Shown: positions 1 through 64,000 of the stretch, piece by piece
Numbering within the stretch: position 1 is the first letter of the stretch
Layout: every line of letters starts with the position of its first letter
NCBI GenBank assembly: GCA_018817125.1
Contig: JAHIUN010000006.1
Span: 1-64,000 of the forward strand
Origin: Patescibacteria group bacterium
Lineage (GTDB): Bacteria > Patescibacteriota > Gracilibacteria > UM-FILTER-43-11
Direction of reading: 5' to 3'
Length of the DNA stretch: 64,000 nt
Notes under the pieces: generated by a model
The model's database searches: none
What the model was told of the DNA's origin: nothing
The model's input: only the letters and a program-made list of their open reading frames with translations
Made by a program: the position numbers and the translations under genes

Positions 1-3
1 GCC

Positions 4-3000
4 ATGGTAAAATCCAGCCTTCTGAAAGAAAACATCGGCCGAATGGAAAAAGTGCGTGCGTTAATTAGAAAAAACCCGGCGAATACAGAAATAGACCCCC
101 TGATCGCCGAAATCGGAAAATACGTGTACGGGCCTGATGCCGCAACCCCTCTCTCGCAAGATAACATCGACCGAGTGATCGAGCGTGATAAAGGGGCCCT
201 GAAACAATGGGAAGGCTTATATGAGGAGGCGCATCAATTTGCGCGCGTTAAAAAACCGACCCGCGAACAATTTGCCGACTTCATCAGTACTTTTAAAGAA
301 ACCACCTCTGCTTACGATAAAATTTATGGAGTAAACAAGGAATTTATTGAGTCGTTTGAAAAAGACATCGCGCAGGTGGATGTGACCTACAGCACACTGG
401 ATTACAACCCCGAAAGCCGATGGGATTATCTGAAGCACCTTGGGATGCGTATGGAATATGTACAGGGGCGTTATGAAGATTACATCGACTCTAAAAACAA
501 AGAAGGGGATCCGAGTATGAAAATAGAGGCATGGGATAACATGCTGGCCAGCGAAGAAGGCGTGCAAAAGCTGGTGAAATTATTTGGCTACATTCTGCCG
601 GAGACCAAACCCGGTGTAGCCCAGGGTAAAGAGGATTTTTTGAAAGTATTAGCCACCATTAAAGGGGCGAAACTGGACCCAGACCCTAAAATCCGCAATG
701 CCCAGCTCACTGCGCGGAATATTGTGAAAATGGTTCAGATCGAGATCAAACATCGCGAGACAATCGATACAGCCCGTGCGGACGGAAAAGCTGAACTGGC
801 AGCGAAATTAGAAGGAATGACTTTCGGGGATAAGATCACAGAATACGCCAAGGGCGTCATCAATATGGCTATCGGTCCGGGTCAGAGCATCGCCAATCGC
901 GCCGCGGGCGTGGCTTTACTGGTTATGTCTTACAAACTGGCAATGAAGGCGGTGAAGGGTGAAGGAAAATCCGGCAAAGCCCTGCGCCTGCTCTTTTTAG
1001 CCGGCGCCACCGAATTGGCCATTAAACATGTTACGGGTGAAGGATTATTAGACCGCGCCAAACTGACAGGTATTGCGGAATCAATGAAAGGAACTTATGA
1101 ATCGGTTCTTATTGATCGGGGACAGGCAGATATGGAAAAAAATGATGTTTCTGATGACGAACATGCCCGCGCTTTAAGTGAACTGAACAAAGTGCCCTTT
1201 ACGGAGGTAATGGCCTGGTACGAAGACACCACTCCGGACGGCCGCCCGCGGAAAGGACATGAAAAAACCAAACTGCCAAAGCAAATTGATACCTATAATA
1301 TTGTCCGGGGCACCAAATGGAAGGAGTATGATCCGGAAATGCGGGCCGCCAAAGTGGTTAAGCGGACGATTGAAAACTTTTTTGGTTATGTGGGCGGAAA
1401 GGTTGAAAAGGATGCTTATTGGGGAAAAGAAGCGCTGAAAGAACGGTGGGTTAAAGCCGTAACGGATAAAGATTATGACCTTGAAAAAGCCCAATTCACG
1501 GAAATCCAGCAAATTATTATCAATAAATTCCGTGAAAATCCAAGGGGCTTAACGTGGGAAGAGGTATTAAAAGCGGAAATGGACAGTCATGATGTGGAAC
1601 GGGTGCAGAAAGAAAGCTTGTCTGCAAAGGCTCAGGAGTGGTTTAAAGAAACCAGTAACGGCCTTATCGCCGGTTTCCGGGCGGAAATCTATCACCCTGC
1701 CAGCGAAGCCGGACGGAAATTCTATGAAAATCTGGGCACACATTACGCGCCATGGGCTAAAGACATGCTGGGCAATCTGGTAGACGCCACCACCACGAAT
1801 GTTAAAATCCTGGAGCGTCGGGTGGAAATCTGGTATGAGGCTAAAAAACCGGTGATTCTTGAATTTGTGGATGATGTATGGCAGTTGACTGTGGAGGGCT
1901 TAACTTTTCCGCTGGAAGTGCTTTACGGGGTCTCGAAATTTGCCATTCCGTGGACAACGACCAAATTACGCCAAATAAAAGAATTGGTCAGAAGTCACAA
2001 ATTAGTAACCATCCACAATAACTTGGCCTTACGGAATGTTGTAGGAAGAGAATTGCTAGATGCTAATGGCCAGATCGACCGGGCAAAACTGGATGACGAT
2101 GATGAGCTTAAAAAAAGTGAAACGTTTGGCTTTCTGGGGTATTACACCCGTCCGTTTGCCGGCGCTTTCGAAGAGGCAAACGGCAACCCGGAATCCATCG
2201 CGAACGGGGACGCCTATTTTAACGAAACACAGGATGAAAGAAGCCCGGATTACCGCATCGGCTATTTGATCACATCTGTAGACAAAAAAGCGGCAGGCGT
2301 AAAAGATACTCATTCGGTTTCAGCGGCTTATAATTTAATGGAGAAAGCGATACGCGAACAGGCCATGAAACAGTTTATAAAAAAACGCCCGGGCCTAACC
2401 AAATCACAACTGAATAAATACATGAATGCCATCCATGTCGTGGCGCAAACCGGAGGACCGGGGGAAGAAGCGCCTTCCAGATTATACGCGTTCTACCGCA
2501 TGCCTATGCCGGACAGCCATGAGTACTTTTTAAAAGAAAAAGGACGTTTTCCAGACTATTATAACGCCGCGGAGATCAAAGACCGCCTGCCGTTTATCAT
2601 CGATCCGAAAAAGAGCGTATTCGAAAATGCAAAAGAAGCTTTTGGTTTAAATCGTTACGGCACCAGAAAATTCGGCGGCTACGCCCTTTTGGCTTTCTCG
2701 CAATGGGTAAGGGCCTCTGCCTTTGTGGTAGAAAAAACCGGCGGTTTTGTACATGGTGTTTTAGATGTAATCCCTTTTGTAGACAGTAATTCCATTGCCT
2801 TTATAACACGTTTTACGGAACTGAGTCCGGCACAAAAACAATGGCTGGATGAATACATGGAAAGCGCGCGAAGCCCTAAAACAGCCATATCTCAGTTCTA
2901 TAAAAACAGAGCCAATGCGGAGGCTTATGACAAATCCTTAAAACTCTTTGAGAAAAATAAAGTTACGGGTGATTTGTATCTTGGCCATATAAGGGGAAGG

Positions 3001-3072
3001 GCTAATACAGATAATTACGATGTGGCTCCTGATGGTTGGGATGCGGAATGGCAAAGGGCTAACAGACCCTAA
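4..3072 (+). CDS. Large hypothetical protein, possibly 5'-partial
   Basis: I do not recognise this 1022-residue protein. It is mostly hydrophilic and predicted helical, rich in Lys, Glu and aromatic residues. One hydrophobic stretch at about residues 290-345 could form one or two membrane helices (VALLVMSYKLAM and LRLLFLAGATELA). No signal peptide, catalytic motif or repeat is obvious. The ATG at base 4 is only the first one visible and the frame is open to the window edge, so the true start may lie upstream. The codon usage is AT-leaning, like the genes at 5436 and 6635 and unlike the GC-rich genes between them. It heads an accessory block of unrecognised membrane or secreted proteins. A structural or scaffold role is only a guess. 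Confidence 0.8.
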   Translation: MVKSSLLKENIGRMEKVRALIRKNPANTEIDPLIAEIGKYVYGPDAATPLSQDNIDRVIERDKGALKQWEGLYEEAHQFARVKKPTREQFADFISTFKETTSAYDKIYGVNKEFIESFEKDIAQVDVTYSTLDYNPESRWDYLKHLGMRMEYVQGRYEDYIDSKNKEGDPSMKIEAWDNMLASEEGVQKLVKLFGYILPETKPGVAQGKEDFLKVLATIKGAKLDPDPKIRNAQLTARNIVKMVQIEIKHRETIDTARADGKAELAAKLEGMTFGDKITEYAKGVINMAIGPGQSIANRAAGVALLVMSYKLAMKAVKGEGKSGKALRLLFLAGATELAIKHVTGEGLLDRAKLTGIAESMKGTYESVLIDRGQADMEKNDVSDDEHARALSELNKVPFTEVMAWYEDTTPDGRPRKGHEKTKLPKQIDTYNIVRGTKWKEYDPEMRAAKVVKRTIENFFGYVGGKVEKDAYWGKEALKERWVKAVTDKDYDLEKAQFTEIQQIIINKFRENPRGLTWEEVLKAEMDSHDVERVQKESLSAKAQEWFKETSNGLIAGFRAEIYHPASEAGRKFYENLGTHYAPWAKDMLGNLVDATTTNVKILERRVEIWYEAKKPVILEFVDDVWQLTVEGLTFPLEVLYGVSKFAIPWTTTKLRQIKELVRSHKLVTIHNNLALRNVVGRELLDANGQIDRAKLDDDDELKKSETFGFLGYYTRPFAGAFEEANGNPESIANGDAYFNETQDERSPDYRIGYLITSVDKKAAGVKDTHSVSAAYNLMEKAIREQAMKQFIKKRPGLTKSQLNKYMNAIHVVAQTGGPGEEAPSRLYAFYRMPMPDSHEYFLKEKGRFPDYYNAAEIKDRLPFIIDPKKSVFENAKEAFGLNRYGTRKFGGYALLAFSQWVRASAFVVEKTGGFVHGVLDVIPFVDSNSIAFITRFTELSPAQKQWLDEYMESARSPKTAISQFYKNRANAEAYDKSLKLFEKNKVTGDLYLGHIRGRANTDNYDVAPDGWDAEWQRANRP

Positions 3073-3138
3073 TTGAATTGTGTCTTAGTTAAGCCATTTC
3101 TGGATTAATAGGGTTGTTTGTTTTAGGGCTATAGACCC

Positions 3139-3166
3139 TTGACAAATAAATTTAGAAGTATATTAT
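3139..3166 (+). promoter_or_regulatory. Candidate sigma70 promoter upstream of a short terminator
   Basis: TTGACA at 3139-3144, a 16-base spacer and TATTAT at 3161-3166. A transcript would start near 3173 and meet the hairpin at 3191-3215 after only some 20 bases, so it would give a very short RNA or an attenuated leader. Confidence 0.5.
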
Positions 3167-3190
3167 TTAATATACTTTCCATTTTCCTTC

Positions 3191-3215
3191 AGAGAGCCAT
3201 CAATTGGCTTTTTTT
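3191..3215 (+). terminator. Intrinsic terminator
   Basis: AGCCA (3195-3199) pairs with TGGCT (3205-3209) and can be extended outward by A-U and G-U pairs. A run of T follows at 3209-3215. It could end the 1022-aa gene's transcript or the short transcript from the promoter at 3139. Confidence 0.6.
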
Positions 3216-3253
3216 GTAAAAAATGACGAATAGGCTTTATCTCTGAAATACTA

Positions 3254-3282
3254 TTGACATAAAATTTAATTTATTGTAAAAT
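3254..3282 (+). promoter_or_regulatory. Consensus promoter of the 3504 gene
   Basis: TTGACA at 3254-3259, exactly 17 bases, then TAAAAT at 3277-3282. The predicted start near 3289 gives a leader of about 215 nt before the ATG at 3504, far longer than at the house-keeping genes in this window. Confidence 0.75.
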
Positions 3283-3301
3283 ATATACTCTAAATCAAAC
3301 G

Positions 3302-3314
3302 TGCTCTTTAACAA
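3302..3314 (+). promoter_or_regulatory. boxA-type antitermination element
   Basis: TGCTCTTTAACAA lies about 13 nt into the predicted transcript. It equals the boxA of E. coli rRNA leaders, the RNA site for NusB-NusE (S10). The match is seen directly; its function here is inferred. Variants occur at the same relative place before the genes at 4633, 7658, 12395 and 59822. Confidence 0.65.
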
Positions 3315-3324
3315 CTCATCAGTG

Positions 3325-3486
3325 AGGAAGGATTTGCTGTCTATTTCTTCTCCTGTGAAGGTGATAGATAGCAGATCTCTTCCTTGCTGTGTACGTTCAG
3401 AATTAAACCGGTTTAACGGTTCTATATGGTTATTCAGTAGCCAGATATAACCGTTAAACCAAAAAAACACCTCCCGTGCGGAGGTT
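3325..3486 (+). promoter_or_regulatory. Structured 5' leader with three hairpins
   Basis: Hairpin 1 is imperfect: AGGAAG..TGCT.TCTAT (3325-3344) pairs with ATAGATAGCA..CTTCCT (3364-3384). Hairpin 2 has a perfect 12-bp base, GGTTTAACGGTT (3410-3421) with AACCGTTAAACC (3449-3460), extended by six more pairs around two mismatches. Hairpin 3 is ACCTCC/GGAGGT at about 3470-3485; its 3' arm resembles a Shine-Dalgarno and lies just before the real one at 3490-3496. Together with the terminator at 3191 this fills the 3073-3503 gap; no gene is visible there. Confidence 0.6.
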
Positions 3487-3503
3487 GTGAAAGGAGTCTG
3501 ACC

Positions 3504-4376
3504 ATGCGCAAGTTTACTTTGGGAGTATCAATGCTCGTTGTGTTGTTACTGCCCAAGATTGCTTGGGCAGGCAGTTTGACTGGAACCGTAATGAAGGTAG
3601 GGAATTGGCTTTGGTCCACCCTCACCTCTCTCTTAACCCCCGCAGAGCCATGGATGTGGGCTTTCGTGGTCGGGATCTTCTGGATCCTGATTGTTACCAA
3701 GGCTATTCGTCAGTACGTCGGCCACTGGGTCACATACCTAGTCATCCCACCCTTCCAGCCTTTCGTCCTCATCCCTGTGCTTCTGTCCTACCTGCCCCTG
3801 CCCCTCCCTATCATTAGCTCTATTGCGAAGGCAGGGAAGTGGTGGCGGGATATCATGAATAAGAAACTCCCAGGGAAAAAGGACCCCTTGACCATCGGAG
3901 AACTGACAGTTGGAGCCTTGGGGTGCGCCGCCCTGGCAGGTATCTGCGGAGGCAAAGCGCTTACCGCGAAGCCATTGTGGCTGTGGGGCGTTTTTGTGCC
4001 CGCTGGTGTTATCGGCATCATCATGATGATCCTGTTCATCGCCGAGAAGGTCGGTGGGGAAAAGGCCAAGGCATGGGTCAAAAACGCGCCCAAGGGCTCT
4101 GTTATGGGTCTTTGGCGCCTTATCCGCTTTGGCAAGAAAAAGCCGGCAGAAGGCGAACAGCCCCCAGCCGCTCCAACCGCCGAAGCCGATCAGCCCACCC
4201 TGCGGGATCAGCGGAATTGGGTCAACTGCCCCACCTGCGGGCATCAGAACCCGCCCAATTACGCCATCTGCGGCAACTGCGAAACAGCATCCGCGCCAGC
4301 GACTATCTCTCAGACAATCAGTCAGCCACCTGCCAACATTGAGAAAGCCCTGGACATGCTTTGGCGAAAGCGCTGA
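3504..4376 (+). CDS. Zinc-ribbon multi-pass membrane protein with conserved C-terminal box
   Basis: A 290-residue protein of unknown function. The N-terminus is a signal peptide or first helix (residues 5-22, ending IAWAG). Further hydrophobic helices lie at about 50-68, 75-107, 135-150 and 157-180. A Pro/Ala-rich linker leads to a zinc ribbon with Cys242, Cys245, Cys256 and Cys259 (CPTCG and CGNC). It ends in NIEKALDMLWRKR. The 235-aa protein at 4633 has the same plan and a near-identical tail, so they are probably partners or distant paralogues. The start is fixed by AAAGGAG seven bases before the ATG. The gene is GC-rich at third positions and is transcribed alone between its own promoter/boxA leader and the hairpin at 4402. 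Confidence 0.85.
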   Translation: MRKFTLGVSMLVVLLLPKIAWAGSLTGTVMKVGNWLWSTLTSLLTPAEPWMWAFVVGIFWILIVTKAIRQYVGHWVTYLVIPPFQPFVLIPVLLSYLPLPLPIISSIAKAGKWWRDIMNKKLPGKKDPLTIGELTVGALGCAALAGICGGKALTAKPLWLWGVFVPAGVIGIIMMILFIAEKVGGEKAKAWVKNAPKGSVMGLWRLIRFGKKKPAEGEQPPAAPTAEADQPTLRDQRNWVNCPTCGHQNPPNYAICGNCETASAPATISQTISQPPANIEKALDMLWRKR

Positions 4377-4401
4377 TCTCAATCTGAACTGCACAACAAG
4401 C

Positions 4402-4429
4402 GGTGGCCCGAGGAAAACCTCGGGCCACC
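4402..4429 (+). terminator. Strong hairpin after the 3504 gene
   Basis: GGTGGCCCGAGG, an AAAA loop and CCTCGGGCCACC form a perfect 12-bp stem 25 bases after the stop. No U-run follows, so it may protect the mRNA 3' end or terminate weakly rather than act as a classical intrinsic terminator. Confidence 0.6.
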
Positions 4430-4457
4430 ATCAACTAACATTCTCTTTGGAAAGGTA

Positions 4458-4486
4458 TTGACAAAATATAAAAATTATTATACAAT
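4458..4486 (+). promoter_or_regulatory. Consensus promoter of the 4633 gene
   Basis: TTGACA (4458-4463), 17 bases, TACAAT (4481-4486). The start near 4493 gives a leader of about 140 nt. Confidence 0.75.
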
Positions 4487-4496
4487 TTTACTCCCC

Positions 4497-4509
4497 TGTT
4501 CTTTAAAAA
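4497..4509 (+). promoter_or_regulatory. boxA-like element
   Basis: TGTTCTTTAAAAA begins about 5 nt after the predicted transcript start. It is close to the TGTTCTTT boxA cores of rRNA operons and lies in the same position as TGCTCTTTAACAA before the 3504 gene. Confidence 0.5.
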
Positions 4510-4632
4510 ATCTAAAAATGATAACAGAGATTCTCTTGTTTTTCTCTCCCCATCGCTTCGGCGTAAAAGGGTGAAAAAGGCAGAACTTTCTCTGTTGTCC
4601 ATTCACGGAACCAGCCTTGAAAGGAGGCAGTC

Positions 4633-5340
4633 ATGAAGCGTTTCCTGAAACTGATGGCAGCGCTCGTCGCTGCCGCCCTTACTACAAACTGTGATCTATT
4701 GAAGAGTGTAGTAAAAAGCGATGAAGCGAAGTTGGTCGACCCCATAGCCCAGGCAAAAACGGAATACTTTTTCAGCCACTGGTCTGAGTACCTGGTGCCC
4801 GGCAGTTGGGCATTCCTGCTTCTCGCGCTCCTGATGTACCACTACATCAGCCTGTCCGGGAAGAAGGCACGTTCTCTAAGAAGTATGCCCTTCTGGTTCG
4901 TGGTCTCCTTGGGGCTCAGCTTGCTGCTCTTCCACTTTGTGGATGAGTCGTTGGGCTGGATGATTCCCCTGATGCTGATCCTGATGATCCGCTACCAGCC
5001 GCCAGAGCTCACCAGTCTAGCTGAGAAAAAGGGCTGGAAGGCATTCCTGACTCTCCGCTATTGGCCCAAAAAGCCACCGGAGACAAGCGCCACCCCCCCT
5101 GCACAGCCTAATGTGCCGGCAACCGCGCTTCCTACAGCAACCCTTCCGCCTGACCCCGCCTCTGCCTGTCCAAGCTGTGGAGGTTACCTGGGACCCAAGA
5201 TCTGCACCGCAGGCTGTGGCTATAGGCGGCCTACCACACCACCCGCTGGATCGGCCCCGACAACAACTTCCGCATCAGGAACGTCACCTAACAATCTGGA
5301 GTCCGCTCTAGACTTGCTATGGCGCCGCAAAAATCGCTGA
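4633..5340 (+). CDS. Membrane protein with zinc knuckle and the same C-terminal box
   Basis: A 235-residue protein of unknown function. Residues 1-20 resemble a signal peptide; Cys20 follows LTTN, a poor lipobox, so lipidation is uncertain. Hydrophobic helices lie at about 57-72, 86-101 and 107-120. A Pro/Thr/Ala linker precedes a cysteine quartet (Cys179, Cys182, Cys191, Cys195) and the tail NLESALDLLWRRKNR. The tail aligns without gaps with NIEKALDMLWRKR of the 3504 product. AAAGGAGG at 4620-4627 fixes the ATG. Like its partner, it is GC-rich, monocistronic and closed by a strong hairpin. A membrane pair that docks through the shared tail is an inference. Confidence 0.82.
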   Translation: MKRFLKLMAALVAAALTTNCDLLKSVVKSDEAKLVDPIAQAKTEYFFSHWSEYLVPGSWAFLLLALLMYHYISLSGKKARSLRSMPFWFVVSLGLSLLLFHFVDESLGWMIPLMLILMIRYQPPELTSLAEKKGWKAFLTLRYWPKKPPETSATPPAQPNVPATALPTATLPPDPASACPSCGGYLGPKICTAGCGYRRPTTPPAGSAPTTTSASGTSPNNLESALDLLWRRKNR

Positions 5341-5351
5341 ATGGACAACAA

Positions 5352-5383
5352 GGCGCGCCTCGTCGAAATCGACGAGGCGCGCC
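5352..5383 (+). terminator. Strong hairpin after the 4633 gene
   Basis: A perfect 14-bp stem, GGCGCGCCTCGTCG with CGACGAGGCGCGCC around an AAAT loop, lies 11 bases after the stop. It has no U-run and matches the hairpin at 4402 in form though not in sequence. Confidence 0.6.
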
Positions 5384-5435
5384 ACTCCCTTACTAATAAC
5401 AACCTTTAACTTTATTCACTTTATAACTCAAAACA

Positions 5436-6632
5436 ATGTCAATCTTTAGAAAAAAATCCACCAGTGAACGCCTGAAAAAGCCGTTAGCTAAACGAGTTCA
5501 GGAGCTCATCAGGCAAAAGGAAGCCGGTATTGCCAAAACCTGCGGTCTGCGTGAACGCCTGCAGAAAAAACTTCAGTCTGCAGAAAAACAGCAAACGCCG
5601 GAAAACAGGCAACCAAACGCGGGTAATATCATAGGCAGAGACACGACGGCTCCAGAACAAGCTCCGCAAACCTTTCCTGCAAAACAGCCTGTGTCGGACA
5701 ACCTTGAGCAATTTCAAGAAATTTGTAAAGAAAAGGCTGCTTTAGCTTTAATGACTATTGAAATTTTAATTGGCCTTTTCAGAAATCATATCCGTGAAAC
5801 CAATGAAAAAACGAATTTACTGAAACACCTTGGTCTTGATAAAGAAAATTTAAAAGAAATGCTAAGAGCTATTCTGAGCAAAACAGCAGCCAGAGAAATA
5901 AGCAGAAATGAAATTCGTGGTTTTATTACAAGTGAACAAATGCCTGTTGCAATTCTTTTTGAAAAAATATTCAAATTCCGGAAAGACCAAAATTATGAAG
6001 GAGCTGAAATGAGAGCCGAGCTTAAAAAGTTATCAGATGCCATGGATCCATTTGATGAATTTCTGGAATTTATTGAAACATATGCTACCCAATTAGCATT
6101 CTTCTTATACAAAATGGATATCGCTGTTAACGATAAAAATGAAAAGGTGAGCGTATATACGCAAATTGAATGGATGGAAGAGATGCGAATTTTTGAACTT
6201 CCAATGAAAAAATATGATGAAAATGATATTGAAACCATATTCAACCAAATATCACAGCAAACAGTGCAGGCAACTCGGCCAGCCGTTAATGCCGCATTGG
6301 GCAAAGAAGATGCCGGCCAAATAACCCCAGAGACTACGAACGGCCTTGAAGCTCAGCGGGCAAAGCAATATATAAGCCATTTAATCACTATTTTTAAAGA
6401 CAAGCCTGATACAGATGATTTACAGCAATTAGGATTAGACATTGATGCCGCATTCCCGGACGGGTCTCTGGGTATCGTATTACTGGCCCTTAAAAACATG
6501 CCGGAAATCGAAACCCCGGACCAATTGATGCGCGAAGCATTCGGCCTGGATGACGAACAGGAGATCGGCGACAAAATACAGGATACTTATCGCGCGCTGA
6601 AAGACCGTTTTAACCTAGATAGCTTAGCTTAA
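5436..6632 (+). CDS. Hypothetical helical cytoplasmic protein
   Basis: A 398-residue protein with no signal peptide, no membrane helix and no motif I can name. The first 60 residues are strongly basic and heptad-like (KKPLAKRVQELIRQKEAG), suggesting a short coiled coil. The remainder is predicted all-helical, with an acidic C-terminal third ending FNLDSLA. No Shine-Dalgarno precedes the ATG. Codon use is AT-rich, contrasting with the neighbours at 4633 and 7658. The next gene begins two bases after its stop, so the two are probably co-transcribed. It sits between members of the boxA gene set but has no boxA leader of its own. Confidence 0.75.
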   Translation: MSIFRKKSTSERLKKPLAKRVQELIRQKEAGIAKTCGLRERLQKKLQSAEKQQTPENRQPNAGNIIGRDTTAPEQAPQTFPAKQPVSDNLEQFQEICKEKAALALMTIEILIGLFRNHIRETNEKTNLLKHLGLDKENLKEMLRAILSKTAAREISRNEIRGFITSEQMPVAILFEKIFKFRKDQNYEGAEMRAELKKLSDAMDPFDEFLEFIETYATQLAFFLYKMDIAVNDKNEKVSVYTQIEWMEEMRIFELPMKKYDENDIETIFNQISQQTVQATRPAVNAALGKEDAGQITPETTNGLEAQRAKQYISHLITIFKDKPDTDDLQQLGLDIDAAFPDGSLGIVLLALKNMPEIETPDQLMREAFGLDDEQEIGDKIQDTYRALKDRFNLDSLA

Positions 6633-6634
6633 CC

Positions 6635-7495
6635 ATGTTTCATAACACAACCACCCTTTGGCGAAATAACGACTTTCACACTGGTTTTGTGAAAGAAAAA
6701 CGCATGCCCCGCATGGCGGCAGAAAAAGCCAAAGCCGCCTTACAGGCAAGCGGTGCAGGATTTAAGACTTTTGGGAAAGGACTGTGGAAAGGATTCAAAT
6801 TCATTACGACACCTGCACGAATGGTTTTGTGGCCTATTACAAAACCGCTTAGCCTGGGAGTAAAATACATCCCTAAACTCACGGATAAATTAAAAGTGCC
6901 GGTAAAAGCCACCCGCGAAGCCATCGGGGGAGTGTTTAAGGGGTCGATTTATGGCGGCGCAAAGGAATTAGTCAAAGCCCCTTTAGTTTTTATCAAAAAA
7001 AATATAGTTGATAATTTCAGGGATGTGCTGAAGGGGGTGTTTAAGACTCCGAAAAATATACTTAAAATACCGAAAAACATAGGTCTTGGGTTCAAAGACG
7101 GCATTTTAAAAATCCGCTCAAGAGTAAAAGAAGTGATAGGAAGCGTATTAAAGGGGCACCCGCTAAAAGCGATTGGGCATGCCGCCCTGTTGCCATTTAC
7201 AACCGCCGCTATTCCTCTGAGAACAATCAGTAAACCGATAACCGAACTGGCCAAACCGGCTGAGCCAGTAGCTAAAAATATCAAAGATGCCTATATGGCG
7301 TATCCTCATGGATTAGCTGAATCAGGAAGAAATATTAAAAAGGGTATTGACCGTACATCAAACTGCATCGAAACAGCGAAAGCAGAAGTGGTTGCTGAGC
7401 AGGGAGAAGGGGCAGAAGTAATTAATCTGGCAGAGAAAAGGGCTGAAAAAAAGAAAGATGATAAAAAGGAGGAAAGGGAAAGAGAGGCTGCTTAA
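6635..7495 (+). CDS. Hypothetical basic amphipathic protein
   Basis: A 286-residue, Lys-rich protein with repeated amphipathic or weakly hydrophobic segments (for example KTPKNILKIPKNIG and ALLPFTTAAIPLRTI). Its tail is highly charged (AEKRAEKKKDDKKEERERE). This could bind membrane, nucleic acid or a partner; there is no diagnostic motif. The ATG at 6635 is two bases after the previous stop. An in-frame ATG at 6704 (MPRMAAEKAKAAL) would give a more typical N-terminus and remains possible. It is AT-rich and probably forms an operon with the 5436 gene. Confidence 0.65.
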   Translation: MFHNTTTLWRNNDFHTGFVKEKRMPRMAAEKAKAALQASGAGFKTFGKGLWKGFKFITTPARMVLWPITKPLSLGVKYIPKLTDKLKVPVKATREAIGGVFKGSIYGGAKELVKAPLVFIKKNIVDNFRDVLKGVFKTPKNILKIPKNIGLGFKDGILKIRSRVKEVIGSVLKGHPLKAIGHAALLPFTTAAIPLRTISKPITELAKPAEPVAKNIKDAYMAYPHGLAESGRNIKKGIDRTSNCIETAKAEVVAEQGEGAEVINLAEKRAEKKKDDKKEEREREAA

Positions 7496-7502
7496 GTTTA
7501 TT

Positions 7503-7614
7503 TGTTCTTTTAAATCACAGCACACGTTCGTAGAGAGACACATGGCGAGTGTTGCACTGCTTGCTTTGAAATAAAAGACAAGGGTACTGCTCGTCAGGTA
7601 CCCTCTTTACGAAC
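7503..7614 (+). promoter_or_regulatory. boxA-like element and structured leader of the 7658 gene
   Basis: TGTTCTTTTAAA at 7503-7514 resembles boxA. Downstream, GTTCGTAGAGAG (7526-7537) can pair with CTCTTTACGAAC (7603-7614) with one G-U pair. An inner hairpin, AGGGTAC (7581-7587) with GTACCCT (7598-7604), competes for two bases. I see no good promoter just upstream, so transcription may read through from 6635. Confidence 0.4.
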
Positions 7615-7657
7615 ACGTTCTAAATCTCAGATTCCCTTCGGGGAGAAGGAGTTGATC

Positions 7658-8302
7658 ATGAACCGGAAAAGCTACATCGTGCTTTCCTTCCTTGCCATCT
7701 TTCTGATGGCGACCGCCGCCCACGCCCAGAAGAGCCCGGAGTGCATCCAGGCAAACGTGGATCTGGCCGACGGCCTGATCTCGAAAGCTCAGCGCGACGA
7801 GACCTGCGACATCAACATCAAGCAGGATGCCAAGAAGGCCGTTCAGAAATTAGAGGATGTCAAGGAGGCCCTCAAGAAGAAGTTCAAGAAAAACATCAAG
7901 AAGGGCGACCACAAGAAGCCCGCCTCCAATGAGTCCGCAAAGGTGGACACCAGCAAGTTCGTCACCAAGGAGGACTTCAAGCAATGGCTGGACGCCTTCA
8001 TCGACAAAGAGGGTGACCTCGGCAAGCTGAAGGCCCAGGTTGACCACCATCACCCGGATCCAAACCAGGCCGTCGTCCTGACGACCGCGGAGTTCGAGGC
8101 GAAACAGTCAAGCCTGATCTGGACAGTGGTCATCATCCTGTTCATCAGCCTCATCTGCTTCGGCGCCACGGCCGGTATCGCCTACTGGCTGTACAAACTG
8201 ATTAAGGAAAACCGAGAGGGTGACGATCAGCGCACCATAGACCTCGATCACCTCACGGCACTCCTGATCCAAAACGGCACCGTCGACCAAAAAGACCTGT
8301 AA
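7658..8302 (+). CDS. Secreted, C-terminally membrane-anchored protein
   Basis: A 214-residue protein of unknown function. A clear signal peptide (about residues 1-23, cleavage after AHA) is followed by a Lys-rich helical region (about 45-80), a His-containing spacer (DHHHPD) and one strong membrane helix (about 147-175). A short acidic tail follows. It is therefore probably exposed outside the membrane and anchored near its C-terminus. The ATG at 7658 is preferred over a TTG six bases earlier because GGAGAAGGAG ends six bases before it. It is GC-rich, like the genes at 3504, 4633 and 12395, and ends in a terminator. Confidence 0.82.
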   Translation: MNRKSYIVLSFLAIFLMATAAHAQKSPECIQANVDLADGLISKAQRDETCDINIKQDAKKAVQKLEDVKEALKKKFKKNIKKGDHKKPASNESAKVDTSKFVTKEDFKQWLDAFIDKEGDLGKLKAQVDHHHPDPNQAVVLTTAEFEAKQSSLIWTVVIILFISLICFGATAGIAYWLYKLIKENREGDDQRTIDLDHLTALLIQNGTVDQKDL

Positions 8303-8314
8303 GAGGGTACCAAC

Positions 8315-8353
8315 AAAGAGCGTCACCGACTTCCCTGTCGGTCGGCGCTCTTT
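8315..8353 (+). terminator. Terminator hairpin of the 7658 gene
   Basis: AAAGAGCG (8315-8322) with CGCTCTTT (8346-8353) and ACCGAC (8325-8330) with GTCGGT (8337-8342), separated by a 2x2 internal loop. The 3' arm ends in TTT. Confidence 0.7.
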
Positions 8354-8436
8354 CCATATACCAAAAAAATGAGGAAGAAGATGGCTCCTTCAAATGTGAC
8401 CCTGAATTACTAAATATCATCCTATAACCCGCAAAT

Positions 8437-8463
8437 GTCATCCTGAATTTAGTTCAGGATGAC
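8437..8463. repeat. Palindromic GTCATCCTGAA repeat
   Basis: Perfect 11-bp arms (8437-8447 and 8453-8463) around TTTAG. A related, less perfect copy follows prs at about 30260, and a TGTCATTC/GAATGACA relative lies at 60396-60424. It is a dispersed intergenic palindrome. Confidence 0.7.
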
Positions 8464-8475
8464 GAAGGGAATGCT

Positions 8476-10506
8476 TTACTCCTGTCTGTTCTCCATCGCC
8501 TTTTTCGCCTGATCGATCTTCCGCTTTACTACTTTGCTTTTCGCCTCGGTCGCCTCACGTTTTAAGCCGAGCAGATACACATTGATCTGGTCCTGAGCAC
8601 GGGCATCCAGACGGTCGCGGACTTTGAGCAGAAACTCTTGGTTCTGGGCATATTGAGGGTGTTTGGTAAACAACCGTTTGATCTGATTAGCCCGCCCTTG
8701 TGCCGTGCTGTAAATATTGACCTTACTCACAAATTCAATCACTTTTTCATCTTCCGGTAAAATAACCGCCTGACTCAAAACAACATCAGGGAGGAATGGC
8801 TGAATCACCGCGGCCGTGTACTTGATGTCTTCTTTAATAGAAGTATGGGCATTTTCGACCAATGCGATGAGCGACCCATCCAAATCGGCCAATTGACGGT
8901 TCAGTTCATTCAAAATCCGCTGTTCTTCGTACTGAGTTTCTAAGACTTGGCTAAACAACGCTTTTTTTTGCTCTTCGTCTTCCAGAGTGGATGCCTCTTC
9001 GAGGATTAGGGCAGCCATAATCTCACGATCAACAAAAGCCTCTTCAGCATTTTCTAAGTCACCTGCCTCGACCAATTCCTGGACATGGATAAGGCCTTCC
9101 AGGCTATTTTTCAGGCGAATCTGAACGCGCTCAACCGAATCCTGAGCCAGCAATTCTTCAGTCTCATTAAGCACCTGTTTTATGATGCCCACACGGGCAT
9201 CACCCGGCAGAGCCGCTACGAGTGTCTTTTGGTGATTGCCAACCACTTGGTTAGAAATCTGATCTTTCACTTCTTCATCTACCTTTTCTTCAGTCATTTG
9301 ACGAACGAGGTGTTGATATTCCATCAGGGCCAATTTGGCCTTATCGGTTTGCCCCTCTTCAATAAGAACCAGTGCTTCAGACAGGCGCTCATTCGCCATA
9401 GCGATCTGGGCATTTTGCTGTCCCTCTTCTTTAAAGGTAAACGCTAATTGCAAACGTTCTTTGGCGCGTTTTACAGGATACAAAACCTGACCCGGCAAAA
9501 AGCCGGTGGTCGCGCGAAGCGTAATGATTTCACGGTCACGCAATTGAGTCAGGTGATTACGATCAAATTCCAAATTCTGAGAGACCCATACATCCTGGCG
9601 ATCCTCATCGGCCAATTCTGTAATCGGAGCAAATACCGCCAGTTCAGTAGAGGGCTGATAGGGAGTAGCTGCTTCTAGAGTGATTTTCTGATAAGTATTT
9701 AGCACTCCGCTAGCCAGTGTATCGCGGGATTCCTGACGAAGCGCTTCCACATCGATTCCATGCTTAAAGGCGCGAATGGTAGTGGGTTCAAAAAGCTCTG
9801 TCTGAACGTCGAAAGACGCGTAATGAGTAGAAACAATCGCATCGGGAGTGACCAAGGTAAAACGCGCGAAACCGTCGTCGGCATTTAGAGTTTGGACCCA
9901 CGCCCGCCCCTGATGGAGAGAAACTTCTATAATTCCCTGACGTGCGTAACCGGGACTGACATCCAGACGACTTAATAACAAAGAGGAACCTTCTGATAAA
10001 CGGATTTCGGAATCGTCAAAAAAATGGATGACTACAGAGGAAGAATCACCAACATGAACTAAATCCCCTACCATAAGCTCAGTTCGCTGAGTAATGACAT
10101 CCCAAATCAGACGGTCAGCATGTTTTACAGTCGCCTCACCAGCCGTCACTTCTAAATAAGTAGGTTCAGAGGCGCTGACCTGCTGTTTACCATCAACAAA
10201 AAACAGCGTGCTGGTAACAGCAATCAGCATGACCATTGTAGTAGCTACCACACGCTTTGTTAAAAGCAGCCAGCTGAAAACCGGTCGTTTCATAGCCTCT
10301 ATCCGCTCCATTAAACGCACACGCGCCCGTTGAACAAAATAAGGAGAAGGACTAACAGAAAAGACCTTTTTAAACAGCTTTAAAAACCAGGCCTCATTAC
10401 TACTTATGGCGATTTTGTGCATCAAACGACCCTTTGCCTGACGGCAAAATTTGGAACGAGGTTCCACTTTCGACAGCCGATGAAGTTCTTTTTCCAGGTT
10501 ATCCAT
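8476..10506 (-). CDS. FecR-domain / DUF5667 membrane protein, probable anti-sigma factor
   Basis: A 676-residue protein. The N-terminus is cytoplasmic and contains two copies of a short motif: EPRSKFCRQAKGRLMHKI (about 15-32) and SPSPYFVQRARVRLMERI (about 52-69). A single membrane helix follows at about 85-104. The outer part has a FecR-like domain (about 115-260, including GDLVHVGDSSSV and IRLSEGSSL). Next comes a DUF5667-like segment (LPGQVLYPVKRAKERLQLAF, then NERLSEALVLIEEG), followed by long helical repeats to the end. The gene lies downstream of an ECF sigma gene on the same strand. The topology (short cytoplasmic head, one TM, large outer sensor) is typical of anti-sigma factors paired with such sigmas; the role is inferred. 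Confidence 0.85.
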   Translation of the reverse strand: MDNLEKELHRLSKVEPRSKFCRQAKGRLMHKIAISSNEAWFLKLFKKVFSVSPSPYFVQRARVRLMERIEAMKRPVFSWLLLTKRVVATTMVMLIAVTSTLFFVDGKQQVSASEPTYLEVTAGEATVKHADRLIWDVITQRTELMVGDLVHVGDSSSVVIHFFDDSEIRLSEGSSLLLSRLDVSPGYARQGIIEVSLHQGRAWVQTLNADDGFARFTLVTPDAIVSTHYASFDVQTELFEPTTIRAFKHGIDVEALRQESRDTLASGVLNTYQKITLEAATPYQPSTELAVFAPITELADEDRQDVWVSQNLEFDRNHLTQLRDREIITLRATTGFLPGQVLYPVKRAKERLQLAFTFKEEGQQNAQIAMANERLSEALVLIEEGQTDKAKLALMEYQHLVRQMTEEKVDEEVKDQISNQVVGNHQKTLVAALPGDARVGIIKQVLNETEELLAQDSVERVQIRLKNSLEGLIHVQELVEAGDLENAEEAFVDREIMAALILEEASTLEDEEQKKALFSQVLETQYEEQRILNELNRQLADLDGSLIALVENAHTSIKEDIKYTAAVIQPFLPDVVLSQAVILPEDEKVIEFVSKVNIYSTAQGRANQIKRLFTKHPQYAQNQEFLLKVRDRLDARAQDQINVYLLGLKREATEAKSKVVKRKIDQAKKAMENRQE

Positions 10507-10773
10507 AGTTAATTCTCACACTTGAGACTTGTTTGAGGACTGTGTTTTGGACACATTGTCGACAGTTATAACGTAAAAAAAGGGATTTTGTTTCACTGAA
10601 GTAGCGAGAAATGCGTTCCGAACCGTAGAGGCGCCATTTATGGCGACTGGAAGGTGAGGGCAGATCTTTGAAAGTCTGCGGGTAGAAGATGGACAGGAAA
10701 GAGAAGATTTTTGAAAATATGAGCATTTCCCTATTGAAATTAAGTAGTAAATACGACGTTATTTTGAGCTCTG

Positions 10774-11328
10774 CTAAAAATGCTCACGCTCATCCGACAA
10801 CAACGTACGTAAGCGTTCCAGTGCGCGGAACTGAATGGTGCGTACCGCCCCTTCGGATTTGCCGATAGAGTCAGCGATTTCTTTGTTATCCAGCTCATTA
10901 ATATACTTAAGAATAATCACCTCCTGATAGTTATCGGGCAAACGGCGAATCACCTTGCGCAGGCGGATCTTGGTAAGTTTTAAGTCAGCCTGATGATGAG
11001 GATTGCTTTCCTGTTTGGTGTCTGCCAGTGTCTCTTCGATCATTTCGGTAGTTTTGTTCTGGCGATAATGATCCACGACCAAATTATGAGCGATTCTGAA
11101 AACCCACGAGGAAAAAGGATTTTTGCCCTTTTTATACTTTTTAAGGTTCTGCCACACCTTTAAAAATGTCTCCTCGGTCAGATCTTCAGCGATGGCATCT
11201 TCCACCCGATAATAAATATAGCGATAAACCGGTTTGACCAGCTCATCATAAATCTGAGCGAACGCCTCCGCGTCACCTGCTTTCGCCTTTTCAACCAATT
11301 TGTCTAGTTCAGTTATTTTCGGCAACAC
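10774..11328 (-). CDS. ECF-type RNA polymerase sigma factor
   Basis: A 184-residue sigma70-family protein. Region 2 spans about residues 20-90 (AFAQIYDELVKPVYRYIYYR, then ETFLKVWQNL and FRIAHNLVVDHYR). Region 4 spans about 125-178 (LPDNYQEVIILKYINELDNK, then EIADSIGKSEGAVRT). There is no region 1 or 3, so it is ECF class. The start is GTG at 11328; a TTG follows directly and no ATG is available. The FecR/DUF5667 gene lies 267 nt downstream on the same strand. That gap contains small hairpins (for example CGCCAT/ATGGCG) and no convincing gene. It probably directs an envelope regulon held in check by that neighbour. Confidence 0.92.
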   Translation of the reverse strand: MLPKITELDKLVEKAKAGDAEAFAQIYDELVKPVYRYIYYRVEDAIAEDLTEETFLKVWQNLKKYKKGKNPFSSWVFRIAHNLVVDHYRQNKTTEMIEETLADTKQESNPHHQADLKLTKIRLRKVIRRLPDNYQEVIILKYINELDNKEIADSIGKSEGAVRTIQFRALERLRTLLSDEREHF

Positions 11329-11402
11329 AAAAGCAATTAGGGCTTCTAATCATACGAAAAAATGACCAAATGAGCAATCTTAATCAAAAAATAATTAAAT
11401 AA

Positions 11403-11429
11403 GACCCCCGCCGACAAGCAGCGGGGGTC
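11403..11429 (-). terminator. Terminator of the VWA gene
   Basis: GACCCCCGC and GCGGGGGTC form a perfect 9-bp stem with a 9-base loop. On the minus strand it is followed by TTATTTAATTATTTT. Confidence 0.75.
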
Positions 11430-11456
11430 AGAAAAACATTCCGGTACATCACGGGG

Positions 11457-12395
11457 CTAAAACTTTAGCCACTGGGGAAGGCCAAAAGCATTGGCCTGAA
11501 TGCGCATCATGGCCCCGCCGGTATGGCGGGTAATAGCGCGGACATCTTGCACACAATCATCATCAGGTCCGATTGCCACACCAAAGACTGGGATGCCATG
11601 AGTGTGGGGGCGGGTACCATCTGACGAGCCCTCATCAGTAAGAAGGAAAAGGACGTCGGGCTTAAACTTATTAGCTGCATGGTTCAAAGCCCAGCTAGGC
11701 GCCTCCCAGCTGCCCAGCGGAGGACCCCCTTTGCTAATTTCATCGAACAGTGTTTTGGGATCAGCCACACTGTCCTGCACTTGCCCCTTATTCCCATACC
11801 AGGTGATACCAGTGAACGTTTTATCACACTCATCCAGAATCTGCATGGTAATAGGGAGAAGAAAGTGCTTATACATATCCATACTGCCACTAGCGTCAAT
11901 CACTCCATGAACCGAATTGCCAGAGATGGCGCAAAGGGCTCCTTTTACCCTCTGGTAATCTTTCCGTTTCTTGTAAATGGAAACGGATGTTTTGATGATA
12001 GCGGGGACATCGCCAAAACTGGTCTTGAAGACAAACTTTTCAGAAGTAGCCTTGCGAATGATATCTTCGATGATAGGGCTATCACCAGAAAGGGCAAGAC
12101 CACCTCCCATCAGCTCAACGCGATCCTCAATTAGCTCCTCGTACTCCTTGAGCTTGACGCCCTGAACAACAAAATGTTCACCGTAAAACATGGTAAAGTC
12201 GCAGGAATCGAAAACGGTGCACTTCACAGGAACTTTCTCGTTGTATAAGAGCTGGACATAGTGAAGCGTCCCCTTCTTCATCCCAACACTATCACACATT
12301 TCAAAGCACTTGGGTGCCAGAATAAGAATCCCAAGAATCAGCAGTGCGACAACGAGCCCTATCTTGTTCTTTCTTTTCTCTTCTGATTGTTCCAT
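11457..12395 (-). CDS. Membrane-anchored VWA-domain protein
   Basis: A 312-residue protein with a short charged N-terminus, one membrane helix (about 12-28) and an outer or lumenal region rich in Cys. A von Willebrand A domain spans about residues 160-300. Its MIDAS motif is DASGSM at 167-172, and a later metal-site loop is LLTDEGSS at 251-258. VWA domains usually bind a protein partner through a divalent metal. The ATG at 12395 is chosen because GGAGG lies nine bases upstream; a longer frame from 12431 lacks a ribosome site. It shares its control layout with the genes at 3504, 4633, 7658 and 59822 (consensus promoter, boxA-like site, leader of about 200 nt, strong RBS, terminator). Confidence 0.88.
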   Translation of the reverse strand: MEQSEEKRKNKIGLVVALLILGILILAPKCFEMCDSVGMKKGTLHYVQLLYNEKVPVKCTVFDSCDFTMFYGEHFVVQGVKLKEYEELIEDRVELMGGGLALSGDSPIIEDIIRKATSEKFVFKTSFGDVPAIIKTSVSIYKKRKDYQRVKGALCAISGNSVHGVIDASGSMDMYKHFLLPITMQILDECDKTFTGITWYGNKGQVQDSVADPKTLFDEISKGGPPLGSWEAPSWALNHAANKFKPDVLFLLTDEGSSDGTRPHTHGIPVFGVAIGPDDDCVQDVRAITRHTGGAMMRIQANAFGLPQWLKF

Positions 12396-12426
12396 GGGTA
12401 TTTTCCTCCAAAACCTAGTTTTTAAA

Positions 12427-12480
12427 ATCAAGCAAAGGGCAATTGTAACGCATTCATTGCCCGGAATGTGTCTGCTTGAT
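12427..12480 (-). promoter_or_regulatory. Leader hairpin of the VWA gene
   Basis: ATCAAGCA (12427-12434) with TGCTTGAT (12473-12480), both perfect, enclose GGGCAA (12437-12442) with TTGCCC (12457-12462). It lies between the boxA-like site and the ribosome site. Confidence 0.55.
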
Positions 12481-12581
12481 CGCTAAAGTCGAAACCAATA
12501 ACCTCAGTTATGGCTTACACTATCTGCGAATCGAACAAACATAAATTGAGCAATGAATTATTAATTTAATACTAAGGCTTA

Positions 12582-12596
12582 TGTTTTAAAAGAGCA
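12582..12596 (-). promoter_or_regulatory. boxA-like element
   Basis: On the minus strand TGCTCTTTTAAAACA begins about 6 nt after the predicted transcript start. It is one T longer than the rRNA-type TGCTCTTTAA core. Confidence 0.5.
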
Positions 12597-12608
12597 AAAA
12601 AGGAGCAA

Positions 12609-12637
12609 ATTATATAATACAACTGCTTAAATGTCAA
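12609..12637 (-). promoter_or_regulatory. Perfect consensus sigma70 promoter of the VWA gene
   Basis: On the minus strand TTGACA (12637-12632), exactly 17 bases, then TATAAT (12614-12609). Both hexamers are perfect. The predicted start is near 12602, which gives a leader of about 207 nt. Confidence 0.85.
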
Positions 12638-12656
12638 TTTATTTTACCCTAAATGA

Positions 12657-14429
12657 TTATTCCCACTCAATCGTCCCCGGAGGCTTATTCGTCACATCAA
12701 GGAGCACAGCTGATATTCTACCGTCTTTCAATATTTCCTTCGACACTTTGTCGTAAAATTCCCAGGGTAATTTAGCGGCGGCAGCGCTCATAGCGTCAAT
12801 GGATTCAATAGGGCGGAGGATGACCGATTCCTCACCAGTTCCATTGAATGAAAGAGATGCCAGTACCACCGGAAATTGCCACACCTTATTATATAAATCC
12901 ATTTCGTGAAGGGTGCGGGTAACAATGTCATCGGCAATTTGGAGTATTTGTACGCGTTCAGGGGTAACGGAACATTTTTTTAATGAAACCTTGCTAAGCT
13001 CCCCTTCAAAATTCCCGCCGACCAAAGTGACCGCACGGTTAATATCAGGATTACTGTTAACGAGAGTTGTGGCGGCCTTTTCATTGTCTTCTCCAGCACT
13101 GGCAGTGAGCAGGGCAGGGTGGCGATACGTTCTAAAATCCCCCTGCACGCCAACGGATTTTATAGGAAGGATGTGATAATCAGAATTTGATTCCAAATCG
13201 GCCGTTTTTTCCTCGTCGGAACACAAAATCCTTACCCCCAAACCGGGACCAGGAAAGGGATGTCGCCACACCATGTCGTGAGGCAGACCTAATTTCTCCC
13301 CAAGCTCACGAACCTCATCTTTGTAAAGCTGAGCTATGGGCTCAATGACCCTCCCTTCATTAATCATTTTTTGTACTAAATCCACACGATTGTGATGGGT
13401 TTTTATTTTACTGGCGTGTTTGGTGCCCCCTGTTTCGATGGTATCGGGATAAATGGTGCCTTGCCCCATAATCCACTCATCGGGATTAAGCTCAAGACGC
13501 TCCGCCTCGTCTTCTTTCACTTTCCAGAAGAGGTCTCCGATTATTTTTCGCTTTTCTTCCGGGTCGGTTTTGCCGGCAAGAGCCAATAAAAATTCCTCAC
13601 GTTTATCAACAACATGCAAATTCTCAAAACCGGCTTCGGCAAGATATTGTTTTACTTGTTCCGCCTCATCTTTCCGCATCAATCCGTGATCGACGCAAAG
13701 CCCGTAAACCCTCTCTTTGCCCAATGCCTTTTCGAGCAGTGCAAAACAAACAGAAGAATCAACCCCTCCAGACACCAGCAAAAAGACTTTTTTATCACCA
13801 ATTTTTTTCTTAATCTGCTCAATTTCTTCTGCAATAAACTGTTCGATACTCCAGTCGCGGGCAACTTTGCATATTGCTAGGAATTGGTCAAAAATAGTCA
13901 TGCCATGCTCGGTATGAGTGACCTCCGGGTGAAACTGGAGGCCGAAAAAATGACGTTCTGGATCCATCAAAGCTGAGTTCTTGCAATCTTCGGTTGTCGC
14001 TATTTCCTCAAAGCCAAAAGCGGGCGTTTCAACAGTGTCCCCATGAGACATCCAGGCTTTTATAGAAGGTGGCATCTTCTTAAAAATACTGACAGGCTGT
14101 TTAATCTGCAGGGTAGAAAGACCATATTCTTTCGTTTTACCGGGCACCACTTTACCACCCAGCAAGTGTTGCATTAATTGATGCCCATAACAAATGCCAA
14201 GAATGGGTACGCCTAAATCAAATATAGCCGGATCACATTTTGGTGAATCCTCATCATAAACACTTTGAGGCCCACCGGATAAAATGATTCCTTTATAATT
14301 TTTCAATTCATCGGCCGACGTTTCCGCATCCTGAATTTCGCTGTAAACCCCCAAACGACGAACGCGATTAGCAATCAAATGGGCATACTGCCCGCCAAAA
14401 TCTAAAACAACGACTTTTTGATGACCCAT
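12657..14429 (-). CDS. guaA: GMP synthase (glutamine-hydrolysing), long form
   Basis: Converts XMP, glutamine and ATP to GMP. The N-terminal class I amidotransferase shows GGPQSVYD, the nucleophile loop GICYGHQL and FHPEVTHTEHG. The ATP pyrophosphatase domain has the PP-loop LVSGGVDSS. The C-terminal dimerisation domain has PGPGLGVRIL and ends KPPGTIEWE. The ATG at 14429 (MGHQKVVVLDFGGQYAH) is used; 45 extra upstream codons would add an atypical tail. At 590 residues it is about 65-80 longer than usual bacterial GuaA. The extra length lies in the C-terminal domain after IKSVGVQGDFRTY, as in long-form GMP synthases. It is apparently monocistronic. Confidence 0.96.
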   Translation of the reverse strand: MGHQKVVVLDFGGQYAHLIANRVRRLGVYSEIQDAETSADELKNYKGIILSGGPQSVYDEDSPKCDPAIFDLGVPILGICYGHQLMQHLLGGKVVPGKTKEYGLSTLQIKQPVSIFKKMPPSIKAWMSHGDTVETPAFGFEEIATTEDCKNSALMDPERHFFGLQFHPEVTHTEHGMTIFDQFLAICKVARDWSIEQFIAEEIEQIKKKIGDKKVFLLVSGGVDSSVCFALLEKALGKERVYGLCVDHGLMRKDEAEQVKQYLAEAGFENLHVVDKREEFLLALAGKTDPEEKRKIIGDLFWKVKEDEAERLELNPDEWIMGQGTIYPDTIETGGTKHASKIKTHHNRVDLVQKMINEGRVIEPIAQLYKDEVRELGEKLGLPHDMVWRHPFPGPGLGVRILCSDEEKTADLESNSDYHILPIKSVGVQGDFRTYRHPALLTASAGEDNEKAATTLVNSNPDINRAVTLVGGNFEGELSKVSLKKCSVTPERVQILQIADDIVTRTLHEMDLYNKVWQFPVVLASLSFNGTGEESVILRPIESIDAMSAAAAKLPWEFYDKVSKEILKDGRISAVLLDVTNKPPGTIEWE

Positions 14430-14460
14430 AAGAGATATTAAAAAAATAACTATTAAACTT

Positions 14461-14600
14461 AATGGCTGGCTCAATGGCTCTGCCCGACCTTCGTAGCCAA
14501 AGCTACTTTGGCGGTGTAGGCTCTTGAGCCAAATAGTGCCTGGCCAGCCTTTGGCGCCGGACACCTGCCCGTACTGTGTACTACGTTCAGGCGGGGAGAC
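14461..14600. repeat. Palindrome-rich intergenic segment upstream of guaA
   Basis: Several short inverted repeats occur here: GGCTC/GAGCC, CCAAAGTAGC-type arms around 14500 and TGGCTGG with CCAGCC further out. I recognise no riboswitch. It resembles the dispersed palindromes in other gaps of this window. Confidence 0.4.
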
Positions 14601-14632
14601 ACGGCACCAACACTTAGTTTGAGACTTAGATA

Positions 14633-14932
14633 TTAAAGATTCAGCTCAATACTCCTTAGCCCACCGGTAGGCGCACCATCGCGAATAGAAAAAGAGGAGT
14701 TACTGTCTACAAAAACCAAATAAAGTGAAATAGAAACAATAACCCAAAAAACATAAGTCACCACATATAGAATCACAATATGGCGCAAACGCACAAATCC
14801 AAAAGGTAATGTGTTCCGAGTTTCACTTAGTTCATATTCACTAGCCCGCTTATGAACCCGCCGAAGGTTTTCGACAAAAAACGCAAAAACAATCAGGTGG
14901 ATAAAGACGAAGATGACAAGGGTGGCAGACAT
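14633..14932 (-). CDS. Small two-helix membrane protein
   Basis: A 99-residue protein with hydrophobic helices at about residues 3-20 and 50-74, a basic loop between them (RRVHKRASEYE) and a short outer tail. No family is recognised. A TATAAT -10-like box lies on the minus strand at 14963-14958, about 25 bases before the ATG, but without a matching -35. There is no Shine-Dalgarno. It sits between the glycosyltransferase and guaA. The compact two-helix pattern supports a real gene. Confidence 0.6.
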   Translation of the reverse strand: MSATLVIFVFIHLIVFAFFVENLRRVHKRASEYELSETRNTLPFGFVRLRHIVILYVVTYVFWVIVSISLYLVFVDSNSSFSIRDGAPTGGLRSIELNL

Positions 14933-15059
14933 AAAGTTCGATAAAATGACACTTTAATTATACACTATTTTTCGAAGAAGCGACGAATAGACTTCGTATT
15001 GATTTCGGATAGACATAGTCAATCCGATCTCCATTCGTTGTCCATTCGATATCAATCCG

Positions 15060-16181
15060 TTATGTAAACAAACTATAAACATACAATGTTTCCTCAGCTG
15101 TTTTTTTCCAGTCAAAATCCTGAGCCCGTTTTTCAGTTTTGTGGACCAATGTGCGTTGCAAGGCCTTATCGTGAACCAATTGATGCATAGCATTGCCAAT
15201 AGAATCGATATTATGAGGATTAACAAATAATGCACCTTCCTGAGTGACTTCGTGGTGAACCGGAATATCAGAAGTAATAATCGGAATCCCGGCCTGCATG
15301 GCCTCAACTAAGGCCAGATTGAATCCTTCATAGAGGGACATATGAGTTAGGGCCAAGGCTTTTTGATATAGACAGACAAGTTCGCTTTGATCCAGATGTT
15401 CAGTAAAAATAATCTTCCCCTTTGGTTTCATCAAATAAGCTTCGGCCACCCGCTCACAATATTCATCGGTTAAGTAGTCTTCCAGATCTTGTTTTTTACC
15501 TCCGACTAAAATGAGGTCAATCGGATAAAAAGGAGCGATATGCTTTTGATAAGCCTTCATCAGCCGGGGAACATTTTTACGATCATCATACCCCCCGACA
15601 TATATAAAATAATCCCGACGCAAACCAAAATGGGGACAGCTGATCTTATCGGGTGAAAGGGGTGGAGCCAATGGTGTAACGGTGATATTTTCTTTTTTTA
15701 CTTTTAAATATTTGATGATTTCGTTTTTAGAAAAATCAGACACGGTAAGAATATGGTCCGCCTTCCGCAAAGCCATACGGGCATTAAAATAATACATCTT
15801 TGAACGCATTTTCTGCCGATAAGCTTTCAGCCGCCAGGGAATGACATCGTGAACCGTGACAATGGTGGGCATGGGCAGACGGCGACGGGGATTGGAGGGA
15901 TAGGGGAAATGAGCCACATCGACTTCGAAACGCTCCATCTCCCTGGGCACCAAAACATGCTCCCAATGAGCTTTGCGGATACTGTCGGAACGATAGGGTT
16001 TTTCGGCTACGCGGATTTGTTTACAATTGGAAGGTAAATCCACGTCCACCAACTCCGGCGTAAACAAAATATAATCATTCTCAGGCTCAATGTCTGCCAT
16101 AGTTGCTACCAAACTGCGAGTGTATTGGCCGATGCCGGTGAAAGGCGCCGTCAGAAAACGGGCGTTGATACCTATTTTCAT
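15060..16181 (-). CDS. Glycosyltransferase, GT4 family
   Basis: A 373-residue GT-B enzyme that probably transfers a sugar from a nucleotide sugar to a lipid or polysaccharide acceptor. The N-terminal half has INARFLTAPFTGIGQYTRSL and VTVHDVIPW. The C-terminal half has YVGGYDDRKNVPRLMKAY and the sugar-nucleotide site SLYEGFNLALVEAMQAGIPI, with the E-x7-E pattern of GT4 enzymes. The ATG at 16181 (MKIGINARFL) is preferred to a TTG three codons earlier. It lies just downstream of murG and ftsW on the same strand, consistent with envelope glycan synthesis. Acceptor and sugar are unknown. Confidence 0.9.
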   Translation of the reverse strand: MKIGINARFLTAPFTGIGQYTRSLVATMADIEPENDYILFTPELVDVDLPSNCKQIRVAEKPYRSDSIRKAHWEHVLVPREMERFEVDVAHFPYPSNPRRRLPMPTIVTVHDVIPWRLKAYRQKMRSKMYYFNARMALRKADHILTVSDFSKNEIIKYLKVKKENITVTPLAPPLSPDKISCPHFGLRRDYFIYVGGYDDRKNVPRLMKAYQKHIAPFYPIDLILVGGKKQDLEDYLTDEYCERVAEAYLMKPKGKIIFTEHLDQSELVCLYQKALALTHMSLYEGFNLALVEAMQAGIPIITSDIPVHHEVTQEGALFVNPHNIDSIGNAMHQLVHDKALQRTLVHKTEKRAQDFDWKKTAEETLYVYSLFT

Positions 16182-16190
16182 AATATTCAA

Positions 16191-16320
16191 AATTCGAAAT
16201 CCTAATATCGAAATCCGAAATAAATTCTAAACTCAAATGATAAATGTTCAAAACGTTTTGTAAATTTGGATTTCGGACATTTGATATTGTTTCGGGTTTC
16301 GGGTTTCGAATTTCGGATTT
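16191..16320. repeat. CGAAATCC / GTTTCGG word-repeat palindrome
   Basis: Runs of (G)AAATCCGAAA-type words on the left and GTTTCGGGTTTCGG words on the right make a long imperfect palindrome around AATGTTCAAAACGTTTTG. The region 19080-19205 holds the same core inverted, and a GTTTCGG run recurs inside ribD at 33412-33440. Confidence 0.7.
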
Positions 16321-17401
16321 ATAAAGATAAAATTAATCGCGCAATATGTTCAGCCGCATCCGGCTTCGCGACACTAGCCAACGACTCTTTCATCCGCGCT
16401 TGTTTTTCGGGACTATGCCAAAGGGCAAGTAAAATATCATGCAGAGGCTGATCACGCAAAATAATACTAGCCCCCATGCGCTCAAAATACTCAGCGTTCA
16501 GTTGCTGATGGTTATGGGCGGAACTTTTAAGGGGAATGAGAATGTTAGGCTTTTGCATCAAGGCCAACTCATACAACGAATTAGCCCCCGCCCGCCCCAC
16601 CACCACATCAGTAATGGCATAAATGTGTTTCAGTTCCGGACCCAAATAGTCAAAAGATACATACGCCTCGTCCTGAATGGTGGTTGCCTTATCCTTGCCG
16701 GTGATATGAATCACCTGAAAAGTAGATTTAAGACGGGGGAAATCCCGCTCCACCATTTCATTGATTTCCTGAGCCCCCTGACTTCCGCCCCACACAAGAA
16801 GAGTGGGTTTGTGCGGATGAAAACCGGTGATTTGATAACCCTTTTGCCTGTCTCCTTTTTGGATGGAAAGACGAATGGGATTGCCTGTGAATTCAACTTT
16901 TTCTTCTTGGATAATAACATCAGGAAAAGCCACACAAACCTTTCGCGCCAACCTGGAAACAATCCGATTCGAAAGCCCCATCACGCTATCAGATTCATGT
17001 AAAATGATAGGACGACGAAGAATAAAGGCAGCCAAAGCGACTGGCAAGCAAACAAATCCCCCCTTAGCGAATACTACGTGGGGCCAAAAACGGATAATGA
17101 TAATGAGCGACTGTAAAAAGCCGAACAAGACCAAAAAAGGATCAACAAAATGCCGCCATGAAAAATAACGCCGTAACTTCCCGGCAAAAATAGATTTGAA
17201 CGGAATGTCGGTCGCTTTGACCAGCTCACGATCTAGCGGTACGCGCGACCCCACATACAACAATTTGATACCACAATGGGGTCCACGATTGGCCCTACTA
17301 TTGGTCCCACAATAGGATTTAAGTGCGTTGGCGATAGCGAGGTTGGGCATAACGTGTCCGCCGGACCCCCCGCCGACCAACAGGATTCGCCTGTTCGGCA
17401 T
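16319..17401 (-). CDS. murG: UDP-GlcNAc:lipid I N-acetylglucosaminyltransferase
   Basis: Makes lipid II from lipid I at the inner face of the membrane. GGGSGGHVMPNLAIA at the N-terminus is the acceptor-site glycine loop. HESDSVMGLSNR, LLVWGGSQGAQEIN and the donor site VVGRAGANSLYELALMQKP are family-typical, as is the length (360 residues). Between residues 28 and 45 it carries an unusual segment (SYCGTNSRANRGPHCG) exactly where the dispersed GGGTCC/CCAAT-type repeat lies at 17274-17318; the insert is in frame. The start overlaps the 3' end of ftsW by 83 bases in another frame, so translation is probably coupled. Confidence 0.95.
   Translation of the reverse strand: MPNRRILLVGGGSGGHVMPNLAIANALKSYCGTNSRANRGPHCGIKLLYVGSRVPLDRELVKATDIPFKSIFAGKLRRYFSWRHFVDPFLVLFGFLQSLIIIIRFWPHVVFAKGGFVCLPVALAAFILRRPIILHESDSVMGLSNRIVSRLARKVCVAFPDVIIQEEKVEFTGNPIRLSIQKGDRQKGYQITGFHPHKPTLLVWGGSQGAQEINEMVERDFPRLKSTFQVIHITGKDKATTIQDEAYVSFDYLGPELKHIYAITDVVVGRAGANSLYELALMQKPNILIPLKSSAHNHQQLNAEYFERMGASIILRDQPLHDILLALWHSPEKQARMKESLASVAKPDAAEHIARLILSL
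17274..17318. repeat. GGGTCC/CCAAT-type repeat inserted in murG
   Basis: CCACAATGGGGTCC, GATTGG, TATTGG and TCCCACAATAGG words form an imperfect palindrome within the murG coding region. Related words lie at 22458-22473/22934-22949, 28851-28893, 37931-38005 and 54160-54225. Confidence 0.6.
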
Positions 17402-18518
17402 AACGAGAAATATTAAGTAAAATACCAGCCCCCATCATATTAGCAATAAGTGACGAACCTCCATAGCTTACAAAGGGTAAGGTTAAACCGGTAAGGGGCA
17501 AAAGAGCTAAATTAACACCGATATTGATGATAGCCTGAAAAACAAACCAACTCGTAATCCCAACGGCCACCAGCATAGAAAAACGGTTCGGTGCGTTGTT
17601 GGCTATCCGAAAACCGCGATAGGCGATAATAAGATAGGCAATAACCAAAATACTGATGCGAATAAAACCGAGCTCTTCAGCCGATGCGGCAAAAATCGTA
17701 TCACCCTGCACCTCGGGAAGGTAGCCGAATTTTTGAATCGATTTACCGAAACCAACTCCAAACAATCCACCGCTTCCTACCGCAATCAGCGCCTGCTTAA
17801 TCTGAAAACTGATGTTAAGAGGATCAAGGGTGGGATCAAAAAACACCATAAAACGATTTCGGATGTATTCCTTACTCATGATAATGGGATAGGCCATAAG
17901 GGCGGCCATAAGGGCGCCGGCAATAATATGAAAAAGATTCCCTCCTGCCGCGAAAAACATACTGGCCGCAATCACCGAAATCACCAGAACCGACCCAAAA
18001 TCGGGCTGAAGCGCTAAAAGCACCACCACAGCACTGAGCAAAATGGTAAAAGGAATAAAACCGTATTGGAACGATTGTACGAGCTCCTGCCGTTTTTCCA
18101 TCCATACCGCCAAATAAAAAATCAGGGCAAGCTTAACAAATTCGGCTGGTTGGACAGAGGGTAAAAACGAAACACTGATCCAGCTGGTGGACGTTCCGTA
18201 ATTGGCTCCAACGCCCGGAAGAAACAAGGCGATAAGCAAAAGGAGTGAGACGACAAAAAGAAACAGGGCACTCTTTTTCCATACTTGCAGAGGCAGATAA
18301 ATCATGAATACAGCCAGTGGAATAGAAAGGGCCACCCGCCAGACATGGCGCCACAAATAAAAACTGTTGATGGGTTCTTCCAAAAGACCCCGGCGTGCCA
18401 TACCTTCTGTGAGCTGATAGGATTCATAAACACTCACGCTCGAAATCATCACAATGCCGGAAAGCACCAGACCAAAGAAAACAAGGGCCAATACTGTGTC
18501 GAACTGTCTTTTCTTCAT
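17319..18518 (-). CDS. ftsW: FtsW/RodA-family lipid II polymerase
   Basis: A 399-residue SEDS glycosyltransferase, about ten membrane helices, working with a PBP in septal peptidoglycan synthesis. Family signatures are LALQPDFGSVLVISVIA, the GVGFGKSIQKFGYLPEVQGD loop, FAASAEELGF and LPLTGLTLPFVSYGGSS near the C-terminus. Gene order (ftsW then murG) is that of the dcw cluster, which supports FtsW over RodA. The basic C-terminal tail (about residues 372-399, GRRGVRRTRYAQPRYRQRT) is encoded by the same 83 bases as the first 28 codons of murG. Confidence 0.92.
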   Translation of the reverse strand: MKKRQFDTVLALVFFGLVLSGIVMISSVSVYESYQLTEGMARRGLLEEPINSFYLWRHVWRVALSIPLAVFMIYLPLQVWKKSALFLFVVSLLLLIALFLPGVGANYGTSTSWISVSFLPSVQPAEFVKLALIFYLAVWMEKRQELVQSFQYGFIPFTILLSAVVVLLALQPDFGSVLVISVIAASMFFAAGGNLFHIIAGALMAALMAYPIIMSKEYIRNRFMVFFDPTLDPLNISFQIKQALIAVGSGGLFGVGFGKSIQKFGYLPEVQGDTIFAASAEELGFIRISILVIAYLIIAYRGFRIANNAPNRFSMLVAVGITSWFVFQAIINIGVNLALLPLTGLTLPFVSYGGSSLIANMMGAGILLNISRYAEQANPVGRRGVRRTRYAQPRYRQRT

Positions 18519-18589
18519 AAAAAATTAATAAATTCACACTTGAGGCTTAAGACTTAAGACTTAGGACTTACTCTTGCACTCATTTAGTA

Positions 18590-18595
18590 TATAAT
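18590..18595 (+). promoter_or_regulatory. -10 box of lspA, near-leaderless
   Basis: TATAAT lies 12 bases before the ATG at 18607, so the mRNA leader would be only a few bases. No clear -35 is seen. This contrasts with the long boxA leaders elsewhere in the window. Confidence 0.45.
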
Positions 18596-18606
18596 AGTCG
18601 CGCACA

Positions 18607-19074
18607 ATGAAAAAACTAAAATGGCGACAATACGGAGTGTTTATTGTATCAGCTATCGGATGGCTGGCAATTGACTTAGCGACTAAATATTACCTTCTGC
18701 ATTTTTATTCCGGACCGGTTATATTTATAAAACGGTTTTTTTACATCATGCTTCAAAAAAACACGGGCATCGCACTGGGTATCCAGATGGGATATTGGAT
18801 TCAGATGATCGCATCAATAGCCATTTTGGGAATGTTGATTTATTGTGGATGGAAATATTTATTCCCCCTTAAAAGAAACTCATTCCTAAATCAATTTTTA
18901 TTGGGTATAATTGTGGGCGGAGCAATTGGCAACTTGGTGAACCGCATTCATCTGGGCGCTGTAATCGACTTCATTGTTTTAAAACCATTTCCGGTTTTTA
19001 ACATCGCAGATGTAGGAATAACGCTCGGGCTCATCGCACTGTTCTTTTTGACATATAAGGCCGATATTACCTAA
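18607..19074 (+). CDS. lspA: Lipoprotein signal peptidase (signal peptidase II)
   Basis: An aspartyl protease of 155 residues with four membrane helices that cleaves prolipoproteins before the lipidated Cys. Conserved blocks are the KNTGIALGI loop, GGAIGNLVNRIHLGAVIDFI and FPVFNIADVGITLG. The Asp in VIDF and the Asp in NIAD are the expected catalytic pair. A likely substrate in this window is the LTLGGC solute-binding lipoprotein at 22965. It is transcribed divergently from ftsW. Confidence 0.95.
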   Translation: MKKLKWRQYGVFIVSAIGWLAIDLATKYYLLHFYSGPVIFIKRFFYIMLQKNTGIALGIQMGYWIQMIASIAILGMLIYCGWKYLFPLKRNSFLNQFLLGIIVGGAIGNLVNRIHLGAVIDFIVLKPFPVFNIADVGITLGLIALFFLTYKADIT

Positions 19075-19079
19075 AAGCT

Positions 19080-19205
19080 CGAAATCCGAATACCGAAACT
19101 CGAAACAACATCAAATGTCCGAAACCCAAATTTACAAAACGTTTTGAACATTTGTTATTTGAATTTGGAATTTGTTTCGTATTTCGGATTTAGAATTTCG
19201 GATTT
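19080..19205. repeat. Word-repeat palindrome after lspA
   Basis: GAAATCCGAA/CGAAAC words, then CCAAATTTACAAAACGTTTTGAAC, then TTTCGGATTT words. It is the inverted counterpart of the element at 16191-16320. Confidence 0.65.
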
Positions 19206-19265
19206 AAATATAATTAAAACTCATTTAAAATAGAAAAGGAACTACTTCATTTACCCAAACAAAAA

Positions 19266-19982
19266 ATGGACCAAAAAAGACCCCTTACTTTCACCCTGTT
19301 TATGCTGAGACTTTTAAGCGGAATTGTGGGTGGAGCCGCCGGAACCTTGGCGCTCTTCATTGTGTATTTCATTCTGCAAAACGTATTGCCTCAAAGCGAC
19401 GAAGCAACCTCGCTTTCTGTTTTTGTGATTATTATTATGACGTTCGTGGGCACACTGGTAGCTAATACAGTTACCGGCGTGATGGTGACGTTTATGGACA
19501 ACGAAAAGTACAGCCGGGGTAAAACCACCGTGATGCACATTTTTCTGTTTAATCTGATTCTTTTCTTTCTGACCATTCCTCTTTATATGATGGGGGTGGC
19601 GCTGGATATTGTCCTTGCGATTGCAGCGGTGCATTTCCTTCTTAGCGCCTTTGTCTCAGCTTTGATAATGGAAGTCCTGGCAGGGCGCCAATATTCATTA
19701 TTGGGCATCTACAGCGCGGCATTAGGTACATTTGTGAGCATCGGTCTGGCTCTGGCCTTCGTGTCTATGGGCGTAAAAGACATCACCATCATGTTCGCCG
19801 CTATGCCGGGTGTGTGGTTTGTTTTAGAGATAGTCGGCGGTTTCAGTGAACTAATATATGACAACTTCCTAAAGCTCTACGGCATTGACGCTTTAAACAC
19901 GGAAACTGATCTGGGCGGAGATAAAGATGTGGAACCGGAGGAAAAAGAAGATGAGGATGAGGATGAAGAGAAAGATGAATAA
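19266..19982 (+). CDS. Six-helix membrane protein with acidic tail
   Basis: A 238-residue integral membrane protein with helices at about 15-38, 50-73, 88-108, 112-135, 145-168 and 172-195. The last 20 residues are almost entirely acidic (EPEEKEDEDEDEEKDE). No transport or enzymatic motif is recognised. A YIP1-like or small channel-like fold is possible but unsupported. It stands alone between two word-repeat palindromes (19080-19205 and 19990-20085). Confidence 0.75.
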   Translation: MDQKRPLTFTLFMLRLLSGIVGGAAGTLALFIVYFILQNVLPQSDEATSLSVFVIIIMTFVGTLVANTVTGVMVTFMDNEKYSRGKTTVMHIFLFNLILFFLTIPLYMMGVALDIVLAIAAVHFLLSAFVSALIMEVLAGRQYSLLGIYSAALGTFVSIGLALAFVSMGVKDITIMFAAMPGVWFVLEIVGGFSELIYDNFLKLYGIDALNTETDLGGDKDVEPEEKEDEDEDEEKDE

Positions 19983-20081
19983 CTTCATTTCTGATCTCAA
20001 ATCTTAGATTTTTGATCCAATTTAAAATTTTAAATCTAATATCTAAGATCGAATCTGAGATCAGACATCAGAAATCAGACA

Positions 20082-21146
20082 TTATTTAACATCCCCCGGC
20101 TCAATCCCCAACCCTTTAAACAGCTCCTTTTCCAGCTGATGAGTTCGTTTTTCAACCTGTTCAAACCGTTTACGCGTTTGAGTATCATCATATTGCCCAT
20201 ATCGCTCCCAACCATCCCGAAAACGCTCCTCTAAATCCACAATTTCATCGTGCTTGACCCGTTTGTCGGCATAGTAGAGGATCTTTTTTTCGAGCGTGTC
20301 GTAAGAATCCGGCTCATCAACAATATTAACGGACCGATGCAGGCGAATTACTTCCGCTACCTCAGAAAATCCGAGTTTGGCTAATTGTTCGTAGGCAATA
20401 GTGGCATGATGGATGCCTTTGTGTTGCGCACGACAGGTTTCCCACTTTCTCCATTTTTCATCCGTTATATCCTCTTGGAATTTATCGCGCTCCAGAGTAA
20501 TAAAATCACACACACGGCTGATGTCGTGGAGCATGGAAGCCGCGTAAAGCAAGTTCAGATTGATGATTTCACCCTTTTCCACAAAAGCCTGTGCTAACTC
20601 CATAGCAACATGCGAGACTTGTTTGATATGAGCACGCACGTGCTGAGGGGTCGCCCACTCTTCGTAGAGCTGATGGATGACTAGCTGATTAGGAATGCGG
20701 GGGTCAATAAATTCGATGCGGATCTTGCGAACGTCACCGCCCCCCTCTATACCGACTTTGATATAGGAATGAGGGAGGTTCGCGCCCAACCGATCCGCCC
20801 ATTCCACAACATTGATCGCCTTGGGGTCATCCAGACTTTCATTGTAGCCAATGGAAGACAAGCTGGTGGTTATCGGCGTAGGCGTAACGCTATCCCCTAA
20901 GCGATACAGGTCGTAATGATAAAAAACCGCCTCATCCAGATCATAGCGGTTCACGTAAGCGTATGTCGGACTTTTGACAGTTGTAGAGACCTCCAGCCCT
21001 TCGGCAATCCCCTTTATAAAATGGGTCTTGCCAGCGCCCAGTTCACCAAAAAGCAGTACAACATCACCGCTCTTCAGGCGGGCACCAAGTTTTTTGCCCA
21101 ACTGAATGGTCGCCTCCGGTGATTCAGACAAATAAGTTGCTTCCAT
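20082..21146 (-). CDS. TsaE domain fused to an HD-domain phosphohydrolase
   Basis: A 354-residue two-domain protein. Residues 1-148 are TsaE, the ATPase of bacterial t6A tRNA modification: Walker A GELGAGKT (34-41), KSPTYAYVNRY, HYDLYRL and the VVEWADRL block. Residues 160-354 are an HD-type domain: H173 in RAHIKQVSHVA, LHDISR with H207-D208, the IHHATIAYEQ helix and LHRSVNIVDEP. Bacterial TsaE is normally about 150 residues and free-standing, so this is an unusual fusion. No stop or frameshift separates the parts. The HD partner suggests a linked nucleotide or phosphate hydrolysis step; its substrate is unknown. Confidence 0.9.
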   Translation of the reverse strand: MEATYLSESPEATIQLGKKLGARLKSGDVVLLFGELGAGKTHFIKGIAEGLEVSTTVKSPTYAYVNRYDLDEAVFYHYDLYRLGDSVTPTPITTSLSSIGYNESLDDPKAINVVEWADRLGANLPHSYIKVGIEGGGDVRKIRIEFIDPRIPNQLVIHQLYEEWATPQHVRAHIKQVSHVAMELAQAFVEKGEIINLNLLYAASMLHDISRVCDFITLERDKFQEDITDEKWRKWETCRAQHKGIHHATIAYEQLAKLGFSEVAEVIRLHRSVNIVDEPDSYDTLEKKILYYADKRVKHDEIVDLEERFRDGWERYGQYDDTQTRKRFEQVEKRTHQLEKELFKGLGIEPGDVK

Positions 21147-21199
21147 GTTTCAGGTTCAGGATTTGAAATTCCAGACTTAAATCACCAATCAGAAATAAA

Positions 21200-22450
21200 T
21201 TAATCCTCCTCTTTAGTAAACAATTTATGCGGATGATTTTCCAGCACAAAAAATCCCGCCACAATGGCGACCAGCATCAGACCGACCCAGCTATCCCATA
21301 AAAAATGATCGAATGGCATCAGGAACAAAAGGATAAAAACGCCAATCGCCTTGCCCCCCTGCCAATAACGGTCGAACAGCACTAATAAAAATAAAAGGAA
21401 TAAAACAAGCCCCTGTATGCCGGTTTCGTTGAGAATAAGAAAATAAGTATTGTGGACGGGCTGGAATTCCCACGGAAGGAGTTTGTCGGCATTAAAATTT
21501 TCCATTTCCAGAGTAAAATCCGACACACCAACGCCAAAAGGATGTTCTGACCACATATTCCGGCTAATCACATTTTGCTCCAGTCTTTCCTGAATAGATA
21601 AATCGCGAATCTGAATCGCGTGGCTGTTTTTAAAAAACCAAAAATTCCCCGATATCAACAGAACAACAATCGCTAACCCGATACCTTTTCGAAAAAGAGG
21701 AGATTTGAAAGAGGCGAATAGAAAATAAAGACCTAATACCAATACGCCTACCACCATTGCAGCCTGGCTGTTCGCTAAATAAATACCCCATGTGAATAGA
21801 GCGATCCAGAGCAATTTATAACCATATTTTAAATAACGGAGGCTGAGGAATAAGACGATAAGAAGATAGGCGGCCATGATGTTGGAATGGAGGAAGGAGC
21901 CATAGGCGCGCACTTGTTTTGCCCCATCAGCCAAATCGATTTTAGCCACACCAAAAACCTCGGGGCCAAACACCGATTCACCCAGCCAGGTAAGGCCAAG
22001 GGAGCCATTTATCCGCCACTGCGCGTACCCCCACAAAATCTGAAGCACTGCGCCAAAAAGTAAAATGGTGACCACCTGTTTAACAGGCAAAATTCCATCG
22101 GTCAAAAGCCAGAAAACAATCAGCGCCTCAAACACCCGAAGCACAAACATCGCCCCTAAAAACCCATTACCAAAAATCAGCGTCACCACAAACGCATTGA
22201 TGACAAACAGAAAGAACAGCCCCCACAACCAACTCCGAACTTTTAATTCGTAATTTTTAACTCTGAACTTATAAATAATCCACAAAACAAAAACCAATCC
22301 CAGCAAAAGCTCAGGTAAATACACAAACCCCGTTACCCATGGATTAAAATTGCCAAACCGATAACTCGCCGGCTCATAAAACACCCAGCGAATCGAAAAA
22401 GGGAAAATGAAGAGAAAGAGGCCGAAAAGGTATTTAATAATAGTTGTCAT
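21200..22450 (-). CDS. O-antigen ligase / polymerase-like membrane protein
   Basis: A 416-residue protein with about ten membrane helices and a large outer loop near the C-terminus carrying HPFGVGVSDFTLEM and PVHNTYFLILNETGIQG. This is the HP.GvG...H N.yL...e.G pattern of Wzy/WaaL proteins. It probably ligates or polymerises lipid-linked glycans at the outer membrane face. The segment KFRVKNYELKVRSW near residue 65 coincides with a TTTTAATTCGTAATTTTTAA word repeat in the DNA. It is close to the GT4 and GT2 genes. Confidence 0.85.
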   Translation of the reverse strand: MTTIIKYLFGLFLFIFPFSIRWVFYEPASYRFGNFNPWVTGFVYLPELLLGLVFVLWIIYKFRVKNYELKVRSWLWGLFFLFVINAFVVTLIFGNGFLGAMFVLRVFEALIVFWLLTDGILPVKQVVTILLFGAVLQILWGYAQWRINGSLGLTWLGESVFGPEVFGVAKIDLADGAKQVRAYGSFLHSNIMAAYLLIVLFLSLRYLKYGYKLLWIALFTWGIYLANSQAAMVVGVLVLGLYFLFASFKSPLFRKGIGLAIVVLLISGNFWFFKNSHAIQIRDLSIQERLEQNVISRNMWSEHPFGVGVSDFTLEMENFNADKLLPWEFQPVHNTYFLILNETGIQGLVLFLLFLLVLFDRYWQGGKAIGVFILLFLMPFDHFLWDSWVGLMLVAIVAGFFVLENHPHKLFTKEED

Positions 22451-22457
22451 ATCGAAA

Positions 22458-22949
22458 CCAATTGAGGACCCATAGAAGACCCAATAGATCGCGATTAAGT
22501 ATAGCAGTTATTTCGCAACCAGTTTATATAGTTTAATATCCGAACTGATAAATCTTTATAGCCTCTAAAGAAATATTCATATTTAGACTTATGCAGATGA
22601 TGACTCGTATAAAGCTTATGAATATGCTTTTGGGTTTCATCGCTCGACGCAAGAGAATAATTCAAAAATTTTATATAATCCTTAACATAAAAACGCCTTC
22701 CATGGCCCTCAACGATATTAGTTGTTGAAGAAGATGAAGATCGTTTAGCCTGGTCAACATCCCCTAGTTCCCAATGAAACAAAATTTTATTTAAATCTCG
22801 TTCCAGCTCTTGTTCGAGCTTTTTGGCAATCTGATAAATCCTCAATTCACTATAATGCACAATAAAATATTTAATAACAAAAAAGGGTCTCATTATATTA
22901 AATACTGACTAATTGACAACCCAATTACAATCAATGGGTCCTCAATTGG
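22458..22949. repeat. 16-bp perfect inverted repeat around a four-helix-bundle gene
   Basis: CCAATTGAGGACCCAT at 22458-22473 and its exact complement at 22934-22949 flank the gene 22495-22893. Further copies of the words (GGGTCC, CAATTGGG) continue outward on the right. Confidence 0.75.
22495..22893 (-). CDS. Four-helix bundle protein (S23/IVP family)
   Basis: A 132-residue helical protein of the family first seen in intervening sequences of 23S rRNA. Diagnostic segments are YQIAKKLEQEL, SSSSSTTNIVEGHGRR and YIKFLNYSLASSDETQKHI. Its function is not established; members form pentameric or helical assemblies that may bind RNA. It is one of three members in this window, all flanked by inverted repeats. 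It has no Shine-Dalgarno and stands alone between the O-antigen-ligase-like gene and a lipoprotein gene. Confidence 0.88.
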   Translation of the reverse strand: MRPFFVIKYFIVHYSELRIYQIAKKLEQELERDLNKILFHWELGDVDQAKRSSSSSTTNIVEGHGRRFYVKDYIKFLNYSLASSDETQKHIHKLYTSHHLHKSKYEYFFRGYKDLSVRILNYINWLRNNCYT

Positions 22950-22964
22950 GCCTTCAATAGGTAA

Positions 22965-24452
22965 TTAGATCCCGCAGTCCACTTCGCCCCCAACCAATTT
23001 CTTCTGCTTTCTGATGACACAGGTGATTTTAGTTTGAGCGTCGGTGAGCGCTTCTTTCGGAGTCATAACATTATCAACCACCTTCTGGATCGCCTCGGTA
23101 AGCGCTTTGTAGTAAATATCCGTGTCGTAGATCTTAAAGCTTTTGGCAAACGGCGCCTGATAAGCGAAAACACCAAAAATAGGTTCGGTCTGCTGTTCCT
23201 GCACCATGTCCTTCCGGCTCGTGGGACGATTGGTTTTTTTGTGATAAGTCTGCAGGCTGTCGGCTGTGGTAAGGTACTGCACCAATCCCCACGCCTCCTT
23301 GGGATTATCGGTGGTTCGGGCAACCGCCAGCGGAAAGTAACTGGCCAGCGTATCACGGCGGGTGGTTTCAGTGGGTGTGACCAATTGAGGCATTGGCGCC
23401 ACAGCAATATCTTCTACATTGATATGAGAACCACCTGTCTTCTGTTCATTTTGAATTGCCTGCACCAGCGTATCGTATAAATAGGGATAGCCGACGATCA
23501 TAGCCACCTTCCCGCGCACAAAGGGATTGATCTCTTTTTCATCCTGCGAAAATCCCGTGATGTACTCGTTCCAGCTGTAATTTTTGTAAGTCGGCAAACC
23601 GAAGCTGGTATAGAATTCAAGCGCCTCTACCCCCGGAAAATTAACGGCGCCGGAACGCGCGCCCCCTTGATTGGCAAACGTGGCTGATTCCCCTGTGTCA
23701 TCATAAAAATCCACACCGTATTGAAGGAATAAGGTATAAAGCATATCGACGGCACGAGCCACATTATCGCCGCGGCCAATGCCGAAGCCGGACAACGCGA
23801 ACCGTTCCGGACTGTTATTTTGCTTGGTAAGCTGGAAGACCTGATCCTTTATGTCTTCCCACAAAGCGCCCGGCTGATCGGTGGTAGCGAGCAGATCGCG
23901 GAAGTAAGCTTTATTGTAGTAAATGGCGAGATTGTCGATAGAAAGCGGCATACCATAAACTTCTTCATTGATGATCAGATCGTCAGCCGCGGCCTGAAAG
24001 TACGTTTGACGGAATGCGTCAGGCGTGATGACAATCGGCAGATCGAGAGGCTGAGGCAAAAGCTTTTTCCAGTGTTTCAGCATCCAGGAGTTATGCACCA
24101 TAAACACATCCGGTCCGTCCCCTTCTGCAATTTCGTTGACGATGAGGTCTTCATATTCAGCTAGATCCACAAATTTCTTCATCCGTATAATCAGCCCGGG
24201 GTTCTGGCTTTGGTAGGCTTGGATCTGTTCACGGAACGCGTCAGTGTTGTCGTACACAAAATAAAAATCCAGCTCGCGTGTACCGGTAGGCGTAGCATTC
24301 GGATCTTCATACGGGCAGTCATCCCGAAACTCGCTGGTGCCGGGGATGTTATCGGCCGGCTTTGGGCATTTTGACTGAAAACAACCCCCCAACGTGAGCG
24401 GAGCAATGACCAGTAAAAAGACACTGATGATTTTTGAAATTTGTTTTTTCAA
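22965..24452 (-). CDS. ABC-type extracellular solute-binding lipoprotein
   Basis: A 495-residue family-1 type binding protein. The signal peptide ends in the lipobox LTLGGC (Cys23), so it should be anchored outside by lipid after LspA cleavage. The mature part has ELDFYFVYDNTDAFREQIQA, DVFMVHNSWMLKHW, GMPLSIDNLAIYYNKAYF and PKEAWGLVQYLTT, typical of sugar-binding members. The start is TTG at 24452, with no better alternative. No permease or ATPase gene lies next to it, so it is an orphan here; ligand unknown. An unusual Cys-rich stretch (CFQSKCPKPADN) follows the lipobox. Confidence 0.9.
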   Translation of the reverse strand: MKKQISKIISVFLLVIAPLTLGGCFQSKCPKPADNIPGTSEFRDDCPYEDPNATPTGTRELDFYFVYDNTDAFREQIQAYQSQNPGLIIRMKKFVDLAEYEDLIVNEIAEGDGPDVFMVHNSWMLKHWKKLLPQPLDLPIVITPDAFRQTYFQAAADDLIINEEVYGMPLSIDNLAIYYNKAYFRDLLATTDQPGALWEDIKDQVFQLTKQNNSPERFALSGFGIGRGDNVARAVDMLYTLFLQYGVDFYDDTGESATFANQGGARSGAVNFPGVEALEFYTSFGLPTYKNYSWNEYITGFSQDEKEINPFVRGKVAMIVGYPYLYDTLVQAIQNEQKTGGSHINVEDIAVAPMPQLVTPTETTRRDTLASYFPLAVARTTDNPKEAWGLVQYLTTADSLQTYHKKTNRPTSRKDMVQEQQTEPIFGVFAYQAPFAKSFKIYDTDIYYKALTEAIQKVVDNVMTPKEALTDAQTKITCVIRKQKKLVGGEVDCGI

Positions 24453-24519
24453 AGATTTACCTAAAAAGCTTTTCTACTGGATATTATATTAAGGAAAAAA
24501 GCGTACGAAGGCAATAAAA

Positions 24520-26676
24520 CTACTTTGTTTCCGATGTGATATCATCTGCCTTACCGAACCACACCACCGCGTACCCATTATGAATAGCCGCACCGACCGC
24601 TTTCCAATCAGCGTCTTTCCAGATGCCTTTATTGAGTATAACCGCGTGATGCATAGTGCTGGTCTGCCATAAGGCAAGAGCTTCTTCCGGAGAATTGACG
24701 CCTACTGCGGCAATTTCGTATCCATTGCCTAAGTAATCCGTAAGCTCTCGTGGCTTGTTCCACATGCAGGCAGCATTGGCATGGTTACCTGTATAACAGC
24801 ACCCCGAGGCATTCCCACCCGCCCGGTCGGACCAACTGTGCGGGTTGCAATTATTCTCATCATGCGGGGCATTTTCCGCAAGGTCTTTCACATGAGCCTG
24901 AGCCACCTTGTTCAGTGCGGGGGACATCGGAATTTCAGGCAGGCCTTTCTGTTTGCGGTAATCGTTGATTGTTTTTATGAGCGCGCGGGACTGGAGGATG
25001 TCAGGAGATTCAGAGGCTTTTTCTTTCTCCCTGTCTTCCTCCTTCTTTTTAAGACACTGCCATTTGGTCGATTTGATTGTATCCTGTACGCATCTCTTGT
25101 AATTTCCTTCGGGCTCCTTACCGCCGGTGCAATGGTACTCCGCGTAATCTTTTTCATCCTCCTTGAGAGTGCAGGCAGGGGGGGTAATGGTATAACCGGA
25201 ATCAGTTTTGGGTACAGCGCGTAAACAATAAATAACCTGGCAATTAGACATCGATGTATATTGAACAGCAGCATCCACTTTATTTACATCGATACCAATA
25301 AAACGTAATTTTTTATAGGCAGCGCTTTGGGCCTCCCTGCTGGTATTGCCTGTTACCCATAAAACAAAGGAGCCATCTGTCTGCAAACCAAAATCATCAT
25401 AAGACGTAGGCCAGTTTTCATTTATTTCTTTAATCGTTTCGCGGGCAACAGTCTGAGCGTCATTATTAGCTTTGGCGACTTCCAGTTTGGTTAAGGGTTT
25501 ACAGCGCTGTATAATACGAGCCATCCGACTTTCAGCGTTAGAAGCCCGGATAATGGCCTTTTTAAGTTCCAAAACATCATCAAGTAGCTTTTTTAAATCA
25601 CTGGTCAAGGTTTGATTAGGTCTAACACCTGTTTGAACCCGAGCCATGCGCAGGACCTTTGCCTCGTCATCCCGATCTGCGGAAGCGGCAACACCAGCCA
25701 GAGCATATTTTTCACTACGGTGTAAAGACGCCTTTAGCAATTCTTCGATCTTTTTTTGTAAATATTTAATTCTTTCAATTACTGGCGACCCCAAAAGCGA
25801 CTCATCCGTGTCATCTTCAGGGTAATCAGAAAAACAAGTATAAGGAGCGGGCTGAAAAGCTTCAGGCACAACATCGTAAGATTCGTAAGAATCCGTCTCA
25901 ATAGCAGACGCTGAGCGCATGCCGAACGTTACATCGCTTTCTTTAACTTCACCAGATGATTCAGCGCACCGTCCGAGAGAACGCCCGTTCCGGGCGCTAA
26001 CTTGGATGACTTCTCTAACCTGTTGTAATAAAGCCTCGAATTGCCTCTGTACGTTTTGCCAGCGCTCTATGTTTCGTTCAGAGCTTTGTCGGATAACTGA
26101 ATAAACGATTAAAAGTTCTTTGTATTTTTGGGCATACTCACGAGCCATAGCGCTCCCGCTATCTTTGTCATCAGTAAAATTTTTGTAATTTTCTAAAATA
26201 ATATTCAATTGATCCAGCTTATCCAGCCTGTGGTTTCGTTCAGTGGCTATTTTAGATTGAAGCGCGTGCCCTAGCGCCCTGGTAGCCTGAAAAACAACAG
26301 AGGTCGATTTATCAGGATCATCACCCGCAATCTCTCCGCAATCCCACAAGGCAGGCTGGTTCTTGGGCGACAAATCCGGAAAAAGCGTAATGCCATCCGG
26401 CATGGAAGATGGGATGAGTTTGTCTAATGGGATGAGTTTGTCTAATAGGGGGTAAGGTTCATATTGAGCTCTGCAACTATTATTTTCTGTGCCACCTCCA
26501 ATGTCTTCCGCTTTAGCCCTCGGTGCCGCCACCATAACCAGTAACATCAAAAAAAGAAAACGGAAATAAGCTGCCAGTCGATTTTGGCCTTTTAGGACAT
26601 CATCTTTTTCAGCATCAGACACCTCTGGCTCCAGAGATTCAATTACCCCGTTAAAATCATCAAATTTTTCAGACAC
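24520..26676 (-). CDS. Large membrane-anchored CAP-domain protein
   Basis: A 718-residue protein. A cytoplasmic N-terminus of about 35 residues is followed by one membrane helix (about 36-54), a long helical, Cys-containing outer region and a C-terminal CAP (SCP/PR1) domain at about 575-712. CAP signatures are INDYRKQKGLPEI, LNKVAQAHVKDLAEN, HSWSD, YEIAAVGVNSPEEALALWQ and HHAVILNKGIW. CAP proteins are secreted and bind lipids or act on the cell envelope; the role here is unknown. The start is GTG (26676). An 18-bp tandem duplication at 26411-26446 repeats LDKLIP. The linker preceding CAP is Glu/Lys rich. Confidence 0.85.
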   Translation of the reverse strand: MSEKFDDFNGVIESLEPEVSDAEKDDVLKGQNRLAAYFRFLFLMLLVMVAAPRAKAEDIGGGTENNSCRAQYEPYPLLDKLIPLDKLIPSSMPDGITLFPDLSPKNQPALWDCGEIAGDDPDKSTSVVFQATRALGHALQSKIATERNHRLDKLDQLNIILENYKNFTDDKDSGSAMAREYAQKYKELLIVYSVIRQSSERNIERWQNVQRQFEALLQQVREVIQVSARNGRSLGRCAESSGEVKESDVTFGMRSASAIETDSYESYDVVPEAFQPAPYTCFSDYPEDDTDESLLGSPVIERIKYLQKKIEELLKASLHRSEKYALAGVAASADRDDEAKVLRMARVQTGVRPNQTLTSDLKKLLDDVLELKKAIIRASNAESRMARIIQRCKPLTKLEVAKANNDAQTVARETIKEINENWPTSYDDFGLQTDGSFVLWVTGNTSREAQSAAYKKLRFIGIDVNKVDAAVQYTSMSNCQVIYCLRAVPKTDSGYTITPPACTLKEDEKDYAEYHCTGGKEPEGNYKRCVQDTIKSTKWQCLKKKEEDREKEKASESPDILQSRALIKTINDYRKQKGLPEIPMSPALNKVAQAHVKDLAENAPHDENNCNPHSWSDRAGGNASGCCYTGNHANAACMWNKPRELTDYLGNGYEIAAVGVNSPEEALALWQTSTMHHAVILNKGIWKDADWKAVGAAIHNGYAVVWFGKADDITSETK

Positions 26677-26788
26677 AAGGAGGAGGGTTAGGTTAAGGTT
26701 AATTATTCTAATATATAATTAAAAATATGTCAAGTCTAAATCTCTCCCTCGTTTAAGGGGGATGCTCTGCTAAAAGCAGAGAAGGGGG

Positions 26789-27682
26789 TTAACCTTTATT
26801 TTCCACCCCCTTCAAAAACTCATTCCAAGACTGGAATTTATAGTACATTTGATCTCCGAATAGTCGGATTAACGGCAAAGTAGCGTTATTGGTAGCTAGC
26901 TTTAAAGCCCGTCGCCTCAGCCCCTGTGGAATCACCCGCACTTCTGGCTGAAGGCGCTGAAAATGGACGGCGGACTTGCCCACCGCCCGCATCTTTTTCG
27001 GTAAATCGGAGGGCTGGATTTCGTGATGATGATAGGCTTTGGCTCCCGGTTCATAGTAAATTTCCATCTCGTGCCTCTTCCACAGCCGATAGCCTAATTC
27101 GATGTCTTCCCAACCGTAAAAGTTAAAATCCTCATTGAATTTTTCTTTCTCTAAAAACGATTTTTTAACAGAAATGTTAGAGGTATAAAAGAATTTATAA
27201 GGCTCCGCCTTGCCGATCATGCCGGGGTTAAGGAATTGGTAGCCAAACTGCCAACCGGAAGATTCTAAAAACTTCATATAACTATTCACCTCCAAATTCG
27301 GATCCCACGTGGTATAACCCAAAACCACCACATTCTCATCCGGGTATTCCGCATGCCGGTCGTGATGTTTTTGGAGAAAACCAGGTTCCACAAAAATATC
27401 ATCCCCGATAAACACCACCACATCACCTGTGGCCGCCTCCACCCCCTTATTCCGCGCCACCCCTTGGTGGGATGCGGACTGTTTGATATACCGAAGGTCG
27501 GGATAATTATCCCGACCTTCTGATAAAACAAATTGCCTAATAACTTCTGGGGTGGCATCCGTCGACCCATCATCAACAACAATCACCTCAAAAGAAACAC
27601 CCTCTTGCGCCATCAGTTTTTCGAGGCAGGTTTTCAGCGTATCAGCCCGATTATGTGTGGGAATAATGACGGAAAGTTTCAT
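26789..27682 (-). CDS. Glycosyltransferase, GT2 family
   Basis: A 297-residue GT-A enzyme. The N-terminus MKLSVIIPTHNRADTLKTCL, the VDDGSTD loop, VVFIGDDIF (DxD-like metal site) and the later FYGWEDIELGYRLWKR motif (ED acid/base pair) are typical. It lacks a membrane anchor except for possible surface helices. The likely role is adding a sugar to an envelope glycan. A word-repeat of AATCTTTAATC type separates it from cysS. Confidence 0.92.
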   Translation of the reverse strand: MKLSVIIPTHNRADTLKTCLEKLMAQEGVSFEVIVVDDGSTDATPEVIRQFVLSEGRDNYPDLRYIKQSASHQGVARNKGVEAATGDVVVFIGDDIFVEPGFLQKHHDRHAEYPDENVVVLGYTTWDPNLEVNSYMKFLESSGWQFGYQFLNPGMIGKAEPYKFFYTSNISVKKSFLEKEKFNEDFNFYGWEDIELGYRLWKRHEMEIYYEPGAKAYHHHEIQPSDLPKKMRAVGKSAVHFQRLQPEVRVIPQGLRRRALKLATNNATLPLIRLFGDQMYYKFQSWNEFLKGVENKG

Positions 27683-27788
27683 TTGAATATAGTATAACTG
27701 AAGGAATCTAAAATCTTAAATCTTGAATCTTTAATCTTTAATCTTTAATCTGTAGTCAAAAGTAACAATTCAGATAACGCACCAAGTG

Positions 27789-29219
27789 ATGTCAGAGCTC
27801 TATTTGTACAACACCATGTCCCGCCAGAAAATGTTTTTTGAACCGCTCGATCCGGCGGAGGTAAAATTATACACGTGCGGACCCACTGTGTACAACTACG
27901 CTCATATCGGCAATTTAAGAACGTATGTTTTTGAGGATATTTTAAGGCGTGTTCTGGAATGGAATGGATACAAAGTGAAACATGTGATGAACATTACAGA
28001 TGTCGGGCATTTAACGTCAGACGCGGACGAAGGCGAGGATAAGATGTTAAAAGGAGCAAAGCGGGAAAAAATAACCGTGTGGGATATTGCGGAAAAATAT
28101 GCACAAGCATTTTTAGAGGATATGGATCGCCTGAACCTTTTGATGCCGCATATTAAACCCAAAGCGACTGATCACATCGACACTATGATCGACCAGATCA
28201 AACAACTCGAAGCCAATGGCCTGACGTACACCGCGGGTGGAAACGTTTATTACGACACCTCCAAGTTTCCCGATTACGGAAAAATGGCTCAATTAGAAAA
28301 ACAGGAGTTACAAGCTGGAGCAAGAATCGAAGTGGACCCAAACAAAAAGAATCCTCATGACTTTGTTTTATGGTTCACGAAGTCGAAGTTTTTGACAAAT
28401 CCTGAGTCTGTCGAAGGGGAAGACCAGGAGATGCAATGGGATAGCCCATGGGGTCGTGGTTACCCCGGCTGGCACATTGAATGTAGTGCGATGTCGATGA
28501 AATATTTGGGCAAACAAATGGATATTCATTGTGGTGGTATTGACCACATCCCTGTTCATCACACCAACGAAATCGCCCAGGCCGAAGGCACTACCAACGT
28601 AAAACCATGGGTGCTGTACTGGATGCATGGAAACTTTTTAGTATTAGAAAAGGATGAGAAAATGGCCAAATCCGCTGACAATTTTTTGAAACTCGACGTA
28701 CTGATTGAAAAAGGCTACAACCCATTAGATTACCGATATTTCACTCTTCAGGCCCACTACCGCAAGGAATTGACGTTTAGTTGGGAGGGGTTAGATGCGG
28801 CCAAAACCGGCCTCCGCCGTTTGCGAGAAAAGGTATGTAACCTGAACAATGGGTCCACCATTGGGTCTACGACGGATCCACAATCGGAATATTTAGAACA
28901 ATTCGAATCCGCCATCAACGACGACCTCAACATGCCGGAGGCATTAGCAACAGCGTGGGAGCTTTTGGATGATCCAAAAATCAGTAACGCGGACAAGCTC
29001 GCCACCATCAAAAAATTCGATACCGTACTTGGATTGAAATTAGACGAACCAATTACATTCGAGTTACCTCCTCAGATCACCCAATGGATTGTGGAGAGGA
29101 ATGAGGCGCGGGATAACAAAGACTGGGGAAAAGCCGATGAAATCCGCGATAAGATCCAGGAATCCGGAAAATGGCTCGTTAAAGACGGGCCAAGTGGAAC
29201 AGAAGTAATGCCGAAATAA
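27789..29219 (+). CDS. cysS: Cysteinyl-tRNA synthetase
   Basis: Charges tRNA-Cys. Class I signatures are CGPTVYNYAHIGNLRTYV (HIGN in place of HIGH), HIECSAMSMKYLG and HCGGIDHIPVHHTNEIAQ with zinc-binding Cys/His, and KMAKS in place of KMSKS. The length of 476 residues is normal. The ATG at 27789 is preferred over the adjoining GTG. Between the catalytic and anticodon parts lies NNGSTIGSTTDPQS, encoded by an in-frame copy of the GGGTCC/CCAAT repeat family (28851-28893), an insertion other CysS proteins would not be expected to have. Confidence 0.97.
   Translation: MSELYLYNTMSRQKMFFEPLDPAEVKLYTCGPTVYNYAHIGNLRTYVFEDILRRVLEWNGYKVKHVMNITDVGHLTSDADEGEDKMLKGAKREKITVWDIAEKYAQAFLEDMDRLNLLMPHIKPKATDHIDTMIDQIKQLEANGLTYTAGGNVYYDTSKFPDYGKMAQLEKQELQAGARIEVDPNKKNPHDFVLWFTKSKFLTNPESVEGEDQEMQWDSPWGRGYPGWHIECSAMSMKYLGKQMDIHCGGIDHIPVHHTNEIAQAEGTTNVKPWVLYWMHGNFLVLEKDEKMAKSADNFLKLDVLIEKGYNPLDYRYFTLQAHYRKELTFSWEGLDAAKTGLRRLREKVCNLNNGSTIGSTTDPQSEYLEQFESAINDDLNMPEALATAWELLDDPKISNADKLATIKKFDTVLGLKLDEPITFELPPQITQWIVERNEARDNKDWGKADEIRDKIQESGKWLVKDGPSGTEVMPK
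28851..28893. repeat. GGGTCC/CCAAT-type repeat inside cysS
   Basis: AATGGGTCCACCATTGGG followed by GGATCCACAATCGG words, kept in frame within cysS. It is the same word family as at 17274-17318 in murG. Confidence 0.6.
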
Positions 29220-29307
29220 ACGACACTCTGTCCAAAAGCTCGACAATTATTTGTCGGGTTTCTTAGGGATGTGATAAGATAATCTCCGAACGCTAATCAA
29301 CCACCTT

Positions 29308-30252
29308 ATGCCCGAAAATAAATACACCATTTTCTCCGGCTCATCGCATCCGGAACTCGCCACAGAGCTGGCCCGCGCCTTAAAAAAGAAACCGGGAGAA
29401 ATAAAACTCTCCACTTTTTCGTGCGGAGAAAAATATGTGGCGCTCCAACAGACTATCCGAGGACAGGAGGTGTTTATTCTGCAGACCTGCCGGGATCAGT
29501 TTGTGAACGACGATTACATGGAGCTTTTCCTGATGATCAACGCCGCCAAATTATCATTCGCGACAAAAGTCCACGTAATCATCCCCCACTTCGGTTACGC
29601 CCGCCAGGACAAAGTGCATGTGCCAAGAGAGCCGATTTCCGCCAAAGTGATGGCTGACCTTCTCGTCACCTCAGGCGCGGACCATGTGATTACCTTTGAA
29701 CTGCATTCCGATCAAAACCAGGCCTTCTTCGATGTTCCCGTAGACAACGTCATCGTCCACCGGCTGTTTTCAGATTATTTCAAAAAGAAAAAACTGAAAG
29801 ATATCACGGTGGTTTCTCCAGACGCGGGCGGCGCCAAAAATGCCAAACGGTTTGCCGACGACCTGGGCGCACCCATTGCCATCCTCCACAAAGCCCGCCC
29901 TGAACATAATCAATCAGTGGTAACCCATGTGGTTGGTGACGTAAAAGGACGGACCTGTATTGTTTATGACGATATGATCGACACGGCCGGCAGTGTGGCC
30001 AATGCCGCTAAGGCATTAAGAGGACAGGGTGCGAAAGATCTGTATCTGGCCGCTACGCACTCTATTTTCTCCGGCTCGGCAATCAAACGCCTGTCAAAAG
30101 CGGGCTATAAAGAAGTCGTGGTGACCAATACGATGCCCCTATCGAAAGAAAAAAAGTTCAAAGGATTGAAACAAATTTCTATTGCGCCCCTGCTGGCCAA
30201 CATTATCAGCAGTGTGACACAGCATAAATCCGCCAGTAAATGGTTTTACTAA
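29308..30252 (+). CDS. prs: Ribose-phosphate pyrophosphokinase
   Basis: Makes PRPP from ribose 5-phosphate and ATP for nucleotide and cofactor synthesis. The family plan is complete at 314 residues: FSGSSHPELATELA, the FSCGEKYV loop, IPHFGYARQDK, FELHSDQNQAFFDVPVDN, VVSPDAGGAKNA and the PRPP loop YDDMIDTAGS. No Shine-Dalgarno precedes the ATG. It lies between cysS and gap on the plus strand and supplies PRPP to purine metabolism (guaA is in the same window). Confidence 0.96.
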   Translation: MPENKYTIFSGSSHPELATELARALKKKPGEIKLSTFSCGEKYVALQQTIRGQEVFILQTCRDQFVNDDYMELFLMINAAKLSFATKVHVIIPHFGYARQDKVHVPREPISAKVMADLLVTSGADHVITFELHSDQNQAFFDVPVDNVIVHRLFSDYFKKKKLKDITVVSPDAGGAKNAKRFADDLGAPIAILHKARPEHNQSVVTHVVGDVKGRTCIVYDDMIDTAGSVANAAKALRGQGAKDLYLAATHSIFSGSAIKRLSKAGYKEVVVTNTMPLSKEKKFKGLKQISIAPLLANIISSVTQHKSASKWFY

Positions 30253-30321
30253 TAGCCGGTTGTCATCCTGAACTTGTTTCAGGGTCTCATGAAACATCTT
30301 ATTGCCTAAATACCAAAAATT

Positions 30322-31323
30322 ATGAAAATCGCCATCAATGGTTTCGGCCGCATTGGCCGGCAGATCCTGCGCATCATCATGCAGCACAAAAGTAAGCTGG
30401 AAGTCGTCGCGATCAATGATTTAACCGACATCCCCACACTTGCTCATTTATTTGAATTTGATTCTACCTACGGTCGCTACCCGGGTAAGGTGGAAGTTAA
30501 AGAGAATGCGATGGTCGTAGACGGCAAATCCGTTCAAATATTTGCGGAAAAAGATCCTACCCAATTGCCATGGGGTAAACTTGGAGTAGATGTGGTATTT
30601 GAATGTACCGGCGTTTTCCGGACCAAAGAAAAAGCCGCGCTTCATCTGCAGGCCGGCGCGAAAAAAGTAATTATTTCTGCTCCCGCCAAAGGCGATGAGC
30701 CCATAGATGCCACGATTGTTATGGGGGTGAACGAAGACATACTTACCGGCAAGGAAGAGATTCTTTCCAATGCCAGCTGTACAACCAACTGCCTGGCGCC
30801 AGTGGCCAAAGTGCTTCATGAAGCTTTTAAAATCAAGCGCGGGATCATGACCACTATCCATGCCGCTACCAACGACCAGAAGATTTTAGACTTACCGCAT
30901 AAAGATCTGCGCCGGGCCCGCAGCACCCTGCAGTCAATGATCCCCACAAGCACGGGGGCGGCCAAAGCAGTAGGATTGGTGATCCCGGAGCTGAAAGGAA
31001 AATTGACCGGCACTTCAGTACGCGTGCCCCTGCCGACTGTTTCGTTGGTCGATCTGACAGTAGAAGTGGGAAAAAACACGACTGTGGAAGAAGTGAACAA
31101 AGCCTTTGAGGCTTTTGCCAAAAAACATCCAACCATTCTTAAAGTTGAAAACAAACCTTTGGTTTCAAAAGATTTTCAGATGGACGAACATTCCGGCATT
31201 GTGGATGCGCAAAGCACAATGGTGCTGGACGATAATCTGATAAAAGTGTTTGCCTGGTATGACAATGAATGGAGTTACTCCTGCCGAATGGTGGATTTGG
31301 CTGAATATATTTCTAAACAATAA
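30322..31323 (+). CDS. gap: Glyceraldehyde-3-phosphate dehydrogenase (NAD-type)
   Basis: A 333-residue phosphorylating GAPDH. The Rossmann loop is INGFGRIGRQ. Asp33 in INDLTD is the residue that selects NAD over NADP. The catalytic Cys is in SNASCTTNCLAP and its His partner in TIHAATNDQ. DNEWSYSCRMVDL closes the protein. A second paralogue lies at 61760 in a glycolytic run and differs at residue 33. This one stands outside that cluster, next to prs and a beta-CASP hydrolase. Confidence 0.96.
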   Translation: MKIAINGFGRIGRQILRIIMQHKSKLEVVAINDLTDIPTLAHLFEFDSTYGRYPGKVEVKENAMVVDGKSVQIFAEKDPTQLPWGKLGVDVVFECTGVFRTKEKAALHLQAGAKKVIISAPAKGDEPIDATIVMGVNEDILTGKEEILSNASCTTNCLAPVAKVLHEAFKIKRGIMTTIHAATNDQKILDLPHKDLRRARSTLQSMIPTSTGAAKAVGLVIPELKGKLTGTSVRVPLPTVSLVDLTVEVGKNTTVEEVNKAFEAFAKKHPTILKVENKPLVSKDFQMDEHSGIVDAQSTMVLDDNLIKVFAWYDNEWSYSCRMVDLAEYISKQ

Positions 31324-31330
31324 TTATTAA

Positions 31331-32725
31331 ATGCAATTAACAAGCTACGGAGCGGCGCTTGAAGTGACCGGCTCCCAACATTTACTAGAGGTAAACGGCA
31401 AAAAGATACTCCTTGATTGTGGTTTGTTCCAAGGGCGCCGACAGGAATCTTTCGACAAAAACAGCCTGTTCAGCTTTGAGCCGTCAGAAATCGATACTGT
31501 TGTGCTTTCGCATGCCCACATCGACCACTCCGGCAATCTGCCGACATTGGTAAAAAAGGGTTTTACGGGCGTTATTTATTGCACGGAGGCAACTCAAAGC
31601 CTATGCGAAGTGATGCTATTAGACAGTGCCTACATACAGGAAAGTGATGCGGAGTACATGGCGCGTAAACACCCAGACACCGCCCTGACCCCCATCGAAC
31701 CGCTCTACATACACGAAGACGCCGAACTGGCCTTAAAATCCTTTAAGGGCAAGCCTTACGACAAGCCATTTGAAGTGGCGCCAGGCGTTACAGTGACTTT
31801 CCGCGAAGCGGGCCATGTATTGGGAGCGGCTATTGTGGTGCTGGATATTGACGACGCAGGGGATGGAAAGAAAAAAAGATTGGTATTTACAGGAGACCTA
31901 GGGCGCTACCGCCTGCCCATCATCCGCGACCCTTACCCGATTGATCAGACAGACTACCTGCTCTGCGAAAGCACATATGGCAATCGCACCCACGACCCGA
32001 TTGAAGAGGGGATTCCTGCTTTGGCACGAGTCATCAATCGCACCATAAAACGAGGAGGAAAGATCATCATTCCCGCCTTTGCCCTGGAACGGAGCCAGGA
32101 ACTTATTTATAGTCTGCATATTTTAATCCACGAAAAAAAGATACCGGATAATCTGCCAATTTATTTGGACAGCCCTCTGGCAAACGCTATCACCAGTATT
32201 TTTAAGCAACATGTGGAATTATATGACGAAGAAATTAAAAAGGAGTTTAAAAACCACAATCCATTCATCATGCGTCAATTAAGGCAGACCGCGGACGTGG
32301 AAGAATCAAAAAATCTGAATCATTTTATCGGTCCCTGCATTATTATTTCGGCCAGTGGCATGTGTGAGGCCGGACGTATCCGTCACCATCTGAAAAATAA
32401 TATTGAGGATCCAAAGAACACGGTGGTTATTGTTGGATACATGGCAGAAAATACATTGGGGCGTAAAATTGTAGAAGGCAATAAGCAGATCAAAATCTTC
32501 GACCACATGTATAAAATGAATGCGGAAGTGGTTATTATGGAGGCTTTCAGCGCCCACGCGGACATGAATGATCTGGATGGTTATATCAAACCGATAAATA
32601 GTCTGAAAAAGGTAATGTTGGTCCACGGCGAAATAGACCAGTCTGAACCTTTTGCAGAACGGATAAGAGCCTATACTGGAGCTGAGACGATTGTGATGAA
32701 GCCTCAGGTTACGATTGACCTTTAA
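31331..32725 (+). CDS. Metallo-beta-lactamase / beta-CASP RNase-like protein
   Basis: A 464-residue protein with the MBL zinc motifs (SHAHIDHSGNLP, EAGHVLGAA, FTGDLGR) and a beta-CASP insert (IIPAFALERSQELIY, YLDSPLANAIT). The C-terminal RNA-specificity segment has SASGMCEAGRIRHHL, GYMAENTLGRKI and EAFSAHAD. This is the CPSF73/YSH1-like group, distinct from RNase J at 36120, and probably an endo- or exoribonuclease. It starts 7 bases after gap and may be co-transcribed with it. No second product can be inferred. Confidence 0.93.
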   Translation: MQLTSYGAALEVTGSQHLLEVNGKKILLDCGLFQGRRQESFDKNSLFSFEPSEIDTVVLSHAHIDHSGNLPTLVKKGFTGVIYCTEATQSLCEVMLLDSAYIQESDAEYMARKHPDTALTPIEPLYIHEDAELALKSFKGKPYDKPFEVAPGVTVTFREAGHVLGAAIVVLDIDDAGDGKKKRLVFTGDLGRYRLPIIRDPYPIDQTDYLLCESTYGNRTHDPIEEGIPALARVINRTIKRGGKIIIPAFALERSQELIYSLHILIHEKKIPDNLPIYLDSPLANAITSIFKQHVELYDEEIKKEFKNHNPFIMRQLRQTADVEESKNLNHFIGPCIIISASGMCEAGRIRHHLKNNIEDPKNTVVIVGYMAENTLGRKIVEGNKQIKIFDHMYKMNAEVVIMEAFSAHADMNDLDGYIKPINSLKKVMLVHGEIDQSEPFAERIRAYTGAETIVMKPQVTIDL

Positions 32726-32727
32726 AA

Positions 32728-32819
32728 TGGCGGAGAGAGAGGGATTCGAACCCTCGCTGGGGTAAAACCCCACTACAGCTTTAGCAAAGCCGCCCCTTCA
32801 GCCACTTGGGTATCTCTCC
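32728..32819 (-). tRNA. tRNA-Ser (anticodon GCU)
   Basis: A 92-nt tRNA on the minus strand. The 7-bp acceptor stem is GGAGAGA/TCTCTCC, then discriminator G and an encoded CCA. The anticodon loop is TTGCTAA in the stem CGGCT/AGCTG, giving GCU for Ser AGC/AGU codons. A long variable arm of the class II type (GTGGGG/CCCC) and the T arm GAGGGTTCGAATCCCTC are present. Confidence 0.97.
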
Positions 32820-32865
32820 GTGACCATAAAACGTTAGTTAATTTAACGTATATCGTCATAGATGT

Positions 32866-33768
32866 CTAGAGGTGTATAGGAAGCCCATGCCCCAACCTCC
32901 TTCTGCCCCGATAAACAATTAGCTCATCAATTAGCCCGGCCTTTTTAAGCGAATGGTATAAAGTAGGCCCAGGCTCCACTAAAACAGACCCGATACCGAT
33001 GGAGGCCAGGTGGGCAAAGAGCTTTTTAAGAGTCGTTTTTTTATTAATATGCAACACATTGTGATCTCGGAATACCTTTGCCTTTTTGGGTATTCTATTT
33101 TTAGAATCAAGAATAACGCGCAATGGATCCCCGCCTTCAGCCAAACGGACACCAAGATGAGGATTGTCTTTTAAAACCGTATTACTCCCAACCATGATCG
33201 CCTGATGTTCGGCACGCAGTTTATGGACTTCTCTGTCTTGTTTTGCGTTAGTAAATCGGACAGGTTCACCATTTACCCCGGCCACAAACCCATCAGCTGA
33301 CATGGCAATCTTAACCGTAATATAAGGCCGTTTCTTGATAATCCGCGTAAAGTAAAATTTATTCAAATCCCGACATTGTTTGGCAACTGGTCCTTTGAGA
33401 AATTTAAGTTTGTTTCGGGTTTCGGGTTTCGGGTTTCGGATTTTTTGAAACGGATCTTGCGACCCACAAACCACCCGACCTACCCCCATCACTCTCACAA
33501 AATCCAAACAAGGTGGTGTTTTGCCAAAATGGCGACAAGGCTCCAAAGTAACGTACATGGTCGCACCATCTAGATCTGCCTTCCGCTTAACGGACTGAAC
33601 AGCATTTACCTCCGCATGAGGACCGCCAAATTGCTGATGGTAGCCTTTGCCGATCACCTTCCCGCCCTTCACAATTACCGCTCCGACCATAGGGTTCGGA
33701 GCAACGGCACGACCGCCAAGGCGTGCAAGTTCTAAAGCCTGTGACATGAATTTTTCATCAACGGTCAT
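32866..33768 (-). CDS. ribD: Riboflavin biosynthesis deaminase/reductase
   Basis: Catalyses the deamination and reduction steps after GTP cyclohydrolase II in riboflavin synthesis. The N-terminal zinc deaminase has PNPMVGAVIV, GGPHAEVNA and LEPCRHFGKTPPC. The C-terminal reductase has RPYITVKIAMSADG, IMVGSNTVLKDNP and VLVEPGPTLYHSL. At 300 residues it is shorter than the usual 360 or so, mainly at the C-terminus. The interdomain segment KIRNPKPETRNKLK is encoded by an intergenic-type GTTTCGG repeat (33412-33440). No other rib gene is in the window. Confidence 0.92.
   Translation of the reverse strand: MTVDEKFMSQALELARLGGRAVAPNPMVGAVIVKGGKVIGKGYHQQFGGPHAEVNAVQSVKRKADLDGATMYVTLEPCRHFGKTPPCLDFVRVMGVGRVVCGSQDPFQKIRNPKPETRNKLKFLKGPVAKQCRDLNKFYFTRIIKKRPYITVKIAMSADGFVAGVNGEPVRFTNAKQDREVHKLRAEHQAIMVGSNTVLKDNPHLGVRLAEGGDPLRVILDSKNRIPKKAKVFRDHNVLHINKKTTLKKLFAHLASIGIGSVLVEPGPTLYHSLKKAGLIDELIVYRGRRRLGHGLPIHL
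33412..33440. repeat. Tandem GTTTCGG words inside ribD
   Basis: Four tandem GTTTCGG words, in frame in the linker between the deaminase and reductase domains. The same words occur in the intergenic palindromes at 16191-16320. Confidence 0.7.
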
Positions 33769-33788
33769 CTTTTTTTAATTATTTCTTT

Positions 33789-33808
33789 CCTGCCTGCCGG
33801 CAGGCAGG
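33789..33808. repeat. CCTGCCTGCC/GGCAGGCAGG palindrome
   Basis: A perfect 20-bp palindrome in the ribD-comM gap. This sequence is a common dispersed palindrome in Patescibacteria genomes, by general knowledge. Confidence 0.75.
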
Positions 33809-33914
33809 CTTCCGTTTCTTTTCTTATTAATTCTTTTCTTTCCCTTCTGTTCTTTTCCCCACTTACCCCATTTGATTTAACGAAGGGGGGCGCACATGTG
33901 TAGAAGAAAAAAAT

Positions 33915-33944
33915 TTGACACCACTAAAAATACCATGATATAAA
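33915..33944 (+). promoter_or_regulatory. Promoter of the comM-like gene
   Basis: TTGACA (33915-33920), 18 bases, TATAAA (33939-33944). The ATG is about 55 bases after the predicted start. No boxA-like element follows. Confidence 0.65.
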
Positions 33945-34005
33945 GCCTTCCTCATATTGATATTTTGTATTTAGTCGAATTTTAGTATTTAAATGAATAA
34001 TTTGT

Positions 34006-35529
34006 ATGCCATCAAAACTAACGAGCGTTGAACTCCATGGGCTGGAGGGGTTTTTAGTGGAAATAGAAGTAGATAAAAGGGCGGGAAGGCCGATTTTTGC
34101 AATCGTAGGGCTTCCGGACCCCGCGGTGCAGGAAGCCAGAGAGCGTGTGACCAGCGCCATTAAAAATTCTGACTTCGCTTTTCCCCGTGGGAAGGTCATT
34201 GTCAATCTGGCTCCGGCGGACCTAAAAAAAGCGGGGCCTCGCTACGACTTACCCATGGCCCTGGGAATTTTGGGGCTGATGAAATACATCCCGGCCAAAG
34301 CATTCCGGGAAACGATTGTCATCGGCGAGCTGGCTTTAAACGGACAGGTGCGACCGATCAATGGCGTTCTCTCCAGTGTAGAATTTGCAAAAAAACAGGG
34401 CTTTAAAAAAGTCGTCCTCCCCAAAGAAAACGCGGCAGAGGCCGCCCTGATTCCCAACATGAAAATCATACCAGTTGGAAATCTGAAAGAAGCCGTCATG
34501 CATCTGAACAATGCCTTAAGTGCTCTGACCATCCGCCTGCCAAAAACAAAAGAGGAGTGTATTGTCGAAACAAACATGGCCACGATCAGAGGGCAGTCAC
34601 AGGCCAAACGAGCGTTAGAAATTGCGGCAGCCGGCGGACACAATATTCTGCTCTACGGAGCACCTGGGGCAGGAAAAACGCTAATGGCTCGAGCTTTAAG
34701 AGGGATTCTGCCATCCATGAGCCTGGATGAAATGCTGGAAGTATCTAAAGTCTATTCTGTAGCCGGCCTGCTTCCAAAACACCAACCCCTAATCACCCAA
34801 CGGCCCTTTCGCACCATTCATCATACCGCGTCGGCCATGAGCATTGTGGGGGGCGGAAACATGCCGGGACCAGGAGAGATTTCATTGGCACATCGGGGAG
34901 TCTTGTTTATGGACGAAATCGCCGAATTCCCACGGGGTGTATTGGAAGTATTGAGACAGCCAATGGAGGATCGGATCATAACAGTATCGAGAGTACGGGG
35001 TACCTGCACTTACCCCTGCCAATTCACCCTGGTGGCCGCCATGAATCCCTGCCCCTGCGGCTACCGGAATATCGAAAACGCGAAACAAACATGTACCTGC
35101 TCAGCCATTGATGTGCAGCGATATGAAAAGAAGCTGTCCGGCCCTCTGCTGGACCGAATGGATATGTTCATCAGCATCAGCCCTGTGGACTACTCAAAGC
35201 TGACTGCTCGAACAGAAGCGGAATCATCAGACACGGTCAGAAAGCGTGTGGAAAAAGCCAGCCACCTCCAGCGAAAACGGCTTAAAAAACGATCCGCCCA
35301 ATGCAATGCGGAGATGAAAAATGACGACATTGAAAAATTCTGCCCACTTCCGAAAGAAGCAAAACAGCTTCTGGCCACCGCCATGGACCAAATGAATTTA
35401 TCGGCCAGAGGGTATTTCAAAATTATAAAACTGGCACGAACCATTGCGGATCTGGATGAAGCAAAAGAGGTGACAAGTGCCCATGTCGCGGAAGCACTAC
35501 AATACAGAACTAAAATTTTGGGAAGTTAA
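34006..35529 (+). CDS. comM: YifB/ComM-family Mg-chelatase-like AAA+ ATPase
   Basis: A 507-residue protein. The N-terminal ChlI-type domain has FAIVGLPDPAVQEARERV and KVIVNLAPADLKK. The AAA+ core has Walker A YGAPGAGKTLMARAL and Walker B VLFMDEIAEF, with RGTCTYPCQFTLVAAMNPCP. A Mg-chelatase C-terminal domain contains LSARGYFKIIKLARTIADL. ComM is a branch-migration helicase helping integrate DNA taken up by transformation. The prepilin peptidase (38014) and ComEC-like hydrolase (51234) in this window would fit a DNA-uptake system. It is monocistronic. Confidence 0.93.
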   Translation: MPSKLTSVELHGLEGFLVEIEVDKRAGRPIFAIVGLPDPAVQEARERVTSAIKNSDFAFPRGKVIVNLAPADLKKAGPRYDLPMALGILGLMKYIPAKAFRETIVIGELALNGQVRPINGVLSSVEFAKKQGFKKVVLPKENAAEAALIPNMKIIPVGNLKEAVMHLNNALSALTIRLPKTKEECIVETNMATIRGQSQAKRALEIAAAGGHNILLYGAPGAGKTLMARALRGILPSMSLDEMLEVSKVYSVAGLLPKHQPLITQRPFRTIHHTASAMSIVGGGNMPGPGEISLAHRGVLFMDEIAEFPRGVLEVLRQPMEDRIITVSRVRGTCTYPCQFTLVAAMNPCPCGYRNIENAKQTCTCSAIDVQRYEKKLSGPLLDRMDMFISISPVDYSKLTARTEAESSDTVRKRVEKASHLQRKRLKKRSAQCNAEMKNDDIEKFCPLPKEAKQLLATAMDQMNLSARGYFKIIKLARTIADLDEAKEVTSAHVAEALQYRTKILGS

Positions 35530-35539
35530 TAAAGTCGTA

Positions 35540-35976
35540 AGTCTTAAGCCTTAAGACTGAAACAATATTTAGTATTTAATCTTAAATTATCATGAAAACA
35601 TTCAAAGATATTATTGCCTGGCAAAAGGGTTATGAATTAACTTTATTAATTTATAAATACACTGCCAGCTTTCCAAAAAGCGAAGAATTTGGATTAAAGT
35701 CTGAACTTAGGAGGGCTTCTGTGTCTTACATCTCGAATATAGCAGAAAGCTTTAAAAAGAGGAGCAAGGAAGAAGGGTTGCATTTTTATAACCGCTCCGA
35801 ATGTTCTTTGGAGGAAATCAAATGCCAATCCATGATTTCTGATAATTTAGATTATTTTGCCAACAGGCAATTTAAGGAAATCGATGAATTAGCTCAAGAA
35901 TGCGGGAGAACCCTAAGTGGGTGGATGAAATCCCAGGAAAAATTCATTGAAAAATAGAAATAAAAGCTTAAGACTA
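35540..35976. repeat. 10-bp inverted repeat around a four-helix-bundle gene
   Basis: AGTCTTAAGC (35540-35549) and GCTTAAGACT (35967-35976) flank the gene 35592-35957. The same CTTAAGAC words form palindromes without a gene at 18540-18575 and 59461-59535. Confidence 0.55.
35592..35957 (+). CDS. Four-helix bundle protein (S23/IVP family)
   Basis: A 121-residue member with the hallmark N-terminus FKDIIAWQKGYELTLLIYKYT, then FPKSEEFGLKSELRRASVSY, NIAESFKKRSKEEGLHFYN and the SLEEIKCQSMIS helix. The family is known from intervening sequences of 23S rRNA and from scattered chromosomal copies; function unknown. It lies alone between comM and RNase J, with CTTAAGAC words on both sides. Confidence 0.9.
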   Translation: MKTFKDIIAWQKGYELTLLIYKYTASFPKSEEFGLKSELRRASVSYISNIAESFKKRSKEEGLHFYNRSECSLEEIKCQSMISDNLDYFANRQFKEIDELAQECGRTLSGWMKSQEKFIEK

Positions 35977-36119
35977 ATAAAAATTCAATCCTAATATTCT
36001 GGCTTCTATAAGCCATTTATTTAATAGTGGTATTGTTTTTGGATTGCTATTTTTCATTATCAATGATACAATGATACAAACACGCTAACGAATATAATTT
36101 ATTTTTTGTAACCAAAAAT

Positions 36120-37901
36120 ATGACACAAAAATTATCTGAATGGATGAATAAAAATATCAATAAAAACCATTCAACACACAAGCATACTCACTATAAAAAT
36201 CATAACATAAGGCCCAGCGATCATCAGGGGGGAGCTAAGATGCGCATCATCCCGCTGGGCGGACTAGAGGAGGTCGGTAAGAATATCATGGCCATCGAAT
36301 ACGGCAATGACATTATTATCATTGATTGCGGTATGTCGTTTGCCGGACCGGAAATGCTCGGCGTCGACTATATTGTGCCGGACGTTTCTTATCTGCAAAA
36401 GCGGAAACATAATGTGCGAGGCATTATCTTCACACACGGTCATCTGGACCATATAGGAGCAGCTCAATACATCATCCCAAAGCTGGGAAATCCGCACCTG
36501 TATGCTACCAAACTAACAGCAGGGTTGCTAAAAAACCGCTTACGGGAATTCGCGTTGGATAAAACCGCTAAAATCCATGAATACAACGAGTCAACGACGC
36601 TGAAACTAGGCGCCTTTGAGGTAGAGTTTTTCCGCGTCAATCACAGTATCCCGGATGGAATGGGGGTGTTTGTAAAATCACCTGCCGGCACATTGGTGCA
36701 CACGGGGGATTTTAAATTTGACTATGCGCCTGCCATCGACAAACCTGCAGACCTGCAACGAATTTCACAAATCGGTCGCAAGGGTATCGATGTACTAATG
36801 ATTGATAGTACGAACGCGGCCAAACCCGGCTTCTGCCGGTCAGAAAAAGACATTGGAGATACTCTCGAAGACGTCATAACCAAAACTAAAGGCCGGCTCA
36901 TTATCGCATCATTTTCATCCTTGATTGGACGCATTAATCAAATCGTTAATATCGCCTCCAAACATAATCGAAAAGTCTTTCTGTCAGGCCGTTCTATGAT
37001 AGATAATATGAAACTGGCTGAGGACCTGGGTTACACGACTTATCCCAAGGGAACCGTGCGAAAAATCGGTCCTAATGCCACTTCTCTACCCCCCAGCCAG
37101 ACCATTATTCTGACCACAGGCGCACAAGGGGAAACATTGAGCGCGTTAACACGCATGGCCATCGGCGAACATCCTCACGTCAAAATCCATGAAGGAGACA
37201 CAGTGGTGATTTCCGCCAGCCCGATTCCGGGCAATGAACTGGCCATCGTGAATGTTATCAACAACTTATACCGACAGGGAGCAAAAGTGATTACGAACGG
37301 AGATATGGATATACACACCTCCGGACACGCCCACAAAGAAGAAATCAAACTGATGTATTCTCTGATTAAACCTAAGTGCTATGTGCCGATTCATGGAGAA
37401 TTGTTTATGCGCATGGGCCACGCGGAAATGATTAAAACGATTGCAGACCCAGCCATGACTATCACAATGCTGGAAAGTAACGGGGATGTATTGGAGGTAG
37501 GCAAACAAGGGGTCCGAAAATCCAAACAAAAAATCCCAGCTAACGATATTCTGGTAGATGGACTTGGTTTCGGCGATATCGGCTCCAAAGTAATTCAGGA
37601 ACGTAAAATTATGTCGACCGATGGGATCCTGATCCTGCTATTCCATGCCTATGAAAAGACCAAACGGCTTGTGTGTGAACCGGATATTATCTCGAGGGGT
37701 TTTGTGTACGTAAAGGAATCTCAGGAAATCGCTTCCGAAACAAAACAGGTAGCGAAAAAAGCCTTTGAGCAGGTGGTGCAAGAAAACCGCAACATCAACC
37801 TAAAAGACCTTAAAAGAGAACTCACTCCCCATATCAGCCGATTTATCCGAAAGCGGCTAGGGCGTGAGCCTATGATTATTCCGATTATGATGTATATTTA
37901 A
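36120..37901 (+). CDS. rnj: Ribonuclease J
   Basis: A zinc-dependent 5'-3' exo- and endoribonuclease of the MBL/beta-CASP family; 593 residues from this ATG. Zinc ligands are in FTHGHLDHIGAAQ (about 104-116), VNHSIPDGMGV and HTGDFKFD. Beta-CASP motifs include ASFSSLIGRINQI, TGAQGE and HTSGHAHKEEIK. The first 40 residues are His/Lys/Asn-rich and non-conserved. An internal ATG at 36240 (MRIIPLGGLEEVG) is preceded by GGGGGGAG six bases upstream and would give a 553-residue protein of canonical length. Both forms are possible. Confidence 0.95.
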   Translation: MTQKLSEWMNKNINKNHSTHKHTHYKNHNIRPSDHQGGAKMRIIPLGGLEEVGKNIMAIEYGNDIIIIDCGMSFAGPEMLGVDYIVPDVSYLQKRKHNVRGIIFTHGHLDHIGAAQYIIPKLGNPHLYATKLTAGLLKNRLREFALDKTAKIHEYNESTTLKLGAFEVEFFRVNHSIPDGMGVFVKSPAGTLVHTGDFKFDYAPAIDKPADLQRISQIGRKGIDVLMIDSTNAAKPGFCRSEKDIGDTLEDVITKTKGRLIIASFSSLIGRINQIVNIASKHNRKVFLSGRSMIDNMKLAEDLGYTTYPKGTVRKIGPNATSLPPSQTIILTTGAQGETLSALTRMAIGEHPHVKIHEGDTVVISASPIPGNELAIVNVINNLYRQGAKVITNGDMDIHTSGHAHKEEIKLMYSLIKPKCYVPIHGELFMRMGHAEMIKTIADPAMTITMLESNGDVLEVGKQGVRKSKQKIPANDILVDGLGFGDIGSKVIQERKIMSTDGILILLFHAYEKTKRLVCEPDIISRGFVYVKESQEIASETKQVAKKAFEQVVQENRNINLKDLKRELTPHISRFIRKRLGREPMIIPIMMYI

Positions 37902-37930
37902 TTACTAGTGGGAGGCCTGCTCCTGCGGAG

Positions 37931-38005
37931 CGGTGACCTAATGGGGGTCTAATAGGTACATACCCCAACGAGGTCACCAATTAGGTCACCCATCAGGTCC
38001 CCAAT
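37931..38005. repeat. GGTGACCTAAT / ATTAGGTCACC repeat cluster
   Basis: GGTGACCTAATGGGGGTC, AGGTCACCAATTAGGTCACCC and CAGGTCCCCAATTAG words form an imperfect palindrome between rnj and the prepilin peptidase gene. It belongs to the GGGTCC/CCAAT-like family. Confidence 0.6.
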
Positions 38006-38013
38006 TAGAAAAA

Positions 38014-38775
38014 ATGGTTCTACTTTATATAATTTTATTCATCATCGGCCTCGCCTTCGGCAGCTTCGCCAGCGTCGTTATCCATCGTCTGCACACCAAA
38101 GAAGGAGGTTGGGTTTTGGGACGTTCCAAATGCCCCAAATGTGACCACTTTTTGAGCGCCAGGGATCTGATTCCGCTTATTAGCTATGTCATCAGCCGGT
38201 TCAGATGCCACTACTGCGACAAAAAGATTTCCCGTATCTATCCATTATTGGAGTTGTCGATGGGGGGTGGTTTTTTGTTAACCGCCTGGCTGACTGGATT
38301 CGAAAACCCGCTATTACTGCTTTTTTATCTGGTGATTACATTCGTATTCGTGATGGTGTCGTTTTATGACATTCTGTTTCAGGAAATTCCGGATGAGATT
38401 TCGCTGCCAACGATCGCCCTGGTGGGGCTGGCTGGCCTTTTCGGGCATCTGCATACCTGGGATAGCCTTTTAGTCGGCTTCACAATCCCCGTGCTATTTT
38501 TCGGCCTTCTGTTCCTGGGTTCCGGCGGACGGTGGCTGGGTGGCGGGGATGTGAGGATCGGGGCTATTATGGGTTTATTGCTGGGGTGGCCACAGATTAT
38601 AGTAGCCTTGTTCTTAGCTTATTTCCTCGGCTCCATCTTCAGCGCAATAGGCCTGCTGACGAAACGGCTTAATCGCAAAAGCCCCATTCCCTTTGGCCCC
38701 TTTCTGTTTATCGGCACCTATGCGGCCCTGTTCTGGGGAGTGGATATTTTAAATTGGTATTTTGGATTGATATAA
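38014..38775 (+). CDS. pilD: Type IV prepilin peptidase / N-methyltransferase
   Basis: A 253-residue polytopic enzyme that cleaves and N-methylates prepilins. The methyltransferase part shows FASVVIHRLHTKEGGWVLGRSKCPKCDHF and a second CxxC (CHYC), forming the cytoplasmic four-Cys site. The aspartyl peptidase part has FYDILFQEIPDEI and LGGGDVRIGA (GxGD motif). It has about seven helices. It implies type IV pili or a pseudopilus; no pilin gene is in the window. Confidence 0.95.
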   Translation: MVLLYIILFIIGLAFGSFASVVIHRLHTKEGGWVLGRSKCPKCDHFLSARDLIPLISYVISRFRCHYCDKKISRIYPLLELSMGGGFLLTAWLTGFENPLLLLFYLVITFVFVMVSFYDILFQEIPDEISLPTIALVGLAGLFGHLHTWDSLLVGFTIPVLFFGLLFLGSGGRWLGGGDVRIGAIMGLLLGWPQIIVALFLAYFLGSIFSAIGLLTKRLNRKSPIPFGPFLFIGTYAALFWGVDILNWYFGLI

Positions 38776-38797
38776 CAACGTTTCCCACCCACCTCCC

Positions 38798-38890
38798 TTT
38801 TTGTAGTAAATGTAGTGCGTATTAATCGACAAACAGTTCCGATAATATACAAAAAACAGTATATTATACGCACAACACGTCCTACAAAAA
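38798..38890. other. Nested triple inverted repeat between convergent genes
   Basis: TTTTTGTAG (38798-38806) pairs with CTACAAAAA (38882-38890). GTGCGT (38815-38820) pairs with ACGCAC (38868-38873). ATAATATAC (38842-38850) pairs with GTATATTAT (38859-38867). All three stems are perfect and nested. It lies between the converging prepilin peptidase and PBP genes and could serve as a two-way terminator or extrude as a cruciform. A GGAGGG/CCCTCC palindrome follows at about 38930-38957. Confidence 0.6.
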
Positions 38891-39007
38891 CCAGTTGTAT
38901 AAAAGCCTCTCCGCTAGACCGAAAAATACCCCTCCTGCGCTAAAGCTCCGGAGGGCCACTTCGTTTAGCTGATAAGGAAAACTACCTCACCACCAAAGGT
39001 TGTGAGT

Positions 39008-42000
39008 TTATCGAACAACAATCGGCACCCGCTGGCTGAAGCGGATTTTTTCGTCTTGTAGGACCACTTTCATCTGGAGCTCATAAGTGCCCGCGGGGAC
39101 AGAATCCCAGATAAAGGTGTAGATGTAGGCGCCGCCCACGCTCGGGTCGCCAAGCGCCTTAGCGATTACAATGGATTTTTCGTCTTTCCGTTTGGCCGAA
39201 ATGACCAGTTCTTTCAGCTGTTTCCGGTCATCCTCGCTGAGATAAGCCTTAATAAGGACGCGCTTGTTTTCGGAAAAAGATTCATTACGATAGGGCTCCA
39301 GTATCCGTGAAGCGCCGCCCTGCGAAGCGGCTTCGGACATCTTAGAGGTGATGTCGATAGAGGTGCTGGCCGCATTCTTGGCGTGGTCGTAAGCCATCGC
39401 ACGGATGGTGTGCTGGCCCAGTTCGTCAGGTACCGTGAACTGCCACAAATAAGGAGGTTGGCGAACGACCTCTTTCAGATTGCCATCCATATAAAATTCA
39501 ATTTTAAGAATGTCACCATTCGGATCTGACGCGTTGACCTGGGTGGACATGGAGGTGCCGGCATCGAGCCGCGCTCCGTCGCCCGGATAAGCAAAATCAA
39601 TAAGGGGCGCCACATCATCATCTCCGATCTTGACGGTGATGGATGACTGGCTGGAGCGGTACCACGTATCATATGCAATAGCCTTGATGGTGTGCTCGGA
39701 GCCTTTTTTGTTCTCGCGAGCCGAAATCTGTAAGACCCCTTTGTAAGGAGGCTGTTCAGCCGTATCATACAATTCCCCATCCCAATAATATTCAACCTTA
39801 ACCACACCGGCCGGAGAATCGATCTTTGGCCATACACCAATAAACGGTGCGCTGACAGTGGTGAGGTTTTTAGGAGAGGTGATAACGATTTCGGGCTTCA
39901 CGTTCATGGTTTCGGGCGTGTGAACATCATCGTATTCAGTCGGGATGGGTTCGTCTTGATCATTTTCTTTGGCCCACTGGCGCACCGCCGATTCCCAATT
40001 GGAGTTTTCGGGCAAAATTGAATGATGCTCAAAAAAAGCCTTCTTCTCCACAGCTGCCTCTGGTGTGTATTCAGTGGCCAGCTTACCGGAGACTTTATCG
40101 ACATCAACGATCTGATAAGACGTATCATATGCACGCGGAACTGAGAAACTGGCGAAAACGCCTGTTTTTATGCCCTCTTCGGGTGTGTGTTCTGAGGGAA
40201 GCTTGCCCGTTTTCTCGGAAATACGGACCCACTTAATCCCCTCGGGGCGCTCAAAATCTTCGCGGGGGAAGTCTTTGGTGGCTTCCACCATAAAATCATG
40301 CCAAATGCCCCCGGCTGCATCCAGACCGCTAGCCTTAAAACTGAGCGGTGTACCGTCGTTATTCCCGGCCCACACACCAGCCGCGACACGTTTGGTATAA
40401 CCGATTGTCCAGGTATCAAGCGGGATATTGATCTCACCACGCTCTTTATTTGAAGTGCCTGTTTTGGCGCCGTTAACCTGACCCGGAATGCTGAGCCGCT
40501 GACGCCACCAACCCTCGGGCCGCGCCTCTACATCGCTTAACACATGATTGATTAAGTAGGCCACCTGGGGGTCCAGAATCAGCGTGCGGTTCTGAAGAGA
40601 TTGATATTCTTCTAGAATGTTTCCATTACGATCCTCAACTTTCAGAACGGCAACGGAATCCATTTTATACCCCCCATTCGCGAAGATGCTGTAAGCGGAT
40701 ACCATGTCGAGCAGACGCGCCTCACCCGCCCCTAGAGAAAGAGAAAGGCCGTACCAGTCATCAGGCTGATTTAATTGGACGCCCATCTTGCGCGCCAGAT
40801 CCAGCACATTAGGAATACCGGCCAAGGAACCTGCCTTGACCGCAGGAATGTTAAGAGAATGGGCCAGCGCCCGCCGCATGGTCACAGGACCGCGGTATTC
40901 CCCATCGTAATTTTCCGGCTCATACCAGCCACCGAATTTCGTCCGCACATCATATAAAACAGTACTGGGCGCATAGCCCTGCAAAAAGGCAGCCGCATAG
41001 GAGATGGGCTTAAAAGAAGAGCCTGGCAAACGAGGGCGCAAAGAGACATTAACCTTGCCATCAATCTCGTCATTCCAGTAGTCGACCGAGCCGACCATGG
41101 CCAAAATCTGGCCACTATTAGGGTCGGTAGCTACCAGGCTGGCATTGGTGGCTTTGTAATTAATCAGATTCTTCTCGGCATAAGCCGCGACAGCGGTTTC
41201 AGCGGCCTCCTGAAGTCTGGGGTCAATGGTTGTTGTGATTTTAAGCCCGCCCTTTTCGGTCTGCTCTTTGCCATATTTCTCCTCCAGGATCTGGCGCACA
41301 TACATAACAAAATGAGGCGCCTCGATTTCTTCAACAAAAGGGATGAATTCAAGAGCCTCTGCCTCCTTCGCGCCCTGGTCATACTCCTCTTGGGTAATAT
41401 AATCCAACTCTAACATGCGCCCGAGCACAAAATCGACACGACCTTTCACGTAGATGCCATAACATTCACCAGAAGGCCCGCCCTCCTCAACAATCTCCCC
41501 TTCCGCCTGATCACCTTCCTCTGTTCCACAGGCTCCAAAATAATAGGTTTTGCCCAGAAGCCCCTTGCTGATAAAGTCAGGGTTAATGTCCACCAGACCC
41601 TGTTCTGAGCGAATGTTCATTTTAATAATCTCCTCCGCGCCAACATTGATTGAGGCGTATTTGTGATCGCCGTAAGGACTGAAGTAGGTGGGTGCTTTTG
41701 GGATTGCGGCCAAAACGGCTCCTTCCACCAATGTCAATTCTTTCGCGGGCTTGCCATAAAAGGCGTTGGCGGCCCGCTCGATACCATAGACACTGGAGCC
41801 ATAAGGAATGCGGTTTAAATACATTTCTAAAATTTCATCCTTGGCAAACCGGCTTTCGAGCTGAAGCGCCATAATGATTTCTTTTAGTTTACGCGCGTAG
41901 GTTCTCTCGGAGCTCAAAAAAGCATTTTTAATAAACTGCTGTGTAATCGTAGAGCCGCCACGGGCAGTAGAGCAAATATGAACCTCGGAGCAGACCGCCC

Positions 42001-42382
42001 TCATGACCGCCAAAAAATCAACTCCTCCGTGTTCATAAAACTGGTCATCTTCGATTGCCAAAACGGCCTCAATGGCAGGCTGGGGCACCTCGGCAAGTGG
42101 AATGTTCTCCCGATTTTCCTCACCATGAATGGTATAAAGTAAGTTCCCCTCACGATCATAAATCGCGCTCGATTGAGCGGCCACAAGGTTATGGATATTG
42201 TCGATATCCGGCAGGTTCGGCAAAACAATCATAAGCACAATAACACCGACAACTGTTGTGCCTACAACAAAAGCAATCAATAGCCACTTGATCCACTTCA
42301 AAATTTTACGGGGTTGCTCTTTGGCACTTACCACCTCGTGTTTCAGGCGCAGCCAGAGCTTTAAAAAAACTTTCTTTTTCAT
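39008..42382 (-). CDS. Class A penicillin-binding protein (PBP1A-like) with C-terminal Ig-like domains
   Basis: A bifunctional peptidoglycan polymerase and crosslinker of 1124 residues. A membrane helix lies at about 33-57. The GT51 domain has EDDQFYEHGGVD, RGGSTITQQFIKN and EMYLNRIPYGSSVYGIERAA. The transpeptidase has the SxxK motif PGSSFKP (Ser near 454), SLN in RALAHSLNIPAV and KTGTS (near 637). The last 300 or so residues form Ig/cadherin-like modules (two clear repeats with YYWDGELYD/FYMDGNLKE and QPPY). These may bind cell wall or protein. The ATG at 42382 lies just after mfd (its stop is at 42393-42395), so the two form an operon. Confidence 0.95.
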   Translation of the reverse strand: MKKKVFLKLWLRLKHEVVSAKEQPRKILKWIKWLLIAFVVGTTVVGVIVLMIVLPNLPDIDNIHNLVAAQSSAIYDREGNLLYTIHGEENRENIPLAEVPQPAIEAVLAIEDDQFYEHGGVDFLAVMRAVCSEVHICSTARGGSTITQQFIKNAFLSSERTYARKLKEIIMALQLESRFAKDEILEMYLNRIPYGSSVYGIERAANAFYGKPAKELTLVEGAVLAAIPKAPTYFSPYGDHKYASINVGAEEIIKMNIRSEQGLVDINPDFISKGLLGKTYYFGACGTEEGDQAEGEIVEEGGPSGECYGIYVKGRVDFVLGRMLELDYITQEEYDQGAKEAEALEFIPFVEEIEAPHFVMYVRQILEEKYGKEQTEKGGLKITTTIDPRLQEAAETAVAAYAEKNLINYKATNASLVATDPNSGQILAMVGSVDYWNDEIDGKVNVSLRPRLPGSSFKPISYAAAFLQGYAPSTVLYDVRTKFGGWYEPENYDGEYRGPVTMRRALAHSLNIPAVKAGSLAGIPNVLDLARKMGVQLNQPDDWYGLSLSLGAGEARLLDMVSAYSIFANGGYKMDSVAVLKVEDRNGNILEEYQSLQNRTLILDPQVAYLINHVLSDVEARPEGWWRQRLSIPGQVNGAKTGTSNKERGEINIPLDTWTIGYTKRVAAGVWAGNNDGTPLSFKASGLDAAGGIWHDFMVEATKDFPREDFERPEGIKWVRISEKTGKLPSEHTPEEGIKTGVFASFSVPRAYDTSYQIVDVDKVSGKLATEYTPEAAVEKKAFFEHHSILPENSNWESAVRQWAKENDQDEPIPTEYDDVHTPETMNVKPEIVITSPKNLTTVSAPFIGVWPKIDSPAGVVKVEYYWDGELYDTAEQPPYKGVLQISARENKKGSEHTIKAIAYDTWYRSSQSSITVKIGDDDVAPLIDFAYPGDGARLDAGTSMSTQVNASDPNGDILKIEFYMDGNLKEVVRQPPYLWQFTVPDELGQHTIRAMAYDHAKNAASTSIDITSKMSEAASQGGASRILEPYRNESFSENKRVLIKAYLSEDDRKQLKELVISAKRKDEKSIVIAKALGDPSVGGAYIYTFIWDSVPAGTYELQMKVVLQDEKIRFSQRVPIVVR

Positions 42383-42392
42383 GCCATTCAAG

Positions 42393-45300
42393 TTAAACGG
42401 TCTTTTCCTTTAAAATCAATCTTTTTATATCTTTTTTGAGAATCTCCACCCAATTGAATCCCAGCTCTTTCATATCAATTTTCAGTTTATCTCCGCTCAC
42501 CAGCCATTTGGGGTTATATTTGAGTAAATTAACTATGGGCTCGGCGGTAACGGAGGAGTCCAAATGAAGAACAATCTGCTTGCCGCCATTGCTCATGGTA
42601 AGGGCTTTTACATGAAGGATGCCAGCCGCTTTGGCAAAAATCTTAATCTTCAAAATTTGGAACAGATTAGCAACCTGCTTATGGAATTGGCCATATTCCG
42701 CGATAAGATCCTCTTTAAATTCTTCAAGAAGCTCAAGAGTGTTAACCGATGAAAGCTTTTGATATACATTGATCTTATCTTTCGTATCAGGAATGTATTT
42801 GTCAGGGATATAGGCCTCCAAAGGCAGCTCAATGGTGACATCTTGTTTCTCTTCTCTCTCCGCAGCCCCCTCACCACCCTGTATGCCCTCAATGGTCTTG
42901 TTGAGCATGCGCAGGAAGTGGTTCACCCCAACCACACGGATGGTGCCATGCTGATTGATCCCAAGAATGTCTCCCGCCCCACGTATCTCCAGGTCGCGTA
43001 AAGCAATCTGGAAACCGGATCCCAGTTCGCTGGCATCCACAATGGCCCGCAGGCGCTTCTTGGCGTCCAGCCGAAGCTGGCGCGCCTGATATAAGAAATA
43101 GGCATGCGCCTGAGTCTTACTGCGGCCGATACGGCCTCGCAATTGGTACAATTGGGCCAAGCCAAAATTCTCCGCATCATCCACAATCAACGTATTGGCG
43201 TTCGGCAGGTCAATGCCGTTTTCGATAATGGTGGAGGAGACCAAAACATCCACCTCTTTGTTTTTGAATTTGACGATACGCGCCTCCAAATCGGTTGGAT
43301 TTAATTGGCCATGAGCCACAATAAATGTAACATCCGGCATCATCTTCCGAAGTTTTTCGGCAATGCTCTCAATGGTCTCTACGCGGTTATGTAAAAAATA
43401 AACCTGCCCATCACGGGCAACTTCTTTCACAATGGCGTCAACAATTAAACGATCACTATATCGTCGCACCTCTGTAATGATCGGGAGCCGTCCGGGCGGT
43501 GGTGTGGTAATGGTAGAAATGTCGCGCAATTTATTAAGTGCCAGATTCAGCGTCCGCGGGATAGGAGTAGCCGTCATAGTTAAAATATCAACCTGGCTGC
43601 GCATGGATTTAAACTTTTCTTTCTGTTTCACTCCAAAGCGCTGCTCTTCGTCAATAATCACCAAACCCAGATCAAGAAACTTGACATCCGGCTGGAAAAG
43701 CCGATGGGTTCCTATAACAATATCTATATCCCCCTTTCTAAGGCGTTCTACAATCTCGCGCTGTTCTTTGTGAGAACGAAAGCGGCTTAACATCTCAACG
43801 CGGGCTCCGAAGCCCTTCAGGCGCCTTAAGAACGTTTTATAATGTTGATCCGCCAGAATGGTGATGGGGGACACAAAAGCCACCTGCTTGCCCCCCTCAA
43901 CAGCTTTGAAAGCCCCTCGCATTGCTACTTCAGTTTTACCAAAGCCAACATCACCGCAAACCAGCCGATCCATGGGCTGGTCAGTTTCCATATCCGCTTT
44001 GACATCCTGAATGGCTTTCATCTGACCGGGGGTTTCCTCGTAGGGGAACCCAGCCTCAAACCGTCGTTGTTCGTCGGTGTCTGGACCATAATTGTGTCCT
44101 TTGACTTTGGCACGCTCAGCGAATAACTCCAGAAGCTCCCTGGCAACTTTCTGAGTTTCTTTTTTAACTTTTATACTGACGTTTTTCCACTCGACAGATC
44201 CCAGCCGGGTCAGTTGAGGTTCATGCTCCTCGCCTCCAACATATTTACTGATCTTGTCGGCCTGGTCAATGGGGACAAACAAGCGATCATTTTCCGCATA
44301 ACCGATCTCCAGGTATTCACGATTGATCTCATCAATAGTCTTAGTGTCCACTCCTAAAAACCGCCCAATACCATGATCTAAGTGCACCACCAGATCGCCA
44401 ACACGAAGGCCTGTTAAAAAATCCAAATTGATTTTTTGCCCTGTTTTTGTACGGGCGGATCTCTTCAGATTGAAGATTTCTTTATCGGTCAACAGCTGGA
44501 TCCTCAGTTCGGGGTTTTGGAAAGAAGTTGGGACGTGTTCCAGCTCACCCGCGTCCACAAGCACAACCTTGGCATCTTTTGTGTTCTTGGTAACATATTG
44601 GATGTTCTCCTCATCCAAAATAGTGCCCAGCTCCCTGACCCGCTTCGTAAGAATGTTGATCTTCCAGCCCCGCTGGATCTTGTCACGCAAATCATTAAGC
44701 AGATCAAAAACGCTGTAATATTTTAAAACAGATAAATAGCGAAGGTGAAAGTGTTGTTCATCGTTTTGGGGAAAGGAAGTGAAGAAAAGTTTTTGGGCGG
44801 GCGTTTTATCAATCGCGTCCAGAAACTCATCTGTCTGCTCGTCGATATCATCAACAACCAACAGATCATCACTTGTCAGGTGGTCTAAAAATACTGTCTT
44901 GCTCGTCCCGGCGACATCAATTGGAAGAAGGTCTGCCCGCGCTAATTTTTCACCCAGCTGTTTTGTTTCCTGGTTGTAGAGCCAGATACCAGCCACGCTC
45001 TCATAGTCGACCTCAATTTTAACTAAGCGTTCAGCATTGGGCGGAAAAACATTAATCACCCCACCCGATCGGCGGTACTCACCCTTCTTAAGGGTCACGT
45101 CAGCGCTAGGCTGATAGCCCATTTGAATCAGGCGATTAAAAAACTCCACAACCCGCATCTCTTGGCCATCAGTCACCACAACACCCTGCTCAACCAACTC
45201 TTCGTGGGTGGGGAGGCTGATATTAATATCTCTGTAGTTCAACAAATATATCCTAGAACCCTTTCCGTTTAGGTTGATAATTGTCTCGGCAATACGATAG

Positions 45301-45569
45301 TCGTCCTGATTTTCTTTCCGAAAATGATCTAGCGCCACCACAAAACGATCAGACCAAAAAGGAAGATTATTTTTGAGGTCGTAAATATCCTTATTGTCGC
45401 CGGAAAGCCAAAAAATATTTTTTGTTTTTTTTACATTTGTATAATCGCTGACCAAATACCCCTTTGCGCTGATATTGCCCACACCAGAAACAACCAATGG
45501 TTGGTTGGGTTGGATGGCTTGGAAAATTTCACTATGAGCCCCCTTTGGGAAATGGGAGTAAATATTCAT
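42393..45569 (-). CDS. mfd: Transcription-repair coupling factor
   Basis: A 1058-residue ATP-dependent translocase that removes stalled RNA polymerase and recruits UvrA. The N-terminal UvrB-homologous part begins FQAIQPNQPLVVSGVG. The RNA polymerase-binding (CarD-like) module has GDLVVHLDHGIGRFLGVDT. The helicase core shows GDVGFGKTEVAMRGAF (Walker A), IIDEEQRFGVKQKEK and TMTATPIPRTLNLAL. The RecG-like motor end has QLYQLRGRIGRSKTQAHAYF. The ATG at 45569 (MNIYSHFPKG) is preferred to a TTG five codons earlier. It is slightly shorter than the E. coli protein. It is followed by the PBP gene 10 bases after its stop. Confidence 0.96.
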   Translation of the reverse strand: MNIYSHFPKGAHSEIFQAIQPNQPLVVSGVGNISAKGYLVSDYTNVKKTKNIFWLSGDNKDIYDLKNNLPFWSDRFVVALDHFRKENQDDYRIAETIINLNGKGSRIYLLNYRDINISLPTHEELVEQGVVVTDGQEMRVVEFFNRLIQMGYQPSADVTLKKGEYRRSGGVINVFPPNAERLVKIEVDYESVAGIWLYNQETKQLGEKLARADLLPIDVAGTSKTVFLDHLTSDDLLVVDDIDEQTDEFLDAIDKTPAQKLFFTSFPQNDEQHFHLRYLSVLKYYSVFDLLNDLRDKIQRGWKINILTKRVRELGTILDEENIQYVTKNTKDAKVVLVDAGELEHVPTSFQNPELRIQLLTDKEIFNLKRSARTKTGQKINLDFLTGLRVGDLVVHLDHGIGRFLGVDTKTIDEINREYLEIGYAENDRLFVPIDQADKISKYVGGEEHEPQLTRLGSVEWKNVSIKVKKETQKVARELLELFAERAKVKGHNYGPDTDEQRRFEAGFPYEETPGQMKAIQDVKADMETDQPMDRLVCGDVGFGKTEVAMRGAFKAVEGGKQVAFVSPITILADQHYKTFLRRLKGFGARVEMLSRFRSHKEQREIVERLRKGDIDIVIGTHRLFQPDVKFLDLGLVIIDEEQRFGVKQKEKFKSMRSQVDILTMTATPIPRTLNLALNKLRDISTITTPPPGRLPIITEVRRYSDRLIVDAIVKEVARDGQVYFLHNRVETIESIAEKLRKMMPDVTFIVAHGQLNPTDLEARIVKFKNKEVDVLVSSTIIENGIDLPNANTLIVDDAENFGLAQLYQLRGRIGRSKTQAHAYFLYQARQLRLDAKKRLRAIVDASELGSGFQIALRDLEIRGAGDILGINQHGTIRVVGVNHFLRMLNKTIEGIQGGEGAAEREEKQDVTIELPLEAYIPDKYIPDTKDKINVYQKLSSVNTLELLEEFKEDLIAEYGQFHKQVANLFQILKIKIFAKAAGILHVKALTMSNGGKQIVLHLDSSVTAEPIVNLLKYNPKWLVSGDKLKIDMKELGFNWVEILKKDIKRLILKEKTV

Positions 45570-45674
45570 TGAAGCAACACACAACAGACAATCCCCCGGC
45601 GGGCGAAGTGCCCCGCCTGGTATTACATATTAAAGATTATTTCCTATGATGTCGGCTGTGGTATTTTGTGAAGA

Positions 45675-46778
45675 TTAAATTTTAAGCGGCATAATAATGT
45701 GAATATAATCATCCTTACCGCTTGTGCGTACAATAGCAGGGGAGGTTTTTTCCCCAAGCTCGATGACAACCTCGCTAGCTCCTATATTACCCAAAACCTC
45801 TAATAAAAACTGTGAATTGAGGGCAATTTCATTCTTCCCCCCCTCCACTTTGGTTTTTATTTCTACCTCACCAACGCCATATTGGGTGGTGTCGGTGGTG
45901 ACCATCACACTAGAGGGGTCGACCTTTAATAAGATTTTATTATTGTTTTCTTTGGCAAAAAGATTAATTCGTTTTAAAACCAGGCTCAACTCGGGAGCGT
46001 TTAGGGTGATTTTGGTTTTGCTGTCCTTGGGAATTACCTGTTGGTAGTTGGGGAACTGCCCCTCGATAAGGCGTGAGGTGATTTTGGTTTTGTTAAAACT
46101 GAAGAAAATCTGGTTTTTAGATATAATAATTTCCACCTTGTCATCCTTTTTTAAAGAAGAAAGAATAGTACCAAGCTCTAATATGGTTTTTACGGGAACA
46201 ATGCAGGAAATATCCCCAATAATGTCAGATGCCTTGATTGTTTTTTCAGCCAAACGATAACTATCAGTGGCTACCATTTTTAATTCATCTTTTGTGACAT
46301 TAAAATAAACCCCGGTAAGAATGGGTCTTGTGGTATTAATGGCTGCGGCAAAAGCCACCTGATTGATCGCCAAAGTAAAATCTTTTACTGAAACAGACAG
46401 GGCTCCCTCTTTTTCAACTGCCGGGATGGCGGGGAACTCATTGGCGGGAATACCTTTAATTTTTGTTTTAGAGTCGTCTGTTTTCACCATAACACTATCC
46501 CCCTCCTCAACAGACACATCCACTTTGTCATCTTTGAGGTAGTTAACATAATTAGTCAAAAGCTTAGAGGGGATGGTGATCTCCCCCTCATTCTGGATGT
46601 CGGCCTCAATCCAATAACTAATGGCAATTTCTAAATCCGTGGTAGTAAAATACAGCTTCTTTCCTTCTGCCTTCATCAACACATTGTTAAGAACAGGGAG
46701 GGTATTATTAACACCAACGGCTTTATTCGTGATGCTTAAGGCTGTGGAAAAGTCTTTTTGTGAACAAGTTAAACGCAT
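45675..46778 (-). CDS. dnaN: DNA polymerase III beta subunit (sliding clamp)
   Basis: A 367-residue clamp with three repeats of the processivity fold. Recognisable blocks are the N-terminal MRLTCSQKDFSTALSITNKAV, LPVLNNVLMKAEGKKLYFTTTDLEIAI, TRPILTGVYF, ATDSYRLAEK and the C-terminal IIMPLKI. Length is normal. No Shine-Dalgarno precedes the ATG. A gene-free region of about 650 bases with DnaA-box-like sites lies immediately upstream. dnaA is not adjacent in this window, unlike the common dnaA-dnaN order. Confidence 0.97.
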   Translation of the reverse strand: MRLTCSQKDFSTALSITNKAVGVNNTLPVLNNVLMKAEGKKLYFTTTDLEIAISYWIEADIQNEGEITIPSKLLTNYVNYLKDDKVDVSVEEGDSVMVKTDDSKTKIKGIPANEFPAIPAVEKEGALSVSVKDFTLAINQVAFAAAINTTRPILTGVYFNVTKDELKMVATDSYRLAEKTIKASDIIGDISCIVPVKTILELGTILSSLKKDDKVEIIISKNQIFFSFNKTKITSRLIEGQFPNYQQVIPKDSKTKITLNAPELSLVLKRINLFAKENNNKILLKVDPSSVMVTTDTTQYGVGEVEIKTKVEGGKNEIALNSQFLLEVLGNIGASEVVIELGEKTSPAIVRTSGKDDYIHIIMPLKI

Positions 46779-47436
46779 TGCCTATAAGAAGTTAGACAAA
46801 ATATTAAGCGGTGTTGGGATGCTACCTCTTTCTTACACCTTTTTTATTTTATTGGTTTTATCAATCCAATGCAAATGGTTTTTGTACTGATGTTTGTTTT
46901 TTATTTTTTAAATATTAATATTCCGTAGTCATATAGGACTCTTGACTAATAAATAAAACATCTTGGTTAAGCAATGGGTACGTTTTTCCTTTTAAAACAG
47001 AGCAAAAGGACGCGTATGAAGAATTATTTTATACAAGAAGGAAAGTCGATTTTGTGTTTAAGGTGAGGCAAAAACAACTACGGATGGTAAAAAACAAAAC
47101 CAACATAACGGCCACAAGCCAAAAACTCAATATTAAATTTTTAGGATTAGGTTGTTTTTGTTCGACAATACGCCCAAAACCCCGGACACAAAAAGTCGAC
47201 AATCAACCACGACAAAATTGTTAACAGATTGTGTATAACTTGTGGAAAACATGTTGAAACAAAACCGAAAAACCCCCAAACAAGCCAGGCATTAAAAATC
47301 CCTTAAATAAGCCAAAAAAACAAAGAGTTGTGCGCAAACCACAAAAACCCAAAAAACTTTTAGCGGGCTTGTGCACAAAAAAACGGAACCCCAATTGTAG
47401 ACATACCAGCATTGTGGAAAATGGACAAGTCTTCTT
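46779..47436. other. Gene-free region with DnaA-box-like sites (possible oriC)
   Basis: No convincing gene in 658 bases. It contains TGTGTATAA (47230-47238), a match to the inverted DnaA box TGTGNATAA. Two TGTGGAAAA sites (47241-47249 and 47413-47421) each have one mismatch to TGTGGATAA. There are also TTGTGCACAA (47369-47378) and TTGTGCGCAA (47328-47337). A very AT-rich stretch at about 46890-46922 could be an unwinding element. Position beside dnaN supports an origin. Skew data are needed to decide. Confidence 0.45.
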
Positions 47437-48537
47437 TTAAAGACGTGCCGCATACACCACATAACGGTGGCTGATTCCATCAGGAGGCCAGCAAGTGTAC
47501 ATGGCCACCTCTTCGTAACCATAATCTGTCATAACCGCGCCAAGCTGTTCGGCGGGCAGAATGTCCTTTTTGTTGATTTGGTAAACGTATCCCTTCTCTT
47601 GATAGTTGATGTAAATAAGATCTCCTATTCCCAGGCGGTCGATTTGGCGTAACAGTTGTTTGTAAGAAGAATTATCCCAGTTATAACCGGAAGAATGACC
47701 AAAAAGCACCATTTTCCCCCCACCCCCCGGCGGAGACAGGTAATGTCCCATCCCGCCCCTCAGGGTGCCCAAAGCTCCGTCGGAATCATATGGGTTAGCG
47801 AAGAAGACATTTACATCGACGATGTCTAAATGAGGAATAGTAATAGTATATTCATTGGAAAAAGGCGGTTGAGTAATGGGAACCTGCGCAAGCCCTTCCT
47901 CCTTAATGGTTTTAATCCGATATAAGATTTCTGAAAACTCTCCCCGCGTCATCAATTGGGCTGGATGATAGAATTTATCAGGATTGATGAGGTGATGGCT
48001 GGACGCATAGTTGAAATAAGGGGCAAACCACTCATGACCCCCAACATACAAAAGGGGGCGCCCCACAAAACGTTCCGAGTGTACATCCGCGCCATAAGAC
48101 TGGAGAATCATCTTCAGGCCCTCGGCAAAGTTGATAGTATTGCCGGGCCCGAACGAACCATCCGGATACCCGTCGACCATGCTGTATTGTTTAGCCATAA
48201 TCACATAGGGCCCGAACCACTCATTAAACGAAACATCGTAAAATGGACTGCCAAAACCGCTTTTAACAAAACTATTCGTCGCCTTTTGAATAAATTCGTC
48301 AGATTTTATGCTCGATACCAAAAGCTTGGCGGCTTCGGCCCGGGAAATCATTTGATCGGGGCGGAAACTACCATCCGAATAGCCGTTGATTACTCCCAAG
48401 TCAGATAGCTGGGTGATGGCCTGATAGTGTTTATAATAAGCGGGCACGTCTGAAAACGTTTTCGCGAACGTCGATAGTGGGATCAGCAGTCCCAAAACCA
48501 AGAGACCTAAATTTTTTAAAATGCGGGGGAAGGACAT
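47437..48537 (-). CDS. SLH-domain sortase
   Basis: A 366-residue secreted protein. A signal peptide (about 1-25, ending LSTFAKTF) is followed by three S-layer homology repeats: FSDVPAYYKHYQAI, GYSDGSFRPDQMISRAEAAK and YPDGSFGPGNTINFAEGLK, plus a third, weaker copy ending LMTRGEFSEIL. The C-terminal sortase fold (about 225-366) has the catalytic triad His281 (LFGHSSGY), Cys349 (AMYTCWPP) and Arg358 (SHRYVVY). The ATG at 48537 is chosen because the 16 upstream codons are not signal-like. SLH repeats would hold the transpeptidase on the cell wall. The LPQTG protein at 52563 is a likely substrate. Confidence 0.92.
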   Translation of the reverse strand: MSFPRILKNLGLLVLGLLIPLSTFAKTFSDVPAYYKHYQAITQLSDLGVINGYSDGSFRPDQMISRAEAAKLLVSSIKSDEFIQKATNSFVKSGFGSPFYDVSFNEWFGPYVIMAKQYSMVDGYPDGSFGPGNTINFAEGLKMILQSYGADVHSERFVGRPLLYVGGHEWFAPYFNYASSHHLINPDKFYHPAQLMTRGEFSEILYRIKTIKEEGLAQVPITQPPFSNEYTITIPHLDIVDVNVFFANPYDSDGALGTLRGGMGHYLSPPGGGGKMVLFGHSSGYNWDNSSYKQLLRQIDRLGIGDLIYINYQEKGYVYQINKKDILPAEQLGAVMTDYGYEEVAMYTCWPPDGISHRYVVYAARL

Positions 48538-48594
48538 AAGCAATAGATGAGACTTATATTTTACAGACTTTGGACAGTTTGTCAATGAAAAATC

Positions 48595-48623
48595 TTGACA
48601 AGAATAAAAAACTATTATAAAAT
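48595..48623 (+). promoter_or_regulatory. Promoter of the 48664 gene
   Basis: TTGACA (48595-48600), 17 bases, TAAAAT (48618-48623). The -35 box overlaps a TTG that could be mistaken for an upstream start codon. The promoter therefore rules out the longer frame and fixes the ATG at 48664. Confidence 0.7.
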
Positions 48624-48663
48624 AAATTACTTAATCTTTAATTTTATAATCAAGTTGCCCCAC

Positions 48664-48993
48664 ATGGACGAATTTTATACACAACTAGCACATGACTGTC
48701 AATTGTGCCAGGCGGCTCAGGCGGCAGAAAGGCAAAAAGCCCAAACGGGAGATTGTTTGGCCGAACAGCGGGCAACCGAACTGAATACTTATCTCACCAT
48801 ATTCCAGAATATCCGGGACGAATTAGCCAGCGGAGACCTTAGTATATATTCCCAAGAAGAATTGGCAGATATGAGGCTAAGTGTTGATGACACCAGAGAG
48901 CGTTTCGTACGTTTGCTGGCTGATCCGCAATATGCTGGCCAAACGGGCAAAATTTTTGCCGAATGGGCCGAAAAAGAATGTAAGGAGCAATAA
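48664..48993 (+). CDS. Small hypothetical protein
   Basis: A 109-residue, acidic, helical protein with no signal peptide or membrane helix. Three Cys residues near the N-terminus (DCQLCQAA, then GDC) and one near the C-terminus (EKECKEQ) may bind metal or form disulfides. I recognise no family. It is driven by its own promoter with a leader of about 35 nt and followed 20 bases later by an HTH-like gene, so the two are probably co-transcribed. Confidence 0.7.
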   Translation: MDEFYTQLAHDCQLCQAAQAAERQKAQTGDCLAEQRATELNTYLTIFQNIRDELASGDLSIYSQEELADMRLSVDDTRERFVRLLADPQYAGQTGKIFAEWAEKECKEQ

Positions 48994-49013
48994 AATTTTT
49001 TAAATTATCAACA

Positions 49014-49427
49014 ATGAGAAAGCCGACAGAATACCAGGAGGAATTACTTAAGGCACTTGTCGGGGCGGCAATCCAAAAACTGAGCCCAAAACAGATTTTG
49101 GATTTAAGCGAAATCCCGACAGATGTCCGACCCGCATTGGCGGACTTGTTTGCGGATTTAAGTGTTTATGTCCAGGGCGATGTTAAGACCGAATTCAATA
49201 TCGAAAGCATCCGCGCGATACGTGAAAGCCTTGGGGAGACGTGGGAAGAGTTGGGGGCAGACTTAAACATACCCGAAACATTTATTCAGAGGTGGTCCCA
49301 CGGTCAGGATACCCCCAGAATACCTACTGAAGTGGTTGAGATCCTGCGTAAAATCAGTTTGGCATTCAACATCAAAAGACCACCCATCTTCAAGCCAAAA
49401 ACAGATGGCGGGACTGACAAAAAATAA
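49014..49427 (+). CDS. Putative helix-turn-helix protein
   Basis: A 137-residue protein whose C-terminal half fits a XRE/Cro-type helix-turn-helix (IRAIRESLGETWEELGADLN followed by IPETFIQRWSHGQDTPRIP). The N-terminal half is helical and may dimerise. It is probably a DNA-binding regulator; targets are unknown. It follows the 48664 gene closely on the plus strand and converges on the nucleotidyltransferase gene (6-base gap), so no terminator fits between them. Confidence 0.7.
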   Translation: MRKPTEYQEELLKALVGAAIQKLSPKQILDLSEIPTDVRPALADLFADLSVYVQGDVKTEFNIESIRAIRESLGETWEELGADLNIPETFIQRWSHGQDTPRIPTEVVEILRKISLAFNIKRPPIFKPKTDGGTDKK

Positions 49428-49432
49428 TGAGA

Positions 49433-50743
49433 TTATTTAAGCCCCTCTTTCATACTGCCTCGGTCTTTCATCGACGCTGTTTTTTTGTTGGGGGTGATTT
49501 TAATCTTTTGATCCAGCAGAACCATCTTGTCATCCGCCACGTCTTTATCTACATACATGCTGCCGCCGATAAAACAGTTTCGTCCGATTTTCACCCCAGG
49601 GTTGGTGCTGGCGTTGATACCCAGGCGTGTGCCGCTGCCAATAAAGGCGCCGAGCTTGCTGCTGCTGCTGTCTTCTTTCTTATTTTTAATGTTGACCTGT
49701 ACGCTCGCTTCATCAAACCTTAAGTTGCCGATTACCGCGCCTGAACCGAATGAAACATTGCTGTCCACCACACTGTCTCCCACATAATTGCTGTGCGTCC
49801 AAACGTCATGGTTTAAGTAACTCCGGGCAACTTCGGTTGAAAAACCAATCACACAGTTCTTACCCACCATGCTGTTCCGGACAAGGGCGTTATTGGCCAC
49901 CACCGCTCCGTCACCGATGTAGGCTGGGCCATGGATAATGGCGTTTCCGAACACCTTTGCGTTGGGTCCGATCACCACATTCCCACGGATGATGGCCTGT
50001 TTGCTGACGTCTGCTTTTTTGTCGATTTTTGGCTCCTGATTGTCCAAAAAATAATTCATCACCTTTAAAATGTCCCACGGAAACTTGATCGGCTGCCATG
50101 TGCCGGTGTATTTAAGGGCTTTTAGCTTGGCTTTGCCCTTTTTAATGTAGGTGTCGAGAGCCCTTTCATACCGCCCATCTGCCTTACCCGTAACTGTCTT
50201 GAGGCACTTAATAAAAGCGGGGAAATCGTTGTAAATATGAAGTACAATATTTACCATATCACTGGGCTCTTTCCCCTCGCCGGGTTTTTCAATCACGTCC
50301 GTAACATTATTTTTTTTATCGACCTTTAAATAGCCTCCGGGGAAGTATTTATTGATCCGTTTGCCGACGATTAAACCATCTTCTGATGACTTGGCGGCTT
50401 GTACCGCCTTCTCAAAAAGGTCATCTCCGAATACATCATTCGCGCTCAGTATCATGATGTTTTTATGTTTAACGGCCTCAGCCCCCGCCAAAACACCGCC
50501 CGCCATCCCGTCTTCCAGCTTCTTTTGTTCAACGACAAGCACGTTTTTATACCCCTTCAGCGCTTTTCCCAGCGCCTCAACATTGTGCTTGTTCCCCACT
50601 ACAACCACGTCGCGCATATTGGCCTTTTTAAGGGCTGCCAATCGATGTTCAATAAGTGGTTTTCCGGCAAATTCCAATAAATTTTTATCCGCAATCGGAT
50701 CCAAACGGGTTGATTGGCCCGCGGCCAATAAGATAACTTGCAT
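49433..50743 (-). CDS. Bifunctional sugar-1-phosphate nucleotidylyltransferase / left-handed beta-helix protein
   Basis: A 436-residue GlmU-like enzyme. The N-terminal nucleotidyltransferase has LLAAGQSTRLDPIADKNLLE, FAGKPLIEHRL, NDVFGDD and VIEKPGEG. From about residue 245 a left-handed beta-helix of hexapeptide repeats follows (VIGPNAKVFGNAIIHGPAYI and later GVKIGRNCFIGGS). It probably activates a hexose- or hexosamine-1-phosphate for glycan synthesis. An acetyltransferase activity would need residues I cannot confirm. It resembles archaeal-type bifunctional enzymes more than standard GlmU. A run of Ser (KEDSSSSKLG) is encoded by repeated TGC triplets. Confidence 0.9.
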   Translation of the reverse strand: MQVILLAAGQSTRLDPIADKNLLEFAGKPLIEHRLAALKKANMRDVVVVGNKHNVEALGKALKGYKNVLVVEQKKLEDGMAGGVLAGAEAVKHKNIMILSANDVFGDDLFEKAVQAAKSSEDGLIVGKRINKYFPGGYLKVDKKNNVTDVIEKPGEGKEPSDMVNIVLHIYNDFPAFIKCLKTVTGKADGRYERALDTYIKKGKAKLKALKYTGTWQPIKFPWDILKVMNYFLDNQEPKIDKKADVSKQAIIRGNVVIGPNAKVFGNAIIHGPAYIGDGAVVANNALVRNSMVGKNCVIGFSTEVARSYLNHDVWTHSNYVGDSVVDSNVSFGSGAVIGNLRFDEASVQVNIKNKKEDSSSSKLGAFIGSGTRLGINASTNPGVKIGRNCFIGGSMYVDKDVADDKMVLLDQKIKITPNKKTASMKDRGSMKEGLK

Positions 50744-50782
50744 GGTTGTGGTGGTTAGAACGGGTTTATTTTACCACATAGC

Positions 50783-50826
50783 TAAGTTTTTAATTTATAA
50801 TTTGAAATTTTTATTCAATTTTTAAT
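50783..50826. repeat. 44-bp inverted repeat, left arm
   Basis: It begins TAAGTTTTTAATTTATAATT and is the exact reverse complement of 51201-51244. The arm ends three bases before the four-helix-bundle gene's stop-codon end (50829). Confidence 0.9.
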
Positions 50827-50828
50827 TC

Positions 50829-51197
50829 TTATTTTGAAGAACTATAAATTTTAGCAAAAATTAAGATTAATTCATGTGCCTCTTTTAAAATGACACCCCC
50901 AGCCTCTTTGGTGTCAGGATTGGTGCCAAAAAGCAATCTCAGCCAGTATTGAGTCTCCTTTGCTTCCTTTTTGCAAATAGCAATTTTGTGTTTAAAGTCT
51001 CGTTTGGGTTCAGCACCATTGGCTTCTCGATAATTCGCACCAATACTGGTACTTGATTTTAAAAGTTGCCTGATAATATTTTCATTATATATAGTTGTTT
51101 TAATGTTTTTAATGAAATGGATTAGGCTAATAGCAAAATGTTCTGTGCGATCTTCCAGATCATATTTTTTGCCATTGGGGTTTTCAAAATTGGACAT
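50829..51197 (-). CDS. Four-helix bundle protein (S23/IVP family) inside a perfect 44-bp inverted repeat
   Basis: A 122-residue member: DLEDRTEHFAISLIHFIKNI, LLKSSTSIGANYREANGAEP, FKHKIAICKKEAKETQYWL and a final HELILIFAKIYSSSK helix. The ATG at 51197 is three bases inside the right arm and the stop is two bases inside the left arm. The unit is therefore little more than the gene plus its two arms, about 460 bp. An RNA across it would close a 44-bp stem with the gene in the loop, the same geometry as 23S rRNA intervening sequences that carry this family. Confidence 0.9.
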   Translation of the reverse strand: MSNFENPNGKKYDLEDRTEHFAISLIHFIKNIKTTIYNENIIRQLLKSSTSIGANYREANGAEPKRDFKHKIAICKKEAKETQYWLRLLFGTNPDTKEAGGVILKEAHELILIFAKIYSSSK

Positions 51198-51200
51198 TTG

Positions 51201-51244
51201 ATTAAAAATTGAATAAAAATTTCAAATTATAAATTAAAAACTTA
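51201..51244. repeat. 44-bp inverted repeat, right arm
   Basis: It begins ATTAAAAATTGAATAAAAAT. It also contains the last two sense codons and stop (51234-51236) of the neighbouring ComEC-like gene, so it reaches into that gene's 3' end. A related palindrome without a gene lies at 62785-62868. Confidence 0.9.
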
Positions 51245-52082
51245 TTATAATTGTTCCCTCCTCCATCGTCTGCCGCACATCCAAATCCCCTAATTTTTCC
51301 AGCGTTTCCGGGTGCGGATGATCAAACGTGTTTCCCTCTCCGGCAGATACGACAGCTGTTGTCGGATTAACCGCCGCCAAAAAAACATCCGATGTCGCCG
51401 TTCGGCTACCGTGGTGACCGACTTTTAAAATAGTCGATGCTACGTCCTGGCCGGCCAGCAGGATTTCACGCTCCTCTTCCTGTTCCGCATCTCCGGTTAG
51501 TAAGGCCAACGGTGCCAAGCCACCAGGTGTCCGCTGTGCCAAACGCGCAACAACAGAGGCGTTATTTTCATTGCTCACATCCTGACCCACCAGGTTATGT
51601 CCCGCGAATGGATAAAGGATATCGAGATACAGGTTGGGACCGACGCGAAAGTCTTGATGGTTTTGGTTAAAAAACACCTCAATACCATCAAGCCGAACAC
51701 GCTCTAAAAACGCCCGATATAACGGATCGCTGGAATGGGTACCGGTTAGCAGAATTTTTTTAATCTTATATTTCTGCATCACATCCAAAATCCCCCCATA
51801 GTGGTCACGGTGGGCATGTGTAAGGATGAAGAGGTCGATGGTTTTATCAAAATAACCAAGCCGTCCGCCGAGCTGATCGACCACCACACTGTCTGGCCCC
51901 GCATCGATGAGAATATTGTGATATTCAGGCGTCCGGATGAGAATAGCATCTCCTTGACCCACATCTAAGATACTCATGGCCAACGGTCGAGATAAGCCGG
52001 GCAGTGTTAAAACAGACAGAAACAGCATTCCTATCCCTATCCCATAGAACCAGATCCAGTGTTTACGTTTTAAGTGGCGCAT
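51234..52082 (-). CDS. ComEC-like secreted metallo-beta-lactamase hydrolase
   Basis: A 282-residue protein. One N-terminal membrane helix or signal anchor (about 8-28) precedes an MBL domain: SILDVGQGDAILIRTP, LTHAHRDHYGGI, LLTGDAEQEEE and LKVGHHGSRTATS. These motifs are those of the ComEC C-terminal hydrolase, thought to degrade one strand or process DNA during uptake. The ComEC pore domain is missing, so it is either a stand-alone version or part of a split system. Its last codons lie in the inverted-repeat arm of the neighbouring element. Confidence 0.9.
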   Translation of the reverse strand: MRHLKRKHWIWFYGIGIGMLFLSVLTLPGLSRPLAMSILDVGQGDAILIRTPEYHNILIDAGPDSVVVDQLGGRLGYFDKTIDLFILTHAHRDHYGGILDVMQKYKIKKILLTGTHSSDPLYRAFLERVRLDGIEVFFNQNHQDFRVGPNLYLDILYPFAGHNLVGQDVSNENNASVVARLAQRTPGGLAPLALLTGDAEQEEEREILLAGQDVASTILKVGHHGSRTATSDVFLAAVNPTTAVVSAGEGNTFDHPHPETLEKLGDLDVRQTMEEGTIIISF

Positions 52083-52106
52083 GCCCGTTATCGGGAGAGC
52101 ATGCGG

Positions 52107-52376
52107 TTAATTAAATATTGAGCGCAAAAATCGACGGATTTTCTCTGCCAGCCCCATTTTTAAATCAATACTGACTGAAGATCGGAGAATTGAGCGGGAA
52201 TCTCTGATGGCGTCAGGGTCATAAACAACTTGCTTCCCCCCAACCATCATTCTCCATGTGGGGGCTTTGACTGTAGCGCCAGCTAAAAGTTCTTGGCGTG
52301 TGGCCTCAAGCTCCTTCTCTGACGGCGCATCTGTCTCATCGATTAATCCCTGCAATCGTGCTTCTCCATTCTCCAT
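52107..52376 (-). CDS. Small hypothetical protein
   Basis: An 89-residue protein with an acidic N-terminal helix (DETDAPSEKELEATRQELL), a short beta-like centre (WRMMVGGKQVVYDPDAI) and a basic C-terminal helix (KMGLAEKIRRFLRSIFN). No family recognised. A consensus promoter starts transcription about 20 bases before the ATG, which supports a real gene despite the lack of a Shine-Dalgarno. It lies 24 bases upstream of the ComEC-like gene and may be in one operon with it. Confidence 0.65.
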   Translation of the reverse strand: MENGEARLQGLIDETDAPSEKELEATRQELLAGATVKAPTWRMMVGGKQVVYDPDAIRDSRSILRSSVSIDLKMGLAEKIRRFLRSIFN

Positions 52377-52403
52377 TATTGGTTCGGTTAATTCCGGAGA
52401 TTA

Positions 52404-52432
52404 TTTATAACCAAAAAATTCAGCTTTGTCAA
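52404..52432 (-). promoter_or_regulatory. Promoter of the 52376 gene
   Basis: On the minus strand TTGACA (52432-52427), 17 bases, TATAAA (52409-52404). The predicted leader is about 20 bases with no boxA. Confidence 0.7.
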
Positions 52433-52497
52433 CATTCAATTAAATTCATGCTGACCCTGAAAGCCCTGAAGGGTCAAATATTTTTTCCCAAAGGAAA

Positions 52498-52538
52498 AGC
52501 CCCGCCCATCCTTCGCCGAGGCTTCGGATGGCAGGGCT
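52498..52538 (-). terminator. Terminator of the LPQTG protein gene
   Basis: Read on the minus strand, AGCCCTGCCATCC pairs with GGATGGGCGGGGCT (one bulge) and TTTTCC follows. It lies about 25 bases after the stop at 52563. Confidence 0.65.
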
Positions 52539-52562
52539 CTCCTATTTATTTTTTATTTTTGT

Positions 52563-54083
52563 TTATAATTCATTATCCTCTTTCCGGCGAAGCAGACGTC
52601 CCGCGACAGCAACACTGCTCAGGAGCAGAAGGCCGACACCTAAACCGGTCTGTGGCAGGCGAATAGACTTAACCGCACCAGTGCTCTCGTTGCCAGAGGC
52701 ATCTTTGGTGGTCACCTTAAAGGTATATTCTTTCCCTCCGCCTAAATTAGCCACCTCCGTACTAGTCGCGGCGACACCCAACGCCCTACCGGCATCATAA
52801 GTGCTACCCCGATCTAAGCTTTTATAAAGGATTTGATCCATTAGGTCTTTCGCAGTATTAAGGCTAGCTGTCCAGCTCAGAAACACCGTGTATTTTTCCA
52901 ACTCTTCACGGAAAGTCAAAAGCAGATTGGTTACATTTTCCGGAGGCGTTGTGTCTTTCAGTTCAACGGCTTTATAGCCGGCGGAAAGATCACCGGAACA
53001 TTCCAAGATATCAAAAGCGCTACGATAGGCTTCTGCGCTCTCGTAATCTCCGGTAGCGATTTTACATTCCATGTCAGTTCCTGCGTACAAAATGCTAGGA
53101 TGGCGTTCCGCGGTGTATTTCACCAGACAATCAGTGGCTTCTGAGCCGGCAATTTCCAGTGTGTATTCATGGGTCGCGCCTTTTTCGGATACTTTTGCGG
53201 CGGAGCAGTCGGCAAAATGAGGAAGGAAACAGCTCATATCTTCAGAGCAGTCTTCAGATTCCTCTCCAGTGGCTTCTTCCTCAGCAGCCTCCTCTCCAGC
53301 GACAGGATCTTCTTCTTCAGCACCCTCTCCAGCAGCAGGCTCCTCAGCGGAGCCAAGGAAAAGACCAGAGTCTGTACTTCCGCTGATAATCGGATTGTCC
53401 GCGAGATCTTTGATGGTAACTCCTGCTGTCACAATATAATTGATATCAGGTTTTTGTTCAGAGGTTTCCAGCAAAACCGTTTTATTGGAAGCATCTGTTG
53501 CATCCATCTGTACACTGACCACCGTTAGTGTGTTGGCAGGGTTGATCTGTTCAACGATACCAAAAGCGGCTTCAGGGTCGATAGGCAATTGAACGGCCTC
53601 GCTGAATACGACCTTAACGTGCATTTTGTCCGGCGCAGAAACACTGTTGACGGTAGGGGGGATAGTGTCAGTCTCAGACTCACCCTCGCCTTCACCGTTC
53701 ATGGTTTTGGCGCTGGCCTCCGGACTGTATTCTTCACTTTCCAGGTCATCGGAACTGAAGGCAGTAACCGAAAAGTAATACATCGTATCCGCTTCAAGCC
53801 CATCAAGCACATAAGAGGCGGTGTTGTCTTCAGTGTCTGCCTCATTTTCATAGTCTCCTTCTCCAGCTTCAAAAACGGAAAAAGTGCCGTAATAGATGCG
53901 GTAATGATCCACCAAGCCTCCTCCTGCATCTTTGACACTGGCCCACGTCAATCCAATTGAACCGGAATCAACAGGAGTAGCCTCTACACCAGTAACGTTT
54001 CCCGGTGTACCGGCTGCAAGGGCAGTCTGGGCGGCGAAAAGGATCGCGCTGGTTAAACAAATAAGTATTTTTTTCGTATTCAT
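52563..54083 (-). CDS. Fibronectin-III surface protein with LPQTG sorting signal
   Basis: A 506-residue secreted protein. The signal peptide is about 1-23 (ending ALAAG). A fibronectin type III domain follows at about 28-130 (GSIGLTWASVKDAGGG and YVLDGLEADTMYYFSVTA). Then come an Ig-like SbsA/Big-type module (KVVFSEAVQLP) and a Glu/Ala-rich acidic spacer. A Cys-containing region and a second FN3 domain (about 395-470) precede the sorting signal: LPQTG (476-480), a hydrophobic helix and RRKEDNEL. The signal should be cleaved between Thr and Gly and linked by the sortase. The SLH-sortase at 47437 is the only candidate enzyme here. Confidence 0.92.
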   Translation of the reverse strand: MNTKKILICLTSAILFAAQTALAAGTPGNVTGVEATPVDSGSIGLTWASVKDAGGGLVDHYRIYYGTFSVFEAGEGDYENEADTEDNTASYVLDGLEADTMYYFSVTAFSSDDLESEEYSPEASAKTMNGEGEGESETDTIPPTVNSVSAPDKMHVKVVFSEAVQLPIDPEAAFGIVEQINPANTLTVVSVQMDATDASNKTVLLETSEQKPDINYIVTAGVTIKDLADNPIISGSTDSGLFLGSAEEPAAGEGAEEEDPVAGEEAAEEEATGEESEDCSEDMSCFLPHFADCSAAKVSEKGATHEYTLEIAGSEATDCLVKYTAERHPSILYAGTDMECKIATGDYESAEAYRSAFDILECSGDLSAGYKAVELKDTTPPENVTNLLLTFREELEKYTVFLSWTASLNTAKDLMDQILYKSLDRGSTYDAGRALGVAATSTEVANLGGGKEYTFKVTTKDASGNESTGAVKSIRLPQTGLGVGLLLLSSVAVAGRLLRRKEDNEL

Positions 54084-54111
54084 GATATCGATTTATGTTT
54101 TAAATCTTACT

Positions 54112-54140
54112 ATTATAGCAAATTTCACTCACAAAAGCAA
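54112..54140 (-). promoter_or_regulatory. Extended -10 promoter of the LPQTG gene
   Basis: On the minus strand TTGCTT (54140-54135), 17 bases, TATAAT (54117-54112), with TGC directly before the -10 as in extended -10 promoters. Confidence 0.65.
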
Positions 54141-54159
54141 CCCTTATTACCAGTAATAG

Positions 54160-54225
54160 ATCCAATTGTGAGCCCAGTGGCAGACCCAAGTGTAACCACA
54201 CGATGGATTCACAATTGGATCTACG
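54160..54225. repeat. GATCCAATTGTG / CACAATTGGATC repeat
   Basis: GATCCAATTGTGA at the left and TCACAATTGGATC at the right form a perfect 13-bp inverted pair around GAGCCC/GACCC words. It belongs to the GGGTCC/CCAATTG family and has no gene between its arms. Confidence 0.65.
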
Positions 54226-54254
54226 CGCGAAGCGCGGACTTATAATCGGAATAG

Positions 54255-54282
54255 TTGTCTTTTACAGGAGATAATTTATAAT
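54255..54282 (+). promoter_or_regulatory. Promoter of acs
   Basis: TTGTCT (54255-54260), 16 bases, TATAAT (54277-54282). The ATG at 54317 is about 28 bases after the predicted start. Confidence 0.55.
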
Positions 54283-54316
54283 GAATGGGAAATAAAAAGT
54301 AATAACCAGCTCCAAA

Positions 54317-56236
54317 ATGCCCAAAAAGCTAGCAAAACAGCGCGAAACCACTGTGGTTTTAATGGATGAAAAAAAATGGTATAAACCCTCCCGAAAAATC
54401 CGCAAAACGGCCACCGTTAAGCAGTGGAAAAAGGTTCATGATGATGCCCGGAAAAATCCCGTGAAATTTTGGGAACAGGCGGCTAAGGAATTGGAGTGGT
54501 ACGAACCCTGGGAAACACCCTTTAAAGAGGTTAAAAAACATTTTTACCAGTGGTTTATCGGGGGCAAATGCAACATCGTACACAACGCGCTCGACCGTCA
54601 CATGGGCACGCCAACCGAAAACAAAACCGCCATTATTTGGGAAAGTGATCGTGGCGACCATCGAAAACTCACTTACAAAGAACTCAATACTGCGGTCTGT
54701 AAAATGGCGAATGGTCTGAAAAGTCTGGGCGTCCGCAAGGGCGACCGGATCGCGATTTACCTGCAAAACACGCCCGAAATCGCTATTTCCATGCTGGCCT
54801 GCGCGAAAATCGGGGCCATGCATTCCGTCGTGTACGCAGGTTTCTCCGCTCACGCGCTCCGCGACCGCATTGAAGACGCTAAGGCAAAAATCCTGATTAC
54901 CTCCGATGTCGGCTTTCGGAGCGGAAAGATCATCGACATGTATTCTCTGTGTCACGATGCCCTGAAGGGATGTAAGTGCATCAAAAAGGCGGTGATTGTA
55001 AAACGTCATCCCAACAGCGAAAAAAAGAACAAAAAACGCGATATCTGGTACGGAGAACTTGTCAGGAATCAATCCGCTGAATGCAAAACGTGCCCTATGG
55101 ACGCTGAGGACCCTTTGTTCGTCCTTTACACTTCGGGCACTACCGCTAAGCCAAAAGGTATTATTCACGTACATGGAGGCTATCAGGTGGGCATTAACCG
55201 CACATTCCAATGGGTGATGGACATCAAGGATGATGATATTTACTGGTGTTCCGCAGATCCGGGCTGGATTACGGGTCATAGTTACATCGTTTACGCCCCC
55301 CTGATGGCAGGAGTTACTACGGTCATGTTCGAAGGGGCGCCGAATTTTCCCAACCCCGACCGCCTCTGGAAGTTAGTTCAAAAATACAAAGTCACCGTCT
55401 TCTACACAGCCCCCACACTTATCCGTGCCTTGATGCGCTTCGGAGACGAATGGGTGACCAAACATGATTTATCCAGCCTTCGCCTCCTTGGTTCCGTGGG
55501 CGAACCAATCAATCCAAAAGCCTGGCAATGGTATTACCGTGTGGTGGGCAAAAAACGATGCCCCATCATGGATACGTGGTGGCAAACGGAAACAGGGATG
55601 TTCATGATCACACCGCTTCCTTCCATGTCTCTCAAGGCGGGTTCTGCTACAATCCCCTTCCCAGGGATCATCGCCGACGTGGTCGACAAACAGGGGAAGC
55701 GTGTGAAGGCGGGAGAAGGCGGCTATTTAGTCATTAAAAACCAATGGCCCTCCATGCTTCGCACTATCTACAACAACCCTAAGCGCTACATCAAAACGTA
55801 CTGGAAAGACATCCCCGGCTACTATCTAACTGGTGACTTGGCTCACAGAGATAAAGATGGCTACTTCTGGATACAGGGCCGCTCAGATGACGTGCTTAAA
55901 ATCGCCGGTCATCGTATCGGCACCGCGGAGATCGAAAGTGCTCTGGTGGCTCACAAAAAGGTTGCAGAAGCTGCCGTCATCGGCAAACCACATGAAATAA
56001 AAGGGGAATCGGCGAAGGCATTTGTGATTTTAAAGAAAGGCGTTGAGCCTAGCGAAAGTTTGATAGCGGAGCTCAAAAAACAAATCCGTAACGAGCTTGG
56101 CCCCATTGCGATTACTGATGAGATCGAATTTGTCGACTCCCTCCCAAAAACCCGCTCCGGCAAGATCATGCGCCGTATTTTGAAGGCAAAAGAGCTGGGT
56201 CAGGCTTTGGGCGACACGAGCGCGTTGGCGGATTAG
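54317..56236 (+). CDS. acs: Acetyl-CoA synthetase (AMP-forming)
   Basis: Activates acetate to acetyl-CoA through acetyl-AMP; 639 residues, typical length. ANL-family motifs are the P-loop-like YTSGTTAKPKGI, WWQTETGMFMITPLP with the acetate pocket Trp, YYLTGDLAHRDKDGYFWIQG, GRSDDVLKIAGHRIGTAEIE and the catalytic Lys in SGKIMRRILK. That Lys is the site usually controlled by acetylation. It is monocistronic or co-transcribed with the 56243 gene, which starts six bases after its stop. Confidence 0.95.
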   Translation: MPKKLAKQRETTVVLMDEKKWYKPSRKIRKTATVKQWKKVHDDARKNPVKFWEQAAKELEWYEPWETPFKEVKKHFYQWFIGGKCNIVHNALDRHMGTPTENKTAIIWESDRGDHRKLTYKELNTAVCKMANGLKSLGVRKGDRIAIYLQNTPEIAISMLACAKIGAMHSVVYAGFSAHALRDRIEDAKAKILITSDVGFRSGKIIDMYSLCHDALKGCKCIKKAVIVKRHPNSEKKNKKRDIWYGELVRNQSAECKTCPMDAEDPLFVLYTSGTTAKPKGIIHVHGGYQVGINRTFQWVMDIKDDDIYWCSADPGWITGHSYIVYAPLMAGVTTVMFEGAPNFPNPDRLWKLVQKYKVTVFYTAPTLIRALMRFGDEWVTKHDLSSLRLLGSVGEPINPKAWQWYYRVVGKKRCPIMDTWWQTETGMFMITPLPSMSLKAGSATIPFPGIIADVVDKQGKRVKAGEGGYLVIKNQWPSMLRTIYNNPKRYIKTYWKDIPGYYLTGDLAHRDKDGYFWIQGRSDDVLKIAGHRIGTAEIESALVAHKKVAEAAVIGKPHEIKGESAKAFVILKKGVEPSESLIAELKKQIRNELGPIAITDEIEFVDSLPKTRSGKIMRRILKAKELGQALGDTSALAD

Positions 56237-56242
56237 CGCCAT

Positions 56243-56653
56243 TTGACAACTGTCACGGAAAAAGGTAAAAAGATTCCCTGTTTTATTAAATACGAAATTT
56301 TGACCGAGGAATTACCAAGAAACTTATCTTCTTTCGATGCGACCTGTGAGCAGGCCGGCAATTTGCTGAATGTCAGCAAAAGAAAAATCGCCCAATTGAT
56401 AAGGGAGGCAATTGGAGAGGCAGTTAACGCAAACCCTAACAATATTTTTTACGAAGTAATCCCACAGACAGAAGGCCAAGTTGTTTTGGAGGCGCAGGAA
56501 AAAAAGAAGGCAGGCGCAAAAGTCATCCGGTTATGCCTTAAAATCATACTGCCACGTGGTGGCGCCTCAGGCACACTGGCGGATGAGCGTATCCTTAAAA
56601 TTACCCGCGAATCCGATACTGGGCCCGAAACACTGGTACAGGAGATTGTCTAA
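56243..56653 (+). CDS. Hypothetical protein downstream of acs
   Basis: A 136-residue alpha/beta protein with a helix-rich centre (NVSKRKIAQLIREAIGEAVN) and beta strands after it (NNIFYEVIPQTEGQVVLEAQ). No recognised family. The start is TTG at 56243; no ATG is available in frame nearby. It follows acs by six bases and its end overlaps the convergent HD gene by four bases. The closeness suggests co-transcription with acs but gives no function. Confidence 0.6.
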   Translation: MTTVTEKGKKIPCFIKYEILTEELPRNLSSFDATCEQAGNLLNVSKRKIAQLIREAIGEAVNANPNNIFYEVIPQTEGQVVLEAQEKKKAGAKVIRLCLKIILPRGGASGTLADERILKITRESDTGPETLVQEIV

Positions 56654-57231
56654 AGTCCAATCTCATCCGCAATTCCCTTTATAGCTTCGAGCGAAATCTC
56701 TAAAAATTCCCCAAGCTCCAAGTCCAACTTTTCGCATTCCCGGATGACGTCCCGGTTCACTTTGGCAGCAAAGGATTTGTCTTTGAATTTCTTTTTAATG
56801 GATTTAACCTCCGCATTGGCTAATTTTTTGTCTGGCCGCATAAGACCATACGCGTAAATCAACCCCGTTACCGTCTCTCCGGCCGCTAAAGCATGCTGGA
56901 ATTTGGTGGTTCGTTCCTTGTCTTTATAATCCCCGCATTCCGTACCGTATGCGTGGGAAATAATCACTTCAATCAATTCATCCGAAACACCAGCATTTTT
57001 CAAAATATCCACACACTTTACGCAATGCTGGCTCACATCGTTTTTTGTTTCGTCAAAATCAATGTCATGGAGTAGCCCCGCAATACCCCAAAGCTCCTCG
57101 TCTTCCCCCAATCGTTTAGCCAAAGCGCGCAAAACCACCTCCGACTCTCTGCAATGGTTACGGATCATCGGATCTTTGATGTGTTTGCCGAACAGCTCTT
57201 GGGCCTGCTTGTAGGTGATGCCTGCTTGCAT
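56650..57231 (-). CDS. HD-domain phosphohydrolase
   Basis: A 193-residue HDIG-type hydrolase. Metal ligands are in IRNHCRESEVVLRALA (first His), AGLLHDIDFDETKND (HD), QHCVKCVDILKNAG and IISHAYGTECGDY. The C-terminal helices resemble the predicted HD hydrolases that often accompany nucleotide metabolism. The substrate is unknown. Its 3' end overlaps the convergent 56243 gene by four bases. Confidence 0.88.
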   Translation of the reverse strand: MQAGITYKQAQELFGKHIKDPMIRNHCRESEVVLRALAKRLGEDEELWGIAGLLHDIDFDETKNDVSQHCVKCVDILKNAGVSDELIEVIISHAYGTECGDYKDKERTTKFQHALAAGETVTGLIYAYGLMRPDKKLANAEVKSIKKKFKDKSFAAKVNRDVIRECEKLDLELGEFLEISLEAIKGIADEIGL

Positions 57232-57272
57232 TATGCTTGTGGTTAAAAAGTATTTTTAGAGATTAATTTCTA

Positions 57273-57301
57273 TTGACAAATAATATTTTATATATTACAA
57301 T
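57273..57301 (+). promoter_or_regulatory. Promoter of the 57328 gene
   Basis: TTGACA (57273-57278), 17 bases, TACAAT (57296-57301), only about 20 bases from the predicted start to the ATG. No boxA. Confidence 0.7.
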
Positions 57302-57327
57302 ATAATCCAATTGATAATTCAAACATT

Positions 57328-57849
57328 ATGATTCCTAATGGAGAATACCATAGTCCTGAAATAGTCCCTCTCGACATAGACTCAAAAAGACCCAAGAGCA
57401 ATATTGATCGATCTAGAATGAACGTTTTGCACAGACTACAAAAAGACAATAGGCTTTGTAGATCTGCCAAAATATTGCTATTAACAAGTGATTTTTTTGA
57501 CGAAAGTCATTTAGCGGACCTTGCCGCTTTAAGCCACTCCGGTCATATCGATAGGGTTATGGCTGTGTGCGAAGGTTGTTGGGAAACAGTCCAAACTTAT
57601 AAAGGTTCCAATTTGGCTGAGGATATACATATGTTACATATTTTATTGGAAAACCAAATAAGAACAAGTGCTATTAGTCCAGAAAAAAATGCGCATGACA
57701 CCCAAATACTTCAAAAAATTCTAAGGTTTGTGGTACGCAAAGCCGTCCGCATGGCAATTAAAAATCATATCGTAAAAAGCAGTTATTACAACACCAGCTT
57801 TAGCGGTAGTGACATTAAGGATTGTCTCGCCCTAATAGATGATTTATGA
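57328..57849 (+). CDS. Hypothetical protein
   Basis: A 173-residue soluble protein, mostly helical. Its central segment KILLLTSDFFDESHLADLAA followed by IDRVMAVCEGCWETVQTY could be a small alpha/beta core with a CxxC pair. The C-terminus is basic helical (RFVVRKAVRMAIKNHIVK). No family recognised. It has a good promoter, stands alone and converges on lysS. AT-rich codon use is similar to the 22495 and 35592 genes. Confidence 0.65.
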   Translation: MIPNGEYHSPEIVPLDIDSKRPKSNIDRSRMNVLHRLQKDNRLCRSAKILLLTSDFFDESHLADLAALSHSGHIDRVMAVCEGCWETVQTYKGSNLAEDIHMLHILLENQIRTSAISPEKNAHDTQILQKILRFVVRKAVRMAIKNHIVKSSYYNTSFSGSDIKDCLALIDDL

Positions 57850-57875
57850 GATAGCGAAGGAGCCAAAAGACGCCA

Positions 57876-59459
57876 TTACAACACCTCTTTCAACCGACCC
57901 ACCACAAACTCCTTATCCAGCGCGCTTAAAAACCAGCCAACCTGCGGGCCATATTCCTTACCCAACAAGAGTTTGTAAATGGCCTGGAAACAATCTTTTG
58001 GCGTAAAATCATCATTCCCTTTTACAATGCTGTGGACAGTGCCGTGGATATTTTCCCCCTCCCAATCCTCCAGCACTTCCAATATCTTTTTCAGTTCAGC
58101 AACGAATTTTTTTTGCACATCCGACAGGTCTTTTGCTGCCTCAGGGAGTGTCTCCTGCAACTCATAACGGTAGCGATCCGGCGCGTATGATTTAATCCAT
58201 TTTTTAGCGTATCCCACGCGCAGATCGACTTCTTTTTTATCCTCTTCCGTCAGCGCGCTGCCCTTCATCTTCTCCACCGCCTCATACACATTCAGTCGTG
58301 GAATCTGAATAACAAAAACCAATTGTCCGAATCGTGGCAGAAACCGTTCCACAGGTTTTTCATCCGTCAGCTGGCTCAATTGATACAGGCGCGACAGATC
58401 TGTTTGCAGAGTGTCTTTTTCCTCTTTCATAAAATATAGTTGGGCGGCCTGGTCGTGCTGGTCAAAAAGCCGTGGAATCGTGTCTCCTTCCGGGTCGAAT
58501 TCAATCGGCTGATTCGGTTTTTTGCTGAGCATCAAAAATCTCAGCATTTCCGGCGGAACCAAATCCGCGATTTCCCGTGCCGATTGCCCAAGCCCCTTGC
58601 TGGCACTCATTTTTTTGCCGCCAATCAGGAAGAATTCATACGGAATATTGAAAGGAATGTCCGTTTTGGTGATTTCGTTACAAATCGCTTCGCCAATATT
58701 ATGCGAACCGCCGGCCGCATTGTGGTCTTTCCCGCTTCCCTCCACCGTCACATCATATACATCCCACTTAGCCGGCCATTCCACTTTCCAGGTCAATTTG
58801 GCATTACCGTCGAAAGGCGAAATTTCCCCTTCATGTTCACAGCCAATCGCCCATTTTACTTTATCCTTTTTGCAAATATATTTCACCTTTTCACCATCAA
58901 AGCTAATCACATCCGTACTGCCGATTTTGCCGCATTTTTCACACACAATCGAAACCGGCGACCAATGTTCGGGCTTTCCGGAACCGGATATACGCCTGTA
59001 AATCTCCCGGATTTCATTATTTTTAGTCAGTCCAGTTCTAATCCAGTCATTCATTTTGCCGGAAAGGTAGGCCTCCTTGGCACGCGGAATTTCGGGGCCA
59101 AAACCGATTTCTTTAATTACCCCCAAAAACGTCTGTCCATAATATTCCGCGAAATTTTCCGCTTTCCCATCCGGCGAAGGAACTTTGTACAACGGTTTCC
59201 CCATGTGTTCGTCAAACCCCTTTCCCTCCAGCTCTTTCGGCATGCCGTCCATGGGGTCAAAATCGTTAAATTCAAATAAAAACCGCGCTTTTTTGCCGCG
59301 TTCATTTAGCACTTGCGCCACAATACCGTGAATGACCACGCCCCGGAGCGAGCCTACATGCACTGGACCAGACAGAGTTTTTTCATCACGGATGATAAAT
59401 TCCTCCTGCCCCATATAAGTATCGATGATTTTGTCTACGATTTCGTCAGCCCAGTACAT
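57876..59459 (-). CDS. lysS: Lysyl-tRNA synthetase, class I (archaeal type)
   Basis: Charges tRNA-Lys with a class I fold, unlike the class II LysRS of most bacteria; 527 residues. Signatures are HVGS (34-37) in place of HIGH, KMSAS (283-287) in place of KMSKS, FEFNDFDPMDGMP, and a zinc-ribbon-like insert with CEKC (173-176), Cys196 and Cys207. The helical C-terminal anticodon-binding domain is full length. Class I LysRS is common in archaea and occurs in spirochaetes, alphaproteobacteria and many Patescibacteria. No class II lysS is visible in this window. Confidence 0.96.
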   Translation of the reverse strand: MYWADEIVDKIIDTYMGQEEFIIRDEKTLSGPVHVGSLRGVVIHGIVAQVLNERGKKARFLFEFNDFDPMDGMPKELEGKGFDEHMGKPLYKVPSPDGKAENFAEYYGQTFLGVIKEIGFGPEIPRAKEAYLSGKMNDWIRTGLTKNNEIREIYRRISGSGKPEHWSPVSIVCEKCGKIGSTDVISFDGEKVKYICKKDKVKWAIGCEHEGEISPFDGNAKLTWKVEWPAKWDVYDVTVEGSGKDHNAAGGSHNIGEAICNEITKTDIPFNIPYEFFLIGGKKMSASKGLGQSAREIADLVPPEMLRFLMLSKKPNQPIEFDPEGDTIPRLFDQHDQAAQLYFMKEEKDTLQTDLSRLYQLSQLTDEKPVERFLPRFGQLVFVIQIPRLNVYEAVEKMKGSALTEEDKKEVDLRVGYAKKWIKSYAPDRYRYELQETLPEAAKDLSDVQKKFVAELKKILEVLEDWEGENIHGTVHSIVKGNDDFTPKDCFQAIYKLLLGKEYGPQVGWFLSALDKEFVVGRLKEVL

Positions 59460-59460
59460 C

Positions 59461-59535
59461 TTATAGTCTTAAGTTATAAGTCTTAAACCCTAAGCCTGTG
59501 GTCTTTGGCTTACCGCTTAGGACTTAAGACTTATA
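59461..59535. repeat. CTTAAGAC / GTCTTAAG word palindrome
   Basis: TATAGTCTTAAGTTATAAGTC on the left and GGACTTAAGACTTATAG on the right with CCTAAGC/GCTTAGG inside. It is the gene-free counterpart of the repeats around the 35592 gene. Confidence 0.65.
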
Positions 59536-59612
59536 GCTTTTCAAATTGAACCTCACACAGGATAACAGCAGACGTTTGAGATGACAAAAGCTTTTTTCAT
59601 GGGCATTTACAT

Positions 59613-59640
59613 TTGACATTTTGTCTAAAAAATAGAAAAT
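59613..59640 (+). promoter_or_regulatory. Candidate promoter of the 59822 gene
   Basis: TTGACA (59613-59618), 16 bases, GAAAAT (59635-59640). The -10 is imperfect. The start near 59647 would give a leader of about 175 nt. Confidence 0.5.
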
Positions 59641-59654
59641 GGGTTCTAGCATAC

Positions 59655-59666
59655 CGTTCTTTGACA
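59655..59666 (+). promoter_or_regulatory. boxA-like element
   Basis: CGTTCTTTGACA starts about 8 nt into the predicted transcript. GTTCTTTGA is the boxA core found in several Firmicutes rRNA leaders. Confidence 0.45.
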
Positions 59667-59679
59667 TTGCCGGGACAAG

Positions 59680-59733
59680 AAAAACCCTCCTTTTGTAATG
59701 TTTTATGTCTCCTAGAGACAAAAGCGGGTTTTT
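59680..59733 (+). promoter_or_regulatory. Leader hairpin with U-rich 3' arm
   Basis: AAAAACCC (59680-59687) pairs with GGGTTTTT (59726-59733), and TTTTGT (59691-59696) pairs with ACAAAA (59718-59723). The 3' arm ends in five T, so it could act as an attenuator that the boxA complex would override. The rest of 59536-59821 shows no gene. Confidence 0.5.
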
Positions 59734-59821
59734 GGTTCGATTGTATCGAGCTGGGAATCCGTTTTTGTTAGGGGAAGGGCCGTAATCGGCAGAAATATAA
59801 ACCATTTCGAAAGGAGTGATT

Positions 59822-60067
59822 GTGCAAACGACCGTGCGCAAGCTTACATGGAGAGATAATGACCCGATGACCCAGAAGGCTGTCGAAGCCATCCGTTCAA
59901 AGGGGGTGGCCAAAAAGCCTATGACCCAAAAGGAAGCAGGTCAGATCCTCTTAGAGGGTCTGGATATAATTTTGCAGAAAAGGATGGAGAGGCGAGGTCC
60001 GCGACAGGGAGTATGTTCCATCGCGTTTGAAGAGGCTGATACCACGGAGTCATTCACAATATTGTGA
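59822..60067 (+). CDS. Small hypothetical protein with strong ribosome site
   Basis: An 81-residue basic, helical, cytoplasmic protein. It has two related segments, DNDPMTQKAVEAIRSKG and AKKPMTQKEAGQILLEG, then a basic stretch (QKRMERRGPRQG) and an acidic end. No family recognised. The GTG at 59822 is chosen because AAAGGAG lies five bases upstream; another GTG six bases earlier overlaps that site. It is GC-rich and closes the five-member set sharing boxA-like leaders. Its stop codon overlaps a possible 25-codon reading frame (GTGA). Confidence 0.65.
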   Translation: MQTTVRKLTWRDNDPMTQKAVEAIRSKGVAKKPMTQKEAGQILLEGLDIILQKRMERRGPRQGVCSIAFEEADTTESFTIL

Positions 60068-60141
60068 AAGGAGGCGGACTAGAGAAAATCGTAGCCAAAG
60101 CAGTACTTGCCGGCTATCTGTGCCGGAAGGCGATTCATTGA
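60064..60141 (+). CDS. Possible 25-codon coupled ORF ending at a hairpin-embedded UGA
   Basis: GTG at 60064 overlaps the stop of the preceding gene (GTGA). The product would be a short basic helix (LEKIVAKAVLAGYLCRKAIH). The UGA (60139-60141) lies in a GCGATTCA/TGAATCGC hairpin. The frame stays open beyond it and reads IAEVKKAWERLEKHLVRSNE. AAAGGAGG at 60067-60074 has no start codon at the right distance. It may be a decayed gene or chance. Confidence 0.25.
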   Translation: MKGGGLEKIVAKAVLAGYLCRKAIH

Positions 60142-60208
60142 ATCGCAGAAGTAAAAAAGGCTTGGGAACGCCTGGAAAAGCACCTCGTTCGGAGCAACGA
60201 GATGCTCC
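60130..60208 (+). promoter_or_regulatory. Structured 3' region with alternative hairpins
   Basis: GCGATTCA/TGAATCGC (60130-60146). CTCGTT (60184-60189) with AACGAG (60196-60201) is mutually exclusive with GGAGC (60191-60195) with GCTCC (60204-60208). Switching between the two could control the downstream terminator. The region 60068-60321 holds no convincing full gene. Confidence 0.4.
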
Positions 60209-60321
60209 ATGGTACCGCGTTATCAACTCCGACTTCCGCAACCTTTAGCCTTCTTGTCCCGTCTCATTTTCTCAGTATCGGTCTCCGAGAGAGTGCCGGG
60301 ACTGGAAGCGATGTGCTCTGT

Positions 60322-60347
60322 GCCCTCTCTACTTCGGTGGGGAGGGC
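60322..60347 (+). terminator. UUCG-loop terminator
   Basis: GCCCTCTCTAC and GTGGGGAGGGC form an 11-bp stem (two G-U pairs) around TTCG, followed by GCTTTT. It probably ends the transcript begun near 59647. Confidence 0.75.
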
Positions 60348-60395
60348 GCTTTTAAATTTGCGATTTCAAATTTTGTTGATATTATCCACCCCCTA

Positions 60396-60424
60396 TGTCA
60401 TTCAGAGCGTAGCGAAGAATGACA
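60396..60424. repeat. TGTCATTC / GAATGACA palindrome
   Basis: Perfect 8-bp arms around 13 bases. Related to the GTCATCCTGAA repeats at 8437 and about 30260. Nothing else is seen between the terminator and pfk. Confidence 0.55.
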
Positions 60425-60508
60425 AACAGGGAGAGACAATATACCTGCGCTCCTTTGAATGGCAAACAGGGGATGTCACACATCTAACCCTCTGGATGGC
60501 AAATGGAC

Positions 60509-61735
60509 CTAATCTCTCTCTAAAATCTTCTCCAGATCATAATCTTCCGGATGGTCGACAAATTTCTTGGCCTCTTTGTAGTGCTTTTCTTTCAGGTAAT
60601 GCATATTGTCAAAAGCCAGCTGATAATCCTGCGCGCCCACATCCACGAGCCTTGTTTTGATCTTTCCCGTCTTAGGATCTGCAATGTCTTTAAGGTACAA
60701 TGGAGAAAATTTCCCATTCGCCTTAGCGATCACAATACAGCCCGTATGGCCTTCATCGAACAGCTTTTTAACCCCCATGCCGAGCATGGTGCAATAATTC
60801 ATATCAAATGCGGAAGGGTGGCAGGCGCGGATTTCATACCCCAGTTCAACCGGGCGGCTTTTAACGCCAAGCCCCAATTCCTTTAATTTTTTCTGCAATA
60901 GTACATTAAAAATATGAGCTTTCGACACCGTGCCAAGCTCCGGATGCCCATGTTCATCGAAGGTGAAATTAATGCCGCAATTGGCGATTTCAGACTCTTC
61001 CATGTAATGGAACACCCCTTCGCTAATCATAATAGCGCCATGATGTACGTTAATCGTCTTCCGGATGAGAACGGAAGAAACCATCATATCGATGATCTTG
61101 TTGAAGGTGATTTTTTTGCCCTTGAACATTTCCGGAATAATAACAAGCGGATAATGGCAGGCGGTGCCAATACCAAAGGCCAGATGTCCGGCCTCTCTGC
61201 CCATTACCGAAACCACAAACCAGTTGCCACTGCTTCGTGCATCCTCGTAAACCGTCTGCGCGATACGCGTTCCTTCATTTTTAGCAGTCTCATAGCCAAA
61301 AGTCGGCAATCGATCAGGTAATGGAAGGTCGTTATCAATCGTTTTCGGAACGTGAATATTCTTGATATCAACCTTTTGGTCATTTAGGAATTTGGTGATT
61401 CGGTTGGCAGTCGATGCGGTATCATCTCCGCCGATGGTAACCAATAACTTCACATTATTTTTAGTGAAAAATTTTGTGTTAAATTCAGAATCTTTTGGTT
61501 TATATCTGCTCATCCTAAGCACGCTCCCGCCACGGTTATAAATATAATCCGCATAAGAGAAATTAAACTCTACCGTCTCAGGCTTGTCAGTAAAAATCGT
61601 TTTAGTTCCTTCGTTAAAACCAATTACGCGCCAGCCTTCTTTCAAAAACGATTTCGCAATCGAACTGATCACTGAATTGATTCCGGGTGCGGGTCCGCCA
61701 CTGCACAGAATGGCGACTGTTTTTTGTTCTGGCAT
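60509..61735 (-). CDS. pfk: 6-phosphofructokinase, pyrophosphate-type signature
   Basis: Phosphorylates fructose 6-phosphate; 408 residues. Family motifs are LCSGGPAPGINSVI at the N-terminus, IGGDDTAS (101-108), HVPKTIDNDLP (128-138) and VVSVMGREAGHLA. In ATP-dependent PFK the donor-site residues are GGDG and PGTIDND. Here they are GGDD and PKTIDND, the Asp and Lys pair known to define PPi-dependent enzymes. So it is probably a reversible diphosphate-fructose-6-phosphate phosphotransferase. It is last in the run fba, gap, pfk on the minus strand. Confidence 0.93.
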   Translation of the reverse strand: MPEQKTVAILCSGGPAPGINSVISSIAKSFLKEGWRVIGFNEGTKTIFTDKPETVEFNFSYADYIYNRGGSVLRMSRYKPKDSEFNTKFFTKNNVKLLVTIGGDDTASTANRITKFLNDQKVDIKNIHVPKTIDNDLPLPDRLPTFGYETAKNEGTRIAQTVYEDARSSGNWFVVSVMGREAGHLAFGIGTACHYPLVIIPEMFKGKKITFNKIIDMMVSSVLIRKTINVHHGAIMISEGVFHYMEESEIANCGINFTFDEHGHPELGTVSKAHIFNVLLQKKLKELGLGVKSRPVELGYEIRACHPSAFDMNYCTMLGMGVKKLFDEGHTGCIVIAKANGKFSPLYLKDIADPKTGKIKTRLVDVGAQDYQLAFDNMHYLKEKHYKEAKKFVDHPEDYDLEKILERD

Positions 61736-61759
61736 AGTTTGAAAATTTAAAATTGAAAA

Positions 61760-62767
61760 TTATAAATTCTTCGCGAGAAGCTCCATCATATCCACCAGCC
61801 GATTAGCATATCCCCATTCATTATCGTACCACAGCAGTATTTTAAGCGTCTTGTCACCGATCACTTGGGTCAGTTCAGTGTCCAGAATACTGGAGTGTGG
61901 GTTGCTCTTAAAATCGATAGAAACAAGCGGTTCATCACAATAGTCGATAATCGGTTCATAATAAGGATCACGGGCGATTTCGCGGAAATAATCATTGAAC
62001 GCATCTCTGTCTACCGCCTTTTCCAGTTGCAGAACCACATCACAAACCGAGCTGGTCGCGATGGGCACGCGATAGGCCATTCCATCCAATTTCCCCTTCA
62101 GTTCAGGAATGATTTTGGCGGTCGCCCGTACGGCGCCGGTGGTGGTCGGGATCACGCTCATCGTCGCACTGCGGGCGCGTCTTAAATCACGATTCGAATT
62201 ATCCAACAGGTTCTGAGAATGGGTAAAGGAATGGATTGAGGAGACAGAAGCGGTTATAATACCCCATTTTTCGTGGATCAGTTTAATGGGCGGAGCGATA
62301 CAGTTTGTCGTACAGCTGGCATTAGAAATCACATTGTGTTCGGGCTTCAAATCCTTTTCGTTCACACCCAAAACGAAGGTCGGCGTGTCGTCCTTCATCG
62401 GCGCCGAAACCAGCACTTTTTTAGCGCCGCCCACCAAATGACGGGAAGCAATATCATAAGTTTTTGCCTTGCCGGTACATTCCAAAACCAGATCCACCCC
62501 ATGTTCTTTCCAGGGGACTTCGCTGGCATCTTTGGTGGCAATGCATTTTACCTCTTTATCATCCACCACGATCGTATCACCACCTTTGGCGTAAATATTG
62601 TTATTAATTTTTCCGTGGACTGAATCATATTTTAAAAGATGAGCGCGCATCTCCGCGTCTTCACTGCGCGCGTTGATGGCGACCACTTCGACATTGGGAT
62701 TAAGAAGCGATAATCGATGGACGATCCGTCCGATACGGCCATAGCCGTTAAGACCTATTTTTAACAT
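61760..62767 (-). CDS. gap: Glyceraldehyde-3-phosphate dehydrogenase, second paralogue
   Basis: A 335-residue phosphorylating GAPDH with LNGYGRIGRIVHRL, catalytic Cys in SNASCTTNCIAP, His in SIHSFTHSQ and DNEWGYANRLVDMM. The residue after strand beta2 is Ala33-Arg34-Ser35 (INARSED) in place of the Asp of NAD-specific enzymes such as the copy at 30322. Loss of that Asp with a basic residue next to it favours NADP. A role in a different direction or cofactor balance is inferred. It lies between fba and pfk on the same strand. Confidence 0.95.
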   Translation of the reverse strand: MLKIGLNGYGRIGRIVHRLSLLNPNVEVVAINARSEDAEMRAHLLKYDSVHGKINNNIYAKGGDTIVVDDKEVKCIATKDASEVPWKEHGVDLVLECTGKAKTYDIASRHLVGGAKKVLVSAPMKDDTPTFVLGVNEKDLKPEHNVISNASCTTNCIAPPIKLIHEKWGIITASVSSIHSFTHSQNLLDNSNRDLRRARSATMSVIPTTTGAVRATAKIIPELKGKLDGMAYRVPIATSSVCDVVLQLEKAVDRDAFNDYFREIARDPYYEPIIDYCDEPLVSIDFKSNPHSSILDTELTQVIGDKTLKILLWYDNEWGYANRLVDMMELLAKNL

Positions 62768-62784
62768 GGTGGAGGAGGGTTAAT

Positions 62785-62868
62785 AATAAATTTTTAATTT
62801 ATATTTTTTAATTTTTAATAAAAATTGATTAAAAATTTTAAATTTCAAATTAAAAATTAAAGTGAGCT
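62785..62868. repeat. AT-rich word palindrome without a gene
   Basis: AAATTTTTAATTTATA on the left and AAATTTCAAATTAAAAATT on the right. The words match the 44-bp arms at 50783/51201, but here they are close together with no gene between. Confidence 0.6.
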
Positions 62869-62878
62869 TCCGCACACT

Positions 62879-63808
62879 TTAAAGAGTATTAACATTTCCT
62901 AATATATCCAACTTGTGCATCACCATATCCTTAATGGCATCACGTGCCGGGCCAAGATATTTGCGCGGATCGAAATTAGAAGGATTATCCATAAAAGCCT
63001 TACGGATCGTGCCGGTCATTGCCAGTCGTAGGTCCGTATCAATATTCACCTTGCAAACGGCCATTTTGGCCGCCTTAGAAATCATTGCTTCCGGCACACC
63101 CTTAGCGCCGGGAATATCGCCACCATACTGATTGCACAGCTCAACAAACTCCGGAATAACCGTCGAGGCGCCGTGCAGAACAAGCGGATAGCCTTTTGGC
63201 AGCTTACTGCTGATTACCTCCAGACGTTCAAAATCCAGTTTCGGGTCCCCGCTAAACTTAAACGCACCATGGCTGGTGCCGATAGCAATAGCTAGTGAAT
63301 CCACTCCTGTTCGCTCCACAAACTCCACCGCCTGATCCGGATCGGTATAAGACCCTTCGCCGGAGGCGACTTTCACATCATCTTCCACGCCTTCCAGCTT
63401 GCCCAGCTCCGCTTCCACCACCACGCCTTTTGAGTGGGCGTATTCGACCACCTGTTTGGTAAGGCGTACATTTTCTTCAAAATCATGATGGGATCCGTCG
63501 ATCATTACACTCGTAAAGCCACCATCTACGCACTGTTTGCAGATGTCAAAATCCGCTCCATGGTCTAAATGCATGGCAATCGGAATATCCGGGCACTCCT
63601 CTACAGCGGCCTCGATCAGCTTTTTTAGATAAATAGCATTAGCATATTCACGAGCCCCTTTGGAAACCTGCAAAATCACCGCGCATTTTTTCTCGGCTAC
63701 GCCGGCAATGATCCCCTGGATCAATTCCATGTTGTTCACATTAAAAGCGCCGATGGCATAACCGCCTTCGTACGCTTTTTTAAACATTTCTTTTGTATCA
63801 ACTAACAT
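62879..63808 (-). CDS. fba: Fructose-1,6-bisphosphate aldolase, class II
   Basis: Splits fructose 1,6-bisphosphate with a zinc ion; 309 residues. Motifs are YAIGAFNVNNMELIQ, the zinc site MHLDHGADFD, SVMIDGSHHDFEENV, VEAELGKLEGVEDD, IGTSHGAFKFSGDP and PLVLHGASTVIP, with phosphate-binding GSHH and KVNIDTDLRLA. It is first in the minus-strand run fba, gap, pfk, a clear glycolytic cluster. It has no Shine-Dalgarno. Confidence 0.96.
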   Translation of the reverse strand: MLVDTKEMFKKAYEGGYAIGAFNVNNMELIQGIIAGVAEKKCAVILQVSKGAREYANAIYLKKLIEAAVEECPDIPIAMHLDHGADFDICKQCVDGGFTSVMIDGSHHDFEENVRLTKQVVEYAHSKGVVVEAELGKLEGVEDDVKVASGEGSYTDPDQAVEFVERTGVDSLAIAIGTSHGAFKFSGDPKLDFERLEVISSKLPKGYPLVLHGASTVIPEFVELCNQYGGDIPGAKGVPEAMISKAAKMAVCKVNIDTDLRLAMTGTIRKAFMDNPSNFDPRKYLGPARDAIKDMVMHKLDILGNVNTL

Positions 63809-63871
63809 AATTTTGCAGATTATAGGTTTGATAAAAAATCAGAAATCACAAATCACAAATCAGAAATAAAA

Positions 63872-64000
63872 TTATTTCTTATCTTCTCCCTCAAGAGGCA
63901 TTTCAGCTTGTTCAGGCGGCGTTTCCTCTTTCTTCGGTTCTTCTGCGGGCATCTCAGGTTCAGCGATTTCTTCAGCTACTGGCTCCTCCGCTGGCTTCTC
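63872..64000 (-). CDS. C-terminal end of an acidic Pro/Glu-rich protein (partial)
   Basis: An open frame runs off the right edge and ends at the TAA (63874-63872). The 42 visible residues are almost all Glu, Pro, Ala and Lys (EEPVAEEIAEPEMPAEEPKK, ending EGEDKK), a disordered charged tail. Family cannot be told from this part. It lies upstream of fba on the same strand, 63 bases from the fba start. Confidence 0.65.
   Translation of the reverse strand, partial: EKPAEEPVAEEIAEPEMPAEEPKKEETPPEQAEMPLEGEDKK

Follow-up and report, generated by a model that had tools for sequence, protein, structure and literature searches.

Among the known systems close to the locus analysed here are intervening sequences of 23S rRNA that carry an open reading frame of the S23/IVP family. 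In Coxiella, such an intervening sequence measures 428–444 nt and is cut by RNase III (PMC4990558), and the function of the S23/IVP family is described as unknown (PMC4990558, PMC11270868). Also known are RAYT genes flanked by terminal inverted repeats (TIRs) with dispersed TIR families (PMC3733652). We analysed a 64,000-nt stretch of DNA (hereafter the window) from a Patescibacteria genome, designated G000. A preliminary description had drawn attention to a small S23/IVP-family gene at 50783–51244 that is enclosed by an inverted repeat, and had suggested a mobile or RNA-processed unit. Our comparisons indicate that this target unit belongs to a widespread bacterial family of very small elements that are apparently mobile and have arms matched to the protein inside. 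Its parts and neighbours are as follows.

49433–50743, minus strand: downstream neighbour, a gene for a GlmU-like nucleotidyl/acyl transferase (profile matches)
50767–50780, minus strand: conserved TATGGTAAAAT-like box, the putative promoter of the GlmU-like gene
50783–50826, minus strand: downstream arm, an inverted copy of the array AGTTTTT-AATTTAT-AATTTGA-AATTTTT-ATTC-AATTTTT-AAT
50829–51197, minus strand: gene for the 122-aa IVP/S23 four-helix-bundle protein (profile matches, AlphaFold2 model)
51201–51244, minus strand: upstream arm, which holds the stop codon (51234–51236) of the ComEC-like gene
51234–52082, minus strand: upstream neighbour, a gene for a ComEC-like, metallo-beta-lactamase-fold protein (profile matches; orthologous site compared in relatives)

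The anatomy reported in the preliminary description proved accurate. The arms are exact reverse complements (44 of 44 positions, 374 nt apart), only 2 bases (50827–50828) and 3 bases (51198–51200) separate them from the gene, and the transcript is predicted to fold strongly (−120 kcal/mol, z = −8.2), its complementary ends forming a stem around the ORF. The unit abuts the ComEC-like gene, since its right arm supplies that gene's stop codon. No rRNA match was found in the window, and the unit lies between the ComEC-like and GlmU-like genes. The S23/IVP assignment likewise held, with matches above the curated cut-offs of both PF05635 (2.4e-14; 53.9 v 33.8 bits) and TIGR02436 (5.1e-19; 68.5 v 24 bits). 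The protein, modelled as a monomer with AlphaFold2, is predicted to form four helices (pLDDT 91.8). Its nearest solved folds are 2RLD (E 4.7e-05) and 2GSC (TM about 0.8), S23-family proteins that each have five chains, followed by Avd of diversity-generating retroelements (4DWL, 8UB7). A Pfam search of the protein matched only PF05635 and found no catalytic domain, and a profile search found no DDE, HUH or serine/tyrosine recombinase inside the element. Because the protein carries no catalytic domain that we could find, self-mobilisation of the element is unproven. Three other roles were considered and rejected: an accessory of a diversity-generating retroelement (no reverse transcriptase, PF00078, in G000, which is 89% complete, or in G001), a phage gene (no match in PHROGs, and among 2.9 million viral contigs only 3 relatives) and a known defence gene (no PADLOC match).

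The target gene is one of 16 PF05635 genes in G000 (genome 89% complete), and at least one such gene occurs in 62 of the 117 genomes sampled from the class. An intergenic setting, which the preliminary description had treated as notable, is the usual situation for this family. Inverted arms scoring at least 14 were present at 62% of 116 IVP loci with full flanks, the remaining 38% having no clear inverted repeat at this threshold. By comparison, the figure was 0.6% when left and right flanks were paired between loci, 2.6% for direct repeats at the same locus and 1.7% for inverted arms at control genes of 90–250 aa. In a separate set of 78 loci from CPR and other phyla, picked by similarity to the target protein, arms were found at 69%; between-locus pairing there gave 17%, because the arms have one common design. 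The score thresholds used throughout, 14 and 16, were our own choice and not set blindly. Within G000, 10 of the 16 IVP loci scored above the best of 200 shuffles; L013 and L019 did so only with other flank boundaries.

The target arms are very rich in A+T, and comparable AT-rich stretches are found at other places in the genome, as would be expected if the repeat were a chance match or an assembly artefact. However, a scan of 464 kb of G000 (about 45%) returned 41 inverted repeats scoring at least 16, of which the target's is the strongest, and locally shuffled sequence returned none. The same design also recurs at many loci in independent assemblies, including loci with G+C-richer arms. Shuffles, cross-locus pairings (0.6%) and control genes together rule out chance or low complexity, one of two outcomes that the preliminary description had named as refuting, and we assign the chance or artefact reading a negligible probability.

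How the arms are built proved informative. Those of the target subfamily show excess self-matching at a lag of 7 (1.37 and 1.41 times the expected level), echoed at 14, 18 and 25. After two AATnnnn heptads, the next AAT follows a unit of 4, 7, 11 or 14 bases, other spacings being rarer. The target array, mirrored across the gene, obeys this phased rule of 7-bp units and 4-bp steps. Different units, such as GTAACTT, CCGATTA or stretches of 11–12 bp, are found in other IVP subfamilies. Across 117 loci, protein identity correlated with arm 4-mer similarity (Mantel r = 0.70, p = 0.001), the only correction for kinship being a flank control; taken 300 bp further out, that control gave r = 0.006. 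Given these two values, the arms are therefore inherited with the gene and not with the neighbourhood. Comparison at the sequence level thus demonstrates that each protein subfamily passes on its own arm type.

Arrays that are tightly phased and specific to a subfamily are also what a static operator might look like, in which the IVP protein would bind the heptad arrays around its own gene for autoregulation and nothing would move. Omega-type repressors bind heptads. Against this stand the placement of arrays on both sides in strictly inverted orientation (direct-repeat control, 2.6%) and the relocated units, empty sites and dispersed gene-less copies described below. As a complete account, a static operator is largely refuted, and we consider it very improbable.

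Several observations concern the wider IVP family. A divergent subgroup (L024, L085, L104, L124, L147, L151, L154 and L155) has non-tandem arms near CTRRCAAYTACATT-TGACTGYCAC; these arms are conserved between genera, in part at least at common sites (L024/L147/L151), and the subgroup may be a stable, vertically kept copy. At L010:1477-2535 (G000:C2:58341), an IVP domain is joined in a single 352-aa frame to a prepilin-type N-terminal methylation motif, and similar frames of 347–374 aa occur in other genera (G004:C97, G012:C13, G002:C69); a domesticated fusion is possible. In G069, G111, G115 and G076, several IVP genes contain 2–7 in-frame TGA codons, which suggests that these relatives read TGA as sense.

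We compared the target site with its counterparts in relatives. In most genomes of the family, the ComEC-like gene lies next to the GlmU-like gene, and 7 to 114 bp without an IVP separate the two in G005, G010, G004, G009, G015, G014, G008 and G017. G003, G012 and G016 carry other inserts there. By eye, the broken inserts in G016 (L057) and G012 (L062) resemble RAYT transposases; Pfam did not bear this out for a 45-aa piece that was searched, and the reading as a RAYT relic was rejected. In G001, the only congener of G000, the site retains one arm and the final codons for the same protein, the remainder having been deleted. The simplest history is acquisition of the unit within this genus, with ongoing decay in the sister species. 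The TATGGTAAAAT-like box lies just outside the element and is retained at empty sites, with the same box in G005, G004, G009 and G012. The empty orthologous site for which the preliminary description had proposed a search is therefore present in most relatives, and its other refuting outcome, arms fixed at this locus in all relatives, was looked for and not seen.

Two further IVP elements in the window gave related pictures.

22458–22949, minus strand: second IVP element, arms CCAATTGAGGACCCAT; the same site in G001 holds a gene-less copy of the ~125-bp family described below
35532–35991, plus strand: third IVP element, at the same site in G007 and precisely absent from G001

The third element has TAAT at both ends, compared with one copy in the empty G001 site. 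This TAAT pair is the only one seen; no target-site duplication is consistent across elements, and none is evident for the relocated pair L026/L027. Elsewhere in the window, a 118-bp segment (32728–32845) containing a tRNA gene (32731–32819) is inverted in G001 within otherwise collinear DNA, at 91% identity.

The pair L026/L027, from the congeners G036 and G054, illustrates relocation most directly. The proteins are 94.7% identical and the units 90.6% identical over 463 bp, and similarity ends at the outer edges of the arms, the surrounding DNA being unrelated. These are relocated copies with intact arms of the kind that the preliminary description had put forward as support. Many more distant IVP pairs behave in the same way; other pairs keep common flanks and are vertical, among them L024/L147 (dN 0.025, dS 0.436). 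Within a genome, IVP copies are at best 28–57% identical to one another, so proliferation is confined to arm-only copies and does not extend to the IVP genes.

Such arm-only copies are frequent. Only 5 of the 41 strong inverted repeats in the scanned 464 kb enclose an IVP, and many of the others repeat the arm type of an IVP from the same genome. Gene-less inverted arrays reach 53–69 per Mb in three IVP-rich genomes and 3–7 per Mb in three IVP-poor ones, roughly a tenfold difference in density. When 36 solo arrays were compared with IVP arms, 10 fitted arms of their own genome clearly better than foreign arms, and none showed the reverse; such matching extends to only part of the solo arrays. 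Gene-less palindromes of ~125 bp form one family, represented by eight copies in G016 and by about ten or more in each of G000 and G001. The two halves of these palindromes match arms of IVP elements L128 (G016) and L190, as if the palindrome were an IVP element from which the gene had dropped out. The window contains the following gene-less arrays, to which no strand is assigned.

16175–16321: ~125-bp heptad palindrome of a MITE-like family, AAATCCG type (family comparison)
19072–19212: ~125-bp heptad palindrome of the same MITE-like family (family comparison)
59471–59539: inverted array of the AAGTCTTAAGCC type, the type of the arms of the 35532–35991 element; also present in G001
62789–62858: inverted array with the AATTTTT type of the target's arms; not present in G001

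Gene-less palindromes cognate to the flanking repeats were thus found for the IVP family as a whole; for the target's own arm type the pattern is weaker and comprises a few AT-rich arrays. Genome comparison thus establishes the unit boundaries, gain, loss, relocation, co-inheritance of arm and protein, and the link to gene-less arrays. The mobile half of the original suggestion is upheld by empty sites, a relic, relocated copies with arms, and gene-less arrays; its RNA-processed half fared less well (see below).

Two other sets of palindromes were noted. Genes of the GxxExxY/PDDEXK_3 family (PF13366) have comparable arms at 4 of 9 loci; L308, L310, L311 and L316 lie between inverted arrays TGTCTGAACTGTGATT..., and six gene-less TGTCTGAACTGTGATT copies are present in G000 (L240:4387-4494, L242:8753-8878, L243:5568-5695 and 9010-9134, L245:11167-11306 and 14688-14773). 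PF13366 is a second gene family with the same arm-gene-arm architecture as IVP. Perfect palindromes with GTAG...CGCGCCA, resembling GTAG-type REPs, occur at L240:14482-14525, L242:18984-19025 and L249:4169-4206.

An RNA-level reading would hold that the arms are kept because RNase III cuts the transcript's 44-bp stem and so renders insertion into an operon harmless, as in 23S rRNA. The predicted fold of the target transcript and the Coxiella precedent, an RNase III substrate (PMC4990558) that matches the target in size and anatomy, are in line with this proposal. So is gene orientation: between co-directional genes, 101 IVPs are co-oriented with both neighbours and 15 are opposed, a bias consistent with transcription from promoters upstream and compatible with RNA processing. 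However, selection on an RNA stem should leave G-U asymmetry between the arms. A first set of loci gave 80 v 60 (p = 0.11) for G-U-compatible arm changes on the sense strand, and on the larger set this signal was gone (106 v 95, p = 0.48), so we rejected this argument. In addition, some arms (L047, L145) have identical heptads in differing order, and RNA cutting alone leaves the gene-less arrays and DNA relocation unexplained. The absent G-U bias and the reordered heptads favour recognition of the array units as DNA. We regard the RNA-level account as unlikely.

A second proposal is that a RAYT/Y1 (HUH) transposase, acting in trans on single-stranded hairpins that it recognises, mobilises the unit as a passenger, with the IVP protein serving as cargo or helper. 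RAYTs are present in all IVP-rich genomes of the family except G013 and absent from the IVP-poor ones, hairpin substrates suit HUH enzymes, and the TIR-flanked RAYTs cited at the outset provide a precedent. Since genomes with more RAYTs also tend to have more IVPs (rho 0.72, p = 0.0009), mobilisation by RAYT in trans stays a serious rival. Nevertheless, comparable arms accompany only 2 of 27 RAYT genes (7%) and differ in sequence, the arms of the MITE-like family are closer to the flanks of IVPs than to those of RAYTs (29 v 19.5), and arm type goes with the IVP protein. On balance, we doubt this explanation, while granting it some weight.

We consider it somewhat more probable than not that 50783–51244 is one complete minimal mobile element, consisting of inverted array, IVP gene and array, for whose spread recognition of the array by the protein is needed. 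The best reading is that this element has the form of an rRNA intervening sequence and works like a REPIN/RAYT pair, without a recognised nuclease or reverse transcriptase. The IVP protein would form a pentameric ring like its solved relatives and would recognise its cognate array, as duplex or hairpin, through putative binding. Such recognition may be what both the element and its gene-less copies need in order to spread. The hairpin, whether single-stranded or cruciform, is most likely the substrate of an enzyme from the host or another element, no nuclease or reverse transcriptase having been recognised in the element itself. The target unit would have inserted where it is probably least harmful, between the 3' end of the ComEC-like gene and the GlmU-like promoter.

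This reading of the target as a minimal mobile element offers a directly testable lead on function, as every IVP protein is accompanied by a putative recognition array of its own. The arrays also explain much of the strong inverted repetition found at short range in these small genomes. A search of the open-licence literature found no papers on arrays around IVP genes. More tentatively, IVP elements could constitute a distinct class of mobile element in which a non-enzymatic, ring-forming protein acts as specificity factor for its own heptad array and for gene-less copies. The intervening sequences of rRNA would then be copies that landed in rRNA helices, and the arm-gene-arm finding would offer an origin for them.

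Compared with described systems, the target resembles in form the 23S rRNA intervening sequences that carry an S23/IVP ORF (Leptospira, Coxiella and others), with which it shares the protein family, complementary ends around the ORF, sporadic presence and a similar size (462 nt, against 428–444 nt in Coxiella). It differs in lying outside any 23S or 16S rRNA gene, and the arms of its family are heptad-phased, subfamily-specific arrays with dispersed gene-less relatives. Avd of diversity-generating retroelements has the same four-helix-bundle fold (4DWL, 8UB7), whereas the target is S23/IVP in sequence and nearest to 2RLD, and neither G000 nor G001 has a reverse transcriptase. The PF13366 loci (4 of 9 between inverted TGTCTGAACTGTGATT arrays, with gene-less copies in G000) share the architecture but encode an unrelated protein of a family that is nuclease-like by name, with another arm sequence. 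Finally, REPIN/RAYT (TnpA-REP) and TIRYT systems likewise combine a small gene between inverted repeats with dispersed gene-less palindromes in the same genome, and their genes, too, are diverged copies and not recent duplicates. In contrast to both, the target gene has no Y1/HUH domain, and IVP arms are tandem heptad arrays where REPINs are GTAG-tagged hairpins, the RAYT loci here being mostly armless.
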